Positions 1 to 55,774 of a stretch of DNA of 55,774 nucleotides are shown piece after piece. The stretch covers positions 1-55,774 of the forward strand of contig JAJYJK010000011.1 in assembly GCA_021789555.1 (NCBI GenBank). The letters are read 5' to 3'. Made by a program: the position numbers and the translations under genes. How positions within the stretch are numbered: the first letter of the stretch is position 1; each line of letters begins with the position of its first letter. This stretch comes from Nitrospirota bacterium. Its GTDB lineage: Bacteria; Nitrospirota; Thermodesulfovibrionia; Thermodesulfovibrionales; JdFR-88. A model generated the notes under the pieces. The model was not told the DNA's origin. It ran no database searches and saw only the letters and a list, made by a program, of their open reading frames with translations.

Positions 1-157
1 TTCGGGAAAAAGATAAAACCGTGGTGAGAAAGGGCTTATCCTTCCTAGTGATTTTTCGCCCGTTTTAAAAATTTTCTAACTGGCATTAACGCTTGATTCG
101 TATATTATATTTAGAACGACCTTATAATTTAAGGGGGCGCGGGAAAAGAATCGAGAG

Positions 158-1957
158 ATGAAGGCTGCCAGAAACATAACCAAGTCCCTTGCCGCAAAAC
201 TTATTATTGCTCTCGGCCTGCTTATCATAATTGGCGCAGGAACATCCTGGTATACGTTAATCAACACCGAAAAGAAAAATCTTTTGAACAATGCCATACA
301 ATATGCAGCATCCTTCTCCGATCTTGTGAGGAGAAGCACCCGTTACGGCATGCTCACCTTTCATAGAGAGTCAATTCAACACATCCTGGAAAGTATAGGC
401 TCACGAAAGGATATCAAAAGAATAAGAATATTCAACGATGAAGGAAGAACTTTCTATTCATCCAGACGGGAAGAGATTGGGCATATGGTCAACAGAAGTT
501 CGGTGGCCTGTAGAGGCTGTCATATGAACCCCCAAAAACCGTTCGCCACCCTGACAGGCAAGAATCGATGGACAATCTACCAGGGCAGCGAGGGATACAG
601 AATTCTGACATTGGTTGACCCGATTTACAATGAGCCATCATGTTACACAGCGGCTTGCCATATGCATCCTCCGGGGCAAAAAATCCTCGGTATCCTCGAT
701 ACTGATTTCTCCCTTTCCTCCGTTGATAAAAATATAAGAAAGCAAACTATAGAGATAACCATCTATGGCCTTGTTTTGATGGGCGTAAGTTCCCTTATCC
801 TTTATTTGATCCTGAAGATATTGATTCTAAGACCTCTCTCTGCCCTTTCGAATGCGATGGAAAAGGTTGCAGCCGGCGATGTGCGTCAGAAAATCACCAT
901 ATTCTCACGGGATGAGATGGGCCTGCTTGCCCATACCTTCAATATGATGATTGAAGACCTCAAAGTCGCGAAGGAAAGAATTGACAACTGGACGCAGACC
1001 CTCGAAGAGAAGATAACGGAAAAAACCGGTGAGATAAAGAGATCACAGGATAAATTGATCCAGGCAGAGAAACTCGCGGCCTTGGGGAGACTCACCTCCG
1101 ATGTGGCGCACGAAATCAGGAATCCCCTCACTGCAATAGGCGGTTTTGCCCATAGACTCCACAAACTCGTTATCAACGGGAAGGAAAAGGAATATACGGA
1201 GATTGTCATAACAGAGGTGGAGAAGCTTGAAAAGATATTGAAGAATGTCCTTATCTTTTCACGACATGCTAGATTTCACCTCGAAAGATATGCCCTGGAG
1301 GAGATCATCCGCAACACGGTAAGAGTGTATAAGGATTTGTGCGCTGAACAATCGATAGGGCTCGATGCGGAAGTGGAAGACAATCTCCCCTATCTTTTAA
1401 TGGACAAGGACCAGGTCAGACTGGCGCTTGATAATCTCATTACCAATGCAATCGATGCAATGTCCGGTGGCGGCACATTAAAGATAACGGCAGGTAAAGA
1501 GCATCTTCATAACGTAGTATTTGTTTACATCAGGGTATCTGATACCGGACAGGGAATTTCTGAAGATAAATTGCTCCGGATATTTGAACCATTTTTCACC
1601 ACCAAGGAGATAGGTCACGGCACGGGGCTCGGACTCTCCATAACGCGAAAGATTATCGAGGAGCATAGTGGATTCATAAAAGCCGAGAGTACCGCGGGGA
1701 GAGGCTCCACTTTCAGTTTTTATCTGCCGCACCAGAGTGACGAAGAATCGCTCAATGTGCAATGCTGGGAATACATGAAATGCGAGGGGAAAAGAGACGC
1801 ATCAATAAAATGTCCCGCGTATCCGAATTTCGGGAGAATATGCTGGGTTGTAGCTGGCACGTTCTGCGAGGGAAAGGTGCAGGGAATATACGCACAGAAA
1901 TGGGAAGACTGCAAGAAATGCGATTTTTATATCAAGGTCAACAATAAAGAGATATAA
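158..1957 (+). CDS. Membrane sensor histidine kinase with haem-type periplasmic domain and C-terminal two-CW domain
   Basis: 599 aa. TM1 is about residues 12-33 and TM2 about 200-223, enclosing a periplasmic sensor. That sensor holds CRGCH (118-122), a canonical c-type haem motif, and CYTAACH (162-168), a CX4CH variant. HAMP is about 220-272, followed by a coiled coil and a HisKA box with DVAHEIRNP (phospho-acceptor H318). The HATPase domain has DTGQGI and GTGLGL motifs. After the kinase a 67-residue Cys-rich tail starts QCWEYMKC and ends in CKKCDFY; I recognise this as the 'two-CW' domain found in anaerobe signalling proteins. Likely role: redox, NO or gas sensing through periplasmic haem, passing phosphate to an unlinked regulator, since no response regulator is adjacent. 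A TATAAT lies at 123-128 without a clear -35. Base composition is AT-richer than the core of the window. Kinase call certain; haem ligation inferred from motifs. Confidence 0.93.
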   Translation: MKAARNITKSLAAKLIIALGLLIIIGAGTSWYTLINTEKKNLLNNAIQYAASFSDLVRRSTRYGMLTFHRESIQHILESIGSRKDIKRIRIFNDEGRTFYSSRREEIGHMVNRSSVACRGCHMNPQKPFATLTGKNRWTIYQGSEGYRILTLVDPIYNEPSCYTAACHMHPPGQKILGILDTDFSLSSVDKNIRKQTIEITIYGLVLMGVSSLILYLILKILILRPLSALSNAMEKVAAGDVRQKITIFSRDEMGLLAHTFNMMIEDLKVAKERIDNWTQTLEEKITEKTGEIKRSQDKLIQAEKLAALGRLTSDVAHEIRNPLTAIGGFAHRLHKLVINGKEKEYTEIVITEVEKLEKILKNVLIFSRHARFHLERYALEEIIRNTVRVYKDLCAEQSIGLDAEVEDNLPYLLMDKDQVRLALDNLITNAIDAMSGGGTLKITAGKEHLHNVVFVYIRVSDTGQGISEDKLLRIFEPFFTTKEIGHGTGLGLSITRKIIEEHSGFIKAESTAGRGSTFSFYLPHQSDEESLNVQCWEYMKCEGKRDASIKCPAYPNFGRICWVVAGTFCEGKVQGIYAQKWEDCKKCDFYIKVNNKEI

Positions 1958-2017
1958 TTTTCGCTCATACATTTGGCTATTTCCGGAATTCCCCTGCTAA
2001 GTCCAAAGCTCCCAGAT

Positions 2018-2230
2018 TCAATGTCGAAGTGCAACGGCGGGGACTTCGCCTGGGGTTTTATAGCCCAGACATTTTCCGGGCCTGTTGTTGATACGTGATT
2101 CGACCCATGCGACCCGCTCGTCCGTTATCTTGCTGAAATCAGCGCCTTTTGAAAAGTACCTCCTGATCATCCCATTGACCCGTTCGTTTGCCCCCCTCTG
2201 CCACGAGGCGTAAGGGCAGGCGAAGTAGCA
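2018..2230 (-). pseudogene. IS30-family transposase, C-terminal fragment
   Basis: Reading the minus strand from 2230 to the TGA at 2018-2020 gives about 70 codons. They contain PYASWQRGANERVNGMIRR, then KGADFSKIT, and close with NNRPGKCLGYKTPGEV. This is the end of the IS30 DDE integrase domain, including the family's NRPRK-LGYKTP signature. The next upstream codon (2231-2233) is a stop and no homology continues, so about three quarters of the gene and the terminal inverted repeats are gone. It is a dead remnant between the kinase and the uspA gene. The rest of the 1958-2369 gap holds only the uspA promoter. Confidence 0.85.
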
Positions 2231-2248
2231 TCATCATCGATTTTCCTT

Positions 2249-2276
2249 TTGCAAAGTTTTCAGAGGGGAATATACT
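2249..2276 (+). promoter_or_regulatory. Predicted sigma70 promoter for uspA
   Basis: TTGCAA (2249-2254), 16-bp spacer, TATACT (2271-2276). Transcription would start near 2283, leaving an 87-nt leader to the ATG at 2370, which has a strong Shine-Dalgarno (AAGGAGA). Pattern-based only. Confidence 0.5.
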
Positions 2277-2369
2277 TTAGAGTAAACATTTGGCAGAAGG
2301 CCATTTGGTTTTTTTGATGGATTTATTGATCAATTTGGCCTAATTGATTATGAAAGGAGAAGGTTTTAA

Positions 2370-2960
2370 ATGGTTGGGAAAATGCTAGTTGGTTTTGACG
2401 GGTCCGAGGAATCATACAAGGCTTTTGATTTTGCCCTTGACATGGCGGCCTCGTGCAAACCAGACTCCGATATTTTTGTGTTACCGGTGATCCAGCCTCC
2501 CGAGGGCATGTATCTCGTTGAGGCGGACAACCTCCTGGATGAAACCACCAAACAATATGAATCGTTGTTAAAAAGCCTCGAAGAAATGGCAAGGGCCAAA
2601 AATATCAAGGGCAGCACCGAAATCGCTGTAGGGCACCCGGCTGAAATGATTGTGCACTTCGCCCAGAAAAAGAATTGTCCCCTGATAATAGTTGGCCACA
2701 AGGGTAGATCCAAGCTTGAGGGCATGCTGACCATATTACTGAGCGGTTACTGCGCGATTCTAAAAAGAGCCAAAATGTATAAAATCAATAAGTTATATGG
2801 GGGAAAGTGGCGGAGGGGGAGAGATTCGAACTCTCGGCAGGGTGTGACCCTGCAACGATTTTCAAGACCGTCGCCTTCAACCGCTCGGCCACCCCTCCAT
2901 GCAAGACACAAGGGACAAGGCACGAAGAGCAAAAAAACAAAAAGCGCTTGTTTTGTTTAA
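2370..2960 (+). CDS. Universal stress protein (UspA family), apparently frameshifted near its 3' end
   Basis: The first ~120 residues are a UspA fold: MLVGFDGS at the start, GHPAEMIV, and [16 protein letters not shown], which is the ATP-loop region G-x2-G-x9-G. In the open frame the protein then continues for about 75 non-family residues and runs antisense through tRNA-Ser (2808-2898), which is implausible. Switching frame at about 2729 gives [17 protein letters not shown] and a stop at 2780-2782; that is what a Usp C-terminus (S-V-S-E-R-L-L-R-x-A-K) looks like. The real product therefore probably ended near 2782, and a one-base-type indel has disrupted it, or there is a sequencing error. Even the corrected frame lacks the last CPVLVV-like strand. 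Family certain, integrity doubtful. It may bind ATP and act in stress survival. Confidence 0.8.
2808..2898 (-). tRNA. tRNA-Ser (anticodon UGA)
   Basis: On the minus strand the gene begins GGAGGGGTGGCCGAGCGGTT and ends with the T-arm GTTCGAATC and CCCCTCCG plus an encoded CCA (2808-2810). The 7-bp acceptor stem pairs perfectly, and the long variable arm typical of class II tRNAs is present (GCAGGGTCACACCCTGC region). The anticodon TGA sits at 2862-2864, in loop CTTGAAA. It lies 58 nt downstream of clpX in the same direction, so it may be read through from the tig-clpPX operon. Its 3' end faces the AT-rich block holding the IS remnant, the usual geometry of a tRNA integration site. Confidence 0.97.
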
Positions 2961-4201
2961 GCCGACTGCCGCTCGTATATCAGGATGGGTTTTTCCTTCT
3001 TCTCGAGGACGTCCTCGTTGATGAGGCATTCCTTTATGGTCTTTTCCGAGGGCACCTCGAACATCACGTCCAGCATGACGCCCTCGAGGATGCTCCGAAG
3101 CCCCCTGGCGCCCGTCTTTTTCTTTATCGCCCTCTTTGCGATCTGCTTGAGCGCGGGCTCCGTGAACCGCAGCCGCACGTTGTCCATCGACAGCAGTCTC
3201 TGATATTGCTTTATAAGGGAATTCTTGGGCTCGGTGAGAATACGCACCAGCGCGGTCTCGTCAAGCTCGTCCAGGGTGGCCACGACGGGCACCCTGCCCA
3301 CGAACTCCGGTATCATGCCGTACTTTATCAGGTCCTCGGGCTCCGCAAGGGAAAGGATGTCTCCCAGTTTCTGCGCGCCGGTTTTGGAGCTTGTGTCCTT
3401 GAAGTCAAAACCCACAGTCTGCTTGCCCGTCCTCTGTTTTATAATGCTGTCCAAGCCGACGAACGCCCCGCCGCATATGAAGAGGATGTTTGTCGTGTCC
3501 ACCTGTATGTATTCCTGCTGCGGGTGCTTCCTGCCGCCGTGCGGCGGGATATTGGCCGTCGTGCCCTCGATTATCTTCAGCAGCGCCTGCTGGACACCCT
3601 CCCCCGAGACGTCCCTGGTTATGGAGGGGCTGTCGGATTTGCGGCTTATCTTGTCTATCTCGTCAATATAGACGATCCCCCTCTGGGCCTTCTCCACGTC
3701 ATAATCGGCGGCCTGGAGGAGTTTCAATATCACATTTTCCACGTCTTCGCCGACATAACCCGCTTCCGTGAGGGTGGTGGCGTCCGTGATGGTGAAGGGC
3801 ACGTCGAGCAGCCTGGCCAGCGTCTGGGCCAGAAGGGTCTTGCCGGTGCCGGTGGGCCCTATGATGAGGATGTTGCTCTTTTGCAGCTCCACGTCCGTTT
3901 CCGCCGGAGAGTAGATCCTCTTGTAATGGTTGTATACCGCGACGGCGAGGGTCTTTTTCGCCCGCTCCTGCCCGATGACGTAATCGTCGAGGAAGCGGCT
4001 TATCTCGCGCGGCGTGGGGAGTTTCGGCAGGCCCCCCTGCCCCTTCTCCTCGATGAAAAGCTCATCGGCTATGATCTCGTTGCAGAGCCCCACGCATTCG
4101 TCGCATATGAATACGGTGGGCCCCGCTATTAGTTTTCTGACCTCGTCCTGCCCCCTGCCGCAGAAAGAGCATTTGTACTCCGGGTTTTCCTTCTTAGCCA
4201 T
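2957..4201 (-). CDS. clpX: ATP-dependent Clp protease ATP-binding subunit ClpX
   Basis: 414 aa, normal length. N-terminal zinc-binding domain with Cys11, Cys14, Cys33 and Cys36 (CSFC...CDEC). AAA+ core with Walker A GPTGTGKT (115-122), pore loop GYVG (148-151) and Walker B IVYIDEID (176-183). An IGF/LGF-like ClpP-docking loop is expected in the 265-285 region. ClpX unfolds tagged substrates and feeds them to ClpP in the cytoplasm. It is the third gene of tig-clpP-clpX, 17 nt downstream of clpP, which matches the order widespread in bacteria. Start chosen at the ATG preceded by GGAGG. Confidence 0.98.
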
Positions 4202-4218
4202 CTGGGAGAACCTCCGTT

Positions 4219-4818
4219 TTATTCCGCCGCCTTGATCTTCGCGGTCTTAAGAACCTCATCAATAAGCCCGTAGGCCTTTGCCTCGTCGCACGACATGAAA
4301 AAATCCCTGTCCGTGTCGGCGTGTATCTTCTCTATGGGCTGCCCCGTATGATAGGACATGATCTGATTCAGCTGCTCCTTCATCCTGAGGACCTCCCTGG
4401 CATGTATCTCCACATCGGAGGCCTGCCCGGTGAACCCGGCGGTGGGCTGGTGTATCATTATCCTGGAATTGGGGAGGGCGAACCGCTTGCCCTTCGCCCC
4501 GGCGCAAAGCAGGAGCGCGCCCATGCTCGCCGCCTGCCCTATGCAGTATGTCGCGATGTCCGGCTTCACGTACTGCATGGTGTCGTAAATGGCCAGGCCG
4601 GCGCTGACGACCCCGCCCGGGGAATTCACGTAGAGGTGGATGTCCTTTTCCGGGTCCTCGCTCTGCAGAAAAAGCAGCTCCGCGATCACGGTGTTGGCCA
4701 CGTAATCGTCCACCGGCGTGCCGAGAAAAATGATCCTGTCCTTCAGGAGACGGGAATATATGTCATACGCCCTCTCCGTCCTGCCCGTCTGTTCTATGAC
4801 TATCGGTATCACGCTCAT
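4219..4818 (-). CDS. clpP: ATP-dependent Clp protease proteolytic subunit ClpP
   Basis: 199 aa serine peptidase of family S14. The catalytic triad is visible: Ser98 in GQAASMGA, His123 in MIHQP, Asp172 in DRDFFMS. The oxyanion-loop NSPGG (65-69) is conserved. It forms the tetradecameric barrel that degrades ClpX-delivered substrates. Its ATG overlaps the tig stop by 4 nt (ATGA), indicating translational coupling. Nothing unusual. Confidence 0.98.
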
Positions 4819-6077
4819 TTGTCCACCTTCTCGAATTGCGCCTTTTCCAGGACCAGGTCCATGACCTTTTCCTCAAAAACAGCATGCCTCAGACCCTCGA
4901 GCGAGCCGTCCCGGGAGACGTAGTACTTGATGACGTTTTCGGGCGTGATGGAGAGCCTCAGGGCCAGCTCCGCTATCTTTTTCTTCAGGTCTTCCTCGGA
5001 GACCCCGACCTTCTCGCGCTCCCCGATCAGCTCAAGAAGGAGGCTCGCCTTCACGTTCCTCCTGGCGGTCTCCCTAAGGCCCTCCCTGAGGGCCTGCAGG
5101 TCCGCATCCTTGCCCCCGCGGGCCGCGGCCTCTTCGACCAGCCCCGAGAGCTCCTTGCCGACGAGGGTTTCGGGCGCGTCGAACTCATGGGACTCCACAA
5201 GCTTTTTCATCAGCTCGGCCTTCTGCATCCTGAGGACCGTCTGTTTCTTCGATTTCAGCACCTGCTCCCTTATATGGACCTTGAGATCTTCCAGGTTCTC
5301 GCGCCCGATGTCCTTCGCAAGCTCGTCATCGACCGCGGGCAGTTTTACCTTCTTGGCGTCCTTGAGCGTTATATGGAAGACTACCTGCCTGCCCGCCATG
5401 TCCTTCAGCGGATAGTCCCCGGGAAACTCCACCGTTATATCGAAGCTCTCGCCTTTTTTCCTTCCGGCAAGCCCGCGGGAAAAATCCGGCGGCATATTCT
5501 CCGAGCCGACCTTGAACACCTGGGATTCGAAGGCCTTCTCGTCGCCCTCGCCTCCACCCGAAAACCTGTAATCCATTATCGCCATGTCGCCTTCCACAAG
5601 GGGCCCCTCCGAGGGCTCATAGACCGCCTTTTCCTCCCGGAGCCGCCCGAGGACGTCCTCAACGTCCTTGTCCTGCACGTCCGTATCGACCTCGCGGACC
5701 TTTATCCCCGTGTAATTCAGGCCATCGATTTTGGGCATCACCTCGACAAGAAGGGTCATGTTGAAAGGCTCCAGCCGCTTAAAATCCCCCATCTCCTCGA
5801 AGACCGGATCGTCTACGGGTTTCAGTTGGGCCTCCCTGATCGTCTCGGAATATATCTTCGGGATCAATTTCTGGAGCACCTCTCCCTCGACATCCTTGCC
5901 GAATTTCTTCTCGATGAGCCCCATGGGGGCCTTGCCCGCCCTGAAGCCGGCTATCTTCGCCCTCTGCCTCAGCTTCTGAAGGGAGTCGCTTATCTCTTTC
6001 TCGATGGTCTGGGGGGGAATTTCTATACGCAGCCGCTTCTTTGTCGGGCTGATTTCCTCTATCGTCTTAAGCATCAT
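4815..6077 (-). CDS. tig: Trigger factor, ribosome-associated chaperone and prolyl isomerase
   Basis: 420 aa. The N-terminal ribosome-binding domain has AGFRAGKAP (signature GFRxGK-P, about residues 43-51). The FKBP-type PPIase domain is about 150-240 ([12 protein letters not shown]...FPGDYP), followed by the helical C-terminal arms. It shields nascent chains at the exit tunnel. First gene of the tig-clpP-clpX operon. The annotated start is the first of two adjacent ATGs; AGGAGG lies 1 nt from the first and 4 nt from the second (6074), so the second is the likelier initiator. A promoter lies at 6092-6121. Confidence 0.97.
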
Positions 6078-6091
6078 TCCTCCTTTTAACT

Positions 6092-6121
6092 AGATTAAAC
6101 CAAAAAACGCCCGTTTGTCAA
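6092..6121 (-). promoter_or_regulatory. Predicted sigma70 promoter of the tig-clpP-clpX operon
   Basis: On the minus strand a perfect TTGACA (6116-6121), an 18-bp spacer and TAATCT (6092-6097). Transcription would begin near 6085, about 10 nt before the tig start, leaving just enough room for its AGGAGG. Confidence 0.55.
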
Positions 6122-6223
6122 ATTTATATAAAAAAAACGGGTAGTTGCATTTTCACTTTTGATTGGAAGCCGTAGCCCCTGGCGTCTACCTTTCTATTAT
6201 ACACGACCCCGCCGCGCTGGAAT

Positions 6224-6253
6224 TTGTTTAATCCTCCGCGTCTGTGCTATTTT
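6224..6253 (+). promoter_or_regulatory. Possible promoter immediately before the membrane-protein ATG
   Basis: TTGTTT (6224-6229), 18-bp spacer, TG-C-TATTTT extended -10 (6248-6253). Transcription would start at or within 1-2 nt of the ATG at 6259, predicting a leaderless mRNA. Weak match; see the finding on leaderless starts. Confidence 0.35.
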
Positions 6254-6258
6254 TACGC

Positions 6259-6894
6259 ATGTACCGGAAGGTCTTTCTGGTGATCTTTGCGGCAACCATG
6301 CTGCTGGCCGGCAGGGTAGTCTTTCGCCAGGCATCCAACTTCCGCCAGGCGGAAGGCTATTTCGCCGCGCACAACTGGAAGCTTGCAATCAGGCAATACG
6401 ACACCGCGATGCATTTTTACGTGCCGTTTTCGCCCTTTACGGAGAGAGCGGCCGGGAGGCTCTGGCAGATAGGCCGGATGTTCGAGGCGCAGGGCAGGCC
6501 GGACTGGGCCCTCATCGCCTACTCCTCGATAAGGAGTTCCTTTTACGGCGTAAGGAGTTTTTACACGCCGGGCAGGCGCTGGATAGAGCGATGTGATAAT
6601 AAAATAGCGGCGCTCGATACCCAAATGCTTATCAAAGAGGGCGCGATAAGGCCCGAAGAGGCCGCCGGCGAGCGCCGGAAATACATGGCCATCTTCAGGG
6701 ACGACAGGGCGCCGTCGGTTTTCTGGTCCGTCGCCGCCGAGGCAGGTTTTTGCGGCTGGGTGGTCTCAGCCATCGCCACCGCGCTCTATGGTTTCGAGAA
6801 GACCGGCAGGCCAAGGGGGAAAAAAGCCCTTTACGGGGCCGTCAGCTTCCTAGTATTCATCGCGGTCTGGGCCGCCTCGCTGCTGCTGGCGTAA
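6259..6894 (+). CDS. Uncharacterised membrane protein, helical repeat-like
   Basis: 211 aa from ATG 6259; an in-frame GTG at 6244 would add five residues. One N-terminal TM (about 4-20) is followed by a soluble region with TPR-like wording: AEGYFAAHNWKLAIRQYDTA, then ALIAYSSIRSSFYGVRSFYTPG and IERCDNKIAALD. Two C-terminal TM segments follow (about 160-182 and 193-210). The RSFYTP...IERC pattern reminds me of conserved hypothetical proteins of Desulfobacterota/Nitrospirota, without known function. The -10-like TATTTT (6248-6253, with extended TG) is 5 nt before the ATG and there is no Shine-Dalgarno. It is divergent from tig and convergent with the kinase at 6991. No function assigned. Confidence 0.75.
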   Translation: MYRKVFLVIFAATMLLAGRVVFRQASNFRQAEGYFAAHNWKLAIRQYDTAMHFYVPFSPFTERAAGRLWQIGRMFEAQGRPDWALIAYSSIRSSFYGVRSFYTPGRRWIERCDNKIAALDTQMLIKEGAIRPEEAAGERRKYMAIFRDDRAPSVFWSVAAEAGFCGWVVSAIATALYGFEKTGRPRGKKALYGAVSFLVFIAVWAASLLLA

Positions 6895-6990
6895 AAAAGA
6901 AGGATGGGCGCAGCAAGCAGCGCCCCCACAGATTCATCGGTCGTTTACGTTGCAGCGGGTCCCGCCAAGGCGGGATTGTCTGTCTTTTTG

Positions 6991-8310
6991 CTATTCGCTC
7001 AAGGGCAGTCTTATCAGAAACCGGCTGCCCCCTGCCGAGGTCTCCAGCCCGATGCTGCCAAGATGGCTCTGGACTATGCTGTGCACTATGGCAAGGCCAA
7101 GGCCCGTGCCGCTCTGCTTGGTGGTATAAAAAGGCAGGAATATCTTCTGTCTCATCTCCTCGGGTATGCCGGGGCCGGTATCCGAGATGCAGATGAGGCA
7201 TTCTGCGCCCTTTTTCTCTGCCCGGACGTCAAGCTCCCCTCCCTCGGGCATCGCCTGGACGGCATTTTGTATGAGATTCATAAAGGCCTGCTTCAGGAGT
7301 ATCTCGTCCGCCTGCATGGTGAACTCCCCGTCGCCGGAGGAAAGCGAGGCCGCAATCCGCGTATCGCCGGCAAGCGCCGCGCTCATGCAGGTCTTTAAAA
7401 GCCCGAGGAGGTCTTTTCCAGTGACGGCATCGAGGGCGGGTTTCACCGGGTTTGCGAATGAGAGAAAGCCGTCAATTATGGAGTTCATCGCGGCAACCTC
7501 CTTCCCGATGGCCCTTGCGGCCCCGGCCTCACGGGAGTTTACCTCCGGGGACTGGTCTCCCCGAGACTGGTCTCCTTGCGGCTGGTCTCCGGGTATTTTT
7601 GCGAGCATCTTCGCGTAGCCGGCTATCACGGCCATCGAGTTTCTAAGCTCATGGGCGAGGCCGGCGGCCATCTCTCCAAGGCTGGAGAGCCGCCGTCTCA
7701 GCTCCGCCTGCCGTTCGAGCACTTTCAGCTCCGTCAGGTCCGTAAAGACGAGGATCAGACCCAATCTCTGCCCATTTGCGTCATGGAGGGGGGTTATGGA
7801 GAAACCAAGCCAGAGCTGCCGCCCGGGCGTCAGCGGATATGATAGCTCCTGTCTTTCGACCGTCTTTTTTTGCTCGATAAAGCGGGCTATCTGTCCCTTC
7901 AGGACATTGTCATGCTGTTTCCCGACGGCCTCCCGCCTTTTAAAACCCATTATCCTTTCGGCCGCGGAGTTGACCATCGTAATCTCCAGGTCTTCATTAA
8001 AGCTGATGACGCCGCTTGGAACGCTCTCGAGGATGTTTTCGCTTAGATTTTCAATCAGGCTCGCCCTGTCCTCGGCCCTGGTCCTAAGCGCCACCAGCTC
8101 CCTTTCGTTGTCCTTGAGCTTTGTCACCAGGTCCTGGAAGGTGTCCACCACGAAGCCCACCTCGGAGGTCTTCTTGGGGGCCGCCCGGCCCTTGCCCCGC
8201 GAAAATTTCCCCAACAGCATGGACATGAGGACAAAAAAAAGCAGGCTGAATCCTATCAGGAGGGAGAGCGGAGTGACCAGGTAAGAGATTGGATTACCAG
8301 TGGCGCCCAT
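6991..8310 (-). CDS. PAS-domain sensor histidine kinase (NtrB/PilS-like)
   Basis: 439 aa. One N-terminal TM (about 9-33) and a short coiled region, then a PAS domain (about 88-195: ESVPSGVISFN...LVFTDLTELK). HisKA follows with GLAHELRNSMAVIAGY (H220). The HATPase domain is C-terminal (NLIQNAVQAM, DTGPGI, GTGLGLAI). Between the two HisKA helices lies a run of GDQ units (241-254), encoded by a 15-bp tandem repeat, that is not part of the fold. The gene overlaps the upstream pilD by 17 nt, so the two are co-transcribed. That suggests a PilS-like role in pilus or adhesion control, but no response regulator is present to support it. Kinase certain, stimulus unknown. Confidence 0.93.
   Translation of the reverse strand: MGATGNPISYLVTPLSLLIGFSLLFFVLMSMLLGKFSRGKGRAAPKKTSEVGFVVDTFQDLVTKLKDNERELVALRTRAEDRASLIENLSENILESVPSGVISFNEDLEITMVNSAAERIMGFKRREAVGKQHDNVLKGQIARFIEQKKTVERQELSYPLTPGRQLWLGFSITPLHDANGQRLGLILVFTDLTELKVLERQAELRRRLSSLGEMAAGLAHELRNSMAVIAGYAKMLAKIPGDQPQGDQSRGDQSPEVNSREAGAARAIGKEVAAMNSIIDGFLSFANPVKPALDAVTGKDLLGLLKTCMSAALAGDTRIAASLSSGDGEFTMQADEILLKQAFMNLIQNAVQAMPEGGELDVRAEKKGAECLICISDTGPGIPEEMRQKIFLPFYTTKQSGTGLGLAIVHSIVQSHLGSIGLETSAGGSRFLIRLPLSE
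7550..7594. repeat. 3 x 15-bp tandem repeat inside the PAS kinase gene
   Basis: Three adjacent units at 7550-7564, 7565-7579 and 7580-7594 share the core ctggtctcc. They encode repeated GDQ motifs in the dimerisation-domain loop of the kinase. The 15-bp unit keeps the reading frame whatever the copy number. Confidence 0.85.
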
Positions 8311-9088
8311 ATCTCAGATACCAGGAGACGGCCTCCTGGCCGTAAAAAAGACTGAAAAGGGCGCCCGCGGCCAGAAACGGGCCGAAGGGGATTTTCCATT
8401 TCCTGCCCTTTCCCTTGAAGATTACCAGATAAATCCCTATGGCCGAGCCGAGAAGGCTCGCCGTGAAAGTGGTGAGCAGGACCCCTTCCCAGCCGAGCAC
8501 CGCCCCCGCCATCGTCATCATCTTTATGTCCCCGCCTCCCATGCCTCCGCGCGACATGAAGGCTATTGCGTAGAAAAGGGCAAACCCGGTTGCGGCCCCG
8601 ATGAGGGACGCGACCATCCCCATATCCAGAGCCCTGTAAAACGGGTCCGGCAGAATGAGCCATCCGGCCAATATCCCGACCGGGATGCCGGGCAGGGTTA
8701 TCTCATCGGGAATTATCTGGAAATCATAATCTATGAAGGTGATGACGATCAGGGCGGTTATGAAGAGGAAATAAAAAAGGGTCCTGGCAGTCGGCCCAAA
8801 CCTGTAGAGGGCGATGGTATACAAAAGCCCGTTAAGGCATTCCACGGCGGGATACCTGGCGGAGATGGGTTGGCCGCAGGCCCTGCACCTGCCCCTGAGC
8901 ATCAGATAGCTCAGTACGGGGATATTGTTCCAGGGTTTGATGGGGGTCTGGCAGGAGGGGCAGCGCGAGGCCGGTCTTATGACGGATTTGCCCCTCGGCA
9001 GCCGGTAGATGCAGACGTTCGCAAATGAGCCGGCGATGAGGCCGATCACCGCTGAAAAGATATAAAGCCAGGCGCCCCCCGGGATCAT
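8294..9088 (-). CDS. pilD: Type IV prepilin peptidase / N-methyltransferase
   Basis: 264 aa, polytopic (about 7-8 TM). The cytoplasmic zinc-binding tetracysteine loop has Cys43/Cys46 and Cys68/Cys71 (CPSC...CRAC), which goes with the N-methyltransferase activity. The aspartyl-protease residues lie in FIDYDFQIIPDEIT (Asp119/Asp121/Asp127) and in the family signature GMGGGDIK (Asp186). It cleaves the leader of type IV pilins or type II secretion pseudopilins and methylates the new N-terminus. No pilin gene is nearby. It sits between a coiled-coil protein (4-nt overlap) and the PAS kinase (17-nt overlap). Confidence 0.96.
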   Translation of the reverse strand: MIPGGAWLYIFSAVIGLIAGSFANVCIYRLPRGKSVIRPASRCPSCQTPIKPWNNIPVLSYLMLRGRCRACGQPISARYPAVECLNGLLYTIALYRFGPTARTLFYFLFITALIVITFIDYDFQIIPDEITLPGIPVGILAGWLILPDPFYRALDMGMVASLIGAATGFALFYAIAFMSRGGMGGGDIKMMTMAGAVLGWEGVLLTTFTASLLGSAIGIYLVIFKGKGRKWKIPFGPFLAAGALFSLFYGQEAVSWYLRYGRHW

Positions 9089-9405
9089 TTTTCCCTTCCG
9101 ATTTTGGAGGCCTGCTCGACCATACTGTCTAATTCCTCGCTTACGATCTCCATCTCTTTCAAGAGCCCCTTCAGGTTTTCATCCCTGGCAAGGAGGGAGA
9201 GCTGCTGCCTCTCCTGGAAGACCCGCTCGCCAATGGCCCTGGCGTATTCGTCTTTCTCGCGCCTGAGCTTCTCGGCCTTGCTTGCGAACCTGAAGAAGGC
9301 GAACTCGACCTTCAGGCGCTCGTTCAGGAGCCCGGAAAACCATCTGAGCTTTTCAATGCCGCTTTCGAAGTTCCGCCTGAGCTTCTCGATCATTTTACCC
9401 GCCAC
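9085..9405 (-). CDS. Small coiled-coil protein of unknown function
   Basis: 106 aa, almost entirely charged helix with heptad character (KAEKLRREKDEYARAIGE, KGLLKEMEIVSEELDSMVEQ). No signal peptide or TM. The first codon is GTG; an ATG four codons in (9393) is an equally good start. It overlaps pilD by 4 nt (ATGA), so it is translated with it, and it lies 110 nt downstream of nusA. No family recognised; a structural or regulatory partner of the pilus or kinase genes is only a guess. Confidence 0.75.
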   Translation of the reverse strand: MAGKMIEKLRRNFESGIEKLRWFSGLLNERLKVEFAFFRFASKAEKLRREKDEYARAIGERVFQERQQLSLLARDENLKGLLKEMEIVSEELDSMVEQASKIGREK

Positions 9406-9515
9406 TCACCCGGCGCTCACCAGGCAAACGAGGCGCCCGGCCCCGGCTCTTTTTTTAATAAACCCCGCAAAAAAGCCGCGCAGACCCGATCTCGCAAACA
9501 AGCACACCCCAAATC

Positions 9516-10631
9516 CTATTCCTGCCCCTGCTTTTCCCTCTCTTTTTTAGTGTCCCTGAGGGCCTCGTCGAATGCGGCCTCGGCCTCCTCCATCTTTATC
9601 TTGGAGTACTCGGTGTCGCTTATTATGTCTATGTCCCAGCCCGTAAGCTTCATTGCAAGCCTGACGTTCTGCCCCTTCTTGCCGATGGCGATTGAAAGCT
9701 GCTGGTCCGAGACGACGACCATTGCGGTCTTCTCTTCCTCGTTTATGCCGACCCGGTCTATGGTCGCGGGGCTCAGGGCGCGGGCTATCAGGACACGCGG
9801 GTCATCGTTCCAGGGGATTATGTCTATCCTCTCCCCCTTCAATTCCCGCACTATCGATTGTACCCTTGTGCCTTTCATCCCCACGCACGCGCCGACGGGG
9901 TCGATGCTGGTGTCGGTGGAGTAGACGGCAATCTTCGTCCTGTCGCCGGGCTCCCGGACTATGTCCTTTATCCTGACGAGTCCCTCGGCTATCTCGGGCA
10001 CCTCCATCCTGAAGAGCTCCGCGACGAACTTCGGGGTCGCCCTCGATATGATGATAACGGGCCCCTTGGGCGTAAGCCTGATGTCCTCGATATAAGCCTT
10101 GATGAAATCCCCCCGCCGGAGGGTCTCGCCGCCCAGGGCCTCCTTCACCGGCAGCACCGCCTCGGTCTTGCCGATATTTATGTAATAGAAGCCCTTTTCC
10201 TTCCTGAGGACGCTGCCGCTTACAATCTGGCCCACCTTGCCCTTGAACTCGTTGAAAAGGGCATCGCGTTCCGCCTCGCGCATCCTCTGCAGTATCACCT
10301 GCTTGGCGGTCTGGGCGGCTATGCGCCCGAAATCCACCGGGGCAAGGGGTATCTCGACCGTTGCTCCCTCGGCCTTGCCGGGGAACTCCTTTGCGGCCTC
10401 CTCGACGGATATCTCCTCCTCGGGATTGCTCACGACCGGCACAATGCGTCTTTCCTCGAAGACGCTGATCTTGAGCGTCTCCGGGCTGATCCTCAGGTTT
10501 ATGTTTGGCTTGCCGCCATAACGCTTCCGCGCCGCCGACAGCAGGGCTGATTCGAGCGCTCCCACAAGCACTTCCTTAGAGATGCCCTTTTCACGGCAAA
10601 TCTGGTCAATGAGAAACGCTATCTCTTTCAT
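9516..10631 (-). CDS. nusA: Transcription termination/antitermination protein NusA
   Basis: 371 aa. N-terminal RNAP-binding domain (1-~125), S1 domain (about 133-200, GQIVSGSVLRKEKGFYYINIG), KH1 (about 205-275, including VGACVGMKGTRVQSI) and KH2 (about 280-345, LSIAIGKKGQNVRLA). It binds RNA polymerase and modulates pausing, termination and rRNA antitermination. It lacks the C-terminal acidic repeats of the E. coli protein, as in many non-proteobacteria. It follows rimP by 35 nt, as expected. infB, normally next, is absent and a coiled-coil gene takes its place. Confidence 0.97.
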   Translation of the reverse strand: MKEIAFLIDQICREKGISKEVLVGALESALLSAARKRYGGKPNINLRISPETLKISVFEERRIVPVVSNPEEEISVEEAAKEFPGKAEGATVEIPLAPVDFGRIAAQTAKQVILQRMREAERDALFNEFKGKVGQIVSGSVLRKEKGFYYINIGKTEAVLPVKEALGGETLRRGDFIKAYIEDIRLTPKGPVIIISRATPKFVAELFRMEVPEIAEGLVRIKDIVREPGDRTKIAVYSTDTSIDPVGACVGMKGTRVQSIVRELKGERIDIIPWNDDPRVLIARALSPATIDRVGINEEEKTAMVVVSDQQLSIAIGKKGQNVRLAMKLTGWDIDIISDTEYSKIKMEEAEAAFDEALRDTKKEREKQGQE

Positions 10632-10666
10632 ATCATCTTCCCCCTGTGAAAAGAAAAAACCGAAAC

Positions 10667-11122
10667 CTAAATCTCTATTTCAAGCCGGGCCTTCGCCACG
10701 GCCTTGTAAGGGATCTCCAGGTCCTTTTCCCCTACCCGCATGACAAAAGAGTCCTCTTTCGCCTCTTCGAGCCTGCCTATCAGGAAAGTCTGCCCCTCGA
10801 AGGGCGTCCTGGTGGAAACCCTTACGAGCTTCCCCCTATGCTTGAGGAAATCGGCAGGGCCTTTTAGCGGCCTGTCAAGCCCCGGAGAGGAGACCTCGAG
10901 AAAATAACGGCCCGGGATGAGGTCCTCCACGTCCAGCAACGCGCCCAGTTGCCTGCTCATAAGCTCGCAGTCCCTGATGGTGACTCCCCCTTCCTTGTCG
11001 ATGTTTATCCTCAAAACGAGCTTCCGCCCGCTCCCCAGGAGCTGCACGTCCTCCAGCGTATAACCCAACCCCTGGGCGGCCTCCTGGGCCAATTGCCTTA
11101 TCTTCGCCTCAACTCTGCTCAT
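10667..11122 (-). CDS. rimP: Ribosome maturation factor RimP
   Basis: 151 aa from the ATG at 11122 (MSRVEAKIRQ), which matches the usual family N-terminus. An upstream in-frame start at 11182 would add 20 residues and cross the attenuator hairpin, so I reject it. The family signature LDVEDLIPGRYFLEVSSPGLDRPL is split here into LDVEDLIPG and FLEVSSPGLDRPL. It assists 30S subunit assembly. Leads the rimP-nusA operon, with a promoter at 11214-11242 and a terminator-like hairpin in the leader. Confidence 0.94.
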   Translation of the reverse strand: MSRVEAKIRQLAQEAAQGLGYTLEDVQLLGSGRKLVLRINIDKEGGVTIRDCELMSRQLGALLDVEDLIPGRYFLEVSSPGLDRPLKGPADFLKHRGKLVRVSTRTPFEGQTFLIGRLEEAKEDSFVMRVGEKDLEIPYKAVAKARLEIEI

Positions 11123-11146
11123 ATCAAACAAAAAACCTGCCTGCCC

Positions 11147-11176
11147 ACATAAAACAAAAGAGTGGTCGCCCACTCT
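11147..11176 (-). terminator. Attenuator/terminator hairpin in the rimP leader
   Basis: On the minus strand AGAGTGG-GCGA-CCACTCT is a perfect 7-bp stem with a 4-nt loop (11159-11176), followed by a U-rich run TTTGTTTT. It lies between the promoter and the rimP ATG, so it would end transcripts before rimP unless prevented. Hairpins of this GAGTGGG...CCCACTC type are familiar in front of rimP-nusA in other bacteria and are consistent with NusA autoregulation (inference). Confidence 0.7.
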
Positions 11177-11213
11177 CTCCAAAAAGAAACAAACGCAGGA
11201 ATTTCCTTATTTT

Positions 11214-11242
11214 ATTGTACCAGTTAACCGGCGATAATTCAA
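11214..11242 (-). promoter_or_regulatory. Predicted sigma70 promoter of the rimP-nusA operon
   Basis: Minus strand: TTGAAT (11237-11242), 17-bp spacer, TACAAT (11214-11219). Transcription should start near 11207, giving an ~85-nt leader that contains the attenuator hairpin before rimP. Confidence 0.6.
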
Positions 11243-11271
11243 TGACGCCGGAATCCCGGCCCTTTCATTGT

Positions 11272-12024
11272 CTATTGCCCTTTCGCGCCGGGAGGCGCGA
11301 AGAGGCCGTCAGGAAGCGCTTTGCCGAACTCAAAGGATTCTATGTCCGAGGTCGAAACGACCTGTCCCTCCAGAAGTGTCTGCGTCTTGAAGGGCACGTC
11401 CCAGCCCCCGATTTTTCTAAAATCGGAGAAGAGCCATTCAAGCCGCTTGCCCTCGGGGCTTTTGGTGCCGGCCTTGACCATCACGAGGTCCTTCTCGTCA
11501 ATCCAGATGCGGCTGAAGCGCGCCTGAGAGCCGACAATTTCTATTACGTAGCACCGCCGGCCGCCCACAGTCTGCTCCCCGGAGATCTTTGCGCCGCGGA
11601 CGACCTCTTTCCACCAGTTGTTCTCGGCCTGGAACGTGTCCCTCGTGACGCCGGGAATCTTTCTCTGCCCAGTGGGGGTCATCATCCAGGCGCTGGAACC
11701 GTCCCAGATTATGACCGTCTTCAGGGCGTCTGCGGCTTTGGGCTGAAGCCCCGGGACCTCCGGTACGGACTCTATCCTCAGTTTGTCGTTTTCCCTGTAA
11801 ATCTTCATCATGGTCTCGGCCGCGCCGGAATGCTCGACCGTCTTTATGATCACGTTATTCATCTTCTTGTCAAAGTCCGCATATCTGGCATTGAGCCTGC
11901 CGATGAGGTCCTCCATCTGCCCCGCGCTTGAGGGGAGCGCCCGGAAAATCAATGCCGAGGCCGCAAGCAGGGCAGCCAAAAAAACCATCCGGCGGCCGGC
12001 GATATGACCATCCATGCCTTTCAT
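11272..12024 (-). CDS. Periplasmic LolA-like outer-membrane lipoprotein-sorting family protein
   Basis: 250 aa from ATG 12024, chosen because GGAGGTGA stands just upstream; the longer frame to 12120 adds a non-signal-like leader. The N-terminus is a signal peptide (MVFLAALLAASALIF ... SSAGQ). The mature part has the open beta-barrel pattern of LolA/LolB-fold proteins: IIWDGSSAWMMTP, YVIEIVG, RIWIDEKDLVMVKAG, EWLFSDFRKIGGWDVPFKT. The likely task is carrying or binding a lipid or lipoprotein in the periplasm. It lacks enough specific features to call lolA itself. Alone between rimP's promoter and the cold-shock gene. Confidence 0.78.
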   Translation of the reverse strand: MKGMDGHIAGRRMVFLAALLAASALIFRALPSSAGQMEDLIGRLNARYADFDKKMNNVIIKTVEHSGAAETMMKIYRENDKLRIESVPEVPGLQPKAADALKTVIIWDGSSAWMMTPTGQRKIPGVTRDTFQAENNWWKEVVRGAKISGEQTVGGRRCYVIEIVGSQARFSRIWIDEKDLVMVKAGTKSPEGKRLEWLFSDFRKIGGWDVPFKTQTLLEGQVVSTSDIESFEFGKALPDGLFAPPGAKGQ

Positions 12025-12196
12025 AGTCACCTCCGTTTTCCCTTTTACAGATTGATCTTGCCCGCGCAAGTCTTTAGACACGGGCAAATGCGCCCGCTGC
12101 CCACTCAAGAAAGAAAACATGATAAGTTTAGCATTATTAAGGGCTTTTGGCCAAGCGCGCCGGCGCCATTAGAAACTCCCGCGCGAAAAAATATTA

Positions 12197-12225
12197 TTGA
12201 CAACGCGTTTAACGCGTGCTATAAA
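12197..12225 (+). promoter_or_regulatory. Strong sigma70 promoter of the cold-shock gene with palindromic spacer
   Basis: Consensus TTGACA (12197-12202), 17-bp spacer, TATAAA (12220-12225). The spacer carries two copies of the 6-bp palindrome ACGCGT (12203-12208 and 12212-12217), a plausible operator between the two RNAP contact boxes. Among the best promoter matches in the window. Confidence 0.75.
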
Positions 12226-12232
12226 GGGTATA

Positions 12233-12299
12233 GCCTGTCTAGCAGGTATCATAAAGTATCACTTTATTTCCCTGGGAGGGAAGAAGGAGGATCAGAAGC
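12233..12299 (+). promoter_or_regulatory. Structured 5' leader of the cold-shock mRNA
   Basis: About 67 nt from the predicted transcription start to the ATG. It contains CCTG-CAGG (12234-12246) and a perfect 7-bp hairpin ATAAAGT-ATC-ACTTTAT (12251-12267), then CCCTGGGAGGG just before the Shine-Dalgarno AGAAGGAGG. Cold-shock mRNAs often use such leaders as temperature-dependent translation switches; that role is inferred here. Confidence 0.5.
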
Positions 12300-12506
12300 A
12301 TGTCGTACGAGGGGAAAGTGAAATGGTTCAACGAGACCAAGGGGTATGGCTTCATCCAGCAGGAAAACGGGCCTGATATCTTTGTACATTATTCCGCCAT
12401 AATGGCCGATGGTTTCAAGACCCTGAATGAAGGGGACAAGGTGAATTTCGAAATCGTCGACGGGGAGCGCGGCCCCAAGGCCGCAAACGTCCAGAAGCAG
12501 CAGTAA
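12300..12506 (+). CDS. Cold-shock protein (CspA family)
   Basis: 68 aa, a single cold-shock domain. RNP1 is KGYGFIQ and RNP2 is DIFVHYSAI, with the aromatic nucleic-acid-binding face (W10, F20, F28, H30) intact. It acts as an RNA chaperone that melts secondary structure. Strong promoter, long structured leader, strong Shine-Dalgarno and its own terminator indicate a highly expressed single-gene unit. Paralogue type (cspA/cspE etc.) cannot be told. Confidence 0.97.
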
Positions 12507-12550
12507 AGCAAGTAAATCTCTCTGGCATAAAAACAAACAAAAAAAACGAC

Positions 12551-12588
12551 AAGGGCGTGCCCGCGGAGGGGCGGCACGCCCTTGATTT
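12551..12588 (+). terminator. Rho-independent terminator after the cold-shock gene
   Basis: AAGGGCGTGCC (12551-12561) pairs perfectly with GGCACGCCCTT (12573-12583), an 11-bp stem with an 11-nt loop followed by GATTTTC. It lies 44 nt after the stop codon. Confidence 0.8.
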
Positions 12589-12651
12589 TCAGAAGCCCGG
12601 GACATGCGGGCGTCCCACCCCCTGCAAAAATCCCTTTGACAAGAAATCCCT

Positions 12652-12679
12652 TTGCAATTGACTCTGCGGGCCTTATATT
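12652..12679 (+). promoter_or_regulatory. Predicted promoter of the lytic transglycosylase gene
   Basis: TTGCAA (12652-12657), 16-bp spacer, TATATT (12674-12679). The ATG at 12694 is 14 nt past the -10 box, so the mRNA leader would be only about 8 nt. Confidence 0.5.
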
Positions 12680-12693
12680 GTTAAATATTAAGG

Positions 12694-13416
12694 ATGTTTG
12701 CGCTGGTTTTGATAGCGGCCCTTCTTGCCTCCGCCCATCCGGCCGGGGCCGCGATCTATAAATATATCGACCAGGACGGCGTCATCCACTTTTCGGACAC
12801 GCCGGCGTCGGGGGCGGTGAAGGTGGCCGATGACCGGAAGGATGGGGGACGCGCGGCGGCCGCCGGGGGGCAGCCGGGCGTCACGGGTCCTTCCCCTGCG
12901 CGGATAGATGACCTGATAAAATTAAAATCCCTGAAATACCGGATAGACCCCTCGCTTGTGAAGGCGGTCATCAAGACCGAATCGGGATTCAACTGCTCCG
13001 CTGTCTCCGGCAAAGGGGCGATGGGGCTTATGCAGCTCATGCCGGCAACGGCCGTCTCTCTGGGCGTTTACAACCCCTTTGACCCCGAGGAAAATATCGA
13101 GGGGGGCGTGAGGTATTTAAGAAACCTCCTGGAGCGCTTCGGGGGCAATCTGACCCTCGCCCTCGCGGCATACAACGCGGGGCCGAAGCACATAGAGAAA
13201 TACGGCGTGATCCCCGCTTACCGGGAGACCGAAAATTATATAAAAAAGGTCTTGAGCTCATACCACGGAGGGGCCGCGTGCAGTCTTGATGGCGGCGATT
13301 ACAGGTCCGACAGCCCCGCCCCGCGCCGGACCAGGAGAAAGGAACCGACGGTGATATATAAAATCGCCCTCAAGGACGGCACCGTTTTATATACCAATAC
13401 TCCGCCAGGGTTTTAG
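12694..13416 (+). CDS. Lytic transglycosylase (SLT family) with DUF4124 domain
   Basis: 240 aa. Signal peptide (1-~19, ending SAHPAGA). A DUF4124-type domain follows (AIYKYIDQDGVIHFSDTP), then the soluble lytic transglycosylase domain (about 75-190): catalytic Glu in VKAVIKTESGFN, plus GAMGLMQLMPATA, YNPFDPEENIEGGVRYL and LALAAYNAGP. A second DUF4124-like strand set closes the protein (YKIALKDGTVLYTNTPPGF). It cleaves peptidoglycan glycan strands in the periplasm to anhydromuropeptides. Having DUF4124-like pieces at both ends is an unusual layout. Very short leader, see promoter. Confidence 0.94.
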   Translation: MFALVLIAALLASAHPAGAAIYKYIDQDGVIHFSDTPASGAVKVADDRKDGGRAAAAGGQPGVTGPSPARIDDLIKLKSLKYRIDPSLVKAVIKTESGFNCSAVSGKGAMGLMQLMPATAVSLGVYNPFDPEENIEGGVRYLRNLLERFGGNLTLALAAYNAGPKHIEKYGVIPAYRETENYIKKVLSSYHGGAACSLDGGDYRSDSPAPRRTRRKEPTVIYKIALKDGTVLYTNTPPGF

Positions 13417-13463
13417 ATTAAACCGGATAAGAGAAACCCTGAAAAATGGAAAATTGAAAATTT

Positions 13464-14441
13464 ATGAGCGATCTTGATCTGGTCCAGGAAATCCTGGAGC
13501 TAAAGAGACAAAGGAGGGCCGTCATACTGGCCCACAACTACCAGCGGGATGAGGTCCAGGACCTCGCCGACTTCACCGGCGATTCCCTTGAGCTTTCAAG
13601 GACCGCCTCCGTTATCGACTGCGACGTCATAGTGTTTTGCGGCGTGAACTTCATGGCCGAAAGCGCCGCCATCCTGAGCCCCGCAAAGACCGTCGTCCTT
13701 CCGGAGGCCGGGGCCTGCTGCCCCATGGCCGACATGATACAGGTGAGCACGCCCCGGAAGATGAAGGATTTCTTCCCCGGCTATGACACGCAGCCGGTCC
13801 TCGTCTTCCCCATCGGCTTCACCCTAAACGACATGAAGGCCCGGCACCCCGGGGTCCCGGTCGTAAGCTACGTAAATACCACTGCCGATGTGAAGGCGGC
13901 AAGCGATATATGCTGCACCTCGGCAAACGTGATCAAGGTGGTGGAGTCGCTGCCGGGCGATGAGGTCATCTGCGTGCCGGACAGGAACCTGGCGATGTGG
14001 GCCCAGAGGAACACGAAAAAGAAGATCATCGCCTGGGACGGCTTTTGCCATGTGCACGACAGGGTAAAAAAAGAAGACGCGATCAGGGCCAAAAAAGAAC
14101 ACCCCGGGGCGCTCCTGATGGCGCACCCCGAATGCCGCATGGAAGTGCTTGAAATAGCGGACCACGTGACAAGCACCTCGGGCATGCTGAAATTCGCTAA
14201 AAACTCCCCGGCCGGCGAGTTCATCGTCGGCACGGAAGTGGGGCTCATGCACAGGCTCAGGAAGGAAAACCCGGAAAAAGTCTTCCATCCCCTGAGAAAA
14301 GACATGGTCTGCCCCAATATGAAAAAGACCACGCTCAAAAGCGTTTACACGGCCCTCAGTGAACTCAGGACGGTCGTGCAGGTGCCGGAGGATATCAGGC
14401 TCAGGGCCAAAGAGGCCCTCGACAGGATGTTAGCCCTTTAA
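13464..14441 (+). CDS. nadA: Quinolinate synthase NadA
   Basis: 325 aa. It condenses iminoaspartate with dihydroxyacetone phosphate to quinolinate in NAD synthesis, using a [4Fe-4S] cluster. The likely cluster ligands are Cys86 (ACCPMADM), Cys195 (GFCHVH) and Cys283 (MVCPNM). Substrate-binding LAHNYQRDEVQD (22-33), SYVNTTADVKA and HPECRMEV are conserved. Residues ~94-122 (QVSTPRKMKDF...FPIGFTL) look like an insertion relative to the compact thermophile enzymes I remember. nadB and nadC are not nearby. It starts 47 nt after the transglycosylase gene. Confidence 0.96.
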   Translation: MSDLDLVQEILELKRQRRAVILAHNYQRDEVQDLADFTGDSLELSRTASVIDCDVIVFCGVNFMAESAAILSPAKTVVLPEAGACCPMADMIQVSTPRKMKDFFPGYDTQPVLVFPIGFTLNDMKARHPGVPVVSYVNTTADVKAASDICCTSANVIKVVESLPGDEVICVPDRNLAMWAQRNTKKKIIAWDGFCHVHDRVKKEDAIRAKKEHPGALLMAHPECRMEVLEIADHVTSTSGMLKFAKNSPAGEFIVGTEVGLMHRLRKENPEKVFHPLRKDMVCPNMKKTTLKSVYTALSELRTVVQVPEDIRLRAKEALDRMLAL

Positions 14442-14465
14442 AATCACCGGCTGCTCGCGCTCTGA

Positions 14466-14918
14466 TCAGCTCTTCAGCGCTTTCTCCTCCGACAGTATCC
14501 TGATCTTTTCAAGTATCGTGCCGGCCTCGACCTCGTTTACCTTGTCCAGGACGCCGATACCCGCCCCGGAGACCTCCTGCCCCGCCGGCAGTTCGTACTC
14601 CATCTCAACGTCCAGCTCCGTGCCCTCCGGCCTTTCGACAAACTCATAGGTCTCCTTCAGCGAAAACTCGCCGGTCAGGGCCAGGGCGCATTTTTTGTTT
14701 TTTTCGTATTCGGTAATCTCGCCCCTGCCCGTAATCCTTTTGCCCATGAGGTTATATTCCCAGGTGAAGGTGCCGCCCCTGGCCGGCATATCGGGGCTTA
14801 AATCGCGCACCTCTATCAGGCCGGATACGAAGCGCGGCCAGTTTTCAGGGTTTGTGACGATGCTGAAGACCCTCTCCGCCGGGGCCCTTATCCCGATTTG
14901 TCTGGTTATCTTTGCCAT
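14466..14918 (-). CDS. SRPBCC (START/Bet v 1-like) polyketide cyclase-type protein
   Basis: 150 aa from ATG 14918, preceded by AGGAGG. Typical START-like opening MAKITRQIGIRAPAERVFSI followed by TNPENWPRFV, then alternating beta strands and a long C-terminal helix. The family binds small hydrophobic ligands; the substrate is unknown. It stands alone between nadA (convergent) and the chemoreceptor gene. No catalytic residues can be assigned. Confidence 0.85.
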   Translation of the reverse strand: MAKITRQIGIRAPAERVFSIVTNPENWPRFVSGLIEVRDLSPDMPARGGTFTWEYNLMGKRITGRGEITEYEKNKKCALALTGEFSLKETYEFVERPEGTELDVEMEYELPAGQEVSGAGIGVLDKVNEVEAGTILEKIRILSEEKALKS

Positions 14919-15010
14919 AAGAATCGAACCTCCTTTCCCTGAAAAAATTATATAAGGATAATGGAGGGGTGGCAAATGATTGGAAGAAAGTCCGGGCGCC
15001 CTCTCAAATC

Positions 15011-15036
15011 AAAAACTCTCTGCCGTTACGGCAGAG
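15011..15036 (-). terminator. Rho-independent terminator after the chemoreceptor gene
   Basis: Perfect 8-bp stem CTCTGCCG/CGGCAGAG with a 3-nt loop (15018-15036), followed on the minus strand by AGTTTTTGATTT. Placed 38 nt after the stop of the methyl-accepting protein. Confidence 0.8.
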
Positions 15037-15073
15037 GGTTTCACGAAAAGCGCAAGGACCGGAGTGAATTCCC

Positions 15074-16588
15074 TTAAAGCGCGGTCCGGCCCCGTTTCAT
15101 TTCATCGAGCAATTCGCCTATCTCCAGGGAGACGCCTTCCATCTGGCCATAGGCCTCTTCGGCCTTCTGCCCTTCGCCAGCGTTGTATGCGGCCACGGCC
15201 TCTCTTGCCAGGGCGTGTATTTTCTGGTGGGGACCGTCTATGGCCCTGTAACCCGGCAGCGTGACGCACGACTGGCCGCCCTCCCCGAAATACCACTTCC
15301 CGAACCGGCAGGAGTGGTGGTCCGGTATATCGGCGGGCAAAAGCTTTACGTCCCCCTTGAGGCAGGAGGCTATCTTGCCGCAAAAGACCCTGTGGTCCGT
15401 CCGGGCCAGGTCCAGTATCATGTACTTCCCGTTTCTCGATTTGAAGCTGGCGGTCGTGTCCCTCACATCCCCGGCCACGGTGATGAGGGAATTGATCTCA
15501 TGCATGATGCCGTCGGCCATCTCCTCCATGTTTCCCGCTATTTGCGAGGTCTTTTCGATATTTTTCACGACTTCCTCGGACGCGGTGGACTGCTCGTCGA
15601 CGGCCGTGGCAATATGCGTGATTTCGTCCCGCGCCCTCTGCACGACAACCTGTATCGACAGGAAGGAGTCGACCAGGTTTTTCATGAATTTGTTGGCGTT
15701 GGTCACTTCGCTGGCGGCCCCGGACATCGATTTTGCCGTCTGTTCCGAATCCGCCTGCACGGCGCTTATCTTTTCGGATATCTCCGCCGTGGCCTTTATG
15801 GTCCTTTCGGCCAGTTTTCTGACCTCGTTGGCCACTACCGCAAAGCCCTTTCCCTGCTCGCCGGCCCTGGCGGCCTCGATGGCGGCATTGAGGGCCAGCA
15901 GATTGGTCTGGTCGGCTATGTCCTTAATGACGGTAACGATGCCCCCGATCTCGGCAGCCCTGGAGTTTAATTTTTCTATTATCCCGGCAAGCGCAAGGGT
16001 GGAGTTGTAGACCCTGTCGACCGTCTGGACGGCATTGCCCGCGATCTCCTGCCCGGCCTCGGCCACGTCGGCGGCATTGGCGGAGGTCTCCTGCGCCACC
16101 GATGCGTTTTTGGCTATGTCCGTAATAGTCTGGCTCATCTCCTCGGCCGCGGCGGCTATCTGCGAGGCCTGAGAGAACTGGTTTTTGGCGCCGCTGGCCG
16201 TCTTGTCCGCAGAGAGCCGGAGCGTATCGACGGCCTGCACGACCTTGTTGGCGAGGGCAACTATCCTGCTCATCGTCTGGTCCAGGGACTCAATCATCCG
16301 GTCCGCGGTCTGGCAGAGCGCCCCGACCTCGCCGCCATCCTTATAACCTATGCTCACGCTGAGGTCCCCGCCGGCAGCCAGCTCCATTTTTTCTTTCGCC
16401 AGAGACAGGGGTGTGAGGATTCTACTCTGGACCTGGACCCAGATAAAAACAAGCACCGCCACGGTCAGCAGAAAAAGGACCGCCCCGACGCCCGCCGTCA
16501 TGCGCCCGCGGAACGCCAAAAACATGCCGGTCGCGGACAGCAAAAAAAGCGCCAGCAGCGCCAGCTTCAAGACAGCGCCTGTCTTCAT
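15074..16588 (-). CDS. Methyl-accepting chemotaxis protein with C-terminal CZB zinc domain
   Basis: 504 aa. Two N-terminal TM segments (about 6-27 and 33-53) are joined by a loop of only about five residues, so there is no periplasmic sensor domain. HAMP about 53-105. The signalling hairpin tip has the universal [21 protein letters not shown] (here [14 protein letters not shown] then [14 protein letters not shown]). The C-terminal CZB domain (about 395-470) has the expected zinc ligands His399, Cys427, His454 and His458 (DHRVF, DHHSC, GPHQKIH). CZB domains sense zinc or hypochlorous acid. It would signal to CheA from the inner membrane using a cytoplasmic input. No che genes nearby. Confidence 0.95.
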
Positions 16589-16850
16589 CTTGCCCTCCTC
16601 CTGAAAAAGTCTTCCGCTTTTCCCAACCCCATTAATCCCTCTAACCCACTAGAATAATGCCATTTATTTTTCAAAAATTGCAATAAAAAATAAAAAGGCT
16701 TCTTTTGAAATTCATGCAGGCATATTTTATTGGCCCATTAATAACAGAAAACCTTACAGACGGAAAGCGGGCTGTGGTTGAGGGCGGTTTGGAAACTAAG
16801 GTTGGATTACCCATTCAAATTTCAAAAGAGGCAAAAGAAACTATTTGGGT

Positions 16851-16856
16851 TATAAT
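16851..16856 (+). promoter_or_regulatory. -10 box TATAAT just before the rRNA methylase ATG
   Basis: Perfect TATAAT, 9 nt upstream of the ATG at 16866, with no convincing -35 hexamer. It would start the mRNA within about 3 nt of the start codon. Confidence 0.4.
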
Positions 16857-16865
16857 GCACCCTGG

Positions 16866-17738
16866 ATGGGGAAATTTACCGCCGCCGGATTAAAGACGAT
16901 AACGAGCCCGCAAAACCCCCTTATAAGGGAGCTGCTGCAGATCAAAAAGGCCCCCTTCAAGGGGGCCTTTTTGATAGAGGGGCCGCATCTTGTGGAGGCG
17001 GCGCTTGAAAGCGGGGCCGCGCTTCAGGCGGTCCTGCTGTCCGCCGGTTTTTTGGCCCGGTATAAGGAGGGTGAAAAGGGGGAATTCCTGGATTCCCTGA
17101 AAAGGGTGTTGGGCGCCCGCCTCTTTGAGGCGCCGGGGCCTCTTTTTAACAGGCTGGCCGAAACAAAGACCCCGCAGGGCATCCTCGCCTGGTGCTCATA
17201 CGAAGAGGTCAAGCTCCAGGCCCTGAGAGCAAGTGGGCCCGCCCTTATCGCGATAAGCGACGGGATCAAGGAGCCCGGCAACCTCGGGGCGCTTATCCGC
17301 GCGGCCGATGCCGCCGGGGCGGACGCCTGTATAGTGACTCCCGGCTCCGTCAGCATGTTTTCCCCGAAGACGCTGCGGGCAAGCGCGGGCAGTTTTTTTC
17401 ACCTGCCGGTCATAGAGGCCGGGACCGAAGAACTGTGGCGCTATTTCAGGGAGAAAAAGATACTGCTTGCCGGGGCGGACGCCCATGCGGGGAAATCCCT
17501 TTATGGGGCCGACTTGAGGGCGCCGGTAGCAATCGCGTTTGGCAGCGAGGCGCACGGCCTCTCACAGGAATTTCTGGCCCGGGCCGATATGCTGCTGAGG
17601 ATTCCGGTAAGGGGCAGGGCCGAGAGCCTGAACGTGGGCGCCGCCGCGGCGGTCTTCCTCTTCGAGGCAATAAGGCAGAGGGAGTCATCCTCCCCTAATC
17701 CCCTCCCCTCTGGGAGGGGATTTCATAAAAGGCTTTAA
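16866..17738 (+). CDS. SpoU/TrmH-family RNA 2'-O-methyltransferase
   Basis: 290 aa from ATG 16866. N-terminal substrate-binding region (NPLIRELLQIKK...FLIEGPHLVEAAL), then the SPOUT knot: motif 1 SDGIKEPGNLGALIRAADAAG (SDGIKEPGNLGALIR, catalytic Arg), motif 2 IAFGSEAHGLSQE, motif 3 IPVRGRAESLNVGAAAAVFLFE. It methylates a ribose in 23S rRNA or tRNA using AdoMet; TsnR/RlmB-like, target unknown. The last ~15 residues (SSSPNPLPSGRG...) are encoded by an intruding palindromic repeat, so the native C-terminus was probably near residue 275. The 277-nt gap upstream contains a 62-codon frame I do not trust. Confidence 0.93.
   Translation: MGKFTAAGLKTITSPQNPLIRELLQIKKAPFKGAFLIEGPHLVEAALESGAALQAVLLSAGFLARYKEGEKGEFLDSLKRVLGARLFEAPGPLFNRLAETKTPQGILAWCSYEEVKLQALRASGPALIAISDGIKEPGNLGALIRAADAAGADACIVTPGSVSMFSPKTLRASAGSFFHLPVIEAGTEELWRYFREKKILLAGADAHAGKSLYGADLRAPVAIAFGSEAHGLSQEFLARADMLLRIPVRGRAESLNVGAAAAVFLFEAIRQRESSSPNPLPSGRGFHKRL
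17698..17721. repeat. Palindromic repeat, type B stem, inside the 3' end of the rRNA methylase gene
   Basis: ATCCCCTCCC and GGGAGGGGAT form a 10-bp stem with a 4-nt loop. Same core as 23336-23402 and 52293-52356. It has extended the methylase reading frame. Confidence 0.7.
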
Positions 17739-17743
17739 GTGAA

Positions 17744-17781
17744 ACCCTCTCCCTTGAAAGGGAGAGGGTTGGGAGAGGGTG
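17744..17781. repeat. Palindromic repeat, type A, between rRNA methylase and accA
   Basis: CCCTCTCCC-loop-GGGAGAGGG followed by a third TTGGGAGAGGG arm. It fills the 48-bp gap between two convergent genes and would serve as a bidirectional terminator. Further copies at 23268, 48335 and 51287. Confidence 0.8.
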
Positions 17782-17786
17782 TATTT

Positions 17787-18773
17787 TTATTTTTCGACCG
17801 CCTTTGGGCCGGTAAAGCCGCCAAGTTTCTTGAGTCTTTTGTAGCGCTCCTCGACCAGCTTGCCGGCGGGTTTGGCGCTCAGTTCCTCGAGGGCAGTAAC
17901 AAGTCTTGCCTCGATATTTTTCGCAGCCGTTTCGGGGTCCCTGTTTGCGCCTCCGAGGGGCTCCGGTATAATGCCGTCTATTATCTTCCAGGCCAGCATG
18001 TCCCCGGCCGTGAGCCTCAGGGCATGCGCCGCCTGGGCAAATTCCTTTGTGCCTATCTCGCCCTCTTTCTTCCACAGAATGGCCGCGCAGCCCTCCGGGG
18101 AGATGACGGAATAGACGGCGTGCTCCAGCATGAAAAGCCTGTCGGCGACGCCTATGGCGAGGGCGCCCCCGCTGCCCCCCTCGCCTATGAGCACGGATAT
18201 CACCGGCACCCTCAGCGAGGACATCTCCATCAGGTTGGTCGCGATGGCCTCGGCCTGGCCCCTCTCCTCCGCTCCCAGGCCCGGAAAGGCCCCCGGCGTG
18301 TCTATGAATGTTATGACCGGTTTTCTGAACCGCTCGGCGAGCTTCATGAGCCTGAGAGCCTTTCGGTAGCCCTCTGGATTGGGCTGGCCGAAATTGCGGT
18401 TTATGCGCTCCTTTACGCCCCTGCCCTTTTGATGCCCCAGGACGAGGACAGAAAAACGGCCGAGCCTGGCAAAGCCCCCCACCATCGAAGGGTCGTCGGC
18501 GAAGCGTCTGTCGCCGTGCAGCTCGATAAAGTCCGCCGTTATCATGTTTATGTAATCCATGGTGTAAGGGCGCTCCGGGTGCCTCGCCAGGAGTGTTTTC
18601 TGCCATGGCGAGAGGCTGGAAAATATCTCCGAATGCAGCTCCCTCGCCTTTTTTTCCAGCTTTTTTATCTCGGCGCTGATCTTCAGGTTGCCGCCGTTAC
18701 TGAGCCGCTTTAATTCCTCTATCTTCGTCTCAAGCTCCTGGACGGGCTTTTCAAATTCCATGTAGTATCTCAT
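17787..18773 (-). CDS. accA: Acetyl-CoA carboxylase carboxyltransferase subunit alpha
   Basis: 328 aa, normal length. N-terminal helical region, then the crotonase-like carboxyltransferase fold: [85 protein letters not shown]. With AccD it transfers CO2 from carboxybiotin to acetyl-CoA, the first step of fatty acid synthesis. It starts 3 nt after the dnaE stop, so the two are co-transcribed, an arrangement seen in many bacteria. accD is not in the window. Confidence 0.98.
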
Positions 18774-18776
18774 CTT

Positions 18777-21700
18777 CTAAAAAAACCTCACCTTTTCCTC
18801 GCCCCCCGCGATCTTCCTGATCGTGTTCAGGAAGACGTCATCCGGGGAGATTTTACACGAAGTCTCGATAAAGACCTCCAGACCGTCATCAATGACTTTC
18901 AGGTGGAGCGGGACGTCCCCGCCGTGGGCATCGACAAGGGCCTTTAAGCCGGCCAGGTCGTCTCCTTTTTTAAGGGAAATCTCGATGCGCCGCTCCCCGC
19001 TGCCCGGGGCTTTCTGTCCGGTCTTTTGCGCGTCTTCCAGGTGCACCAGGTGCCTGGCCAGAATCTTGACCCCCTTGTCGGTGATATCCACATTGCCCCG
19101 CACGAGGACCGGGGTGTCCTTTTGCACGAGGGCGCTGGCCTGCTGGTAGAGGTCAGGGAAGACCACCGCCTCGACCGTCCCTTCGCCGTCATCGAGCGTG
19201 AGGGCCGCCATAAGCCCCCTGCCCTTTGTCTTTATCTTCCTTACGGCCGCTATGATTGCCGCCACCGCCACATCCGCCTTGTCCGGCAGGGCGGCAAGCC
19301 GCGAGGTCGGCACGACCTCCCTCAGGAGCGGCCCCTTCAGATAGGCTTTAAGCGGATGGCCGGAGATATAAAAGCCGAGGGCCTCCTTCTCATAGAGCAG
19401 GAGCTTCTTTTCATCCCATTCCTCGCCGGCCTGGCCGGGGCCCTCCGATACGGCGTCGCCGAAAATATTTTGCTGTTTCAGGGAGTCTCCCCGGTCGCGG
19501 GCCTCGAGCATCTCCATACAGCCGCGCCTCGCAAGCCCAAGCGAATCGAAGGCCCCGGCCTTTACGAGCGCCTCGATCACCTTGCGGTTGACCTTTTTGG
19601 AGTTCATCCTCTCCAGGAAATTCTCGAATGACCGGAACGGAGCGTTTTTCGCGCGCTCGGTAATTATCTCCTCTATGGCCTGCTGTCCGGCCCCCTTCAG
19701 GGCCATCATGCCGAACCTTACCCGGCCCCCCACCACCTTGAACTCCCCGTCGGATACGTTTATGTCCGGCGGCAGGACCTTTATGGACATGCTCTGGCAT
19801 TCCTTTATGAAGTTCATTATCTTGTCCGTATTGTCCAGGTCCGCGCTCATCGTGGCCGCCATGAACTCCACCGGGTAGTGCGCCTTGAGGTATGCCGTCT
19901 GGTATGCCACAAGCGCATAGGCCGCCGAATGGGACTTGTTGAACCCGTACTCGGCGAACTTGGCCATGAGGTCGAAGAGCCTGCGCGCCTTTGTCTCCGG
20001 TATCCTGTTTGCCACGGCGCCTTTTATGAAGGCCTCTTTTTGTTTTTCCATCTCCTCGGGTTTCTTCTTCCCCATCGCCTTCCTGAGGATGTCGGCCTGC
20101 CCGAGGCTGAAACCCGCCAGGCTGTGGGCTATCTGCATGACCTGCTCCTGATAGAGGATGACCCCGTAAGTCTCATCCAGTATCTCCTTGAGCTGCGGCA
20201 GCTCGTATTTCACGGGGACCGCGCCTTTCTTGCGCTTCAGGAAGTCATCTATCATGCCGCTGCCGATGGGGCCCGGCCTGTAAAGCGCCACAAGCGCGAT
20301 CAGGTCTTCAAAGCGCTCGGGGGCCATCTTCATCAGGATGTCCCTCATCCCGCCGCTTTCGAGCTGGAAAACACCGGTGGTCTGCCCGGAACCGAGAAGG
20401 ACGAAGGTCGCCTTGTCGTCGCGCGGCATATCGTCGAGGCTGAAATCCGCACCGCCCTCCCTTATGAATCTTACCGTCTTGTCTATGATGGTCAGGGTCT
20501 TCAGCCCCAGCAGGTCGAACTTGACCAGCCCCATGGAGTCTATCGACCCCATGTCGAACTGCGTCGTTATGGAGCCGTCGGTGGGGTTCTTGTAAAGAGG
20601 CACGAGGTTTGTGAGGGGCTCGGGCGAGATGACGATGCCGGCGGCATGCGTGGAGGCGTGACGTGAGAGCCCCTCGAGCCGCCTGGCTATATCTATCAGC
20701 TCCCGGACCTTTTCGTCCTTGTCATCGTTATAAATGGAACTCAAGGCGGGCTCCACCTCAAGGGCGTATTCGATCGAGATGTTCGGCCCATCGGGGACAA
20801 GCTTCGCTATGCGGTCGACCTCCTGATAGGGAATGTCCAGGGCGCGGCCCACATCCCTGATGGCCGCCTTCGCCCCCAGGGTGCCGAAGGTGATTATCTG
20901 GGCCACGTGCTCCCGCCCGTACCTGTCGGAGACATAGTTTATTATCTCCTGCCTCCTGTCCCGGCAGAAGTCCGTGTCCACGTCCGGCATGCTTATGCGC
21001 TCCGGGTTGAGGAAGCGCTCGAAGAGCAGTCCGTAGCGTATCGGGTCTATCTGCGTGATGCCGAGGGCAAAGGCAACGAGGCTGCCGGCGGCCGAACCCC
21101 TGCCGGGGCCTACCGGTATCCCGTTTTTCCTGGCGAAGTTCACGAAATCCCAGACGATAAGGAAATAGGACTCATACCCCATTGTTTTTATGACGGAAAG
21201 CTCATGGTCGAACCTTTTTTTGTATTCGGGGGTTGGATTGTCGCCGAATTTCTCCTTTAACCCCTGCCGGGCCAGACCCTCAAGGTACTCGCCGGGGCCG
21301 GAGCCGTTGCCGGTCACAAAAAGCGGCAGGAGGTTTTGGCCGAGGTGGAATTCTACATTGCAGCGCTCAGCGATGCCTACCGTGTTTGCGATCGCCTCCG
21401 GAAGCTCGCTAAAGGCCGCGGCCATCTCTTCGGGGCTCTTGAAATAAAGCCCGTCGCCCAGGAAGCGCATTCTTGAGGGGTCGTTCACCGTCTTTCCGGT
21501 TCCGACGCAAAGCAGGATATCGTGCGCCCTGTGGTCTTCTTTCCTCAGGTAATGGCAGTCGTTCGTTGCGGCCACCCCGAGGTCCAGGCCGCGGGCAAGC
21601 TCAAGGAGCATCCGGTTCAATTCCACCTGTTCGGGCAGGCCGTTGTCCTGCAGCTCTATGAAATAGTTCTCCCGCCCGAGCGTCTCCCGGAAATATGCCG

Positions 21701-22181
21701 CCGTCTCGCGGGCCTTTTCGTTCATGCCGCGCGACAGATAATACGGGACCTCGCCCTTCATGCACGCCGACAGGAATATAAGCCCCTCTCTGTGCTCCTC
21801 GAATATCTCCCTGTCTATCCTCGGCCTGTAATAGAAACCCTCCGTGTACGCCTTCGAGACGAGTTTTACCAGGTTCCCGTAACCCGCATCGTCTTTGGCA
21901 AGCGCTATCAGATGGAAAGGCCCATCTTCCTCCTTCTGCCTCGAGAGCCTGCTTTTGGGCGTCATATAGAGCTCGCAGCCCATTATCGGCTTGATCCCCG
22001 CCGCCGTGGTCTTTTTATAAAAATCCACCGCGCCGAAGAGGTTGCCGTGGTCCGTTATGGCAACGGCGGGCAGACCCCAGCCCGCCGCCGTATCGACAAG
22101 CTCCTTTATCTTTATGGCCCCGTCCAGGAGACTGTATTCAGAGTGGAGGTGAAGCGGAACGTAATTCGCCTGTTTTTTCAT
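18777..22181 (-). CDS. dnaE: DNA polymerase III subunit alpha
   Basis: 1134 aa. PHP domain at the N-terminus (HLHSEYSLLDG, TDHGNLFG). Palm with the catalytic carboxylates PDVDTDF (Asp402, Asp404) and KFDLLGL (Asp557). Fingers, tandem HhH region, then the OB-fold (about 950-1040: VAAIIAAVRKIKTKGRGLMAALTLDDG). It is the replicative polymerase of DnaE1 type, of typical length. No dnaQ-like exonuclease insertion, so it is not PolC. First gene of dnaE-accA. Confidence 0.98.
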   Translation of the reverse strand: MKKQANYVPLHLHSEYSLLDGAIKIKELVDTAAGWGLPAVAITDHGNLFGAVDFYKKTTAAGIKPIMGCELYMTPKSRLSRQKEEDGPFHLIALAKDDAGYGNLVKLVSKAYTEGFYYRPRIDREIFEEHREGLIFLSACMKGEVPYYLSRGMNEKARETAAYFRETLGRENYFIELQDNGLPEQVELNRMLLELARGLDLGVAATNDCHYLRKEDHRAHDILLCVGTGKTVNDPSRMRFLGDGLYFKSPEEMAAAFSELPEAIANTVGIAERCNVEFHLGQNLLPLFVTGNGSGPGEYLEGLARQGLKEKFGDNPTPEYKKRFDHELSVIKTMGYESYFLIVWDFVNFARKNGIPVGPGRGSAAGSLVAFALGITQIDPIRYGLLFERFLNPERISMPDVDTDFCRDRRQEIINYVSDRYGREHVAQIITFGTLGAKAAIRDVGRALDIPYQEVDRIAKLVPDGPNISIEYALEVEPALSSIYNDDKDEKVRELIDIARRLEGLSRHASTHAAGIVISPEPLTNLVPLYKNPTDGSITTQFDMGSIDSMGLVKFDLLGLKTLTIIDKTVRFIREGGADFSLDDMPRDDKATFVLLGSGQTTGVFQLESGGMRDILMKMAPERFEDLIALVALYRPGPIGSGMIDDFLKRKKGAVPVKYELPQLKEILDETYGVILYQEQVMQIAHSLAGFSLGQADILRKAMGKKKPEEMEKQKEAFIKGAVANRIPETKARRLFDLMAKFAEYGFNKSHSAAYALVAYQTAYLKAHYPVEFMAATMSADLDNTDKIMNFIKECQSMSIKVLPPDINVSDGEFKVVGGRVRFGMMALKGAGQQAIEEIITERAKNAPFRSFENFLERMNSKKVNRKVIEALVKAGAFDSLGLARRGCMEMLEARDRGDSLKQQNIFGDAVSEGPGQAGEEWDEKKLLLYEKEALGFYISGHPLKAYLKGPLLREVVPTSRLAALPDKADVAVAAIIAAVRKIKTKGRGLMAALTLDDGEGTVEAVVFPDLYQQASALVQKDTPVLVRGNVDITDKGVKILARHLVHLEDAQKTGQKAPGSGERRIEISLKKGDDLAGLKALVDAHGGDVPLHLKVIDDGLEVFIETSCKISPDDVFLNTIRKIAGGEEKVRFF

Positions 22182-22316
22182 TAAGAAAATATTACCCGCT
22201 TGAAAGAACCTTAGTCAAATGAGGTAAAAGGTATCGGGGCAAGCAAGCAGCCGGATAATAGCGGATTGAGCGACATGGTCTTAAATTGGATTATCATATA
22301 GAAACTGGATTTATCC

Positions 22317-23264
22317 ATGCAGAAAAATCAAAAAGGAAAAAGCGCGATAATCCTTCTTGGCCCCACGGGCTCGGGGAAGTCGGAGGCCGCCGTCCTCCTT
22401 GCCCTCGAACTGGGCACGGAGATCATAAGCGCCGACTCCATGCAGCTCTACAGGCTCATGGACATAGGCACGGGCAAGCCCGCCAAAAGCGGGCTTGCCC
22501 GTGTCCCCCATCACCTGATAGACGTCATCTGGCCGCATCAGGAGTGGAGCGCCGGGAGTTTCGCACGTGAAGCCGCGCTCATCATGGAGAGACTGGCGTC
22601 GGAAGGTAAAATCCCCCTTGTGGTGGGCGGCACCGGGCTGTATATAAAGACCCTTACGCGGGGACTGGCGCAGGCCCCCGAGGCGGATGAGAAGCTGCGG
22701 GCGGAGCTTTTAAACGGAGGAAAAGACCTCTATGGGCTCCTCCGGTCCCTGGACCCGGAAACGGCGCGCCTGCTGGCCCCCGCCGACACAAGGAGGATAA
22801 TCCGGGCGCTCGAGGTCCGGCTGAAGACGAAAAGGCCCATCTCGGAAGTAAAGACGCTTACGGCCCCGCTGCCCTATGATTTCATCAAGCTTGGCCTCAC
22901 AAGGGCGAGGGAGGAGCTTTACCGCCTTATAGAAGAAAGAGCGGAGAGGATGCTCGCCGAAGGTCTCGTTGAAGAGGTCGAAAAGGTCCTCAGCCAGCCC
23001 AGGCCGCCTTCAAAGACGGCGATGCAGGCCATCGGCTATAAAGAGATGGAAGGTTTCATAAAAGGCATGTGCGCTTATGAGGAGGCCGTGCGGCTCATTA
23101 AAAGGAACACGAGACGCTATGCCAAGAGACAATTCACCTGGTTTAAGAAGGAGGAGGGCACGCTATGGGTGGATGTGACGGGCCTCATGGCGCCGGAGGC
23201 GATATACGGAAAACTGAAGGAGGCGCTGCAAAAATTCCACCCCGAAATTCTGCCGGGGCTCTGA
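22317..23264 (+). CDS. miaA: tRNA dimethylallyltransferase
   Basis: 315 aa. P-loop GPTGSGKS (15-22), DSMQLYR (40-46), VGGTGLYIKTLTRGL and RRIIRALEV, all hallmarks of the family, plus the C-terminal RNTRRYAKRQFTWFK. It adds a dimethylallyl group to A37 of tRNAs that read UNN codons. Length is usual. It is divergent from dnaE across a 135-nt spacer and is followed by a type A/B repeat cluster rather than by hfq. Confidence 0.97.
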   Translation: MQKNQKGKSAIILLGPTGSGKSEAAVLLALELGTEIISADSMQLYRLMDIGTGKPAKSGLARVPHHLIDVIWPHQEWSAGSFAREAALIMERLASEGKIPLVVGGTGLYIKTLTRGLAQAPEADEKLRAELLNGGKDLYGLLRSLDPETARLLAPADTRRIIRALEVRLKTKRPISEVKTLTAPLPYDFIKLGLTRAREELYRLIEERAERMLAEGLVEEVEKVLSQPRPPSKTAMQAIGYKEMEGFIKGMCAYEEAVRLIKRNTRRYAKRQFTWFKKEEGTLWVDVTGLMAPEAIYGKLKEALQKFHPEILPGL

Positions 23265-23267
23265 ACT

Positions 23268-23304
23268 CCCTCTCCCAACCCTCTCCCATCAAGGGAGAGG
23301 GTTT
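23268..23304. repeat. Palindromic repeat, type A (inverted orientation)
   Basis: CCCTCTCCCAACCCTCTCCC then GGGAGAGGG: the reverse complement of the 17744 copy, directly after miaA. Confidence 0.8.
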
Positions 23305-23335
23305 CAAAAGGATAGCGAGCGCATTCCCCGCGGGC

Positions 23336-23402
23336 GACCCACCCCATTCCCCTCCCGGGAGGGGATTAAGCAGTGAATTAAGGGCGAGGGGGGGGCGGGT
23401 CC
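23336..23402. repeat. Palindromic repeat, type B
   Basis: CCCCTCCC-GGGAGGGG central palindrome flanked by outer arms CGACCCACCCC and GGGGGCGGGTC that also pair. Same architecture as 52293-52356. Confidence 0.75.
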
Positions 23403-23413
23403 CAATGCCTCTT

Positions 23414-23833
23414 TTAATCGGCCTCCATGAGAGTCGTGAACTTGTTATGGTGGTCTTCTTCCGCGCTCAGGATGCCTTCAAAAAGGGTCCTCGTTGACAC
23501 GTCTTTTTCCCCGTCGGCCTTCGCGATTATCCTTTTATAGAGCGCTATGGCGTCCTCTTCGGCCTTTTTATCCAGGGAGAGCATGGATTTGATTGTGTCG
23601 CCCACCGTAATCGGGGTGGGTTTGGTCGTAGGAGAGCCGCCCAGATAATCGAGCCGGTCTGCTATGGCCTCGGCATGTTTCATCTCGGCCATCGCGATCT
23701 GCTTGAAAACACCCCCTACGCTCTCGGAGTTTACGCCCCGGCAGACCACGTGCTGCCACATGTATTGTATGCTCACCTGCAGCTCATTTGAGATCGCCTC
23801 ATTGAGCATGTCGAGAAGTTCCTTGCTTGCCAT
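23414..23833 (-). CDS. Bacterioferritin-like ferritin
   Basis: 139 aa four-helix bundle. All diiron ligands of the bacterioferritin centre can be placed: Glu17, Glu50, His53, Glu93, Glu126 and His129. Met51 in AEMKHAE corresponds to the haem-ligating Met52 of E. coli Bfr. The protein is about 20 residues shorter than classic Bfr because the fifth C-terminal helix is missing. It probably oxidises and stores Fe(II), or serves as a small ferritin-like antioxidant. Single gene between the repeats and the CBM48 gene. Whether it forms a 24-mer or binds haem cannot be told. Confidence 0.88.
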   Translation of the reverse strand: MASKELLDMLNEAISNELQVSIQYMWQHVVCRGVNSESVGGVFKQIAMAEMKHAEAIADRLDYLGGSPTTKPTPITVGDTIKSMLSLDKKAEEDAIALYKRIIAKADGEKDVSTRTLFEGILSAEEDHHNKFTTLMEAD

Positions 23834-23971
23834 AAGCAGCCCTCCGTCATATGTTCAAAGAGTTCAACCGAACCGAAAAATTTCAACCGCGTCAGGGAAA
23901 TTCAACCGTACCGGGACACAAGCCGGGTAAAAAAAATTACACGCCCGATAAAAAAACCGTTTTCCTCCCGG

Positions 23972-24352
23972 CTAGACCTCGATGACCGAGTCCTCCCCGC
24001 CGAATTCGTTTTTGACGTACTTGTCGGCGCACCAGTCGTTTTCCCACTGGGTGTCGTCTATCAGGTATTTGAACCTGTAGTCCCTGTTGGCGGGCAGCTC
24101 AAGGGTGAGGGAAAAAGTGCCGTCCTTCTGTTTTTTCATGACACTGGCATTCCTGTCCCAGCCGTTAAAATCCCCGACAACGGCGACTTTCCTTGCCCCC
24201 CGCGCGGCCTCCCCGGGAAGGAAGAAAGCCACCCTGCAGGCCGACCGGTTTTTAAGATACGTCTTTTTCAGCCCCTCGGCTACGGCGACGTTTTCCCCGG
24301 CGGCGCTACCGAGTTCCTCTTTTTGCTCCTTTTTCGGGGTCATCTTCTTCAT
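23972..24352 (-). CDS. CBM48 / isoamylase N-terminal (glycogen-binding) domain protein
   Basis: 126 aa. The first ~30 residues are charged and probably disordered. The rest is a stand-alone carbohydrate-binding module: CRVAFFLPGEAARGARKVAVVG split as VAFFLPGEA and KVAVVGDFNGWD, then SLTLELPANRDYRFKYLIDD and WENDWCADKY. The GDFNGWD and YRFKYLIDD motifs match AMPK-beta/isoamylase N domains that bind glycogen. No catalytic domain is attached. It may be a glycogen-targeting or regulatory protein. Divergent from ychF. Confidence 0.87.
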   Translation of the reverse strand: MKKMTPKKEQKEELGSAAGENVAVAEGLKKTYLKNRSACRVAFFLPGEAARGARKVAVVGDFNGWDRNASVMKKQKDGTFSLTLELPANRDYRFKYLIDDTQWENDWCADKYVKNEFGGEDSVIEV

Positions 24353-24483
24353 GAAACAGCTCCTCCATGTATTTATATGAAAAATTTTTACGCTCTACCT
24401 AATTTTCCCATAAAAAAAACTTTTTTCAAGGGCCTTGCAGAATTTTAATACCCGCCTGCCCGTGGCGCAAAGCGGGGCAAATG

Positions 24484-24492
24484 TGTTATAAA
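24484..24492 (+). promoter_or_regulatory. Extended -10 promoter of the ychF gene
   Basis: TG-T-TATAAA (24484-24492). The ATG at 24502 is 9 nt further on and has no Shine-Dalgarno, so the mRNA would begin about 3 nt before the start codon. Confidence 0.45.
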
Positions 24493-24501
24493 TCCAGTTC
24501 G

Positions 24502-25596
24502 ATGAAAATCGCTATAACCGGGTTCTCCAATTCCGGTAAAACCACCATATTCAATGCCATTACGGGGCAGCGGCTTGAGACCGCCGTCTATCCGTCCGTA
24601 GGGGGAGAGCCCCATCTGGCGGTGGTGGGTGTGCCGGACGAACGGGTGGACAGGCTCTCCGCCATATTCAAGCCGAAAAAGACCACCTATGCGACCGTGG
24701 ATTATATCGATTACATCGGCCTTACGAGGGGGGACCAGAAGCAGAACGCGAAGGTCCACGCGCTCATAAAGGACGCCGACGCCCTTCTGCTGGTAGTGAG
24801 GGTTTTTGAGGACCCCGCCGTGATGCACCCTCTTGGGGGCGCCGATCCGCTCCGGGACCTCCGGTCCCTCGAGGCCGAGCTTGTCCTGGGCGACTTTTTG
24901 CTGGTTGAAAAGAGGCTCGAAGGCATCGAGGAGTCCATAAAAAAAGGGAGGAAGGAAAAGGTAAGCGAAGCGGAGCGGACAGTCCTGCTAAAATGCCGTG
25001 ACTGTCTCGAAGGCGAGCGCCCGCTGAGGGAACTGCCCCTGGACCCCGAAGAACTTAAGGCGATAAGGCACCTGGAATTCCTTTCCATAAAGCCGGAAGT
25101 CGTCCTTTTCAACGTGGCGGAAGACGAGGCGGGCGGCGCAAAAACAGAGGCCCTCATCCAGGCCGCAAGCGGCATCCTGCGGGAAAGGACCGCCGTCTTC
25201 GCGATGTCCGGCAAGATAGAGATGGAGCTTGCCCAGCTCGCCCCGGAGGAGCAGAAGGCCTTCCTCGAAGACCTCAAGATAGAAGAGCCCGCCCTGAACA
25301 GGCTTATTCGCATCTCCTACGGTCTGCTGGACCTGATGAGCTTCTTCACGGCCGGCGAAGACGAGGTCAAGGCATGGACGATAAAAAAAGACACCCCCGC
25401 CCCAAGGGCGGCCGGCAAGATACACTCCGACATAGAGAAGGGTTTCATCCGCGCCGAGGTCATCGCCTATGATGATTTCATCGTCAAATCCGGGGGCTCC
25501 ATGGCCGAGGCAAGAAAACTCGGCCTCCTGCGCCTGGAGGGCAGGGATTACCTGGTCAGGGACGGCGACATCATAAATTTCAGGTTCAATATTTAA
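24502..25596 (+). CDS. ychF: YchF/OLA1-family P-loop GTPase/ATPase
   Basis: 364 aa from ATG 24502 (MKIAITGFSNSGKT), which puts the P-loop at residues 7-14 as in the family; the seven-codon upstream extension has no support. Switch region YPSVGGEP with DYIDYIGL, a helical-hairpin insert (about 110-190), and the C-terminal DUF933/TGS-like domain (RAAGKIHSDIEKGFIRAEVI). YchF proteins bind the ribosome and prefer ATP. The specificity segment reads LFNVAEDE, not NKxD, consistent with that. The protein is less canonical than E. coli YchF (P-loop GFSNSGKT instead of GLPNVGKS), so it may be a paralogue. Confidence 0.87.
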   Translation: MKIAITGFSNSGKTTIFNAITGQRLETAVYPSVGGEPHLAVVGVPDERVDRLSAIFKPKKTTYATVDYIDYIGLTRGDQKQNAKVHALIKDADALLLVVRVFEDPAVMHPLGGADPLRDLRSLEAELVLGDFLLVEKRLEGIEESIKKGRKEKVSEAERTVLLKCRDCLEGERPLRELPLDPEELKAIRHLEFLSIKPEVVLFNVAEDEAGGAKTEALIQAASGILRERTAVFAMSGKIEMELAQLAPEEQKAFLEDLKIEEPALNRLIRISYGLLDLMSFFTAGEDEVKAWTIKKDTPAPRAAGKIHSDIEKGFIRAEVIAYDDFIVKSGGSMAEARKLGLLRLEGRDYLVRDGDIINFRFNI

Positions 25597-25704
25597 TCAA
25601 AATGTACGGGGCTTGCGCCCCATGCCCCGCTAACGCCAACAGAGCAAAGAGCAAAATTTCAGGCACCAACCCCCGCCGCCGTGCGTATCTACGGAGGTTT
25701 CGGA

Positions 25705-25841
25705 GGAAGGAAGCGAGGATGGCATGTGAGCGGATTTTTTGCCGCAGACGCCGCCCGGACGGCGGCGGCAGGCAAAAGCCTCGGAGCCGAACAGAATGTT
25801 CGGCGAGAATGATGCGAGCCGTGCCATCCCCGCTTCCTTCC
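25705..25841. other. 137-nt nested palindromic element (candidate structured RNA or MITE-like repeat)
   Basis: The gap 25597-25925 has no credible gene. It holds a 20-nt arm at 25705-25724 that pairs 19/20 with 25822-25841. Inside are two further perfect hairpins: CGCCGCC/GGCGGCG (25749-25755 with 25761-25767) and GCCGAACA-GAA-TGTTCGGC (25786-25804). The result is a long closing stem with a multi-hairpin interior. A separate 13-bp perfect inverted repeat joins 25802-25814 to 25898-25910, just before the next gene's Shine-Dalgarno, so two alternative folds exist. It could be a non-autonomous mobile element, a terminator or a regulatory RNA; nothing in the window decides. Confidence 0.65.
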
Positions 25842-25855
25842 CGGCACTTCTATGG

Positions 25856-25883
25856 TTGAAATTGTCCCTAATGGTGATAAGAT
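25856..25883 (+). promoter_or_regulatory. Predicted promoter of the phosphoribosyltransferase-hydrolase gene
   Basis: TTGAAA (25856-25861), 16-bp spacer, TAAGAT (25878-25883). It lies between the two arms of a 13-bp inverted repeat (25802-25814, 25898-25910), so an RNA-level or operator role of the arms is possible. Confidence 0.4.
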
Positions 25884-25925
25884 TTTATTAAAGGCAACAT
25901 CATTCTCGCCAGAGAGGAGGCCCGG

Positions 25926-27218
25926 ATGTTCAGGGACAGAAAAGATGCGGGCGTAAAGCTGGCCGCGGCGCTGAGAAAATACAGGGGGGAGGACCTGCTT
26001 GTGCTTGCCCTGCCAAGGGGGGGCGTGGTGCTGGGCCGCGAGATAGCGGAGTTTCTGGACGCGCCGCTCGACGTCCTCATCGTACGCAAACTGGGTGTCC
26101 CCTGGCAGCCGGAGTTGGCCATGGGCGCCATCTCGGAGACCGGCGCAGTCATCCTGAACGAAAACATAATCTCCGCATACAACATCTCCCATGGGCAGGT
26201 CGAAACGGCGATTTCCGCGCAAAAAAAGGAGATAGAAAGAAGGCTCCGGACTTACCGGAAGGGCATGGAGATCATGCCGATGAAAGGCAAAACGGTCATC
26301 GTGGTCGACGACGGGGTAGCAACCGGCGCCACAATGAAAGCGGCGCTCTCCGCCATAAAAAAAGAGGCCCCCGCAAGGCTCGTCGCCGCCGTGCCGGTTG
26401 CGCCCCCCGAGACGCGCGATGATCTGATACAGTTGGCCGATGACTTCGTCTGCCTCGAAATCCACCCGTTTTTCACCGCCATAGGCAGCTACTATTATGA
26501 TTTCGAGCAGGTCTCGGATGAAGAGGTCACGGGCATCCTGGAGGAGACCTCCAGGACGGCCGGCGACCCCGTTGGCTCCGATATCCTGATCCAGGCGGAC
26601 TCCGTCTCCCTGGAGGGCGACCTGCAAATCCCGCGCGGGGCGCGGGGTATAGTGGTCTTCGCCCACGGCAGCGGAAGCAGCCGCCACAGCCCCAGGAATA
26701 AATTCGTCGCGCATGCGCTCAGGAGCGAGGGATTAGGAACGCTCCTGTTCGACCTGCTCACCGCCCGGGAAGACACCGTCTATGAAAGGCGCTTCGATAT
26801 CGGACTTCTTACCAGGCGCCTCATAGCGGCGACAAGATGGCTCAGGCAAAATCCCGCCTCGGAGGCCCTGGCCATAGGCTATTTCGGCTCCAGCACGGGG
26901 GCTGCCGCGGCCCTGCGGGCCGCGGCAGCTATGGGGACCGACATCGGGGCCGTCGTCTCCCGCGGCGGTCGCCCGGACCTGGCCGGGGGAGATGCGCTTT
27001 CGAAAATCCAGTCCCCTACGCTGCTCATCGTCGGCGAGCTTGACCGGCTCGTCATCGAGCTCAACCGGCGGGCGCTTGAATCCATCAGGACGGAAAAGAA
27101 AATGGAGATCGTCCCCGGCGCAACCCACCTCTTCGAGGAACCCGGCACACTCGAGGAAGTGGCCCGCCTCGCAATCGGATGGTTTGCCAGATGCCTTCAG
27201 CCCGCGGCGAAAAGATAA
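25926..27218 (+). CDS. Fused phosphoribosyltransferase - alpha/beta hydrolase
   Basis: 430 aa. Residues 1-~210 are a type I PRTase: LALPRGGVVLGREIAE, VIVVDDGVATGATMKAA (PRPP-binding loop at 124-140). Residues ~220-430 are an alpha/beta hydrolase of dienelactone-hydrolase type: VVFAHGSGSSRHSPRN, nucleophile Ser323 in GYFGSSTG, Asp373 in VGELDRLV, His401 in GATHLF. The fusion is known from bacterial genomes but its substrate is not. The GAGGAGG at 25914 gives a clear start. It follows the nested palindrome and is followed by a half copy of repeat A (27225-27243). Domain calls firm; physiological role unknown. Confidence 0.92.
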   Translation: MFRDRKDAGVKLAAALRKYRGEDLLVLALPRGGVVLGREIAEFLDAPLDVLIVRKLGVPWQPELAMGAISETGAVILNENIISAYNISHGQVETAISAQKKEIERRLRTYRKGMEIMPMKGKTVIVVDDGVATGATMKAALSAIKKEAPARLVAAVPVAPPETRDDLIQLADDFVCLEIHPFFTAIGSYYYDFEQVSDEEVTGILEETSRTAGDPVGSDILIQADSVSLEGDLQIPRGARGIVVFAHGSGSSRHSPRNKFVAHALRSEGLGTLLFDLLTAREDTVYERRFDIGLLTRRLIAATRWLRQNPASEALAIGYFGSSTGAAAALRAAAAMGTDIGAVVSRGGRPDLAGGDALSKIQSPTLLIVGELDRLVIELNRRALESIRTEKKMEIVPGATHLFEEPGTLEEVARLAIGWFARCLQPAAKR

Positions 27219-27224
27219 AACAAC

Positions 27225-27243
27225 ACCCTCTCCCAACCCTACC
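27225..27243. repeat. Partial palindromic repeat, type A half
   Basis: ACCCTCTCCCAACCCTACC; the matching GGGAGAGGG arm is missing, so this is a decayed or truncated copy. Confidence 0.5.
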
Positions 27244-27339
27244 TTTGCCCTTCGCTCTGAAGACGTTTCAACAAAGCCGTCCTGACACGCCCGGAAGGGA
27301 AAGCGCGCGACTGAACGAAAGGGCAGGCAGATAATTCTC

Positions 27340-29238
27340 CTATTTAAATTTCCTCATGTCCTTGAGGGCCTCTTTTTCATTATGGAAGACGAGTTCCTCC
27401 AGCCGCCTGAACCTTATGAGCTTTTCCTTATCAAAACCCTTCGAGGCCCCCTTCAGCGCCTTAAATCGCTCTTGGGCCTCCCTCCAGAGTCTTAGCGACT
27501 CCCGGTATTCGGCCGGCCTCGTCTTTATCGAGAAATCCCCCGGCGCCTTCCAGTCGTCCCTCATATAAAGCCAGGAGGCGAAGTCAGAAAGCCTGTAGCC
27601 CTTGAGGGGCACGATGGGGGTGGTGTTTTTCAGGCCCTCTATGCGGAGGCCTTCTTTGTCCGCGACTATCCTGTGCGTCCCCTCAAAGGGAAGGGCACCC
27701 TGATCGTCCATGAACTGCCACTTTGATTGCGAGACCTGCCTGCCCCCCGCGCCGTGGCAGGACTTGCAGTCTCTGGCTTTGCCATAAGGATGGGCGGCCT
27801 GCTCTATCTCCAGCCAGAGGAGCTGTTTATTGTCTGCGGGCAGGCCGCTTACGGTCCCAACTATGTAATAGGCGTCCCTGGTCTCGCCATCCGGCCAGCG
27901 GAATTTCACTTTCCCTGACGGGGCGACATCCTCCTTGAAATTCCCCAGGGCGTGGGGCCAGACCTTGACGGGCATCCACTTGCCCTTCTGGTCCTTCATT
28001 ATTATGGGCGGAGATTGAATGCCATAGTAGAGCGAATATTTCTTGAAAGGGGTCGGCTTTCCGCCGGCCATTCCGGGGCCCCAGATGGTGAGCTGATAAC
28101 CACGAAGCTCGCTTATATGGCAGGCCGCGCAGTCCATGTCCTTATGGACGCTCCTGGCCAGGGCGTCTTCGGCCTCTATATGGCAGTCCTGGCAGGTGGC
28201 CTTCCTCATCATGTCGCCCATACCCTTGGGGCCCATCATGTGGCAGTCCACGCATTTCAGCCCCTTCGTGTAATGGACATCGGGCCTCTCGCCCGTGGGA
28301 ATGGAGTAATCCCCGCCTATGTAGGTTTCACCCCTCCTGCTTTGCATTGAGCCGGGATGACAGATGCTCGTGCCGCGCCCGTCCCCCTCGCAGCTTTGCG
28401 CGGGGGGCACCCGGACAAAGTTATGCGCGCCCTTTTCGCGGTCCGGGGCATAGTGGCAGTCCAGGCAGCCCGGGTGGCAGACGTTACAGAATTTCTGCTT
28501 GGCGCGGGCCTGCCGGCGGGTGAAGGGCACATCCAGCTCCGCCATTATCAGCTTTGTGTTTTTGTAATCGAAACCGCTCCCCTCCTGGAGCTTTTCGGGC
28601 GGCAGGTCCGCAAATGAAGGCCCGCAGTTATGCGGACCGTACGGCACAAGCCAGCTCTTCATCACGCGCTGCCTGTGATTGGTCCCCATGTCCGTGGTGA
28701 TGAACTGTTTGAGCTGGTCGGGATGACAGGAGGGCCGGCCGCAGGTCTTTTTGGCGATTCCAGGGTCGAAGTTGAAGGTGACGGGGTCCCTGTCCTGCCA
28801 GAGGACGTTTCTGATTTCCGGGTTGGGATAAAGCTTGCCATTAAACAGGATTTTCGGAAGCAGCGCCCGTATTTTATCGTTGCCGCTCGACACGAGCGCG
28901 CCGGCAAGCACGTCCCGGCGGGGGACCACATTGCCGTCAGCCGATATGAAAAGGGCCTTCAGCATCCCCTTATGGGCCTTTTTCATGTCGTCAGTCCTGC
29001 CGTTTCCAAGATGGCAGTCGCGGCAGGTCACATTCGGGTGATGGCTCTGTTTCTCGACCATGGCCGGGGTCACGAAGAGTCCCGGATAGCCGAGCCTTAC
29101 AAGCTTTTGCCTGTCCGAGTGGCATTTGATGCACCCCTCGCTGCTGTTAAGCCACGCCCTGTAGCCGGATACACCGATGACAAGGAAAAACTGGAGAAGG
29201 AAGAAGGCAAGGAGGGCTTTTTTGGCGCGGGGCTTCAT
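27340..29238 (-). CDS. Membrane-anchored multihaem cytochrome c
   Basis: 632 aa from ATG 29238 (GGGGTGG upstream); a longer frame to 29274 is unlikely. An uncleaved N-terminal anchor (about 8-25) precedes the periplasmic part. Eight CXXCH motifs: CIKCH 36, CRDCH 72, CNVCH 251, CLDCH 258, CVDCH 329, CQDCH 349, CAACH 370, CKSCH 491. In addition there are CGRPSCH (166-172, CX4CH) and CEGDGRGTSICH (283-294, CX9CH). Haem number is therefore 8-10. The first ~80 residues resemble NapC/NrfH-like quinol-side cytochromes. Likely role: electron transfer between the quinone pool and a periplasmic or extracellular acceptor. It lies 48 nt after mutS2, possibly in one transcript. Confidence 0.92.
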   Translation of the reverse strand: MKPRAKKALLAFFLLQFFLVIGVSGYRAWLNSSEGCIKCHSDRQKLVRLGYPGLFVTPAMVEKQSHHPNVTCRDCHLGNGRTDDMKKAHKGMLKALFISADGNVVPRRDVLAGALVSSGNDKIRALLPKILFNGKLYPNPEIRNVLWQDRDPVTFNFDPGIAKKTCGRPSCHPDQLKQFITTDMGTNHRQRVMKSWLVPYGPHNCGPSFADLPPEKLQEGSGFDYKNTKLIMAELDVPFTRRQARAKQKFCNVCHPGCLDCHYAPDREKGAHNFVRVPPAQSCEGDGRGTSICHPGSMQSRRGETYIGGDYSIPTGERPDVHYTKGLKCVDCHMMGPKGMGDMMRKATCQDCHIEAEDALARSVHKDMDCAACHISELRGYQLTIWGPGMAGGKPTPFKKYSLYYGIQSPPIIMKDQKGKWMPVKVWPHALGNFKEDVAPSGKVKFRWPDGETRDAYYIVGTVSGLPADNKQLLWLEIEQAAHPYGKARDCKSCHGAGGRQVSQSKWQFMDDQGALPFEGTHRIVADKEGLRIEGLKNTTPIVPLKGYRLSDFASWLYMRDDWKAPGDFSIKTRPAEYRESLRLWREAQERFKALKGASKGFDKEKLIRFRRLEELVFHNEKEALKDMRKFK

Positions 29239-29286
29239 TCCGCCACCCCTGCAAGATATGGATTCTCCCGGCATGCTCGGTCCATT

Positions 29287-31767
29287 TTATTTAAGTATGG
29301 CTATCGTCGCGCCTTCCCGCGCCCCGGACCCCGATGAATCGGCATTCCTGAAATTCTCAACAAGCGGATGGCCGCCAAGATACTGGCGCACCGCCTTCCT
29401 GAGCTGTCCGGTGCCTATGCCGTGGATGATCGTGACTTCGTTCAAACCGGCTATCGAGGCGTGGTTCAAAAAGGGCTCCAACCTCGATATCGCCTCCTCA
29501 ACCCTCAGACCGATCAGATTAATGCTGCCGGAGACCGGTCCCTCCTCGCCGGTCGCGGCGCTTTCAACCGTGACGGAGCCGGCCCCGGTGTCATCCCCCT
29601 GCCGGGTCTTCGCATCTTTCTTGCCCGCTTTTGGAAATACCCGGCTCACCTCGCCGATGGGCACCTGTATGTACAAATCCCCCGTTTTTATCCTCAGACG
29701 GCCAAGCCTTTCATCGATGCCGATGACGACGCCCCGGCCGTTAAGAGAGTTTACGAAAACGGTGTCTCCCTCTTCTATCTCATCCGGACTGATTGGTTTT
29801 TGTTCACGGGGGCAGAGGGTTTTCAGTTCCTCGCTTATCCTCTGCTGCTCGGAGGCGAGTTTTTTAAGCGCAGCGCGGCTGGCCGCATGGTGGCTGGCCG
29901 CCTCGTGAATGGTCGCGCCGGCCGCCTGGCGGCTGGCCGCTTTGCGCTCCGCTTTTTCCTCATCCAGGATGGCGTAGACCTTCCGTTTGGCCTCCGAAAC
30001 GGCGCGCCCCGCCTCTTCATAGGCCTTCTTGAGAGCCTCTTTGCCGGCCTTTTCCTCTTTGGCACGCATTTCCTCGAAAGATTTTTTTTGTCCTTCCAGC
30101 GAAACCTTCTGCCTTTCCAGCTCTTCCAGCGATTCCTCATAGAGGAGGCTTTTTTCCTTCATCTGCCGGATAAGCTCCTGGAGTTCTATATGACTGCGCC
30201 CGAGGAGCCGCCTGGCCTCGGCCACGATGTCCTCCGGCATGCCGAGCCTCCGGGCGGTCTCAAGCGCGCGGGACTGGCCGGGCTCTCCCTCCTTCAGCCT
30301 GTAGAGGGGGGTCTGCGTGCGCGGGTCGAACTGCATTGCCGCGTTTTTGAGGCCGGCGGTCCGCTGGACGAAACCCACTATGTCCAACAGATGGGTGGTC
30401 GCAAGGACGAGGGCGCCTTTTGCCTTCAGGTCCTTAAGGACCGCGCAGGCTAGGGCGGCGCCCTCCACGGGGTCCGTCCCGGTGCCCAATTCGTCCATGA
30501 GGATGACCATCTTCTCATCCGCCCTTTTTATGATTTCCGAGAGGTGGGCCACATGCGCGGAAAACGTGGACATGCTCTGCTCTATCGACTGCTCATCGCC
30601 TATGTCGACTATCAGGTCATTCAGAAGGGGAAAAGCGCTGGAGGAGTCCGCGGGGACCGGCATGCCGGAGAGGGCCATCAATATAAGGAGCCCGGCGGTC
30701 TTCATGGCTATCGTCTTGCCGCCCGCGTTGGGGCCTGTAATCACCATTGCCCTCGCGTCCGCGCCAAGCTCCAAATCCAGAGGGACGACCGGGGATTTTC
30801 CAAGCAGCAGCAGGAGCGGATGCCTTGCGCCGGACATCTTTATCCGGTTTTCCCCGGCGATTTGCGGGGTGCTCATCTCCAGTTGATCGGCAAGCCGCGC
30901 AATCGCCGACAGGACGTCCAGGTATACCAGGGTGTCGAACTCGGCCATGATGCCGTCGGCGTCGGCGCGGATGGTCCCTCCGATCTCCCGCAGGATGCGT
31001 ATCTCTTCCGCCCTGGCGTCGGCCTCCAGGTTTTCAAGCTCGTTTGTGGGGGCGATTATCTCCAGGGGTTCGATAAAGGCCGTCTCGCCGCTCCTTGAGA
31101 CATCGTGGGCAACGCCCGGCACCTGGCCTTTGGCGTCCATCCTCACGGGGACCACCCACCGCCCGGACCTCCTGGAGATGAAATCGTCCTGGAGGAAGAC
31201 GGCCGTCCTTTTGTCCATTATCAGCTCTTCGAGTTTTTTGTTTATCCTGGCCAGAAGCCCCCTCATGCGGGAGCGAAGCTCCGCGAGCCGGGGGGAGGCG
31301 GAATCTCTTATGTTGCCTTCGGGGTCTACCGATTTTTCTATCCGCGCCGATATCCCGGGAAAGCCCGTGAGGCCGCCGGCAAGCCCCTCCAGCAAAAAAA
31401 CGTTTTCACCTTTTCGCCCTTCCCTCATCGGGCCTTCGCCCTTTATGCGATTGCCAACCCCTCGTATGGTCTGGAGCGCATTTGAAATTTTTAGCAGCTC
31501 AGGCGGGTCGACGGCGGAACCCTCGGGCCGCAGGCGGTCCAAAATCTGCGTTATATCGTCGAAATTCGAAATCGGCAGGGGCGCGCCCAGGTCGGAGAGC
31601 CTTCTTATCTCCCCCACCAGTCCCAGACGCCTCTCTATGGCCTCCCTGTTATCCAGGGGCTTTATGTCCAGCATCCGGACACGCGAGGCCCCGCTGTGGG
31701 TGTGCCCTGCCGCGGCCGCGAGTATCTTGTCGAATTCGAGCGCGCGAAGCGTTCCGGTTTTAATCAT
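29287..31767 (-). CDS. mutS2: Endonuclease MutS2
   Basis: 826 aa. MutS-type core and ATPase with Walker A TGPNAGGKT and Walker B VILMDELGTGTDP. A long coiled coil (about 520-640) with an Ala/His-rich stretch (EAASHHAASRAALKK) follows. The C-terminal Smr nuclease domain (about 745-820) has NLIGLRVEEAISRLE and IIHGIGTGQLRKAV. It lacks the mismatch-recognition domain of MutS. MutS2 acts on branched DNA to suppress recombination and, as shown in some bacteria, on collided ribosomes. It overlaps the release-factor-like gene by 8 nt, which fits a ribosome-rescue connection. Confidence 0.96.
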   Translation of the reverse strand: MIKTGTLRALEFDKILAAAAGHTHSGASRVRMLDIKPLDNREAIERRLGLVGEIRRLSDLGAPLPISNFDDITQILDRLRPEGSAVDPPELLKISNALQTIRGVGNRIKGEGPMREGRKGENVFLLEGLAGGLTGFPGISARIEKSVDPEGNIRDSASPRLAELRSRMRGLLARINKKLEELIMDKRTAVFLQDDFISRRSGRWVVPVRMDAKGQVPGVAHDVSRSGETAFIEPLEIIAPTNELENLEADARAEEIRILREIGGTIRADADGIMAEFDTLVYLDVLSAIARLADQLEMSTPQIAGENRIKMSGARHPLLLLLGKSPVVPLDLELGADARAMVITGPNAGGKTIAMKTAGLLILMALSGMPVPADSSSAFPLLNDLIVDIGDEQSIEQSMSTFSAHVAHLSEIIKRADEKMVILMDELGTGTDPVEGAALACAVLKDLKAKGALVLATTHLLDIVGFVQRTAGLKNAAMQFDPRTQTPLYRLKEGEPGQSRALETARRLGMPEDIVAEARRLLGRSHIELQELIRQMKEKSLLYEESLEELERQKVSLEGQKKSFEEMRAKEEKAGKEALKKAYEEAGRAVSEAKRKVYAILDEEKAERKAASRQAAGATIHEAASHHAASRAALKKLASEQQRISEELKTLCPREQKPISPDEIEEGDTVFVNSLNGRGVVIGIDERLGRLRIKTGDLYIQVPIGEVSRVFPKAGKKDAKTRQGDDTGAGSVTVESAATGEEGPVSGSINLIGLRVEEAISRLEPFLNHASIAGLNEVTIIHGIGTGQLRKAVRQYLGGHPLVENFRNADSSGSGAREGATIAILK

Positions 31768-32158
31768 CTGTTTCCGAAGTCGCCGTTTTCCCCGCCGGGG
31801 CGTGCCTGTCTTTCGATCTCCTGAGCCTTCTTTGTTTCTGTTTTTTTACCTTCTGCGCGATGTCAGCCTTGCTTTGCCCGGCGACCGGCCCGGCAATCCG
31901 GGCCTCCAGTTTCCCGGCCAATTCCCGCCTCGCCAAAAACCTGTTTACGGACTGGCTCCTCTCCCTCATGCATTTGACTTCTATGCCCGTGGGCAGGTGT
32001 TTTAAATAGACGCAGGAGGCCGTTTTGTTCAGTTTCTGGCCGCCGTGGCCGGAAGACCGGATGAATTTCTCCAGGATGTCTTTTTCGCGGATGCCAAGGG
32101 CCTCCATCTTTTCCCTGAGCAATCTGTTTTTCTCTTCGCTTACGGCGAAATCAGGCAT
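31760..32158 (-). CDS. Release-factor-like GGQ peptidyl-tRNA hydrolase (ribosome rescue)
   Basis: 132 aa. Only domain 3 of class I release factors is present: SSGHGGQKLNKTASCVYLKH (GGQ at about residues 39-41), CMRERSQSVNR, and a Lys/Arg-rich tail (QKVKKQKQRRLRRSKDRH) that would sit in the mRNA channel. No codon-recognition domain. This resembles ArfB/C12orf65-type rescue factors that free peptides from stalled ribosomes. Its stop overlaps the mutS2 start by 8 nt. Which subfamily (ArfB or the C12orf65 type) I cannot settle by eye. Confidence 0.9.
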   Translation of the reverse strand: MPDFAVSEEKNRLLREKMEALGIREKDILEKFIRSSGHGGQKLNKTASCVYLKHLPTGIEVKCMRERSQSVNRFLARRELAGKLEARIAGPVAGQSKADIAQKVKKQKQRRLRRSKDRHAPAGKTATSETDD

Positions 32159-32248
32159 CTATTATTATAATCCCCCCCGCCCGATTTCCCTAAGGTTTGA
32201 AGATGCGGGGCTGCTGGAAGAAAAACCGGAGGGCGCGGCTTTTTCCGG

Positions 32249-32620
32249 TTAATCCCTCTCCAGTATCTCGGTCCGCACAAGCGCAAGGATTGAGGAATGG
32301 GGCACTATGACGTATTTTTTCCCCTCGAACTCTATCTCCACGGCGTCGTTTTTCAAAAAGATGGCGTAATCGCCCTCCAGCGCCTCGAGGGGGAAGTACC
32401 TTGTAGAGCGTTTCTTTTCGGCCCAGGGGGGGTCGTCTCCGATGGAGGTGTCGGGGATGGGATAGCCGGGGCCCGTCTTGACGACCTTACCGGCCTGCAC
32501 CTTCTCCCTCTCCTTTATGTTCGGCGGCAGATAGAGACCGGCCGCGCTCTTGCCGGCGCTTGAGTCGGGTTCGATCAGGACGCGGTCACCCACTATAATC
32601 AGGTTCTTTTTCGTCTCCAC
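32249..32620 (-). CDS. GroES-like co-chaperonin family protein, orphan
   Basis: 123 aa Cpn10 fold: GDRVLIEPD, AGLYLPPN, QAGKVVKTGPGY, YAIFLKNDAVEIEFEGKKYVIVPHSSILALV. It is about 25 residues longer than classic GroES because of an insert after GPGYP (IPDTSIGDDPPWAEKKRSTR), and it diverges in the mobile loop. No groEL follows, so it is a second, non-canonical GroES-type protein whose partner is unknown. The start is GTG at 32620. A TATTAT (32626-32631) lies 5 nt before it. Confidence 0.85.
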   Translation of the reverse strand: METKKNLIIVGDRVLIEPDSSAGKSAAGLYLPPNIKEREKVQAGKVVKTGPGYPIPDTSIGDDPPWAEKKRSTRYFPLEALEGDYAIFLKNDAVEIEFEGKKYVIVPHSSILALVRTEILERD

Positions 32621-32672
32621 ATTGTATAATAGCAGATAAACGTTTCAGGGGCCGGGGTAAAAGGCATGAGGC

Positions 32673-32702
32673 TTGAAAAAGTGAAAAATGCAATGTTAGA
32701 AT
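32673..32702 (+). promoter_or_regulatory. Predicted promoter of the RDD-mreBCD-mrdA-rodA operon
   Basis: TTGAAA (32673-32678), 18-bp spacer, TAGAAT (32697-32702). The first ATG (32709) is 6 nt past the -10 box, so the transcript would be leaderless. Confidence 0.5.
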
Positions 32703-32708
32703 CTCCCG

Positions 32709-33134
32709 ATGCGCGGGGCTAAGGAGGCTAAGACAGCGGGCCTTCTACTGAGGGTTGTAGCCAAGAGTGTCGACGTGATAATAATCCTCGCCGCCGTTGA
32801 GATCCTCCCGAAAGCCGGTTTTCTGGCCGGCGTGGGCTATATGCTTATAGGCGACGGACTTTCAGGCGGCAGGAGCCTTGGGAAGAGGCTCCTGGGGCTC
32901 GTCGTGCTGGGCAAGGAGGGCCTCGCCTGTCAGGTGAAAGAGTCCATATTGCGAAATATCACCCTGGGGGGAGGGATCATCCTTTGGAAGGTGCCCATCA
33001 TAGGCTGGATTCTGGCTGCGGCCGTTTTCGCCCTGGAGTTCATAATCCTCATCGGCAGCCCGGAGGGCAGGAGGATAGGAGATGAGATCGCTAATACCCG
33101 GGTTGTCGAAGCCCGGCTTGAGGAGGCTGTTTGA
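32709..33134 (+). CDS. RDD-family membrane protein
   Basis: 141 aa. Opens with LLLRVVAKSVDVIIILAAVEIL (an R-x4-D version of the RDD signature), then GRSLGKRLLGLVVL, the conserved second motif, and a C-terminal TM with GRRIGDEIANTRVV. About three TM segments. Function of the family is unclear; some members are ion transporters. It heads the mre operon: its stop overlaps the mreB ATG (TGATG), so the two are translationally coupled, which hints at a link to envelope growth. Confidence 0.87.
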   Translation: MRGAKEAKTAGLLLRVVAKSVDVIIILAAVEILPKAGFLAGVGYMLIGDGLSGGRSLGKRLLGLVVLGKEGLACQVKESILRNITLGGGIILWKVPIIGWILAAAVFALEFIILIGSPEGRRIGDEIANTRVVEARLEEAV

Positions 33135-34165
33135 TGTTTTTCAATAAGATAATGGGGTGGTTTTCCAACGACCTTGCCATCGACCTCGGCACGGCAAATA
33201 CCCTCGTTTTCATGAAGGGCAAGGGCATCGTATGCAATGAGCCCTCGGTCGTCGTCGTAAGGAAAGACACCAAGAGGATCGTGGCGGTTGGGGTGGAGGC
33301 CAAGCGCATGCTCGGCAAGACCCCCGCCAACATACATGCCATAAGGCCGATGAAGGAAGGGGTCATAGCGGACTTTGACGCCACCGGGGAGATGCTGAAA
33401 TATTTCATAGCGAAGGTCCACAACAGGCGCAGTTTCGTCTCCCCCAGGGTCATAATCGGGGTGCCCTCGGGGATCACGCAGGTGGAGCAAAGGGCCGTAA
33501 AGGACGCGGCGCAGGCGTCGGGGGCCAGAGAGGTGTACCTGATCGAAGAGCCGATGGCCGCGGCGCTGGGTGTCGGATTACCCGTGGGGGAGCCCTCCGG
33601 CAACATGATAGTCGACATAGGCGGCGGCACTACGGATATAGCCGTCATCTCCCTGGACGGCATCGTGATAAGCAAGGTGGCCAGGGTCGGGGGCGACAAG
33701 ATGGATGAGTCCATCATGGCTTACATAAAGCGCAGATACAACCTGATGATAGGCGAACGCACGTCGGAGGTCATAAAGGTGGAGCTTGGCTCCGCCTGCA
33801 AGTTCGACCACCGGGAGCCCAAGACCATGGAGATAAAAGGCAGGGACCTGGTCTCCGGCATCCCCAAGACCTTTACCATCAATGAGGACGAGATCATGGA
33901 GGCCCTGCAGGAGCCGGTGAACATAATCATCGAGACGATCAAGCTCGCGCTGGAAAACACCCCGCCGGAGCTTGCGGCCGATATCGTGGACAGGGGCATA
34001 GTCCTCGCCGGGGGGGGCGCCCTCTTAAGCGGCCTGGACATCCTGATAAAGGAATCCACCGGGCTGCCGGTAAGCGTGGCGGAAGACCCGCTGACCGCGG
34101 TGGTCAAGGGTGTCGGCAAAATGCTCGATGAGTTGGAATTATTAAAGAAAATAGCCATTAATTAA
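33134..34165 (+). CDS. mreB: Rod shape-determining actin homologue MreB
   Basis: 343 aa. Start at ATG 33134, with GAGGAGG 7 nt upstream, not the TTG one codon earlier. Actin-like motifs: phosphate 1 AIDLGTANTLVF, IGVPSGITQVEQRA, phosphate 2 IVDIGGGTTDIAVI, adenosine LAGGGALLSGLD. N-terminal amphipathic MFFNKIMGWF targets the membrane. It organises the elongasome. First of the canonical mreB-mreC-mreD-mrdA-rodA set, all joined by overlaps. Confidence 0.98.
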   Translation: MFFNKIMGWFSNDLAIDLGTANTLVFMKGKGIVCNEPSVVVVRKDTKRIVAVGVEAKRMLGKTPANIHAIRPMKEGVIADFDATGEMLKYFIAKVHNRRSFVSPRVIIGVPSGITQVEQRAVKDAAQASGAREVYLIEEPMAAALGVGLPVGEPSGNMIVDIGGGTTDIAVISLDGIVISKVARVGGDKMDESIMAYIKRRYNLMIGERTSEVIKVELGSACKFDHREPKTMEIKGRDLVSGIPKTFTINEDEIMEALQEPVNIIIETIKLALENTPPELAADIVDRGIVLAGGGALLSGLDILIKESTGLPVSVAEDPLTAVVKGVGKMLDELELLKKIAIN

Positions 34166-34953
34166 TGCGGGGGAGGAATTTCAACTTTCTACCCCTTATC
34201 CTGCTGATTATCCTTGTCTCGGCCCTGATGACTTATCAGGCCAGGCGGGAAAGCCCGCTTGCGCCGGCCATCCTGAAACCGCTGAACGGATTTTTATACG
34301 GGTCGCTGGATACGGCCGAGCGCGCATACGCCGCCCTGGGGGGCCTCTTTGAGACCCGCCATGACAGACGCATAAAAGCCCTTGAGACGGAGGTCGCATC
34401 CCTCAAAAGGCAGCAGGGCGGCGTTGAAGCGCTGAGACTCGAAAACGCCAGGCTGAGGGCGCTTTTGGGGCTCAAGGAGGAGCACCACCCCAGGTACGTG
34501 GCCTCGGCCAACGTCGTATTCAGGGGTACTTCCCGCTGGGCAAACACCTTCGTCATAGACGCGGGAAGACGCCGGGGCATAGAGAAAGACATGATAGCCG
34601 TCTCCCCTGACGGCCTGGCCGGCAAGGTGACCGGGACGCAGGGGGATTTCAGCCGCGTGCTGCTCATAACCGACGTCCGCTTCGCCGCCGCCGTGAGGAT
34701 AGAGCGCCTGGGGCAGGAGGCCATCTTTTCGGGCACGGGGACCCGCTTCTGCGAGCTTAAATACATAACAAACGATATAAAGGTGCAAAAGGGCGACGTC
34801 CTCATCACCAGCGGCCTCGACGGCCTCTTCCCCGCGGGGCTCCGGGTCGGCTACGTATCGGGTGTCTCGGAAGGGGACGGCTTTTTCCAGGATGTTCAGG
34901 TCACCCCTTACGTGGACACCGCCCGTCTTCAGGAACTGGCCGTAATAAAATGA
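34165..34953 (+). CDS. mreC: Rod shape-determining protein MreC
   Basis: 262 aa. N-terminal TM (about 7-23), a coiled coil (about 65-100, LETEVASLKRQQGGVEALRL then ENARLRALLGL), and the periplasmic double beta-barrel (VIDAGRRRGIEKDMIAVSPDGLAGKV, GDVLITSGLDGLFPAGLRVG). It scaffolds PBP2 and MreD. The ATG overlaps the mreB stop by 1 nt (TAATG). Normal length. Confidence 0.96.
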   Translation: MRGRNFNFLPLILLIILVSALMTYQARRESPLAPAILKPLNGFLYGSLDTAERAYAALGGLFETRHDRRIKALETEVASLKRQQGGVEALRLENARLRALLGLKEEHHPRYVASANVVFRGTSRWANTFVIDAGRRRGIEKDMIAVSPDGLAGKVTGTQGDFSRVLLITDVRFAAAVRIERLGQEAIFSGTGTRFCELKYITNDIKVQKGDVLITSGLDGLFPAGLRVGYVSGVSEGDGFFQDVQVTPYVDTARLQELAVIK

Positions 34954-35408
34954 AATACGCGCGGTTATTTTTTTTCGTCCTGATCGCGTTGCTGGCGGAC
35001 ATGAAGCTGTCGGTATCCGGTTTCAGGCCGGACCTGATGAGCTTTCTTGTCTACTGGTTCGGCTACAGCCACTCGTACCAGGGCGGGATGCTCTTTGGCG
35101 CCGCGCTTGGGACTGTGGAGGACAGCCTCAACATGGGATTGATCGGGCCGGGGACGCTTTCGAAGGCGGTAATCGGGTTTCTCGCGTCCTTTCTTTCAAA
35201 GGGCTTTTTCAGGTGGACGCCGCTGCTTGGCTTCTTCAGCGCCATGCTGCTGACGATAGCCGGCGGGCTGCTGGAATTCGCATCCAATTATATATTCGGC
35301 AAGGCGCCCGATGGGCTTTTCCGGGAGGGCATCTTGCTGCTTCTTTCCCAGGGGCTCCTAAACGGCATCCTGGGGATTTTTTTGAGGCCCGCCGCGAATG
35401 AGCCTTGA
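34950..35408 (+). CDS. mreD: Rod shape-determining protein MreD
   Basis: 152 aa, about five TM segments. The family pattern RPDLMSFLVYWFGYSHSYQGG then GAALGTVEDSLNMGLIG is present. Integral membrane partner of MreC. ATGA overlap with mreC and 11-nt overlap with mrdA. Confidence 0.92.
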   Translation: MKYARLFFFVLIALLADMKLSVSGFRPDLMSFLVYWFGYSHSYQGGMLFGAALGTVEDSLNMGLIGPGTLSKAVIGFLASFLSKGFFRWTPLLGFFSAMLLTIAGGLLEFASNYIFGKAPDGLFREGILLLLSQGLLNGILGIFLRPAANEP

Positions 35409-37251
35409 CAGCAGGAAGATAAAAGCGGCGGCCCTCGCAATGGCGCTGGCCTTTGTGGTGGTCCTCGTCAGGCTCTGGCAGCTCCAGGTCATCCAGGGCG
35501 CCGACCTCAGGAAGGCCTCCGAAAGCAACCGCCTCCGCATCATAGACCTCTACGCCCCGCGCGGCATCATCTACGACAGAAACGGCATACCGCTTGTGAA
35601 GAACGTGCCTTCTTTCGACGTCTTCATGACGCCCGGCATGGCAAACCCGGCTGATCTGCCGCGGATAGCGGCCCTCCTCGGGCTCGCCCCCGGCGATATC
35701 GCCAAGAAGCTCGGCTCGGCCGGGGGGCCCCTGGAACCGGCGGAACTCAAGCAGGGAATTGATTTCGCCCAGCTTGCGAGACTCTCGGCGAGGCTCTCGG
35801 ATTTCCCCGAGCTTCAGGTGGATGTGGACATTACAAGGGACTACATTTACGGGGATGTCGCCTCGCACCTCATCGGCTATATCGGAAAACTCACGGAAAA
35901 TGAGGAGGACGAGCCTGAATTCGCCGGGGTGCCGAAAGGCGGTTACGCCGGGCAATGGGGCATCGAGCGTCTCTATGACCGCGAGCTGAGGGGAGTGCCC
36001 GGTCAAAAACTCATCGAGGTCGACGCAATGGGGCGGGAGCTGAAGGCCGTGGGCGAGATACCTCCGAAGAAAGGCAGGGACATTACCCTGGCCCTCGATA
36101 TAAACATGCAGCTCGCGGCCGAAAGGAAATTCGGCGACAAGACCGGTGCGTTTGTCGCCGTCAACCCGAAAACGGGCGAGGTGCTTGGCTTCATGAGCAA
36201 GCCCTCTTTCAATCCAAACGCCTTTGTAAACGGGATAAGCGCCGATGCCTGGCGGCAGCTCGCCGATAACAAAGACCATCCGATGCTCGACCGCGTCCTC
36301 CAGAGCCAGTATCCCCCCGGCTCCACGTTCAAGATAATGACGGCGATAGCGGCGCTCGAGTCCGGGGCCGTCAAGCCCGAGGACAAGCTAAACTGCCCCA
36401 GCACGTTTTACCTCGGCAGGCACGTCTTTCACGACTGGAAGAAAGGCGGGCACGGCATTATAAATATCAAAACGGCCATCATCCAATCCTGTGACGTGTT
36501 TTTCTATAACATGGGGCTCAGGACCGGCATAGATACGATCGCGCGCTATGCAAGGGCATTCGGACTCGGCCGGAAGGTCAGGCTGGGGCTCGGCTCCGAA
36601 AAACCCGGCCTCATCCCCGACACCGCCTGGAAACAGAAGGCCACCGGACAGAAATGGTACGCCGGCGATACCGTGAGCGCCGCGATTGGGCAGAGCTATG
36701 TGCTTGTCACGCCTCTCCAGATGGCAAGGCTCATAGGCTCGGTTGGCACGGGGGGGGAATTCCTCCCCGATTTGAGGCTCTTGAAGCTCGCCCCCGGGCA
36801 GGACCCCCGGCGGGAACCTGTTGGGATAAAGGTCAGCCCGGAGACGATGCAACTCGTGCAAGCCGCCCTGAAGGGCGTCGTGAACGAGCCGGACGGCACT
36901 GCATACCGCTCGAGGTCCCAACTGGTGTCTTTTTCAGGCAAAACCGGTACGGCCCAGACAATTAACGGCGGGAAACGCTACGACGCATGGTTTGTGGCCT
37001 ATGCGCCCTCGGACAACCCGGAGATCGCCCTTGCCGTGATGGTTGAACAGACCCGGGAGGAAGGGGCCTCCGCCGCGGCCCCGGTGGCGAAAGACGCGAT
37101 CGAGGCATACATCATGGAGAAAAAGGGGAAAGAGGACCCCGCCGTTTTGGCCAATACGCCCGGACAAAACATCCAGTCCGCGAAAAGGAAGGCCCCGCCG
37201 GCGGGCATGATGACGGCGGCCCCCGGATTGATTACCAATGCAACCAGGTGA
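35398..37251 (+). CDS. mrdA: Penicillin-binding protein 2, elongation-specific transpeptidase
   Basis: 617 aa. One N-terminal TM (about 10-28), pedestal domain (RGIIYDRNGIPLVKN; GVPKGGYAGQWGIERLYD) and transpeptidase: active Ser309 in STFK (309-312), SCD at 364-366, KTG at 515-517. It cross-links new peptidoglycan during side-wall growth. Residues ~570-617 form an extra low-complexity tail (KRKAPPAGMMTAAPG). Followed by its partner glycosyltransferase rodA after 6 nt. Confidence 0.97.
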   Translation: MSLDSRKIKAAALAMALAFVVVLVRLWQLQVIQGADLRKASESNRLRIIDLYAPRGIIYDRNGIPLVKNVPSFDVFMTPGMANPADLPRIAALLGLAPGDIAKKLGSAGGPLEPAELKQGIDFAQLARLSARLSDFPELQVDVDITRDYIYGDVASHLIGYIGKLTENEEDEPEFAGVPKGGYAGQWGIERLYDRELRGVPGQKLIEVDAMGRELKAVGEIPPKKGRDITLALDINMQLAAERKFGDKTGAFVAVNPKTGEVLGFMSKPSFNPNAFVNGISADAWRQLADNKDHPMLDRVLQSQYPPGSTFKIMTAIAALESGAVKPEDKLNCPSTFYLGRHVFHDWKKGGHGIINIKTAIIQSCDVFFYNMGLRTGIDTIARYARAFGLGRKVRLGLGSEKPGLIPDTAWKQKATGQKWYAGDTVSAAIGQSYVLVTPLQMARLIGSVGTGGEFLPDLRLLKLAPGQDPRREPVGIKVSPETMQLVQAALKGVVNEPDGTAYRSRSQLVSFSGKTGTAQTINGGKRYDAWFVAYAPSDNPEIALAVMVEQTREEGASAAAPVAKDAIEAYIMEKKGKEDPAVLANTPGQNIQSAKRKAPPAGMMTAAPGLITNATR

Positions 37252-37257
37252 TAACCA

Positions 37258-38379
37258 ATGCAATTAGATAGAAGGATGGTACAGAATTTTGATTGGCTGC
37301 TTTTTGGTCTTGTCCTTTTTGTGGCGACGGCCGGGGTGCTGACCATCTTCAGCGCCACCCGTCCCCTCGAGGGCATGCACCATCCGACGTTTTATATAAA
37401 GCAGATAATCTGGACCGGCATAGGCATTGCCGCCATGCTGCTTGCGGTAAAGATCGATTACCGCCAGTTCGGGCGGTTCGCGGGGGCGTTCTACGGGATG
37501 GGCCTCCTGCTGCTTGTCTTCGTGCTCGCCAAGGGCCGGATGGGCATGGGGGCGCAGAGGTGGATAAGCCTCGGGGGGATTTCCTTCCAGCCCTCGGAGA
37601 TATTCAGGCTGGCCTTCATAATAATGCTCGCAAGACACCTCTCGCTGGTGAAGCCGCCGCTTGGCATAAGGGAATTCGTGAAGATGCTGCCGCTGCTGGC
37701 GCTTCTGCCCCTGGGGCTCCTGGTAAAGCAGCCGGACCTTGGCACCGCGACCACCATGGCAATGGTCTTTCTCCTGTTGTGCATCGCCAGGGGGATGTCA
37801 AAAAAGCTCATTACTGCGCTGCTGATCTTCGGAATCGTCTCGGCCCCCTTCTTCTGGAACATATTCTGGCGTGGATTTTTAAAAGACTACCAGCGCAACC
37901 GCATAGTCGCCTTCCTGGACCCCGAGGTCGATCCCTCAGGCATCGGCTATCACATAAACCAGTCAAAGATAGCCATCGGCTCCGGCATGATACTTGGCAA
38001 GGGCTATATGAAAGGCACGCAGGGGCCTTTCAGGTTCCTGCCTGAAAACCATACGGACTTCATCTTCTCGGTGTTCGCGGAGGAATGGGGTTTTGTGGGC
38101 TGCCTGGTGCTCCTGGCGGTCTATCTGGCCATCCTCCTGCGGGCCCTGGATACGGCGCGGCAGGCAAAGGACGATTTCGGCAGCCTGCTTGCCCTGGGCA
38201 TCGCCTTCATGTTCGCCACCTATTTCTTCTTCAATATCGGCATGACAATGGGCATGATGCCGGTGGTGGGCATACCGCTGCCGTTCATGAGTTACGGGGG
38301 CACGGCGGTCCTCGCCAATTTTATCGCCGCGGGGCTTTTGATAAACATCAGGATGAGACGGTTCGAGCTGTTTTATTGA
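37258..38379 (+). CDS. rodA: RodA, SEDS peptidoglycan glycosyltransferase
   Basis: 373 aa, about 10 TM. SEDS motifs: KGRMGMGAQRWISLGGISFQPSE, split as GAQRWISLGG and FQPSEIFRL, KQPDLGTA, and near the end LPFMSYGGTAVLANFIAAGLL. Polymerises glycan strands with PBP2. Last gene of the operon; the tRNA-Met gene follows after 44 nt. Confidence 0.97.
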   Translation: MQLDRRMVQNFDWLLFGLVLFVATAGVLTIFSATRPLEGMHHPTFYIKQIIWTGIGIAAMLLAVKIDYRQFGRFAGAFYGMGLLLLVFVLAKGRMGMGAQRWISLGGISFQPSEIFRLAFIIMLARHLSLVKPPLGIREFVKMLPLLALLPLGLLVKQPDLGTATTMAMVFLLLCIARGMSKKLITALLIFGIVSAPFFWNIFWRGFLKDYQRNRIVAFLDPEVDPSGIGYHINQSKIAIGSGMILGKGYMKGTQGPFRFLPENHTDFIFSVFAEEWGFVGCLVLLAVYLAILLRALDTARQAKDDFGSLLALGIAFMFATYFFFNIGMTMGMMPVVGIPLPFMSYGGTAVLANFIAAGLLINIRMRRFELFY

Positions 38380-38404
38380 CTATTTTACGGGCTCGTTTTT
38401 TTGT

Positions 38405-38410
38405 TATAAT
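38405..38410 (+). promoter_or_regulatory. -10 box of the tRNA-Met gene
   Basis: Perfect TATAAT, ending 13 nt before the mature tRNA. A TTGACT lies 23 bp upstream (38376-38381), too far for a standard spacer; TTTTAC (38383-38388) at 16 bp is the alternative -35. Confidence 0.5.
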
Positions 38411-38423
38411 ATCAAGTTTGAAA

Positions 38424-38497
38424 GGCGGTGTAGCTCAGTCGGTTAGAGCATGCGGCTCATATCCGCAGTGTCCGGGGTTCGATTCCCTGCACCGCCA
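38424..38497 (+). tRNA. tRNA-Met (elongator, anticodon CAU)
   Basis: 74 nt. Acceptor stem GGCGGTG/CACCGCC pairs perfectly, D-arm TAGCTCAGTCGGTTAGAGCA, anticodon stem TGCGG/CCGCA around CTCATAT (anticodon CAT), T-arm GGGGTTCGATTCCC. The G1-C72 pair rules out initiator tRNA. Similarity to textbook elongator Met favours Met over tRNA-Ile2. CCA is not encoded. Confidence 0.95.
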
Positions 38498-38536
38498 CTT
38501 TCCTTTTTCCCTAACTCTCTGAATTTCCGCAAGACC

Positions 38537-39889
38537 CTATTTGTGAAGGATGAAATAGAAGTTGTTCCCGTAGGGCGTGGCCTCGTAGCCCACGACGCCG
38601 CCGTGCAGCTCTATGACGTTTTTTATGAAGGCAAGGCCGTGCCCGGTGCCCGGCTTGCCCTTTGCGTTTACGCCCCTGAAACCGTCTTCAAAGAGCCTGC
38701 CCCTCTCCTCGGCCCCGATATGGGGGCCGGTATTGAAGACGTTGTATTTTATGCCGTCGCTGCCGGGGCCGAAATAGTCCTTTATGAGCTGCCGCCCATA
38801 AGAGATGTATTTCATCTTCCGGCCGGAGGCATCGGCGGCCTCCTGGGTGTATTTAAGGGCATTGGAGAAGAGGTTCGCATAGACCTGGGCCATCAGCCCC
38901 ACGTCCACGACGGTTACGATCTCCCCCTCGGGGATGCCGCTGAAACGGTCGTCCACCGTGATTCCCATCTCCCTGAACTGGGAGGCGTATCTCTCGAGCT
39001 GGGGCTGGACGACGTCTTCCTTCATCCTGCATGGTTTCGTGCGCAGGGTGAGCCGCCCCTTGTCGAAATGGCTCCTCCTGAGCAGCGTTTCCAGGAAAAG
39101 GCTCATGTTCATGTAATGCCTCTCCAGGTTGCCAAGCTCCGCCGCAAGGTTCTGGTTTATCTCGGACATCTCCCTCACAAAGGCCTCGACCCTCCCGTCG
39201 CCGCCCTCCGCCCGGTAGGCCGTGACGGTGTTTTCGAGTTCCAGGTTTTTCCCTATGAGGCCCTTCAGGTTCCTGAGGAAAAGCTTGTAGATCATGTTGG
39301 GCACTATGATGTTATGTTCGATGTCGCTTACGAGCGATTTGATGAATTTCAGGTGCTCGATGTTTTTTTCGACGATGAAGCGGTTATGTATGTTGAAGCC
39401 GATGCGGTTAGCGTATTTTTCGAAGAAAAGCTCATTGTGCGCGTCAAGCCCGGCGGCGGGATATATCTCAAGCAGGCCAAGGACATTGTCCCTGGCCTGA
39501 AACGGGAGCTGCTCCGGCAGTATCTTCTTCCCCTTTATGCTCATTATGAAACTGCCGTTGCTATAGGCATGCCCCTCCGGTGGGGGCGCGAGGGCCGGAC
39601 GGGGGCCGGAGCCGGCCTCGGTCGCGGAGACCATCGGGAATTCCCCGGTCTTCGAGTCTATCATGTAGAGCCTTGCCTCAAGTCCGAAAAAGGCCTTCGG
39701 GACCGCCACACACAGATAATAAAAATCCTCCAGCTCGTCGTATTCCTGGGCCAGGTCGAAGAAGGTCTTGAAGGCGGTGCTCTCGGTGCGCGTAAAATTG
39801 TAGGCCGCGTAGTCGGCCTTCTTCGACTCTATCCTCTCCAGGATTTGCGCCAGCGTCGCCATGCCAGACATGTCAGACATTTCAGACAT
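38537..39889 (-). CDS. Soluble sensor histidine kinase with GAF-like N-terminus
   Basis: 450 aa, no TM. Residues ~25-200 look like a GAF-type sensor (FFDLAQEYDELEDFYYLCVAVP ends in a GAF-like ARLYMIDSKTG; NVLGLLEIYPAAGLD). A degenerate dimerisation box reads SLVSDIEHNIIVPNMIYKLF, with a His in DIEHN replacing the usual HExRNP. The HATPase is recognisable (LFSNALKYT, NTGPHI, GTGHGLAFIKNVIELHGG). The first residues MSEMSDMSGM come from a small GACAT-type repeat, so the start could be residue 10. Convergent with tRNA-Met, next to hpnI. No response regulator adjacent; the stimulus is unknown. Confidence 0.85.
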   Translation of the reverse strand: MSEMSDMSGMATLAQILERIESKKADYAAYNFTRTESTAFKTFFDLAQEYDELEDFYYLCVAVPKAFFGLEARLYMIDSKTGEFPMVSATEAGSGPRPALAPPPEGHAYSNGSFIMSIKGKKILPEQLPFQARDNVLGLLEIYPAAGLDAHNELFFEKYANRIGFNIHNRFIVEKNIEHLKFIKSLVSDIEHNIIVPNMIYKLFLRNLKGLIGKNLELENTVTAYRAEGGDGRVEAFVREMSEINQNLAAELGNLERHYMNMSLFLETLLRRSHFDKGRLTLRTKPCRMKEDVVQPQLERYASQFREMGITVDDRFSGIPEGEIVTVVDVGLMAQVYANLFSNALKYTQEAADASGRKMKYISYGRQLIKDYFGPGSDGIKYNVFNTGPHIGAEERGRLFEDGFRGVNAKGKPGTGHGLAFIKNVIELHGGVVGYEATPYGNNFYFILHK

Positions 39890-39915
39890 CTTACACTATC
39901 CCGGTTAAAATAACG

Positions 39916-41091
39916 TTACTTTCCATGATATTGCCGTAGCTCGCCCGTCCGGGTGACCCGGTAAACATCTCCTCTCCAGGCCACCTTCCCGCCGGCAAAA
40001 CTGAGCGCCCAGATGCCGAAACCAATCAGGTCCTTCGCGGGCAGCAGGAAAAGCCATTTCAGCCATCCTTGCCCCCCGCGGACGATAAATTTCCGGTTTA
40101 CGGCGATACCCGTAAGCGCCCGTAAAAGAAGGGCCAGCGCGAGGGCGAAAAGGGAGAGAGACCCGGGCAGCAGGACGAAAAAAAACAGCGACCATGCAAA
40201 AAGATGGGTCAGCCCGTACCCCAAATACCCTTTCGGTCTGGATGCCCTGTAAGTCCGCGCCCACCTGAGCTGGTGAAGGAGGTGTTCGCGGACACCCATT
40301 CGCCCGGCCATGTCCTCCATTACATATCCCGACAGGACAATTGCGTGGCCCTTCCTCCAGAGCCTGTTGCCCAACTGGTAATCGTCCGCCAGGTAGTCGG
40401 CAATCGCCCGAAACCCCCCCGTCTCCTCAAATTTCGCCCTCGAAAAAAGCATCGAGGCGCCAAGGCCGAAGCTTATCCCCCCTTCGACCCGGCGGGCAAC
40501 CAGCACGGCGGGGATGAAATCAAGCGCGATCGTCAGCGACTCAAGCGCGGCCCCGGCAGTGACAGGCGCGGATATCCTGTATAGCGACGTGACAAGCCCC
40601 GCATCCGCCCGCCCTTGATATTCGGAAACCACCGTTTTAAGATAATCGCTTCCCACCCGCATGTCGCTGTCGCTTACGGCGAGCAGGTCATATCTTGCGT
40701 TTTCCTGAAGTCCGTAAAGGTTCGAGACCTTCCGGTTCGCGCCCAGGTCCTCGCCGCTTATCACGATGCGCACCAGGCGCGGGAACATCCTCCTTATTTC
40801 CTCGGCGACCGGGTAGGCGGCATCCCCGGTTTCCCTCAGTCCGAGCAGGACCTCGTAATCGGGGTATTCCTGACGGCAGAAACTCGCCAGGTTTTCCTTC
40901 AGCCCCTCATCCGCGCCCATCAGGGGTTTTAGTATCGAGACGCCGGGCAGGGCCGTCTTCGCATCGCCCTGTCCTTCCGCCTGCCCTTCGCGCCCCGACA
41001 TAAGGACCGAGATGATGGCAAGGACGCTGTAGACCCCCCCGGCTGCGATGAGCAGCAGAAAAAGGCCAGTAAGGATTTCATGTGCCGGCAT
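39916..41091 (-). CDS. hpnI: Hopanoid glycosyltransferase HpnI
   Basis: 391 aa. N-terminal TM, then a GT21/ceramide-glucosyltransferase-like GT2 domain: KPLMGADEGLKENL, VSDSDMRVG (DSD 141-143), YLADDYQLG (catalytic Asp236/237) and QLRWARTYR (274-282), followed by C-terminal TM helices. In Burkholderia HpnI adds GlcNAc to bacteriohopanetetrol. The presence of hpnK and hpnJ in the same cluster supports this identity. It is transcribed alone, divergently from hpnG, from the promoter at 41104-41133, whose -10 lies 12 nt before the ATG. Confidence 0.93.
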   Translation of the reverse strand: MPAHEILTGLFLLLIAAGGVYSVLAIISVLMSGREGQAEGQGDAKTALPGVSILKPLMGADEGLKENLASFCRQEYPDYEVLLGLRETGDAAYPVAEEIRRMFPRLVRIVISGEDLGANRKVSNLYGLQENARYDLLAVSDSDMRVGSDYLKTVVSEYQGRADAGLVTSLYRISAPVTAGAALESLTIALDFIPAVLVARRVEGGISFGLGASMLFSRAKFEETGGFRAIADYLADDYQLGNRLWRKGHAIVLSGYVMEDMAGRMGVREHLLHQLRWARTYRASRPKGYLGYGLTHLFAWSLFFFVLLPGSLSLFALALALLLRALTGIAVNRKFIVRGGQGWLKWLFLLPAKDLIGFGIWALSFAGGKVAWRGDVYRVTRTGELRQYHGK

Positions 41092-41103
41092 GTTTTAAAT
41101 TAC

Positions 41104-41133
41104 ACCATATCCCCATAAAAAATGAACGGTCAA
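41104..41133 (-). promoter_or_regulatory. Predicted hpnI promoter
   Basis: Minus strand TTGACC (41128-41133), 18-bp spacer, TATGGT (41104-41109). The -35 overlaps the left arm of the 9-bp inverted repeat at 41122-41161. No Shine-Dalgarno before the hpnI ATG. Confidence 0.5.
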
Positions 41134-41161
41134 TAACCGCATCATTCACCAAACCGTTCAT
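41122..41161. promoter_or_regulatory. Inverted repeat (possible operator) in the hpnI-hpnG divergent spacer
   Basis: ATGAACGGT (41122-41130) and ACCGTTCAT (41153-41161) are perfect 9-bp inverted repeats separated by 22 bp, about three helical turns centre to centre. The left arm overlaps the hpnI -35. The right arm lies just before a TAAAAT (41164-41169) that could be the hpnG -10. A shared repressor or activator site is plausible. Confidence 0.5.
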
Positions 41162-41191
41162 GATAAAATCTGGCATGTGCGGGATTCCCGG

Positions 41192-41992
41192 ATGAAGATA
41201 ATAATCTTTGCCGCCTTAAGACAGGAGGTCAAATACATACTCCGGCAACTGGGGGCGCGAAAAGCGGTCCGGGGGGGCCGGGGGGGCGGGGGGGGCCTGG
41301 CAGGCGGGCGCGAGATGTACAGCGCCCTCGCCGGTGGCAAAGACATTACGATTGCCCTGACCGGGATGGGGATGAAAAACGCCGGACTCTGCGTAAATGA
41401 CCTGTTGTCGGCGCAAAGAGCGGACCTTGTCCTTAGCGTGGGCCTCGCGGGGGCGCTTTATCCGGGCGCGGAGTATGGAGATATCGTCTGCCCGGAAAGG
41501 GCCCTGCTCCATCCGGGCGGGGAGTCGATCGATGCGGGAGGGCCGGGTTTTGAAAAACTTTATCCGGCGGTCTCGGAAAAAACAGCCGCCCGGCGGGGGC
41601 TCATCGTCACGCTTTCAAACTGGGTTGAAAAGGAGAAGACCGCGCTGAAAATTTTTACATCCGGCAATGACAATCTTCCGGAAAATCGTTGTCTTTGCGT
41701 CTGCGATATGGAGACCTTCCCCATCGCCAGGGCCGCCCTGAAAGGCGGTTTTGCTTTTTTCGGCATCCGGGCCGTATCCGACAGGGCCGATGAGGAGATA
41801 AACTTTGACCCGATGGATATCGCGGATGCCGGCGGACAGGTGAGCGCGCGGCGGGCGGTGCTGAAATTTGCCGCAAACCCGCGCCTCATACCGGCGGCGG
41901 CGAGGCTCAGAAAAAACTCCGAAACAGCCTCCCTCAGGCTGGCCCTTGCCCTTAATGCGCTGCTTGATTCCGCGCTGCTAAAATCCCTGTGA
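41192..41992 (+). CDS. hpnG: Hopanoid-associated nucleosidase/phosphorylase HpnG
   Basis: 266 aa from ATG 41192 (MKIIIFAALRQEVK). Purine-nucleoside-phosphorylase/MTAN-like fold: LTGMGMKNA, VLSVGLAGALYPGAEYGDIV, CDMETFPIARAAL and IRAVSDRADEE, the last two being the substrate Glu and catalytic Asp regions. It releases adenine from adenosylhopane to give (phospho)ribosylhopane. A Gly run (RGGRGGGGGLAGG, residues ~28-39) is encoded by three long G tracts and is prone to slippage. The 3' end overlaps the convergent CruF-like gene by 41 nt. It is the only cluster gene on the plus strand. Confidence 0.9.
   Translation: MKIIIFAALRQEVKYILRQLGARKAVRGGRGGGGGLAGGREMYSALAGGKDITIALTGMGMKNAGLCVNDLLSAQRADLVLSVGLAGALYPGAEYGDIVCPERALLHPGGESIDAGGPGFEKLYPAVSEKTAARRGLIVTLSNWVEKEKTALKIFTSGNDNLPENRCLCVCDMETFPIARAALKGGFAFFGIRAVSDRADEEINFDPMDIADAGGQVSARRAVLKFAANPRLIPAAARLRKNSETASLRLALALNALLDSALLKSL
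41251..41295 (+). repeat. G-tract / potential G-quadruplex in hpnG
   Basis: Four G runs of 5, 7, 7 and 8 bases (41251-41255, 41271-41277, 41280-41286, 41288-41295), the last three separated by 1-2 C. Meets the usual G4 pattern on the coding strand and is a homopolymer slippage site inside an essential-looking gene. Confidence 0.8.
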
Positions 41993-42863
41993 GGGAACCG
42001 GGAAAATCCAGCAGGTGCGCTCTGACGGCCTCATCATCGGCGTTTTTCATCTGAAATTTAACAAGCAGGAATAAGAGCCAGGCAATGGGCAGCGTGATGA
42101 AGACCCCCGCCCAGCCGATGTTATACTCGCCTATATAAAAAGTAATTGACAGATTAAAAAGTAAAACCGAGAGGTAGAGGGCCGGGCCTATCAGGAACCT
42201 CCAGGGGAGCCCCCGGCCATAGACGTCCCACGTCGGGGTCCTGCGTAAAATCGGCCCCCTATGTAAAAAAATGTCCAGCGCCTGGAAGGCCCAGGCCATC
42301 AGATAGCCCACGACCGCCCAGCCGATGAAATTCGATATCGGCACGCCGAAATAAGTTTTTATCCCGCCCCCCGGATATCCGTATATCTTTCCGAGAAACC
42401 ATCTGTCGCCCCGGAGGGCAAGCGGGTCTATTATGATGTCCAGTGTGACAAAAAGCAGGGCCGCAAGCGCCCTCGCAGAGGGAAGCGCCCGTACTCTCCT
42501 CGTATCGAGCAGGGCGAAGCCATGGCCCCGCCGCCGCAGGAGCGGGCAGAGCGCAAGGAGCGCCGTCGAATAGCTCGCATAGGCCAGGAAGACGTAGCTT
42601 GCAGAGTCCATGAGGGGCACCCCTTTCACCCATAGCTCCCGGCCCGCCGTGCTCTCTATGTAGTAATAAAGGCCGTAGGGAAACCCGTTATGGATGGAGG
42701 AAAACTCGGAGCCCCACGCAATAAAATAACCGGCTATGGCGAATAGGAGCGTCCGCTTCAGCCCGAACTGAAGCGAGCAGCCAACCAGGTAGACGGCGAA
42801 GAAGGCAACTACATAGGGCCTCAGGAGCGCCGTCCCCACAAGCAGGCCGAAAAAATGCGCCAT
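41952..42863 (-). CDS. CruF-like 'carotenoid biosynthesis' integral membrane protein in the hopanoid operon
   Basis: 303 aa, about 7-8 TM. Motifs: GSEFSSIHNGFPYGLYYY, PLMDSASYVFLAYASYS, TLDIIIDPLALRGDRWFLG, YFGVPISNFIGWAVVGYLM. These match the CruF family (gamma-carotene 1',2'-hydratase, Pfam Caroten_synth). No other carotenoid gene is present. The gene starts 3 nt after hpnH, so it is the last gene of the shc-hpnA-DUF116-hpnH unit. A role in hopanoid side-chain chemistry or membrane export is more likely than carotenoid hydration (inference). The 3' end overlaps hpnG by 41 nt. Confidence 0.85.
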   Translation of the reverse strand: MAHFFGLLVGTALLRPYVVAFFAVYLVGCSLQFGLKRTLLFAIAGYFIAWGSEFSSIHNGFPYGLYYYIESTAGRELWVKGVPLMDSASYVFLAYASYSTALLALCPLLRRRGHGFALLDTRRVRALPSARALAALLFVTLDIIIDPLALRGDRWFLGKIYGYPGGGIKTYFGVPISNFIGWAVVGYLMAWAFQALDIFLHRGPILRRTPTWDVYGRGLPWRFLIGPALYLSVLLFNLSITFYIGEYNIGWAGVFITLPIAWLLFLLVKFQMKNADDEAVRAHLLDFPGSLTGILAARNQAAH

Positions 42864-42866
42864 GCC

Positions 42867-43886
42867 TCAACTCTTCTTCGTCATGTTCCAGAAGGCGAGT
42901 CTGAGCATCTCGCGCGGGCTGCTGAAGGCAAGCCTCATGACCGTCGTCTCATAGCCGCCATGCACCATGCAGTTTGAGCACCGGGGGTCCCCGCCCTTCT
43001 CATAGACCCTCCAGTCGGTATCCGCCATCATACGCGCATAGGTGTCGTAGTAGCCGTCGGTGATGAGGTAGCAGGGCGACTTCCAGCCCAGGGGGTTAAA
43101 GGTGGGATTGCCCCACGGGGTGCATCGCAACTGCCTCTTGCCGCGCAGAAAATCCATGTAAGTCGGGGTGTTTATGAGAGGGTATTTTTTAAGGAAACCC
43201 GACATCCGGTTGAATTTCTCGTTTATCTCGCGCCGGTCGAAAAAGATATTTTCCCCCTCCTGCGATAAAACGCTCTGGTAGGCGAAGGCCGGGGAGATGA
43301 GCATCCCGTCGACGCCTATATCGTCCAGGAGGGCGAAGAGGTCTTCAAGCTCCCCTGTCTCCGAGGCCTTGTAAACGGTCGTATTCGTGCTTATCCTGAA
43401 ACCCCGCTGCCGAGCCAGCCGGATAGACTCCACGGACTTTTCGAAGGAGCCCGGCTGCCCGGTTATCCTGTCGTGGGTGCCCGGCATGCCGTCCAGGTGG
43501 AAATTGAGCGTGAGCCTGGGGTCGGGATCGAAACCCTCTATGAATTCCCGCGCGAGGATGCCGTTTGTGCAGAGATAGATATATTTACCCTCCCGGAGGA
43601 GCCCCGATATGAGGCGCGGCAGCTCCCGGTAGAGCATCGGCTCTCCGCCGGTCACGGCGACGACCGGCGCGCCGCACTCGCGTGCGGCATCGAGGCAGCG
43701 CTCCACCGTCAGGTCCCCGTCGGCCGCCGTCCTTATCCGGTCGCACCCCATGCACGCCAGGTTGCAGCGGTGCGTAGGCTCGAGCATCAACACAAGGGGG
43801 AACCTCTTTTTCCCGGAGAGGGTGTTTTTTATGAAATGGGCGGTAAGATTCTTGTAAAGTCCCGGCTGAAAGCGCGTTTTTTTCAT
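42867..43886 (-). CDS. hpnH: Adenosylhopane synthase HpnH, radical SAM
   Basis: 339 aa. Radical SAM cluster motif CNLACMGC (Cys41, Cys45, Cys48) after LEPTHR, then GGEPMLY, the SAM-binding TNG in YLCTNGIL, and the C-terminal Cys region GDPRCSNCMVHGGYE. It joins the 5'-deoxyadenosyl group to diploptene, the first C35 step. The ATG overlaps the DUF116 stop by 4 nt (ATGA). Length and motifs are those of the family. Confidence 0.96.
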   Translation of the reverse strand: MKKTRFQPGLYKNLTAHFIKNTLSGKKRFPLVLMLEPTHRCNLACMGCDRIRTAADGDLTVERCLDAARECGAPVVAVTGGEPMLYRELPRLISGLLREGKYIYLCTNGILAREFIEGFDPDPRLTLNFHLDGMPGTHDRITGQPGSFEKSVESIRLARQRGFRISTNTTVYKASETGELEDLFALLDDIGVDGMLISPAFAYQSVLSQEGENIFFDRREINEKFNRMSGFLKKYPLINTPTYMDFLRGKRQLRCTPWGNPTFNPLGWKSPCYLITDGYYDTYARMMADTDWRVYEKGGDPRCSNCMVHGGYETTVMRLAFSSPREMLRLAFWNMTKKS

Positions 43887-44689
43887 TCCGATTCCGGTTT
43901 CCTCTCGTCAGGGCAGGAATTCTCAAGCTCCTGTTTTATGAAGATTATCGCTTCCTTGAATTCATCGATCGGAATGCTCGTGTTCTTGCACGGGCCCTCC
44001 GGCCTCTCGTTGGGGATGGCGAGCACGGGGACCTTTTCCGCCACGTCCTTCATTCCGCTCATCAGGTCGCGCTCGCAGGCCACCGCGAGGATGAAGGTGG
44101 GCCTAAATTCCCCGATGGCCCTCCTTGCCTCCTCTCCGCCCACGGCGGTCACAATCTTGAACTGGTCGCCGGAGGCGATCTCGGCTATCTCCTTCCTCAC
44201 CTCGGGCTTCAGGCAGCGCGGCAGCAGTATCAGCGTCCTCTTGGGGGAAAATTTCCCGGCATAGGATTTTATTATCCGGTTATGGGTCTTGATGAAGGAG
44301 TTCCCCACCCTGTCGCGGCTTATGCCCAGTTTTGAGCCCAGCCATAACGCCTTCGGCAGGAGAAAAAGCACGTACTTCTCGATCCATCTGCTGGGGAAGT
44401 AGGATTTTCTGAATTTTACGATGGTCAGGCCCCAGAAGAGCCCGGCCAGGGCCAGTATGAAGACGGCCCCCACGAGCGCATGCAGGGCGAACCCGGGGGC
44501 GGACGGGCTGAACTGCTCCAGTCTCGGCTGTATCATGTAGAGCCCAGCGAATGACGAGGCCACGCAGACGGCGAAAAGCACGACTGCCAGCCAGATGAAA
44601 GTCCGGGGTGTCTCGTTTACCTTGAGGTCCTCCGGCTTGACCTGCCCGTCCCATCCGGCCCACTCGTCTCCGAGCTTCCTGTCCTTCAT
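43883..44689 (-). CDS. DUF116 membrane protein inside the hopanoid operon
   Basis: 268 aa from ATG 44689; this ATG forms an ATGA overlap with the hpnA stop, while longer frames lack support. Two TM segments (about 30-52 and 68-92) precede a cytoplasmic DUF116 domain: LLPRCLKPEVRKEIAEI, VGGEEARRAI, FILAVACERDLMSG, VLAIPNERPEGPCKNTSI. The three conserved Cys (PRCLK, VACERD, GPCKN) suggest a metal or Fe-S site. DUF116 has no established function. The 4-nt overlaps on both sides (hpnA, hpnH) bind it tightly to hopanoid synthesis. Confidence 0.85.
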   Translation of the reverse strand: MKDRKLGDEWAGWDGQVKPEDLKVNETPRTFIWLAVVLFAVCVASSFAGLYMIQPRLEQFSPSAPGFALHALVGAVFILALAGLFWGLTIVKFRKSYFPSRWIEKYVLFLLPKALWLGSKLGISRDRVGNSFIKTHNRIIKSYAGKFSPKRTLILLPRCLKPEVRKEIAEIASGDQFKIVTAVGGEEARRAIGEFRPTFILAVACERDLMSGMKDVAEKVPVLAIPNERPEGPCKNTSIPIDEFKEAIIFIKQELENSCPDERKPESE

Positions 44690-45720
44690 TCCGCGCATTT
44701 GCCCGCCGTCGCGCGGACGCCCGCATAGCCGTTGGCGCCGAACCACTCCACCGCTTCCCGTATGGCCTCTTTTATCGGCGTCAGGGGCATCTTCAGCTCC
44801 GAGTGGGCCTTTGAAGAATCGAAATACATGTATTTGCCCGCCATCCTTACCCCCGTAAGAGGGATTGCCGGGGCCTTGCCGGTCAGCTTCGAGAGCGCCT
44901 CGTTAAAATACGCGGCCATCAGCACCGGCCCGTAAGGCAGCCGGACCGAAGGTGGTTTCATGCCCGATATGGAGGAGGCCTCCCGGTAAAAATCCCTCAG
45001 CGTCATATTGTAGCCCCCGAGTATATATTTTTCCCCTGTCCTGCCGTGCCGGGCGGCCAGCAGATGCCCGAGGGCAACGTCATGGACACCGACGAAATTA
45101 AGCCCCGTCTCCAGATAGGCCGGCACCTTGCCGTTTAAGAAACTCACTATCATGGCCCCTGTGGGGGTGGGCTTCCTGTCCATCGCGCCGATGGGGGTCG
45201 AGGGGTTTACGATTACGACCGGAAGGCCCTTCCGGGCAAAGCCCTCCACCTCCCGCTCGGCAAGGAATTTCGATTTTTTATAATGGCCTATCATCTGATT
45301 GAAGCTTACCGGGGTGTCCTCGTCTGAGGGGACGATTGCTTTCCCCCCCGAACGGGCCGGCTGGGCGGCCAGGGTCCCGACGCTGCTTGTATAGACGACC
45401 TTGCCCGTGCCGGCTTCGAGGGCCGCGCGCATTATGTTGACGGTCCCCGTGACGTTCGTCTCATACATCCGCTCCGGGTCCGGCACCCATAATCTGTAAT
45501 CCGCGGCGACGTGATAGACCTCATCCGAGCCCCTGACCGCGCGGCAGACGGAGTCAAAATCCCTGATGTCGCCCTTCGAGACCTCGCAGCCGAGCTTTAA
45601 AAGCTCCGGGGCGATATTGCCCTGCCTTGCCAGTGCGCGGACCTCGCGGCCCGCCCGCAGGAGCTCCATGGCCACGTGAAAGCCGATAAAACCGGTGGCC
45701 CCGGTGACAAGGACCCTCAT
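44686..45720 (-). CDS. hpnA: Hopanoid-associated NAD(P)-dependent epimerase/dehydratase HpnA
   Basis: 344 aa from ATG 45720 (MRVLVTGATGFIGFHVA). Extended SDR: Rossmann GATGFIG (7-13), catalytic Tyr147/Lys151 in YKKSK, TSSVGTLA (111-118). HpnA occurs in many hopanoid clusters; its exact step is not settled. A longer open frame exists up to 46182 but it overlaps the cyclase gene and reads as an Arg-rich shadow, so I reject that start. The start is 17 nt after the shc stop. Confidence 0.93.
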   Translation of the reverse strand: MRVLVTGATGFIGFHVAMELLRAGREVRALARQGNIAPELLKLGCEVSKGDIRDFDSVCRAVRGSDEVYHVAADYRLWVPDPERMYETNVTGTVNIMRAALEAGTGKVVYTSSVGTLAAQPARSGGKAIVPSDEDTPVSFNQMIGHYKKSKFLAEREVEGFARKGLPVVIVNPSTPIGAMDRKPTPTGAMIVSFLNGKVPAYLETGLNFVGVHDVALGHLLAARHGRTGEKYILGGYNMTLRDFYREASSISGMKPPSVRLPYGPVLMAAYFNEALSKLTGKAPAIPLTGVRMAGKYMYFDSSKAHSELKMPLTPIKEAIREAVEWFGANGYAGVRATAGKCAE

Positions 45721-45737
45721 ACGAAGAAAACCCCCAT

Positions 45738-47753
45738 CTAAATCTTTCGGCCCCGGGCCTTCTTCGCTCCAAGAAACCTGCCAAGCGCCAGCAGCGGGAA
45801 GCAGTTTCGGTAGTTGTGATAGCGTATCATGAAATATTTCGGGAAACCGGTGCCCGTGAACTCTTCCTCGTCCCACGTGCCGTCGGCATTTTGCGTCTCC
45901 AGCAGATAGTGGATGCCGCGGACGACCTCCTCGGAATTCTCCTCGCCGGCCGCAATCAGGGCCAGAAGCGCCCAGGCCGTCTGGGACGGGGTGCTCGGCC
46001 CGTGACCCTTCATGCGGTAATCGCCGTAAGACTCGCAGCACTCGCCCCAGCCGCCGTCCAGGTTCTGGAAGTTCTCGATCCACCTGACGGCCCGCCGCAC
46101 ATAGGGTTTCGAGAGGTCCTCGCCTATGGAGCTGAGGCCCATCATGACGGACCATGTCCCGTAGATGTAGTTGACGCCCCATCTGCCCCAGAATGAGCCG
46201 TCTTCCTCCTGCGCCTTCTTAATATAGGCTATCGCCCGCTGGACCCTCGGGTCGGACAGCCTGAAACCCGCGATGCCGAGCATCTCCAGCACCCGCCCGG
46301 TCACGTCCGGCGTGCTGGGGTCTATCATCGCCTCCAGGTCCGCAAACGGTATCTGGTTCAGGACCTCCTTGTCGTTGTCCACGTCGAAGGCCCCCCAGCC
46401 GCCGTCGCTGCCCTGCATCCCGAGGACCCAGTTGATGCCTTTGCCTATCTTGCCGTCCAGGTTCTGCGTCCGGGCATAGCCGTTAAGAAACATCAGGACC
46501 ACAGCCGAGTCGTCGACGTCCGGGTAGAAATTATTCACGAACTCGAACGCCCAGCCCCCGGGCTCGAGCTCCGGCCTCTTTATGCTCCAGTCGCCTTTTT
46601 TCTCTATCTGTTTGGAGGCGAGCCACTGGCAGCTCTTTACAAGCGCGGGGTGCTCCCTGGGGATGCCCGATGCGACAAGGGCTATTGCTGTGAGGGCCGT
46701 GTCCCATACGGGAGATATGCAGGACTGGAGCACCAGCCCGTCGTCCCGCTCTATGGTGAATTTCTGGAGGGCCTTCAGCCCTCTTGCCACCGGGGGGCTC
46801 TCAACGCCGTGCCCGAGGGCCGACAGCGCGAATATGGAATTCACCATCGCGGGCTGTATGCCGCCCCAGTCCCCGGTCTTCTCCTGGTGTTCGATTATCC
46901 ATTTTTTGGCCGCCCTGAGGCCCTTTGGTTTCAGCGGCCTCAAGGGGAACCTCTCAAACCCCTTCATCGTCCTGTCCAGCAGGAGGAAGAACTTCTTTAT
47001 CATCCGGCGGAAAAAGCCGGCCCTGATCCGGCCCGTTCCCCTGCCGCCTTTCGCGCAAAGCTCGTCTATGCGCGCGCCCTCCGGGGGCTCCACCACCGGC
47101 CTCAGCTCCAGTATTATCGACAGCGGTACTATCGTGGAGCGGGCCCAGCTTGAAAAGTTATAGATGCTGAAAGGGAACGTGGGCGGCAGCAGCATGATCT
47201 CCACCGGCATGGAGGGCAGCTCCTTCCAGCTCACCTGCCCGAAGAGGGCCAGGAATATCTTGGTAAAAACCCTTGCGGCCCCCACCCCGCCCTCCGCCAG
47301 TATGAATTCCCTCGCCCTCCTTAAAGGCGGTTCATCCGGCCCCATACCGACAAGTTTCAGGGCGAAATACGCCTCTATGGTCGCGTTCAGATCGCCCTTG
47401 CCGCCCCAATGGATCGGCCATGTGCCGTCGGGCCTCTGCTTGTTCAATAGATAGGAGCCGATCTTCCGGTCCCTCTGGCGGTCCTTGATGCCAAGGAAAT
47501 GCAGCAGCATCAGATACTCGGCCGTGATCGTTACGTTGGATTCCAGCTCGTACTGCCAGTAGCCTTCCTCCTGCTGGACCGCAAGAAAGTAGGACTGTGT
47601 CTTTTTTACCGCGGATTCCGCTTCCTCGGCCAGGCTGGGCGCCTTGGGAAAAGGTTTCAGCTCACCCTTCAGATGATGGGTTGCGATAGGGTAATTCTTG
47701 AGACTGTTTTTAATTTTCATCGCCTGAAAAAGTGCCTCGCCTTGTTTAGCCAT
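45738..47753 (-). CDS. shc: Squalene-hopene cyclase
   Basis: 671 aa. Catalytic acid motif DVDD (412-415, in YPDVDDSAVV) and several QW repeats (for example QNLDGGWGE, QGSDGGWGAFD, QEEDGSFWGRWG, QNADGTWDE). A monotopic membrane enzyme that cyclises squalene to hopene/hopanol. The long hydrophobic channel-entry region (about 165-215) is conserved. The first Met is at 47753, but the consensus-like promoter (47754-47782) ends right at that ATG, so translation may instead begin at Met12 (47720). Heads the unit shc-hpnA-DUF116-hpnH-cruF-like. Confidence 0.97.
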   Translation of the reverse strand: MAKQGEALFQAMKIKNSLKNYPIATHHLKGELKPFPKAPSLAEEAESAVKKTQSYFLAVQQEEGYWQYELESNVTITAEYLMLLHFLGIKDRQRDRKIGSYLLNKQRPDGTWPIHWGGKGDLNATIEAYFALKLVGMGPDEPPLRRAREFILAEGGVGAARVFTKIFLALFGQVSWKELPSMPVEIMLLPPTFPFSIYNFSSWARSTIVPLSIILELRPVVEPPEGARIDELCAKGGRGTGRIRAGFFRRMIKKFFLLLDRTMKGFERFPLRPLKPKGLRAAKKWIIEHQEKTGDWGGIQPAMVNSIFALSALGHGVESPPVARGLKALQKFTIERDDGLVLQSCISPVWDTALTAIALVASGIPREHPALVKSCQWLASKQIEKKGDWSIKRPELEPGGWAFEFVNNFYPDVDDSAVVLMFLNGYARTQNLDGKIGKGINWVLGMQGSDGGWGAFDVDNDKEVLNQIPFADLEAMIDPSTPDVTGRVLEMLGIAGFRLSDPRVQRAIAYIKKAQEEDGSFWGRWGVNYIYGTWSVMMGLSSIGEDLSKPYVRRAVRWIENFQNLDGGWGECCESYGDYRMKGHGPSTPSQTAWALLALIAAGEENSEEVVRGIHYLLETQNADGTWDEEEFTGTGFPKYFMIRYHNYRNCFPLLALGRFLGAKKARGRKI

Positions 47754-47782
47754 AACATAACAGACGCATATGGGTATGTCAA
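47754..47782 (-). promoter_or_regulatory. Predicted shc promoter
   Basis: Minus strand: perfect TTGACA (47777-47782), 17-bp spacer, TATGTT (47754-47759). Expected start of transcription near 47747, i.e. downstream of the first ATG of shc, which argues for the internal start at 47720. Confidence 0.5.
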
Positions 47783-47881
47783 TTATATTTAATTATCACG
47801 AGGTTTTTCAATTCCCCCGCTCCGCCTGGCGCACCGCGGAGGTCCCCGTCACCTGTTTTAAATCCGGCCGCTATCATTTTT

Positions 47882-48322
47882 TCATTTCCGGGCGGCTGAG
47901 ACCTCGCGTGCGTCGGCCGAGCCCCCGCCGGCTCCCGTTGCCGGGCGCCCGCTGGAGCCCATTGCGACAAGGGTTATCCCCACCATGATGACCAGGATGC
48001 CCGCCCATCGGTGCCAGGAGACATCCTCTTTCAGGTATATTCTGGCCAGGAAGGCCGCCGCGACATAGGAGAAAGAGGTAAGAGGCATGACGTAGCTTAG
48101 GTCGGCCCTGGCAAGCGAGATGAGATAAAGGAAAAAAAAGCAGGCCAGAAGGGCCGTGCCGGCCACAATATGCGGGGAGGTGATCACGCTCCCGAACCAC
48201 CCGGCCCACTGGGAGGGGTTTCGCCAGTCGGCCTCACCTATCCTCCTCATGCCGTAGCTCAAAAAGGTCTCGCCTGCCGCCGCGCAAAGCGCGGCGACAA
48301 AGATTATAGCCAAGGTCTTCAT
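47882..48322 (-). CDS. Half-size EamA/SMR-like transporter
   Basis: 146 aa, four TM helices (about 4-22, 45-70, 75-98, 103-125), the size of SMR or ArnE/ArnF-type subunits and half of a usual EamA permease. Motif ADLSYVMPLTSFSYVAAAFLARIYLKEDVSWHRWAGILVIMVG (split: MPLTSFSYVAAAFLAR, LKEDVSWHRWAGIL) is typical of the DMT superfamily. The last ~25 residues are Gly/Ala-rich. It lies between hpnK and shc in the same direction. By analogy with ArnE/F, which flip aminoarabinose lipid, it could flip a hopanoid or precursor (inference). Confidence 0.85.
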   Translation of the reverse strand: MKTLAIIFVAALCAAAGETFLSYGMRRIGEADWRNPSQWAGWFGSVITSPHIVAGTALLACFFFLYLISLARADLSYVMPLTSFSYVAAAFLARIYLKEDVSWHRWAGILVIMVGITLVAMGSSGRPATGAGGGSADAREVSAARK

Positions 48323-48334
48323 TTAAAAATCCTA

Positions 48335-48373
48335 AACCCTCTCCTAATCCTCTCCCTAATAGGGAGAGAATTT
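48335..48373. repeat. Palindromic repeat, type A (slightly diverged)
   Basis: CCCTCTCCTAATCCTCTCCC followed by GGGAGAGAAT; fills the 76-nt gap between hpnK and the EamA gene and may terminate the hpnJ-hpnK transcript. Confidence 0.7.
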
Positions 48374-48398
48374 AAATAAAAGCCGATGTGAGACGTCC

Positions 48399-49280
48399 TT
48401 AATGAGTATCAGCAATTTTATACCTTCCGCCGATATCTTTAAACCCCGCGGCGGTAAACCCGTGTAAATGGATGGCCTCCCGCACCGCAGGCGAGGTAAG
48501 GGCCAAAAACTCCACCTCCCCGCTGCCGGCCAGGTCCGGGTGGGCGAATATCTCGGCGACCGGCCCGCCTTTCTTCGAAATAATGCCGATCTTCGAAATA
48601 AGACGGATGAGATAATCCGCGCTCACCCGCCCCGGGCGCGAAATGCCGTAAGTTAGCGGTGAAATAAGTCCCTGTGCGCGCGCAGTCCGGGCATGAAAAA
48701 AGTTAAAGGCCTTGAAAACGGCCCATTCCGGGACCCCCGAAAGGCGGGTTACTGCACCGAAAGGCCCGGGCGGGACCCTTATCCACTTCACGCCCCGTCT
48801 TGCCGCCACACGGCAGAGGACCCCGAAAATGACCGGATGCACATGCAGGTGGTGGTGGGAGTCGGCATGCATCGGCCTGATGCCCGCAGCCTCCAGACGG
48901 TCGAACTGGGCCTCGATCTCAGCCTCTATCTGGCCGGAGATCTGCCCCCTTTGGAGCCAGTATTTCATTCCGGCCTTCGCCGGGCTTTCCAGGAAAAGAC
49001 CACTCCCATCGACCAAACCCGGGATTTTTGAAGGCGCAAGCACAGAAGCGCCATCGACCAGGGTGACATGGATGCCGACCGATAATTCGGGCAGCCCCCG
49101 CGCAATCATCGCCGCCTCTTCGAAGGCCTCGCCGCCCGCCATGATGCTGGCCGACCTCAAGACCCCGTCCCGACAGGCCCGGAGCACCGCCTGGTTGACG
49201 GAATGGCTCGCGCCGAAATCATCGGCGTTCACTACAAGATAGCGCGCGGCAGCGGACGGTAAGCCCACCTTGTTTGGCAA
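48399..49280 (-). CDS. hpnK: Hopanoid GlcNAc deacetylase HpnK (YdjC/ChbG family)
   Basis: 293 aa. YdjC-fold metal site: NADDFG (Asp20/21), GIHVTL (His71), and MHADSHHHLHVHP (Asp140, His142 and following). C-terminal DEPH-like HPDLAG (IFAHPDLAGSGE). In Burkholderia HpnK deacetylates GlcNAc-bacteriohopanetetrol to the glucosamine form. Begins 17 nt after the hpnJ stop, same operon. Confidence 0.93.
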   Translation of the reverse strand: MPNKVGLPSAAARYLVVNADDFGASHSVNQAVLRACRDGVLRSASIMAGGEAFEEAAMIARGLPELSVGIHVTLVDGASVLAPSKIPGLVDGSGLFLESPAKAGMKYWLQRGQISGQIEAEIEAQFDRLEAAGIRPMHADSHHHLHVHPVIFGVLCRVAARRGVKWIRVPPGPFGAVTRLSGVPEWAVFKAFNFFHARTARAQGLISPLTYGISRPGRVSADYLIRLISKIGIISKKGGPVAEIFAHPDLAGSGEVEFLALTSPAVREAIHLHGFTAAGFKDIGGRYKIADTH

Positions 49281-49297
49281 GCCTGAAAACGGGGGCC

Positions 49298-50758
49298 CTA
49301 CCGGGCCGCTTCCTTTCTTTTGGCCATGAAGGAGAGAAACTCCCTGCCCTCCCTCGCCCGCCGCTTAAAGACCTCGCGGTCCGACAGCATCTCTTTCAAA
49401 ATCCTCAGCACCGGGCGCGGCCTGAAATAGAAGCGCCTGTAAAAGCGCTCGACCGCCTCGAATATCTCCTCCTTCGGGAGGTGCGGATAGGAGAGGACCG
49501 CGGTCTGGATTCCACCCTTTACAAGTTCCTTTTGCCCCTCTGGTTTATCCTGCCCCCGGTCTAATTCCTCCCGCGCGGTCTCAAGCCACCCCTCCTTCAC
49601 TGCCTGCCTGTAAAGCTCCGTCCCCGGGTAAGGCGCGGGCAGCGAGACCTGGATGCTATAGGGATCGATCCATTTCGCAAAACGGATGGTCTCCTCAATC
49701 GTCCCGGCGGTCTCGCCGGGAAGCCCCATTATGAAACAGGCATGGATAAGTATGCCAAGCTCCTTGCAGGCCCTGACAAATTTTTTGGCCCCCTCCACGG
49801 TGATCCCCTTTTTGATGTTGTCAAGTATCCGCTGGTTGCCGGACTCGAAGCCGACAACAAGAAGCCGCAGGCCGTTTTCCTTGAGGACTTTCAACGTCTC
49901 GTAGGACACGTTCGCCCTGGCCGTCGCGGACCATTTCAGCCCCAGTGGGCCTATCAATTTCGCAAGCCCGGCGGCCCGTGAAGGGTTGCCCGTGAACGTA
50001 TCGTCATCAAAGTAATATTCCTTCACCTGCGGGAAGAGGCTTTTGGCGCGGCTCATCTCCGCATAAACATTTTCAGGGCTTCGGGTCCGGTAGGCCCTGC
50101 CGCCTATTGTCTGGGGCCAGAGGCAAAACGCGCAACGGGCCAGGCAGCCGCGCGCCGTGTATATCGCCATATAGGGATGGTCCAGGTACCCGTCATAGTA
50201 GTTCTCTATCTTCAGGTCGCGGGCATAGATATCGGTGACAAAAGGCAGGGCGTCCAGATCGGTTATCAGGGGGCGGTCCGGCGTGCGGACAAGTTTCCCG
50301 TCCTGGAGGTATGCCACCCCGCTGACTTCTCTGAAATCCCTTCCCTCCGCTATCTCGGCGATCGTGTAATCGAACTCCCCCGTGCAGACGAAATCGATGG
50401 AATCCGAGCTTTGAAGGGTCTCAAGCGGAAGGGTCATCGCGTGGGGCCCGACAAAACCGACCAAAATGCCGGGATAGGCCTCCTTGAATTTTTGGGCCAC
50501 GGCGCAGTCGTTCCTGATAGTAGGAGTACTGGTGTGTATAACGGCCATGTGAAACCCCTTGCCGGCCCGGACCACCTCTTCAATTCCCATATCGGCGGGG
50601 GGCGCATCGACAAGCAGGCTTTCCTTCACGAGCCCGGCGGCATAGGCCAGCCATGCCGGATACCAGAAAGAGCGGATTTCCCGCCTTGCCTGATAACGGG
50701 CTCCGGCCCCTCCGTCAAAACCCATGAAGGAGGGCGGGTTCAGGAAAAGGACTCGCAT
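49298..50758 (-). CDS. hpnJ: B12-binding radical SAM enzyme HpnJ
   Basis: 486 aa. N-terminal cobalamin-binding Rossmann-type domain (about 1-150), then radical SAM with CLARCAFC (Cys205, Cys209, Cys212), YYFDDDTFTGN and GFESGNQRIL; C-terminal helical region. HpnJ turns glucosaminyl-bacteriohopanetetrol into the cyclitol ether by ring contraction. Family MRVLFLNPPSF start confirmed by GAGAAGGGAAG upstream. A 26-codon frame overlaps its start, see 50740-50820. Confidence 0.94.
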   Translation of the reverse strand: MRVLFLNPPSFMGFDGGAGARYQARREIRSFWYPAWLAYAAGLVKESLLVDAPPADMGIEEVVRAGKGFHMAVIHTSTPTIRNDCAVAQKFKEAYPGILVGFVGPHAMTLPLETLQSSDSIDFVCTGEFDYTIAEIAEGRDFREVSGVAYLQDGKLVRTPDRPLITDLDALPFVTDIYARDLKIENYYDGYLDHPYMAIYTARGCLARCAFCLWPQTIGGRAYRTRSPENVYAEMSRAKSLFPQVKEYYFDDDTFTGNPSRAAGLAKLIGPLGLKWSATARANVSYETLKVLKENGLRLLVVGFESGNQRILDNIKKGITVEGAKKFVRACKELGILIHACFIMGLPGETAGTIEETIRFAKWIDPYSIQVSLPAPYPGTELYRQAVKEGWLETAREELDRGQDKPEGQKELVKGGIQTAVLSYPHLPKEEIFEAVERFYRRFYFRPRPVLRILKEMLSDREVFKRRAREGREFLSFMAKRKEAAR

Positions 50759-50820
50759 CTTCCCTTCTCTTCAAAGCCTCTCGGACTGTCTTTCTTATCG
50801 ACTGTTATGGTGCGCTGCAT
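50740..50820 (-). CDS. Possible 26-aa leader peptide overlapping the hpnJ start
   Basis: ATG at 50818-50820 with AGAGG about 7 nt upstream; reads MQRTITVDKK then DSPRGFEEKGRCESFS and stops inside hpnJ in another frame. It covers the hpnJ Shine-Dalgarno, so its translation could gate hpnJ. No homology known to me; may be chance. Confidence 0.3.
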   Translation of the reverse strand: MQRTITVDKKDSPRGFEEKGRCESFS

Positions 50821-50882
50821 ACCGGACCTCTTTATAGGAATTGCTTTTTTACCCGCTTAAACGGACAAAGACCAGACCAAAA

Positions 50883-50910
50883 AGCATACCACACTATATC
50901 ACGAAAACAA
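50883..50910 (-). promoter_or_regulatory. Predicted promoter of hpnJ-hpnK
   Basis: Minus strand TTGTTT (50905-50910), 16-bp spacer, TATGCT (50883-50888). Gives a leader of about 115 nt to the hpnJ ATG, which includes the small overlapping frame. Confidence 0.4.
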
Positions 50911-50924
50911 AAGGATTCAAAAGG

Positions 50925-51284
50925 CTATTTCCATTTATGGCTCTTCTTGAGATACAGCCAAAGATTCACGCCAATCAGAAGGACAGTGGCAATAAATATG
51001 AACGTCCCGGACACGTCGAGGTATACGATCTTGTGGACGTAATGGGAGATGAAGGAGCCGGCATATGCCCCACCGGACGCCCCTTTCTCCCGCAGGGCGT
51101 ATTCAAGAGTGGTAAAAGGACAGTACCAGCCAAAAACCTGAATGACAAGCGCGAAGAGGAGCCCCGAGACGTGCAAAATACCCACAGCCGCGTATCTCCT
51201 CCCCCAGTACGCGCCGACAAAAAGAAAAATGATCCACAAAAGATGGATAAAAACCACGACATCGGCCAGGAAAATATAAGGCAT
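50925..51284 (-). CDS. DUF2784 small membrane protein
   Basis: 119 aa, four TM helices. DUF2784 hallmarks: ADVVVFIHLLWIIFLFVG, WYCPFTTLEYALREK, FISHYVHKIVYLDVSGTFIF. Function unknown; often single genes in Proteobacteria. Precedes hpnJ in the same direction by 166 nt, so it may not belong to that operon. Confidence 0.88.
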   Translation of the reverse strand: MPYIFLADVVVFIHLLWIIFLFVGAYWGRRYAAVGILHVSGLLFALVIQVFGWYCPFTTLEYALREKGASGGAYAGSFISHYVHKIVYLDVSGTFIFIATVLLIGVNLWLYLKKSHKWK

Positions 51285-51286
51285 TT

Positions 51287-51322
51287 ACCCTCTCCCAACC
51301 CTCTCCCTGAGGGAGAGGGTTT
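51287..51322. repeat. Palindromic repeat, type A (inverted orientation)
   Basis: CCCTCTCCCAACCCTCTCCC-TGA-GGGAGAGGG; same orientation as the 23268 copy. Located between the divergent DUF2784 and Smr genes. Confidence 0.8.
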
Positions 51323-51371
51323 CGCAAAAAGCTACAAGATAACAATCAGGCTTTTTGATAAACTCTCCATT

Positions 51372-51668
51372 ATGGGCGAAGAAGAAAATATGGATGAGAC
51401 CCGGCCGGTCCGGATCCCGATAGACGGGGTGCTCGACCTTCACACCTTCGATCCGCGCGAAGTCGGGGAGCTGCTGCCCGAATACATCCGCTCATGCCGC
51501 GAGCGCGGGATTTTCGAGGTCCGCGTAATCCACGGAAAGGGGACCGGGGCACTCAGGGAAAAAGTCCATTTCATCCTCAGGCAGCTGGCGGAAGTCTCCT
51601 CGTTCCGGCTCGCCGATGAAGGGGCGGGCGGCTGGGGCGCGACGATTGTTTACCTAAAGCGTCCCTGA
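51372..51668 (+). CDS. Stand-alone Smr-domain protein
   Basis: 98 aa from ATG 51372; the long upstream frame to 50841 crosses a repeat and an opposite gene and is not credible. Smr fold: VLDLHTFDPREVGELLPEYI and VRVIHGKGTGALREKVHFIL (LDLH and HGKGTG motifs). Smr domains nick nucleic acids or cleave RNA at stalled ribosomes; in stand-alone proteins the target is unknown. The end overlaps the convergent DUF2147 gene by 15 nt. Confidence 0.87.
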   Translation: MGEEENMDETRPVRIPIDGVLDLHTFDPREVGELLPEYIRSCRERGIFEVRVIHGKGTGALREKVHFILRQLAEVSSFRLADEGAGGWGATIVYLKRP

Positions 51669-52154
51669 TCTTTCCACCCTCTTCCAGGTCTCCGTCCTGC
51701 CAAACAGGGAGATCCCCAGATAACCCCTCAGCTTCAGGGCATCCGGGGACGCGAGCCTGATTGTGCAACTGTATGTATCTCCGCTATCGGGGTCGTAAAC
51801 CCTGCCCTTCCAGAAATCCCCGCTGATGTAGGCGGCGTGTATTATCACCAGCCCCAGTATCGGCTGTCCCCTCAAGCGCCGGTCAGGGTTTTTGTCGTCA
51901 ACAGCCGGGCGGCCGTCATCTCCGTTTGGCTCCTTGAGCCAGGCCAGCTTTCCCAAAAACTCCCCGCCGTCTCTGTATATCGCCACCTGCGCGTCCCCCT
52001 TCCCGGTAAGCCAGGTGCCCACAATCGCATCCGCGCCGGGCGCAAAGGTTTGCACCGGTTGCGGCCCCCCGCCCCACGCGCCAGAGGGGGAAAAAACAAG
52101 CAAGAAAAGCAGAAGGGCGGCCCCCGGAGCAGCAGTTTCGAAACGAACAAGCAT
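51654..52154 (-). CDS. DUF2147 secreted protein
   Basis: 166 aa from ATG 52154, which begins a signal peptide (LVRFETAAPGAALLLFLLVF, then SPSGAWG). The body is a DUF2147 beta-barrel: DAIVGTWLTGKGDAQVAIY, DDKNPDRRLRGQPILGL, WKGRVYDPDSGDTYSC, LKLRGYLGISLFGRTETWKR. Family function unknown; periplasmic. Confidence 0.9.
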   Translation of the reverse strand: MLVRFETAAPGAALLLFLLVFSPSGAWGGGPQPVQTFAPGADAIVGTWLTGKGDAQVAIYRDGGEFLGKLAWLKEPNGDDGRPAVDDKNPDRRLRGQPILGLVIIHAAYISGDFWKGRVYDPDSGDTYSCTIRLASPDALKLRGYLGISLFGRTETWKRVERSGTL

Positions 52155-52292
52155 AACGGACTTTATTATAACATCGCCAACCGCAAGGATTATGAACCCC
52201 CCCGCTCCCAAGCCGCTCTGGCACGCCCCCCCATCCCATCCCAGCGAAGTTTGGCTAAAGGCAGTCTTTATCCGCCGTTAGGGTTTGGAGCG

Positions 52293-52356
52293 AAACCCCA
52301 CCCACCCCCGTCCCTCCCGGGAGGGGATTAAGAGGTGGGTTAGGGTGGGCGGGTTT
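52293..52356. repeat. Palindromic repeat, type B (full-length)
   Basis: AAACCCCACCCACCCCC outer arm, CCCTCCC-GGGAGGG centre, GGATTAAGAGGTGGG, closing GGGTGGGCGGGTTT. The whole 64 bp can fold as one long hairpin. Placed 7 nt past the 3' end of the small GHAH protein gene, so it probably also terminates it. Confidence 0.8.
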
Positions 52357-52363
52357 AATAAAT

Positions 52364-52687
52364 TTAGTCCGCCACGTTCCTGCACTCTTCCAGAAACGGG
52401 TCGAACTCCCTCACGACCCCCACCTCCCACGTCCCTGGCGGCAGCGGCAGGGGCAGGTGTTCTTCATGGGTTACTTCAGCCGGACCGGTCACCTTCAGAT
52501 AGAGGACCCCATGCTGCTCGTACACCTCGATTTCGCCACCGGCCACGTGAGCATGTCCCGTGGCCTCGCCCCTGGCTATCACGAAGCGCCCCCCGGCAGG
52601 CCCCAGTTTCCTGGCGGCCTCCGGTATCTCGGATTTGAAGAAAAAGACGTCTCCCTGCACAATCAGGTCAGTTTCGCGGGGTTCCAT
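52364..52687 (-). CDS. Small conserved GHAH/HEEH protein, partner of the DUF6745-like protein
   Basis: 107 aa from ATG 52687, with AGGAGGG upstream. QGDVFFFKS, RFVIARGEATGHAHVAGGE, YLKVTGPAEVTHEEH and LPLPPGTWEVGVVREFDPF form an all-beta protein with two His motifs (GHAH, HEEH) that could bind a metal. I recall very similar small proteins in many bacteria, often beside DUF6745 proteins, with no known function. It overlaps the upstream partner by 25 nt, implying coupled translation. Confidence 0.82.
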   Translation of the reverse strand: MEPRETDLIVQGDVFFFKSEIPEAARKLGPAGGRFVIARGEATGHAHVAGGEIEVYEQHGVLYLKVTGPAEVTHEEHLPLPLPPGTWEVGVVREFDPFLEECRNVAD

Positions 52688-53748
52688 TCGCGCCCTCCTA
52701 TACGCCAACTCAGGGCCTCCCGGCAGGTCTTTATGTCGGGCGGAACACCCTCCAGGTGATAGACCCCCAGGCTTGGATTTCTCATCTTCAGGTATTTTGC
52801 TCTTGTCGCCATGCCGGGCAGCGGAAGCTCCAAAAGCTCATACCCGTTCCATCTGTCAACAGTCTGCGCGTTTAATTCCCGGCAGACCCGCTCAATGCCG
52901 ATCTTGCGTACGATCTCGCGCCGCTGCTCCGCGTTCGTCGTCTTAAGCAGGAGGGCGGGATCGAGTTTCCGCCCCGGAGTGGTGATGATATTCTCATCGA
53001 TTGGTATGCCGTTCAGGAAATAGAAGCGGCAGCCGTCACGCCACTCGACAGCCGCCCCGTCATGGTTGTCGAGCTCGCCCGCTTCGTTTCTGCGGACCGC
53101 CGCGGGCCTCCTGGCAAGCACCGCAAGCCCATCCAGGAGCACGGACATGAATGCCCCGGCCTTTACCTGCTCCAGAAGCAGCTCCAGCGCGGGGTGGCGC
53201 ACAACGCCAATCCGCCGCCAGAAGTCATAATAGCAGTACCAGTCGGCCAGCCAGGCAAGCCCCCAGGAGGAAAAATCCTCAAAACAGGGTCCCACCCGCC
53301 CCCTTATCTGTCTCGATACCCTCGACCAGACCTGAAGTTTCACCGGCGCCCCGACACGCGAGCAAATCTCAAATTCCACCCGGTACCTGAGGTCCCCTTC
53401 CACCCGGCTTGTGACCGCCCGGTCCGCATCGGACCAGACGAGGGCCCCCATCTTCTGCCTTATGGTTTGTTCAACTGATGACAAGGATTTCACGGCGGGC
53501 TGCCGGGCGGAAGACCGGGCCCTGCCGGCGGGCGAGGCCTTGACCGCGCGCTGGCAGCCCATCGGCGAGTCCGCGATGATCACCTCCGGGCAGGCAAGCC
53601 CCGAGACCTTATACCAGAAATTTACGGCCTCCCCGGCTGCGGAGACATCCATGGCGTCACCCGCCAAAAGGGCCTCCCAAACCCAGTAATCCGCGCATTC
53701 GATAAGCAGTCTTTCCTGATCGGCTGATAAATTCCCAAGCTTTTTCAT
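52663..53748 (-). CDS. DUF6745-like protein of unknown function
   Basis: 361 aa, no TM or signal peptide. Recognisable blocks: FWYKVSGLACPEVIIADSPMGCQRAV near the N-terminus (split: FWYKVSGLACP, IIADSPMG), a Trp/Tyr-rich centre (LAWLADWYCYYDFWRRIGV), then DGAAVEWRDGCRFYFLNGIPI, and C-terminal MRNPSLGVYHLEGVPPDIKT with CREALSWRIG. This block order matches what I remember of DUF6745 proteins. No enzymatic motif. Its stop lies 25 nt inside the downstream small gene, forming a two-gene module. Role unknown; an immunity, sensing or scaffold role has no evidence. Confidence 0.8.
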   Translation of the reverse strand: MKKLGNLSADQERLLIECADYWVWEALLAGDAMDVSAAGEAVNFWYKVSGLACPEVIIADSPMGCQRAVKASPAGRARSSARQPAVKSLSSVEQTIRQKMGALVWSDADRAVTSRVEGDLRYRVEFEICSRVGAPVKLQVWSRVSRQIRGRVGPCFEDFSSWGLAWLADWYCYYDFWRRIGVVRHPALELLLEQVKAGAFMSVLLDGLAVLARRPAAVRRNEAGELDNHDGAAVEWRDGCRFYFLNGIPIDENIITTPGRKLDPALLLKTTNAEQRREIVRKIGIERVCRELNAQTVDRWNGYELLELPLPGMATRAKYLKMRNPSLGVYHLEGVPPDIKTCREALSWRIGGREWNPAKLT

Positions 53749-54089
53749 CCTGAAAAACCTCTGGCAAACCGAAGAATACCCCTAGGGAAAATGGTTATTC
53801 GGACATCGCGGCTGCGGGAACAACATATATATCCCTTCTACCCAAAGCATATGTCATTTCTCCCCGAAAATAAAGAGGCGGCCGCCCTGGCCAGGCCCTC
53901 CAAAAAATACACTTGCACTTTTTAAAAAATACAACCGTGGGGCGAAAAAGTCAACAGTTTTTTAAAGATTCTCATAGGAATTGCCGATATGAATCATGGA
54001 ATGGACAAAACTGGAAGGGACATTCTATAATCCTGCGGTTTTTGGAAACTCTAAATAATCCCTTATTATTTAATGGAATCGGATCTCGT
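53749..54089. other. Intergenic spacer at the switch from GC-rich to AT-rich DNA
   Basis: 341 nt without a credible gene. Contains a CCCTAGGG palindrome near 53787, GGCGGCCGCC near 53880 and the predicted promoter at 54002-54031. Composition changes to AT-rich from about 53,900 on. No RNA motif recognised. Confidence 0.6.
54002..54031 (+). promoter_or_regulatory. Predicted promoter of the cellulose-synthase-like gene
   Basis: TGGACA (54002-54007), 18-bp spacer, perfect TATAAT (54026-54031). Transcription start about 54038, some 50 nt before the proposed TTG start. Confidence 0.5.
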
Positions 54090-55774
54090 TTGGAAAAGAC
54101 GCGAAAAGCATTAGCAATTTTGTCCGTAGCCGTTTCATCTTACTATCTGTTCTGGAGATCCGGGACGTTAAATCCGCATGCCGTCCTGTTTTCGGCCATT
54201 CTCTATGGGGCGGAGATTTATGGGTTCTTATCCTTATTAGTATTTTATTTTATGGTATGGAGGCCGACCGACAGGCAATCCATCCCTCCTGAAAATGGGC
54301 TCAGCGTGGATGTATTCATCCCGACATTGAATGAAGACGTTTCCCTGCTTAGAAAAACGGTCCTGGGCTGTAAAAAAATGGAATATCCCCACAGGACCAT
54401 TCTGCTTGACGATGGCAACCGGCCGGAGGTTAAGACCCTCTGCGATGAGCTGAAATGCGTCTACCTGGCCAGAATAACGCATCCTGATGCCAAGGCTGGC
54501 AACCTGAACTTCGGCCTGACACACTCAAACGCGGATTTCATAGCCATTTTCGACGCGGACCATGTACCGCAGCCGGATTTTCTTACTAAGCTGCTTGGTT
54601 ATTTCAAAGACGAAAAAGTGGCCTTTGTTCAAACCCCGCAGGATTATTACAACCTGGATTCATTTCAACATACAAGGAAAAATCGGACTTGGACGGATCA
54701 ATCCATTTTTTATTCTCTCATATTGCCAGGCAGAGATCGCTGGAACGCGGCCTTTTTCTGCGGCAGCTGCGCCGTTTTGCGGAGAAAGGCACTGGATGAT
54801 ATAGGCGGTTTTGCTACAGAGACCGTAACTGAAGACATGCACACATCGATAAAGCTGCATGCAAAAGGCTGGAAATCGGTCTATCACAGGGAAAGCCTCG
54901 CCTATGGATTGGCCGCGCAGGAACTTAGGCCATTTCATAATCAATGGCTTAGATGGGGTATAGGCACCATGCAGGTATTTGTGAAAGACAATCCTCTTTT
55001 TATAAAAGGCCTCACGCTGCCGCAACGGATTTGCTATATGTCGACAATAACTTTTTACTTAGATGGTTTTCAGAAATTTATTTATTATATTTCTCCGGCA
55101 ATAGTACTTTTTACAGGGGTCTTCCCGATAATGACAAACAATCTTGGTTTAATGATCAGGTTTGTGCCACATCTTGGTTTGTCGCTGCTGGCTTATGAAG
55201 AAATGTCGCAGGGCTATGGCAAAATTTTTCTTATAGAGCAACATAACATGACAAGGTTTTATGTTTTTATGAAATCTACATTGGGCCTTTTAAAGAAAAA
55301 AATCGCGTTCAGTGTTACTCCGAAATCAGGTTCGGAAGCAGTGAGTCCAAAATCGCTCAAGCCACAGATATTTGTTCTGTCTGGCAATATTTTAGCTGTT
55401 TTATGGACCGTATCCTTTGCCCCTTACAAGCTGGCACAGAGCTTTGTGATAATCAATATCTTTTGGGCATTGTTTAATTCGGGGCTTGCCTTTCTTGTAA
55501 TTAAACATTCATTAAAGAAAATACAACGCAGGAAAGATTTCAGGTTCCCGGCCAAAATAGTCGCCCTTATCGACTCTGAAAACGAAAGCACCGCCCTTGC
55601 CATTGTGGAAGACATCCATGAAAAAGGCATTTCTTTGAATTCCTCTGCTCAACTGGACCCGAAGAAGAAAATAGAATTGACCTTGCTCTTTCCCCGCAAA
55701 CCTGTCAGCGTAAGCGGCAGGGTCCTCAATGCCGATAATTTTTCAACTGGAACAGTTTGCAGTTATTTTTACCG
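54090..55774 (+). CDS. BcsA-like cellulose synthase / beta-glycosyltransferase with PilZ domain, 3' truncated by window end
   Basis: Open from at least 54090 to the window edge (>560 codons). There is no ATG upstream of the TM region; TTG at 54090 is my choice, and the first ATG (54252) would remove two TM helices. GT2 core: FIPTLNEDVSLLRKT, LLDDGNRPEVK, FDADHVPQPDF (DxD), VTEDMHTSIKLH (TED), NQWLRWGIGTMQ (QxxRW). TM helices flank the core. Near the end a PilZ domain begins (QRRKDFRFPAK, RxxxR motif), so activity is probably c-di-GMP-controlled. The second PilZ motif is DIHEKG rather than DxSxxG. AT-rich compared with the core. Makes an exopolysaccharide; whether cellulose is uncertain. Confidence 0.9.
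   Translation, partial: MEKTRKALAILSVAVSSYYLFWRSGTLNPHAVLFSAILYGAEIYGFLSLLVFYFMVWRPTDRQSIPPENGLSVDVFIPTLNEDVSLLRKTVLGCKKMEYPHRTILLDDGNRPEVKTLCDELKCVYLARITHPDAKAGNLNFGLTHSNADFIAIFDADHVPQPDFLTKLLGYFKDEKVAFVQTPQDYYNLDSFQHTRKNRTWTDQSIFYSLILPGRDRWNAAFFCGSCAVLRRKALDDIGGFATETVTEDMHTSIKLHAKGWKSVYHRESLAYGLAAQELRPFHNQWLRWGIGTMQVFVKDNPLFIKGLTLPQRICYMSTITFYLDGFQKFIYYISPAIVLFTGVFPIMTNNLGLMIRFVPHLGLSLLAYEEMSQGYGKIFLIEQHNMTRFYVFMKSTLGLLKKKIAFSVTPKSGSEAVSPKSLKPQIFVLSGNILAVLWTVSFAPYKLAQSFVIINIFWALFNSGLAFLVIKHSLKKIQRRKDFRFPAKIVALIDSENESTALAIVEDIHEKGISLNSSAQLDPKKKIELTLLFPRKPVSVSGRVLNADNFSTGTVCSYFY

Follow-up and report, generated by a model that had tools for sequence, protein, structure and literature searches.

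The window, that is the whole 55,774-nt stretch of Nitrospirota DNA analyzed here, contains a nested palindrome at positions 25705–25841, located between the gene for the YchF GTPase (24481–25596, plus strand) and the gene for a phosphoribosyltransferase (PRTase) with an alpha/beta hydrolase (25926–27218, plus strand). Its outermost part is a closing stem, P1, in which 25705–25724 pairs with 25822–25841 at 19 of 20 positions; in a BLAST comparison the two arms are inverted copies with 95% identity. The stem encloses two hairpins. Hairpin 2 (25737–25777) has the base TTTTGCC/GGCAAAA (25737–25743/25771–25777) and an inner 7-bp stem (25749–25755/25761–25767), and hairpin 1 (25780–25807) has the base CTCG/CGAG, a 3-nt bulge and a variable, covarying upper stem, here at 25787–25793/25797–25803. 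We refer to the strand carrying CATTCTCG, which is the minus strand of the window, as the canonical strand. On this strand lie the junction motif CCGCTC (25728–25733; GAGCGG on the plus strand), recognized as conserved from alignments, and the conserved core GGCTCGCATCATTCTCG (25804–25820), which reads CGCTCATTCTCG in most of the class. A previous sequence-only reading of this DNA had described the 19/20-bp closing stem and two perfect inner hairpins, of 7 bp (the inner stem of hairpin 2) and 8 bp (25786–25793/25797–25804), and all of these are present. Its estimate that the pairing is far above chance also holds: region 25700–25846 folds with −83.2 kcal/mol as RNA (z = −6.0) and −50.4 as DNA (z = −7.0), and in either case none of 200 shuffles folded as well. 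The repeat codes for no protein. In agreement with the same reading, which recognized no known RNA family, the element has no match to any family of Rfam 15 at the gathering score, and in the copies of six related loci only tRNAs matched Rfam at E ≤ 1. Downstream of the palindrome are the promoter of the PRTase gene, TTGAAA-16-TAAGAT (25856–25883, plus strand, with TTGAAA at 25856–25861 and TAAGAT at 25878–25883), which is not part of the repeat, and an isolated, exact 13-nt match to the core motif, CATCATTCTCGCC (25898–25910, plus strand). This 13-mer occurs exactly twice in the window, where 0.01 occurrences are expected; 25802–25814 and 25898–25910 are exact complements, making up the perfect 13-bp inverted repeat reported previously.

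Region 25705–25841 is one minus-strand copy of a dispersed repeat of approximately 140 bp. It had been proposed that many BLASTN matches would mark a mobile repeat, and this was the outcome: positions 25690–25925 have 23 matches in their own genome. Likeness to the other copies stops at 25841–25843, and therefore the second 13-mer lies outside the repeat. A covariance model, R1, was built from the 11 full copies found in this genome, which also contains fragments; the window copy, itself one of the 11, is matched at 25699–25845 with an E-value of 9.7e-29. R1 also detects about 16 copies in one congener and one to three in each of several further genera from the family. The distribution was followed further with an exact-pattern scan, covering one genome per species in 84,980 species, and with a second model, R2, built from 113 copies. 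The scan returned at least 113 stretches; among the matches listed (80), all come from Nitrospirota-type records, of which many bear the name Nitrospirae or Thermodesulfovibrionales and two the name Nitrospinota. R2 has matches in 104 of 200 sampled genomes, representing 67 of the 108 genera of the class, and of the 44 positives in a draw of 246 genomes from the phylum only one falls outside the class. Judging by the names of the carrying records, the host class is that of Thermodesulfovibrionales-type Nitrospirota. Copy number reaches 101 and 112 in single genomes of relatives, whereas no copies were found in the viral contigs, phages and plasmids searched. A search of the open literature returned no earlier description of this repeat in Nitrospirota.

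The 11 full copies share a common plan which, on the minus strand of the window, runs from the closing stem through GGCTCGCATCATTCTCG, hairpin 1, CTCCGAGG, TTTTGCC-hairpin 2-GGCAAAA and CCGCTC back to the closing stem. The junction motifs that join the stem and the two hairpins (CGCTCATTCTCG, CTCCGAGG and CCGCTC) are nearly invariant, whereas the stem sequences vary between copies with pairing retained. Across 98 copies drawn from many genomes, pairing holds in 93.4% of cells and 37 of 41 pairs show double changes. The covariation score reaches 0.531, compared with 0.140 ± 0.005 for shuffled alignments and no more than 0.087 when partners are slid. Because the alignments had been fitted to the model, the absolute figures favor the structure, but the slid controls come nowhere near them. 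Restricting the analysis to one genome, G086, gives a score of 0.480, versus 0.128 after shuffling. Strong covariation alongside the behavior of a mobile repeat was unexpected. The covariation foreseen for an RNA switch was thus found across copies, but none of it is tied to orthologous PRTase genes, and covariation in copies preceding genes does not on its own imply a riboswitch.

The interior of hairpin 2 exists in several unrelated sequence versions across the family. Two copies that are otherwise 99% identical (L098 and L172) differ in that the interior has been swapped for a palindrome of the form CCCCCCTTaa..AAGGGGGG; this second palindrome fills the interior in L094, L107 and L119 as well as in L172. 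Two copies from different contigs of one genome (L009 and L011; G000:C17 and C1) have in common the unusual interior GTCGAGCGACGGACAAAGAACATTTATCATATACATGTCCGGAC, probably reflecting recent copying within the genome. A 56-bp derivative (L035, G000:C108:51790-51845) consists of the closing stem and a short loop alone and is apparently the product of an internal deletion. In L063 (1471-1680), L053, L049 and other copies from genomes G001, G002 and G004, the palindrome is embedded in a bigger repeat whose ends form inverted repeats of the type GGTAGTGTCTCAGTTTG...CAAACTGAGACACTACC, as though another MITE had taken it up.

Copies are largely restricted to intergenic gaps. In G086, 90 of 91 lie outside predicted genes, typically 0–20 nt past a stop codon and inside operons. 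Relative to the canonical strand, the neighboring genes in this genome are co-directional in 54 cases, opposed in 18, convergent in nine and divergent in nine, with one copy missing a neighbor; the 3:1 preference for one orientation (54 versus 18) is about four standard deviations from equality. The corresponding split in the many-genome set, for which a simple ORF caller was used and some genomes of which overlap with the other set, is 50, 23, 20 and 15. The copies sit between housekeeping-type genes, and the occupied gaps include dnaK-dnaJ and trpE-trpG, as named by eye from the translations. Orientation relative to replication was considered in the single-contig genome G075, where the GC skew is too weak to place the origin and terminus.

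Comparison of orthologous gaps shows turnover of the MITE-like kind. Between relatives, a given gap may contain the same copy or a different one, may be empty, or may carry a copy that points the other way, and a heuristic screen of flank pairs, in which pairs are listed both ways and absence is overestimated since copies in loci outside the two alignments are not counted, gave 40 same, 60 absent and eight opposite. In one comparison (L387 versus L189) the stop and start codons overlap as ATGA where the gap is empty, whereas the full gap holds the element; further empty gaps were also seen. In another (L355 versus L111) flanks that are 90–96% identical enclose another palindrome or none. Flanks with 96% identity may also surround elements with only 78% (L098 versus L386), and one orthologous gap has its copy in opposite orientations in the two relatives, with an old left arm still there (L171 versus L361). 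In the closest pair (L355:1497 versus L111) the empty gap differs by more than the element and may represent a deletion. Insertion into pre-existing hairpins was considered as a source of the locus-specific arms and rejected, as the empty gaps inspected lack such inverted repeats. Some retained orthologous copies, on the other hand, are more conserved than the adjoining genes (94–99% versus 86–92% identity), which hints at a function in place.

These observations bear on the strongest of the alternatives, namely that the element acts in cis in operon mRNA, setting processing, stability or partial termination between cistrons. It would account for the preferred position between co-directional genes, 0–20 nt past the stop codon and 54:18 in the forward orientation, for the slow evolution of some orthologous copies and for the strong covariation; in addition, hairpin 1 and the short run of U residues after it look like a weak terminator. 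However, a quarter of the co-directional copies are reversed, orthologous operon gaps are found with the copy absent, swapped or inverted, and the distribution of mismatches is the opposite of that expected from selection for pairing in mRNA. For the latter comparison, non-Watson-Crick cells flanked by good pairs were scored on the canonical strand. The stems in G086 contain 107 A-C and 24 G-U mismatches, counts that are not independent events since the copies are related. The ratio is 59:15 in forward-transcribed copies, where the A-C mismatches would be in the mRNA strand itself, and 27:6 in reverse-transcribed ones; the multi-genome set gave 52:16 and 22:6. An A-C mismatch on the canonical strand corresponds to G-T (G-U) on the other, and thus it is the plus strand of the window that tolerates wobble, whatever the direction of transcription. 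This indifference argues against selection on operon mRNA and for a folded single strand of DNA, or else for an independent transcript, though no conserved promoter adjoins the copies. The inner closing stem contributes most of the asymmetry; one of its arms is sequence-conserved as well, and the asymmetry partly reflects this one-arm conservation. It is suggestive of single-stranded DNA folding rather than mRNA structure, without amounting to proof. Taken together, we consider a primary role in operon mRNA unlikely.

The reading that we prefer, with a probability of roughly two in three, is that 25705–25841 belongs to a family of mobile DNA elements that are non-autonomous and MITE/ERIC-like. 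The repeat is multi-copy, class-wide and intergenic, its structure is maintained by paired changes, it undergoes turnover, and it is not linked to the PRTase gene. It is short and non-coding, with inverted-repeat ends, and is present or absent at orthologous sites. Of the two possibilities left by the sequence-only reading, mobile palindrome of the MITE type and regulatory RNA, it is the former that the many copies and the presence/absence, replacement and inversion at orthologous sites support. No fixed-length target-site duplication exceeded the shuffled controls with our method, in which boundaries are imprecise, and no related autonomous copy with its transposase was identified in the sampled loci. 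Mechanistically, the folded single strand, corresponding to the plus strand of the window, would be recognized and moved by an enzyme acting in trans. Insertions would survive where they are least harmful, in short intergenic gaps, where the copies would be passively transcribed and may secondarily modulate operon mRNA. More tentatively, the family could represent a new kind of mobile DNA, defined by a branched single-strand fold rather than by sequence, in which the arms change pairwise at every locus, the junction is common to the class and a putative enzyme reads one folded strand. The family itself is a class-wide, high-copy, MITE/ERIC-like nested palindrome, and probably one not described before. 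Occupying up to more than 100 intergenic gaps per genome across the class, with unusually strong covariation between copies, it offers ready markers for genome comparison, and its strand asymmetry makes the nature of the selected molecule, single-stranded DNA versus RNA, a testable question.

Several known systems share some of these properties. REP/REPIN sequences, palindromes located outside genes, are believed to travel as folded single strands, and in integron attC sites the single-strand fold is conserved above sequence, with one strand active. The conserved motifs of our repeat, unlike attC, lack GTTRRRY-type boxes, and no cassette arrangement was seen. It also differs from REP/REPIN in its much larger unit and in having no linkage to RAYT. 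Movement by a RAYT (HUH Y1) transposase, as for REP/REPIN, would agree with the extragenic palindromes and the asymmetry of single-strand folding, and RAYT-type genes are common in the class, in which Y1 transposases are found in 131 of 200 genomes. Nevertheless, we reject it as very unlikely: none of 50 Y1/RAYT loci, 20 of them chosen as RAYT-type, has a copy nearby, copy-rich genomes (the genome of the window, G014 and G069) have no confident Y1 gene, and the element far exceeds REP in size. The enterobacterial ERIC sequences, or intergenic repeat units, are outlined in published accounts as imperfect palindromes of about 130 bp, intergenic and MITE-like, present in tens to hundreds of copies and reported from the 3′ ends of genes (PMC10969869; PMC2759123). 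On the basis of these outlines, our repeat is likewise an intergenic MITE-like palindrome of similar size and copy range, but differs in its branched fold, invariant junction motifs, locus-specific covarying arms and confinement to one class of another phylum. Two further kinds of non-autonomous palindrome are comparable to our repeat: the Correia elements, which can invert, and the Chunjie MITEs, described from within an operon and carrying terminal and direct repeats that are conserved (PMC10969869). Unlike in Chunjie, no duplication was detected at the imprecise boundaries of our repeat, and the arms vary between copies.

Transcription of the wobble-tolerant strand into independent small RNAs would also fit the asymmetry, since this strand folds with tolerance of G-U pairs and is lower in energy in nearly all copies of the window's own genome. 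Such transcripts are nonetheless hardly probable, because examination of boundary composition showed no conserved base or promoter adjoining the copies, gaps to the neighboring genes are often shorter than 20 nt, and Rfam has no match.

The regulatory RNA of the sequence-only reading would be a riboswitch-like control of the PRTase-hydrolase gene that alternates between two folds. It rests on the exact complementarity, beyond chance, of the two 13-mers, but is rejected as next to impossible: covariance model searches found no element upstream of any of the orthologous PRTase genes examined across the family's genomes, copies elsewhere stand before unrelated genes, and a promoter kept in nearer relatives separates the two 13-mers. 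The promoter, as TTGAAA...TAAGAT/TAGCAT or a close variant, is kept before the PRTase orthologs in G001, G002, G005, G006 and G008, and the gene order around the PRTase gene is identical in a congener. Within the window this promoter follows the element and is positioned between the two 13-mers, and thus a transcript starting from the promoter cannot contain both. The alternative fold claimed for the locus is not supported, its partner at 25898–25910 being outside the repeat and no feature of the family, and the 13-bp competing arm is a fact of sequence only: the core motif recurs exactly in the leader of the PRTase gene and is absent from orthologous leaders. In G002, the orthologous gap between ychF and the PRTase gene (L088, near 1580-1630) holds a different hairpin, GGGTGCGGCT...AGCCGCACCC, suggesting that this gap accepts various palindromes.
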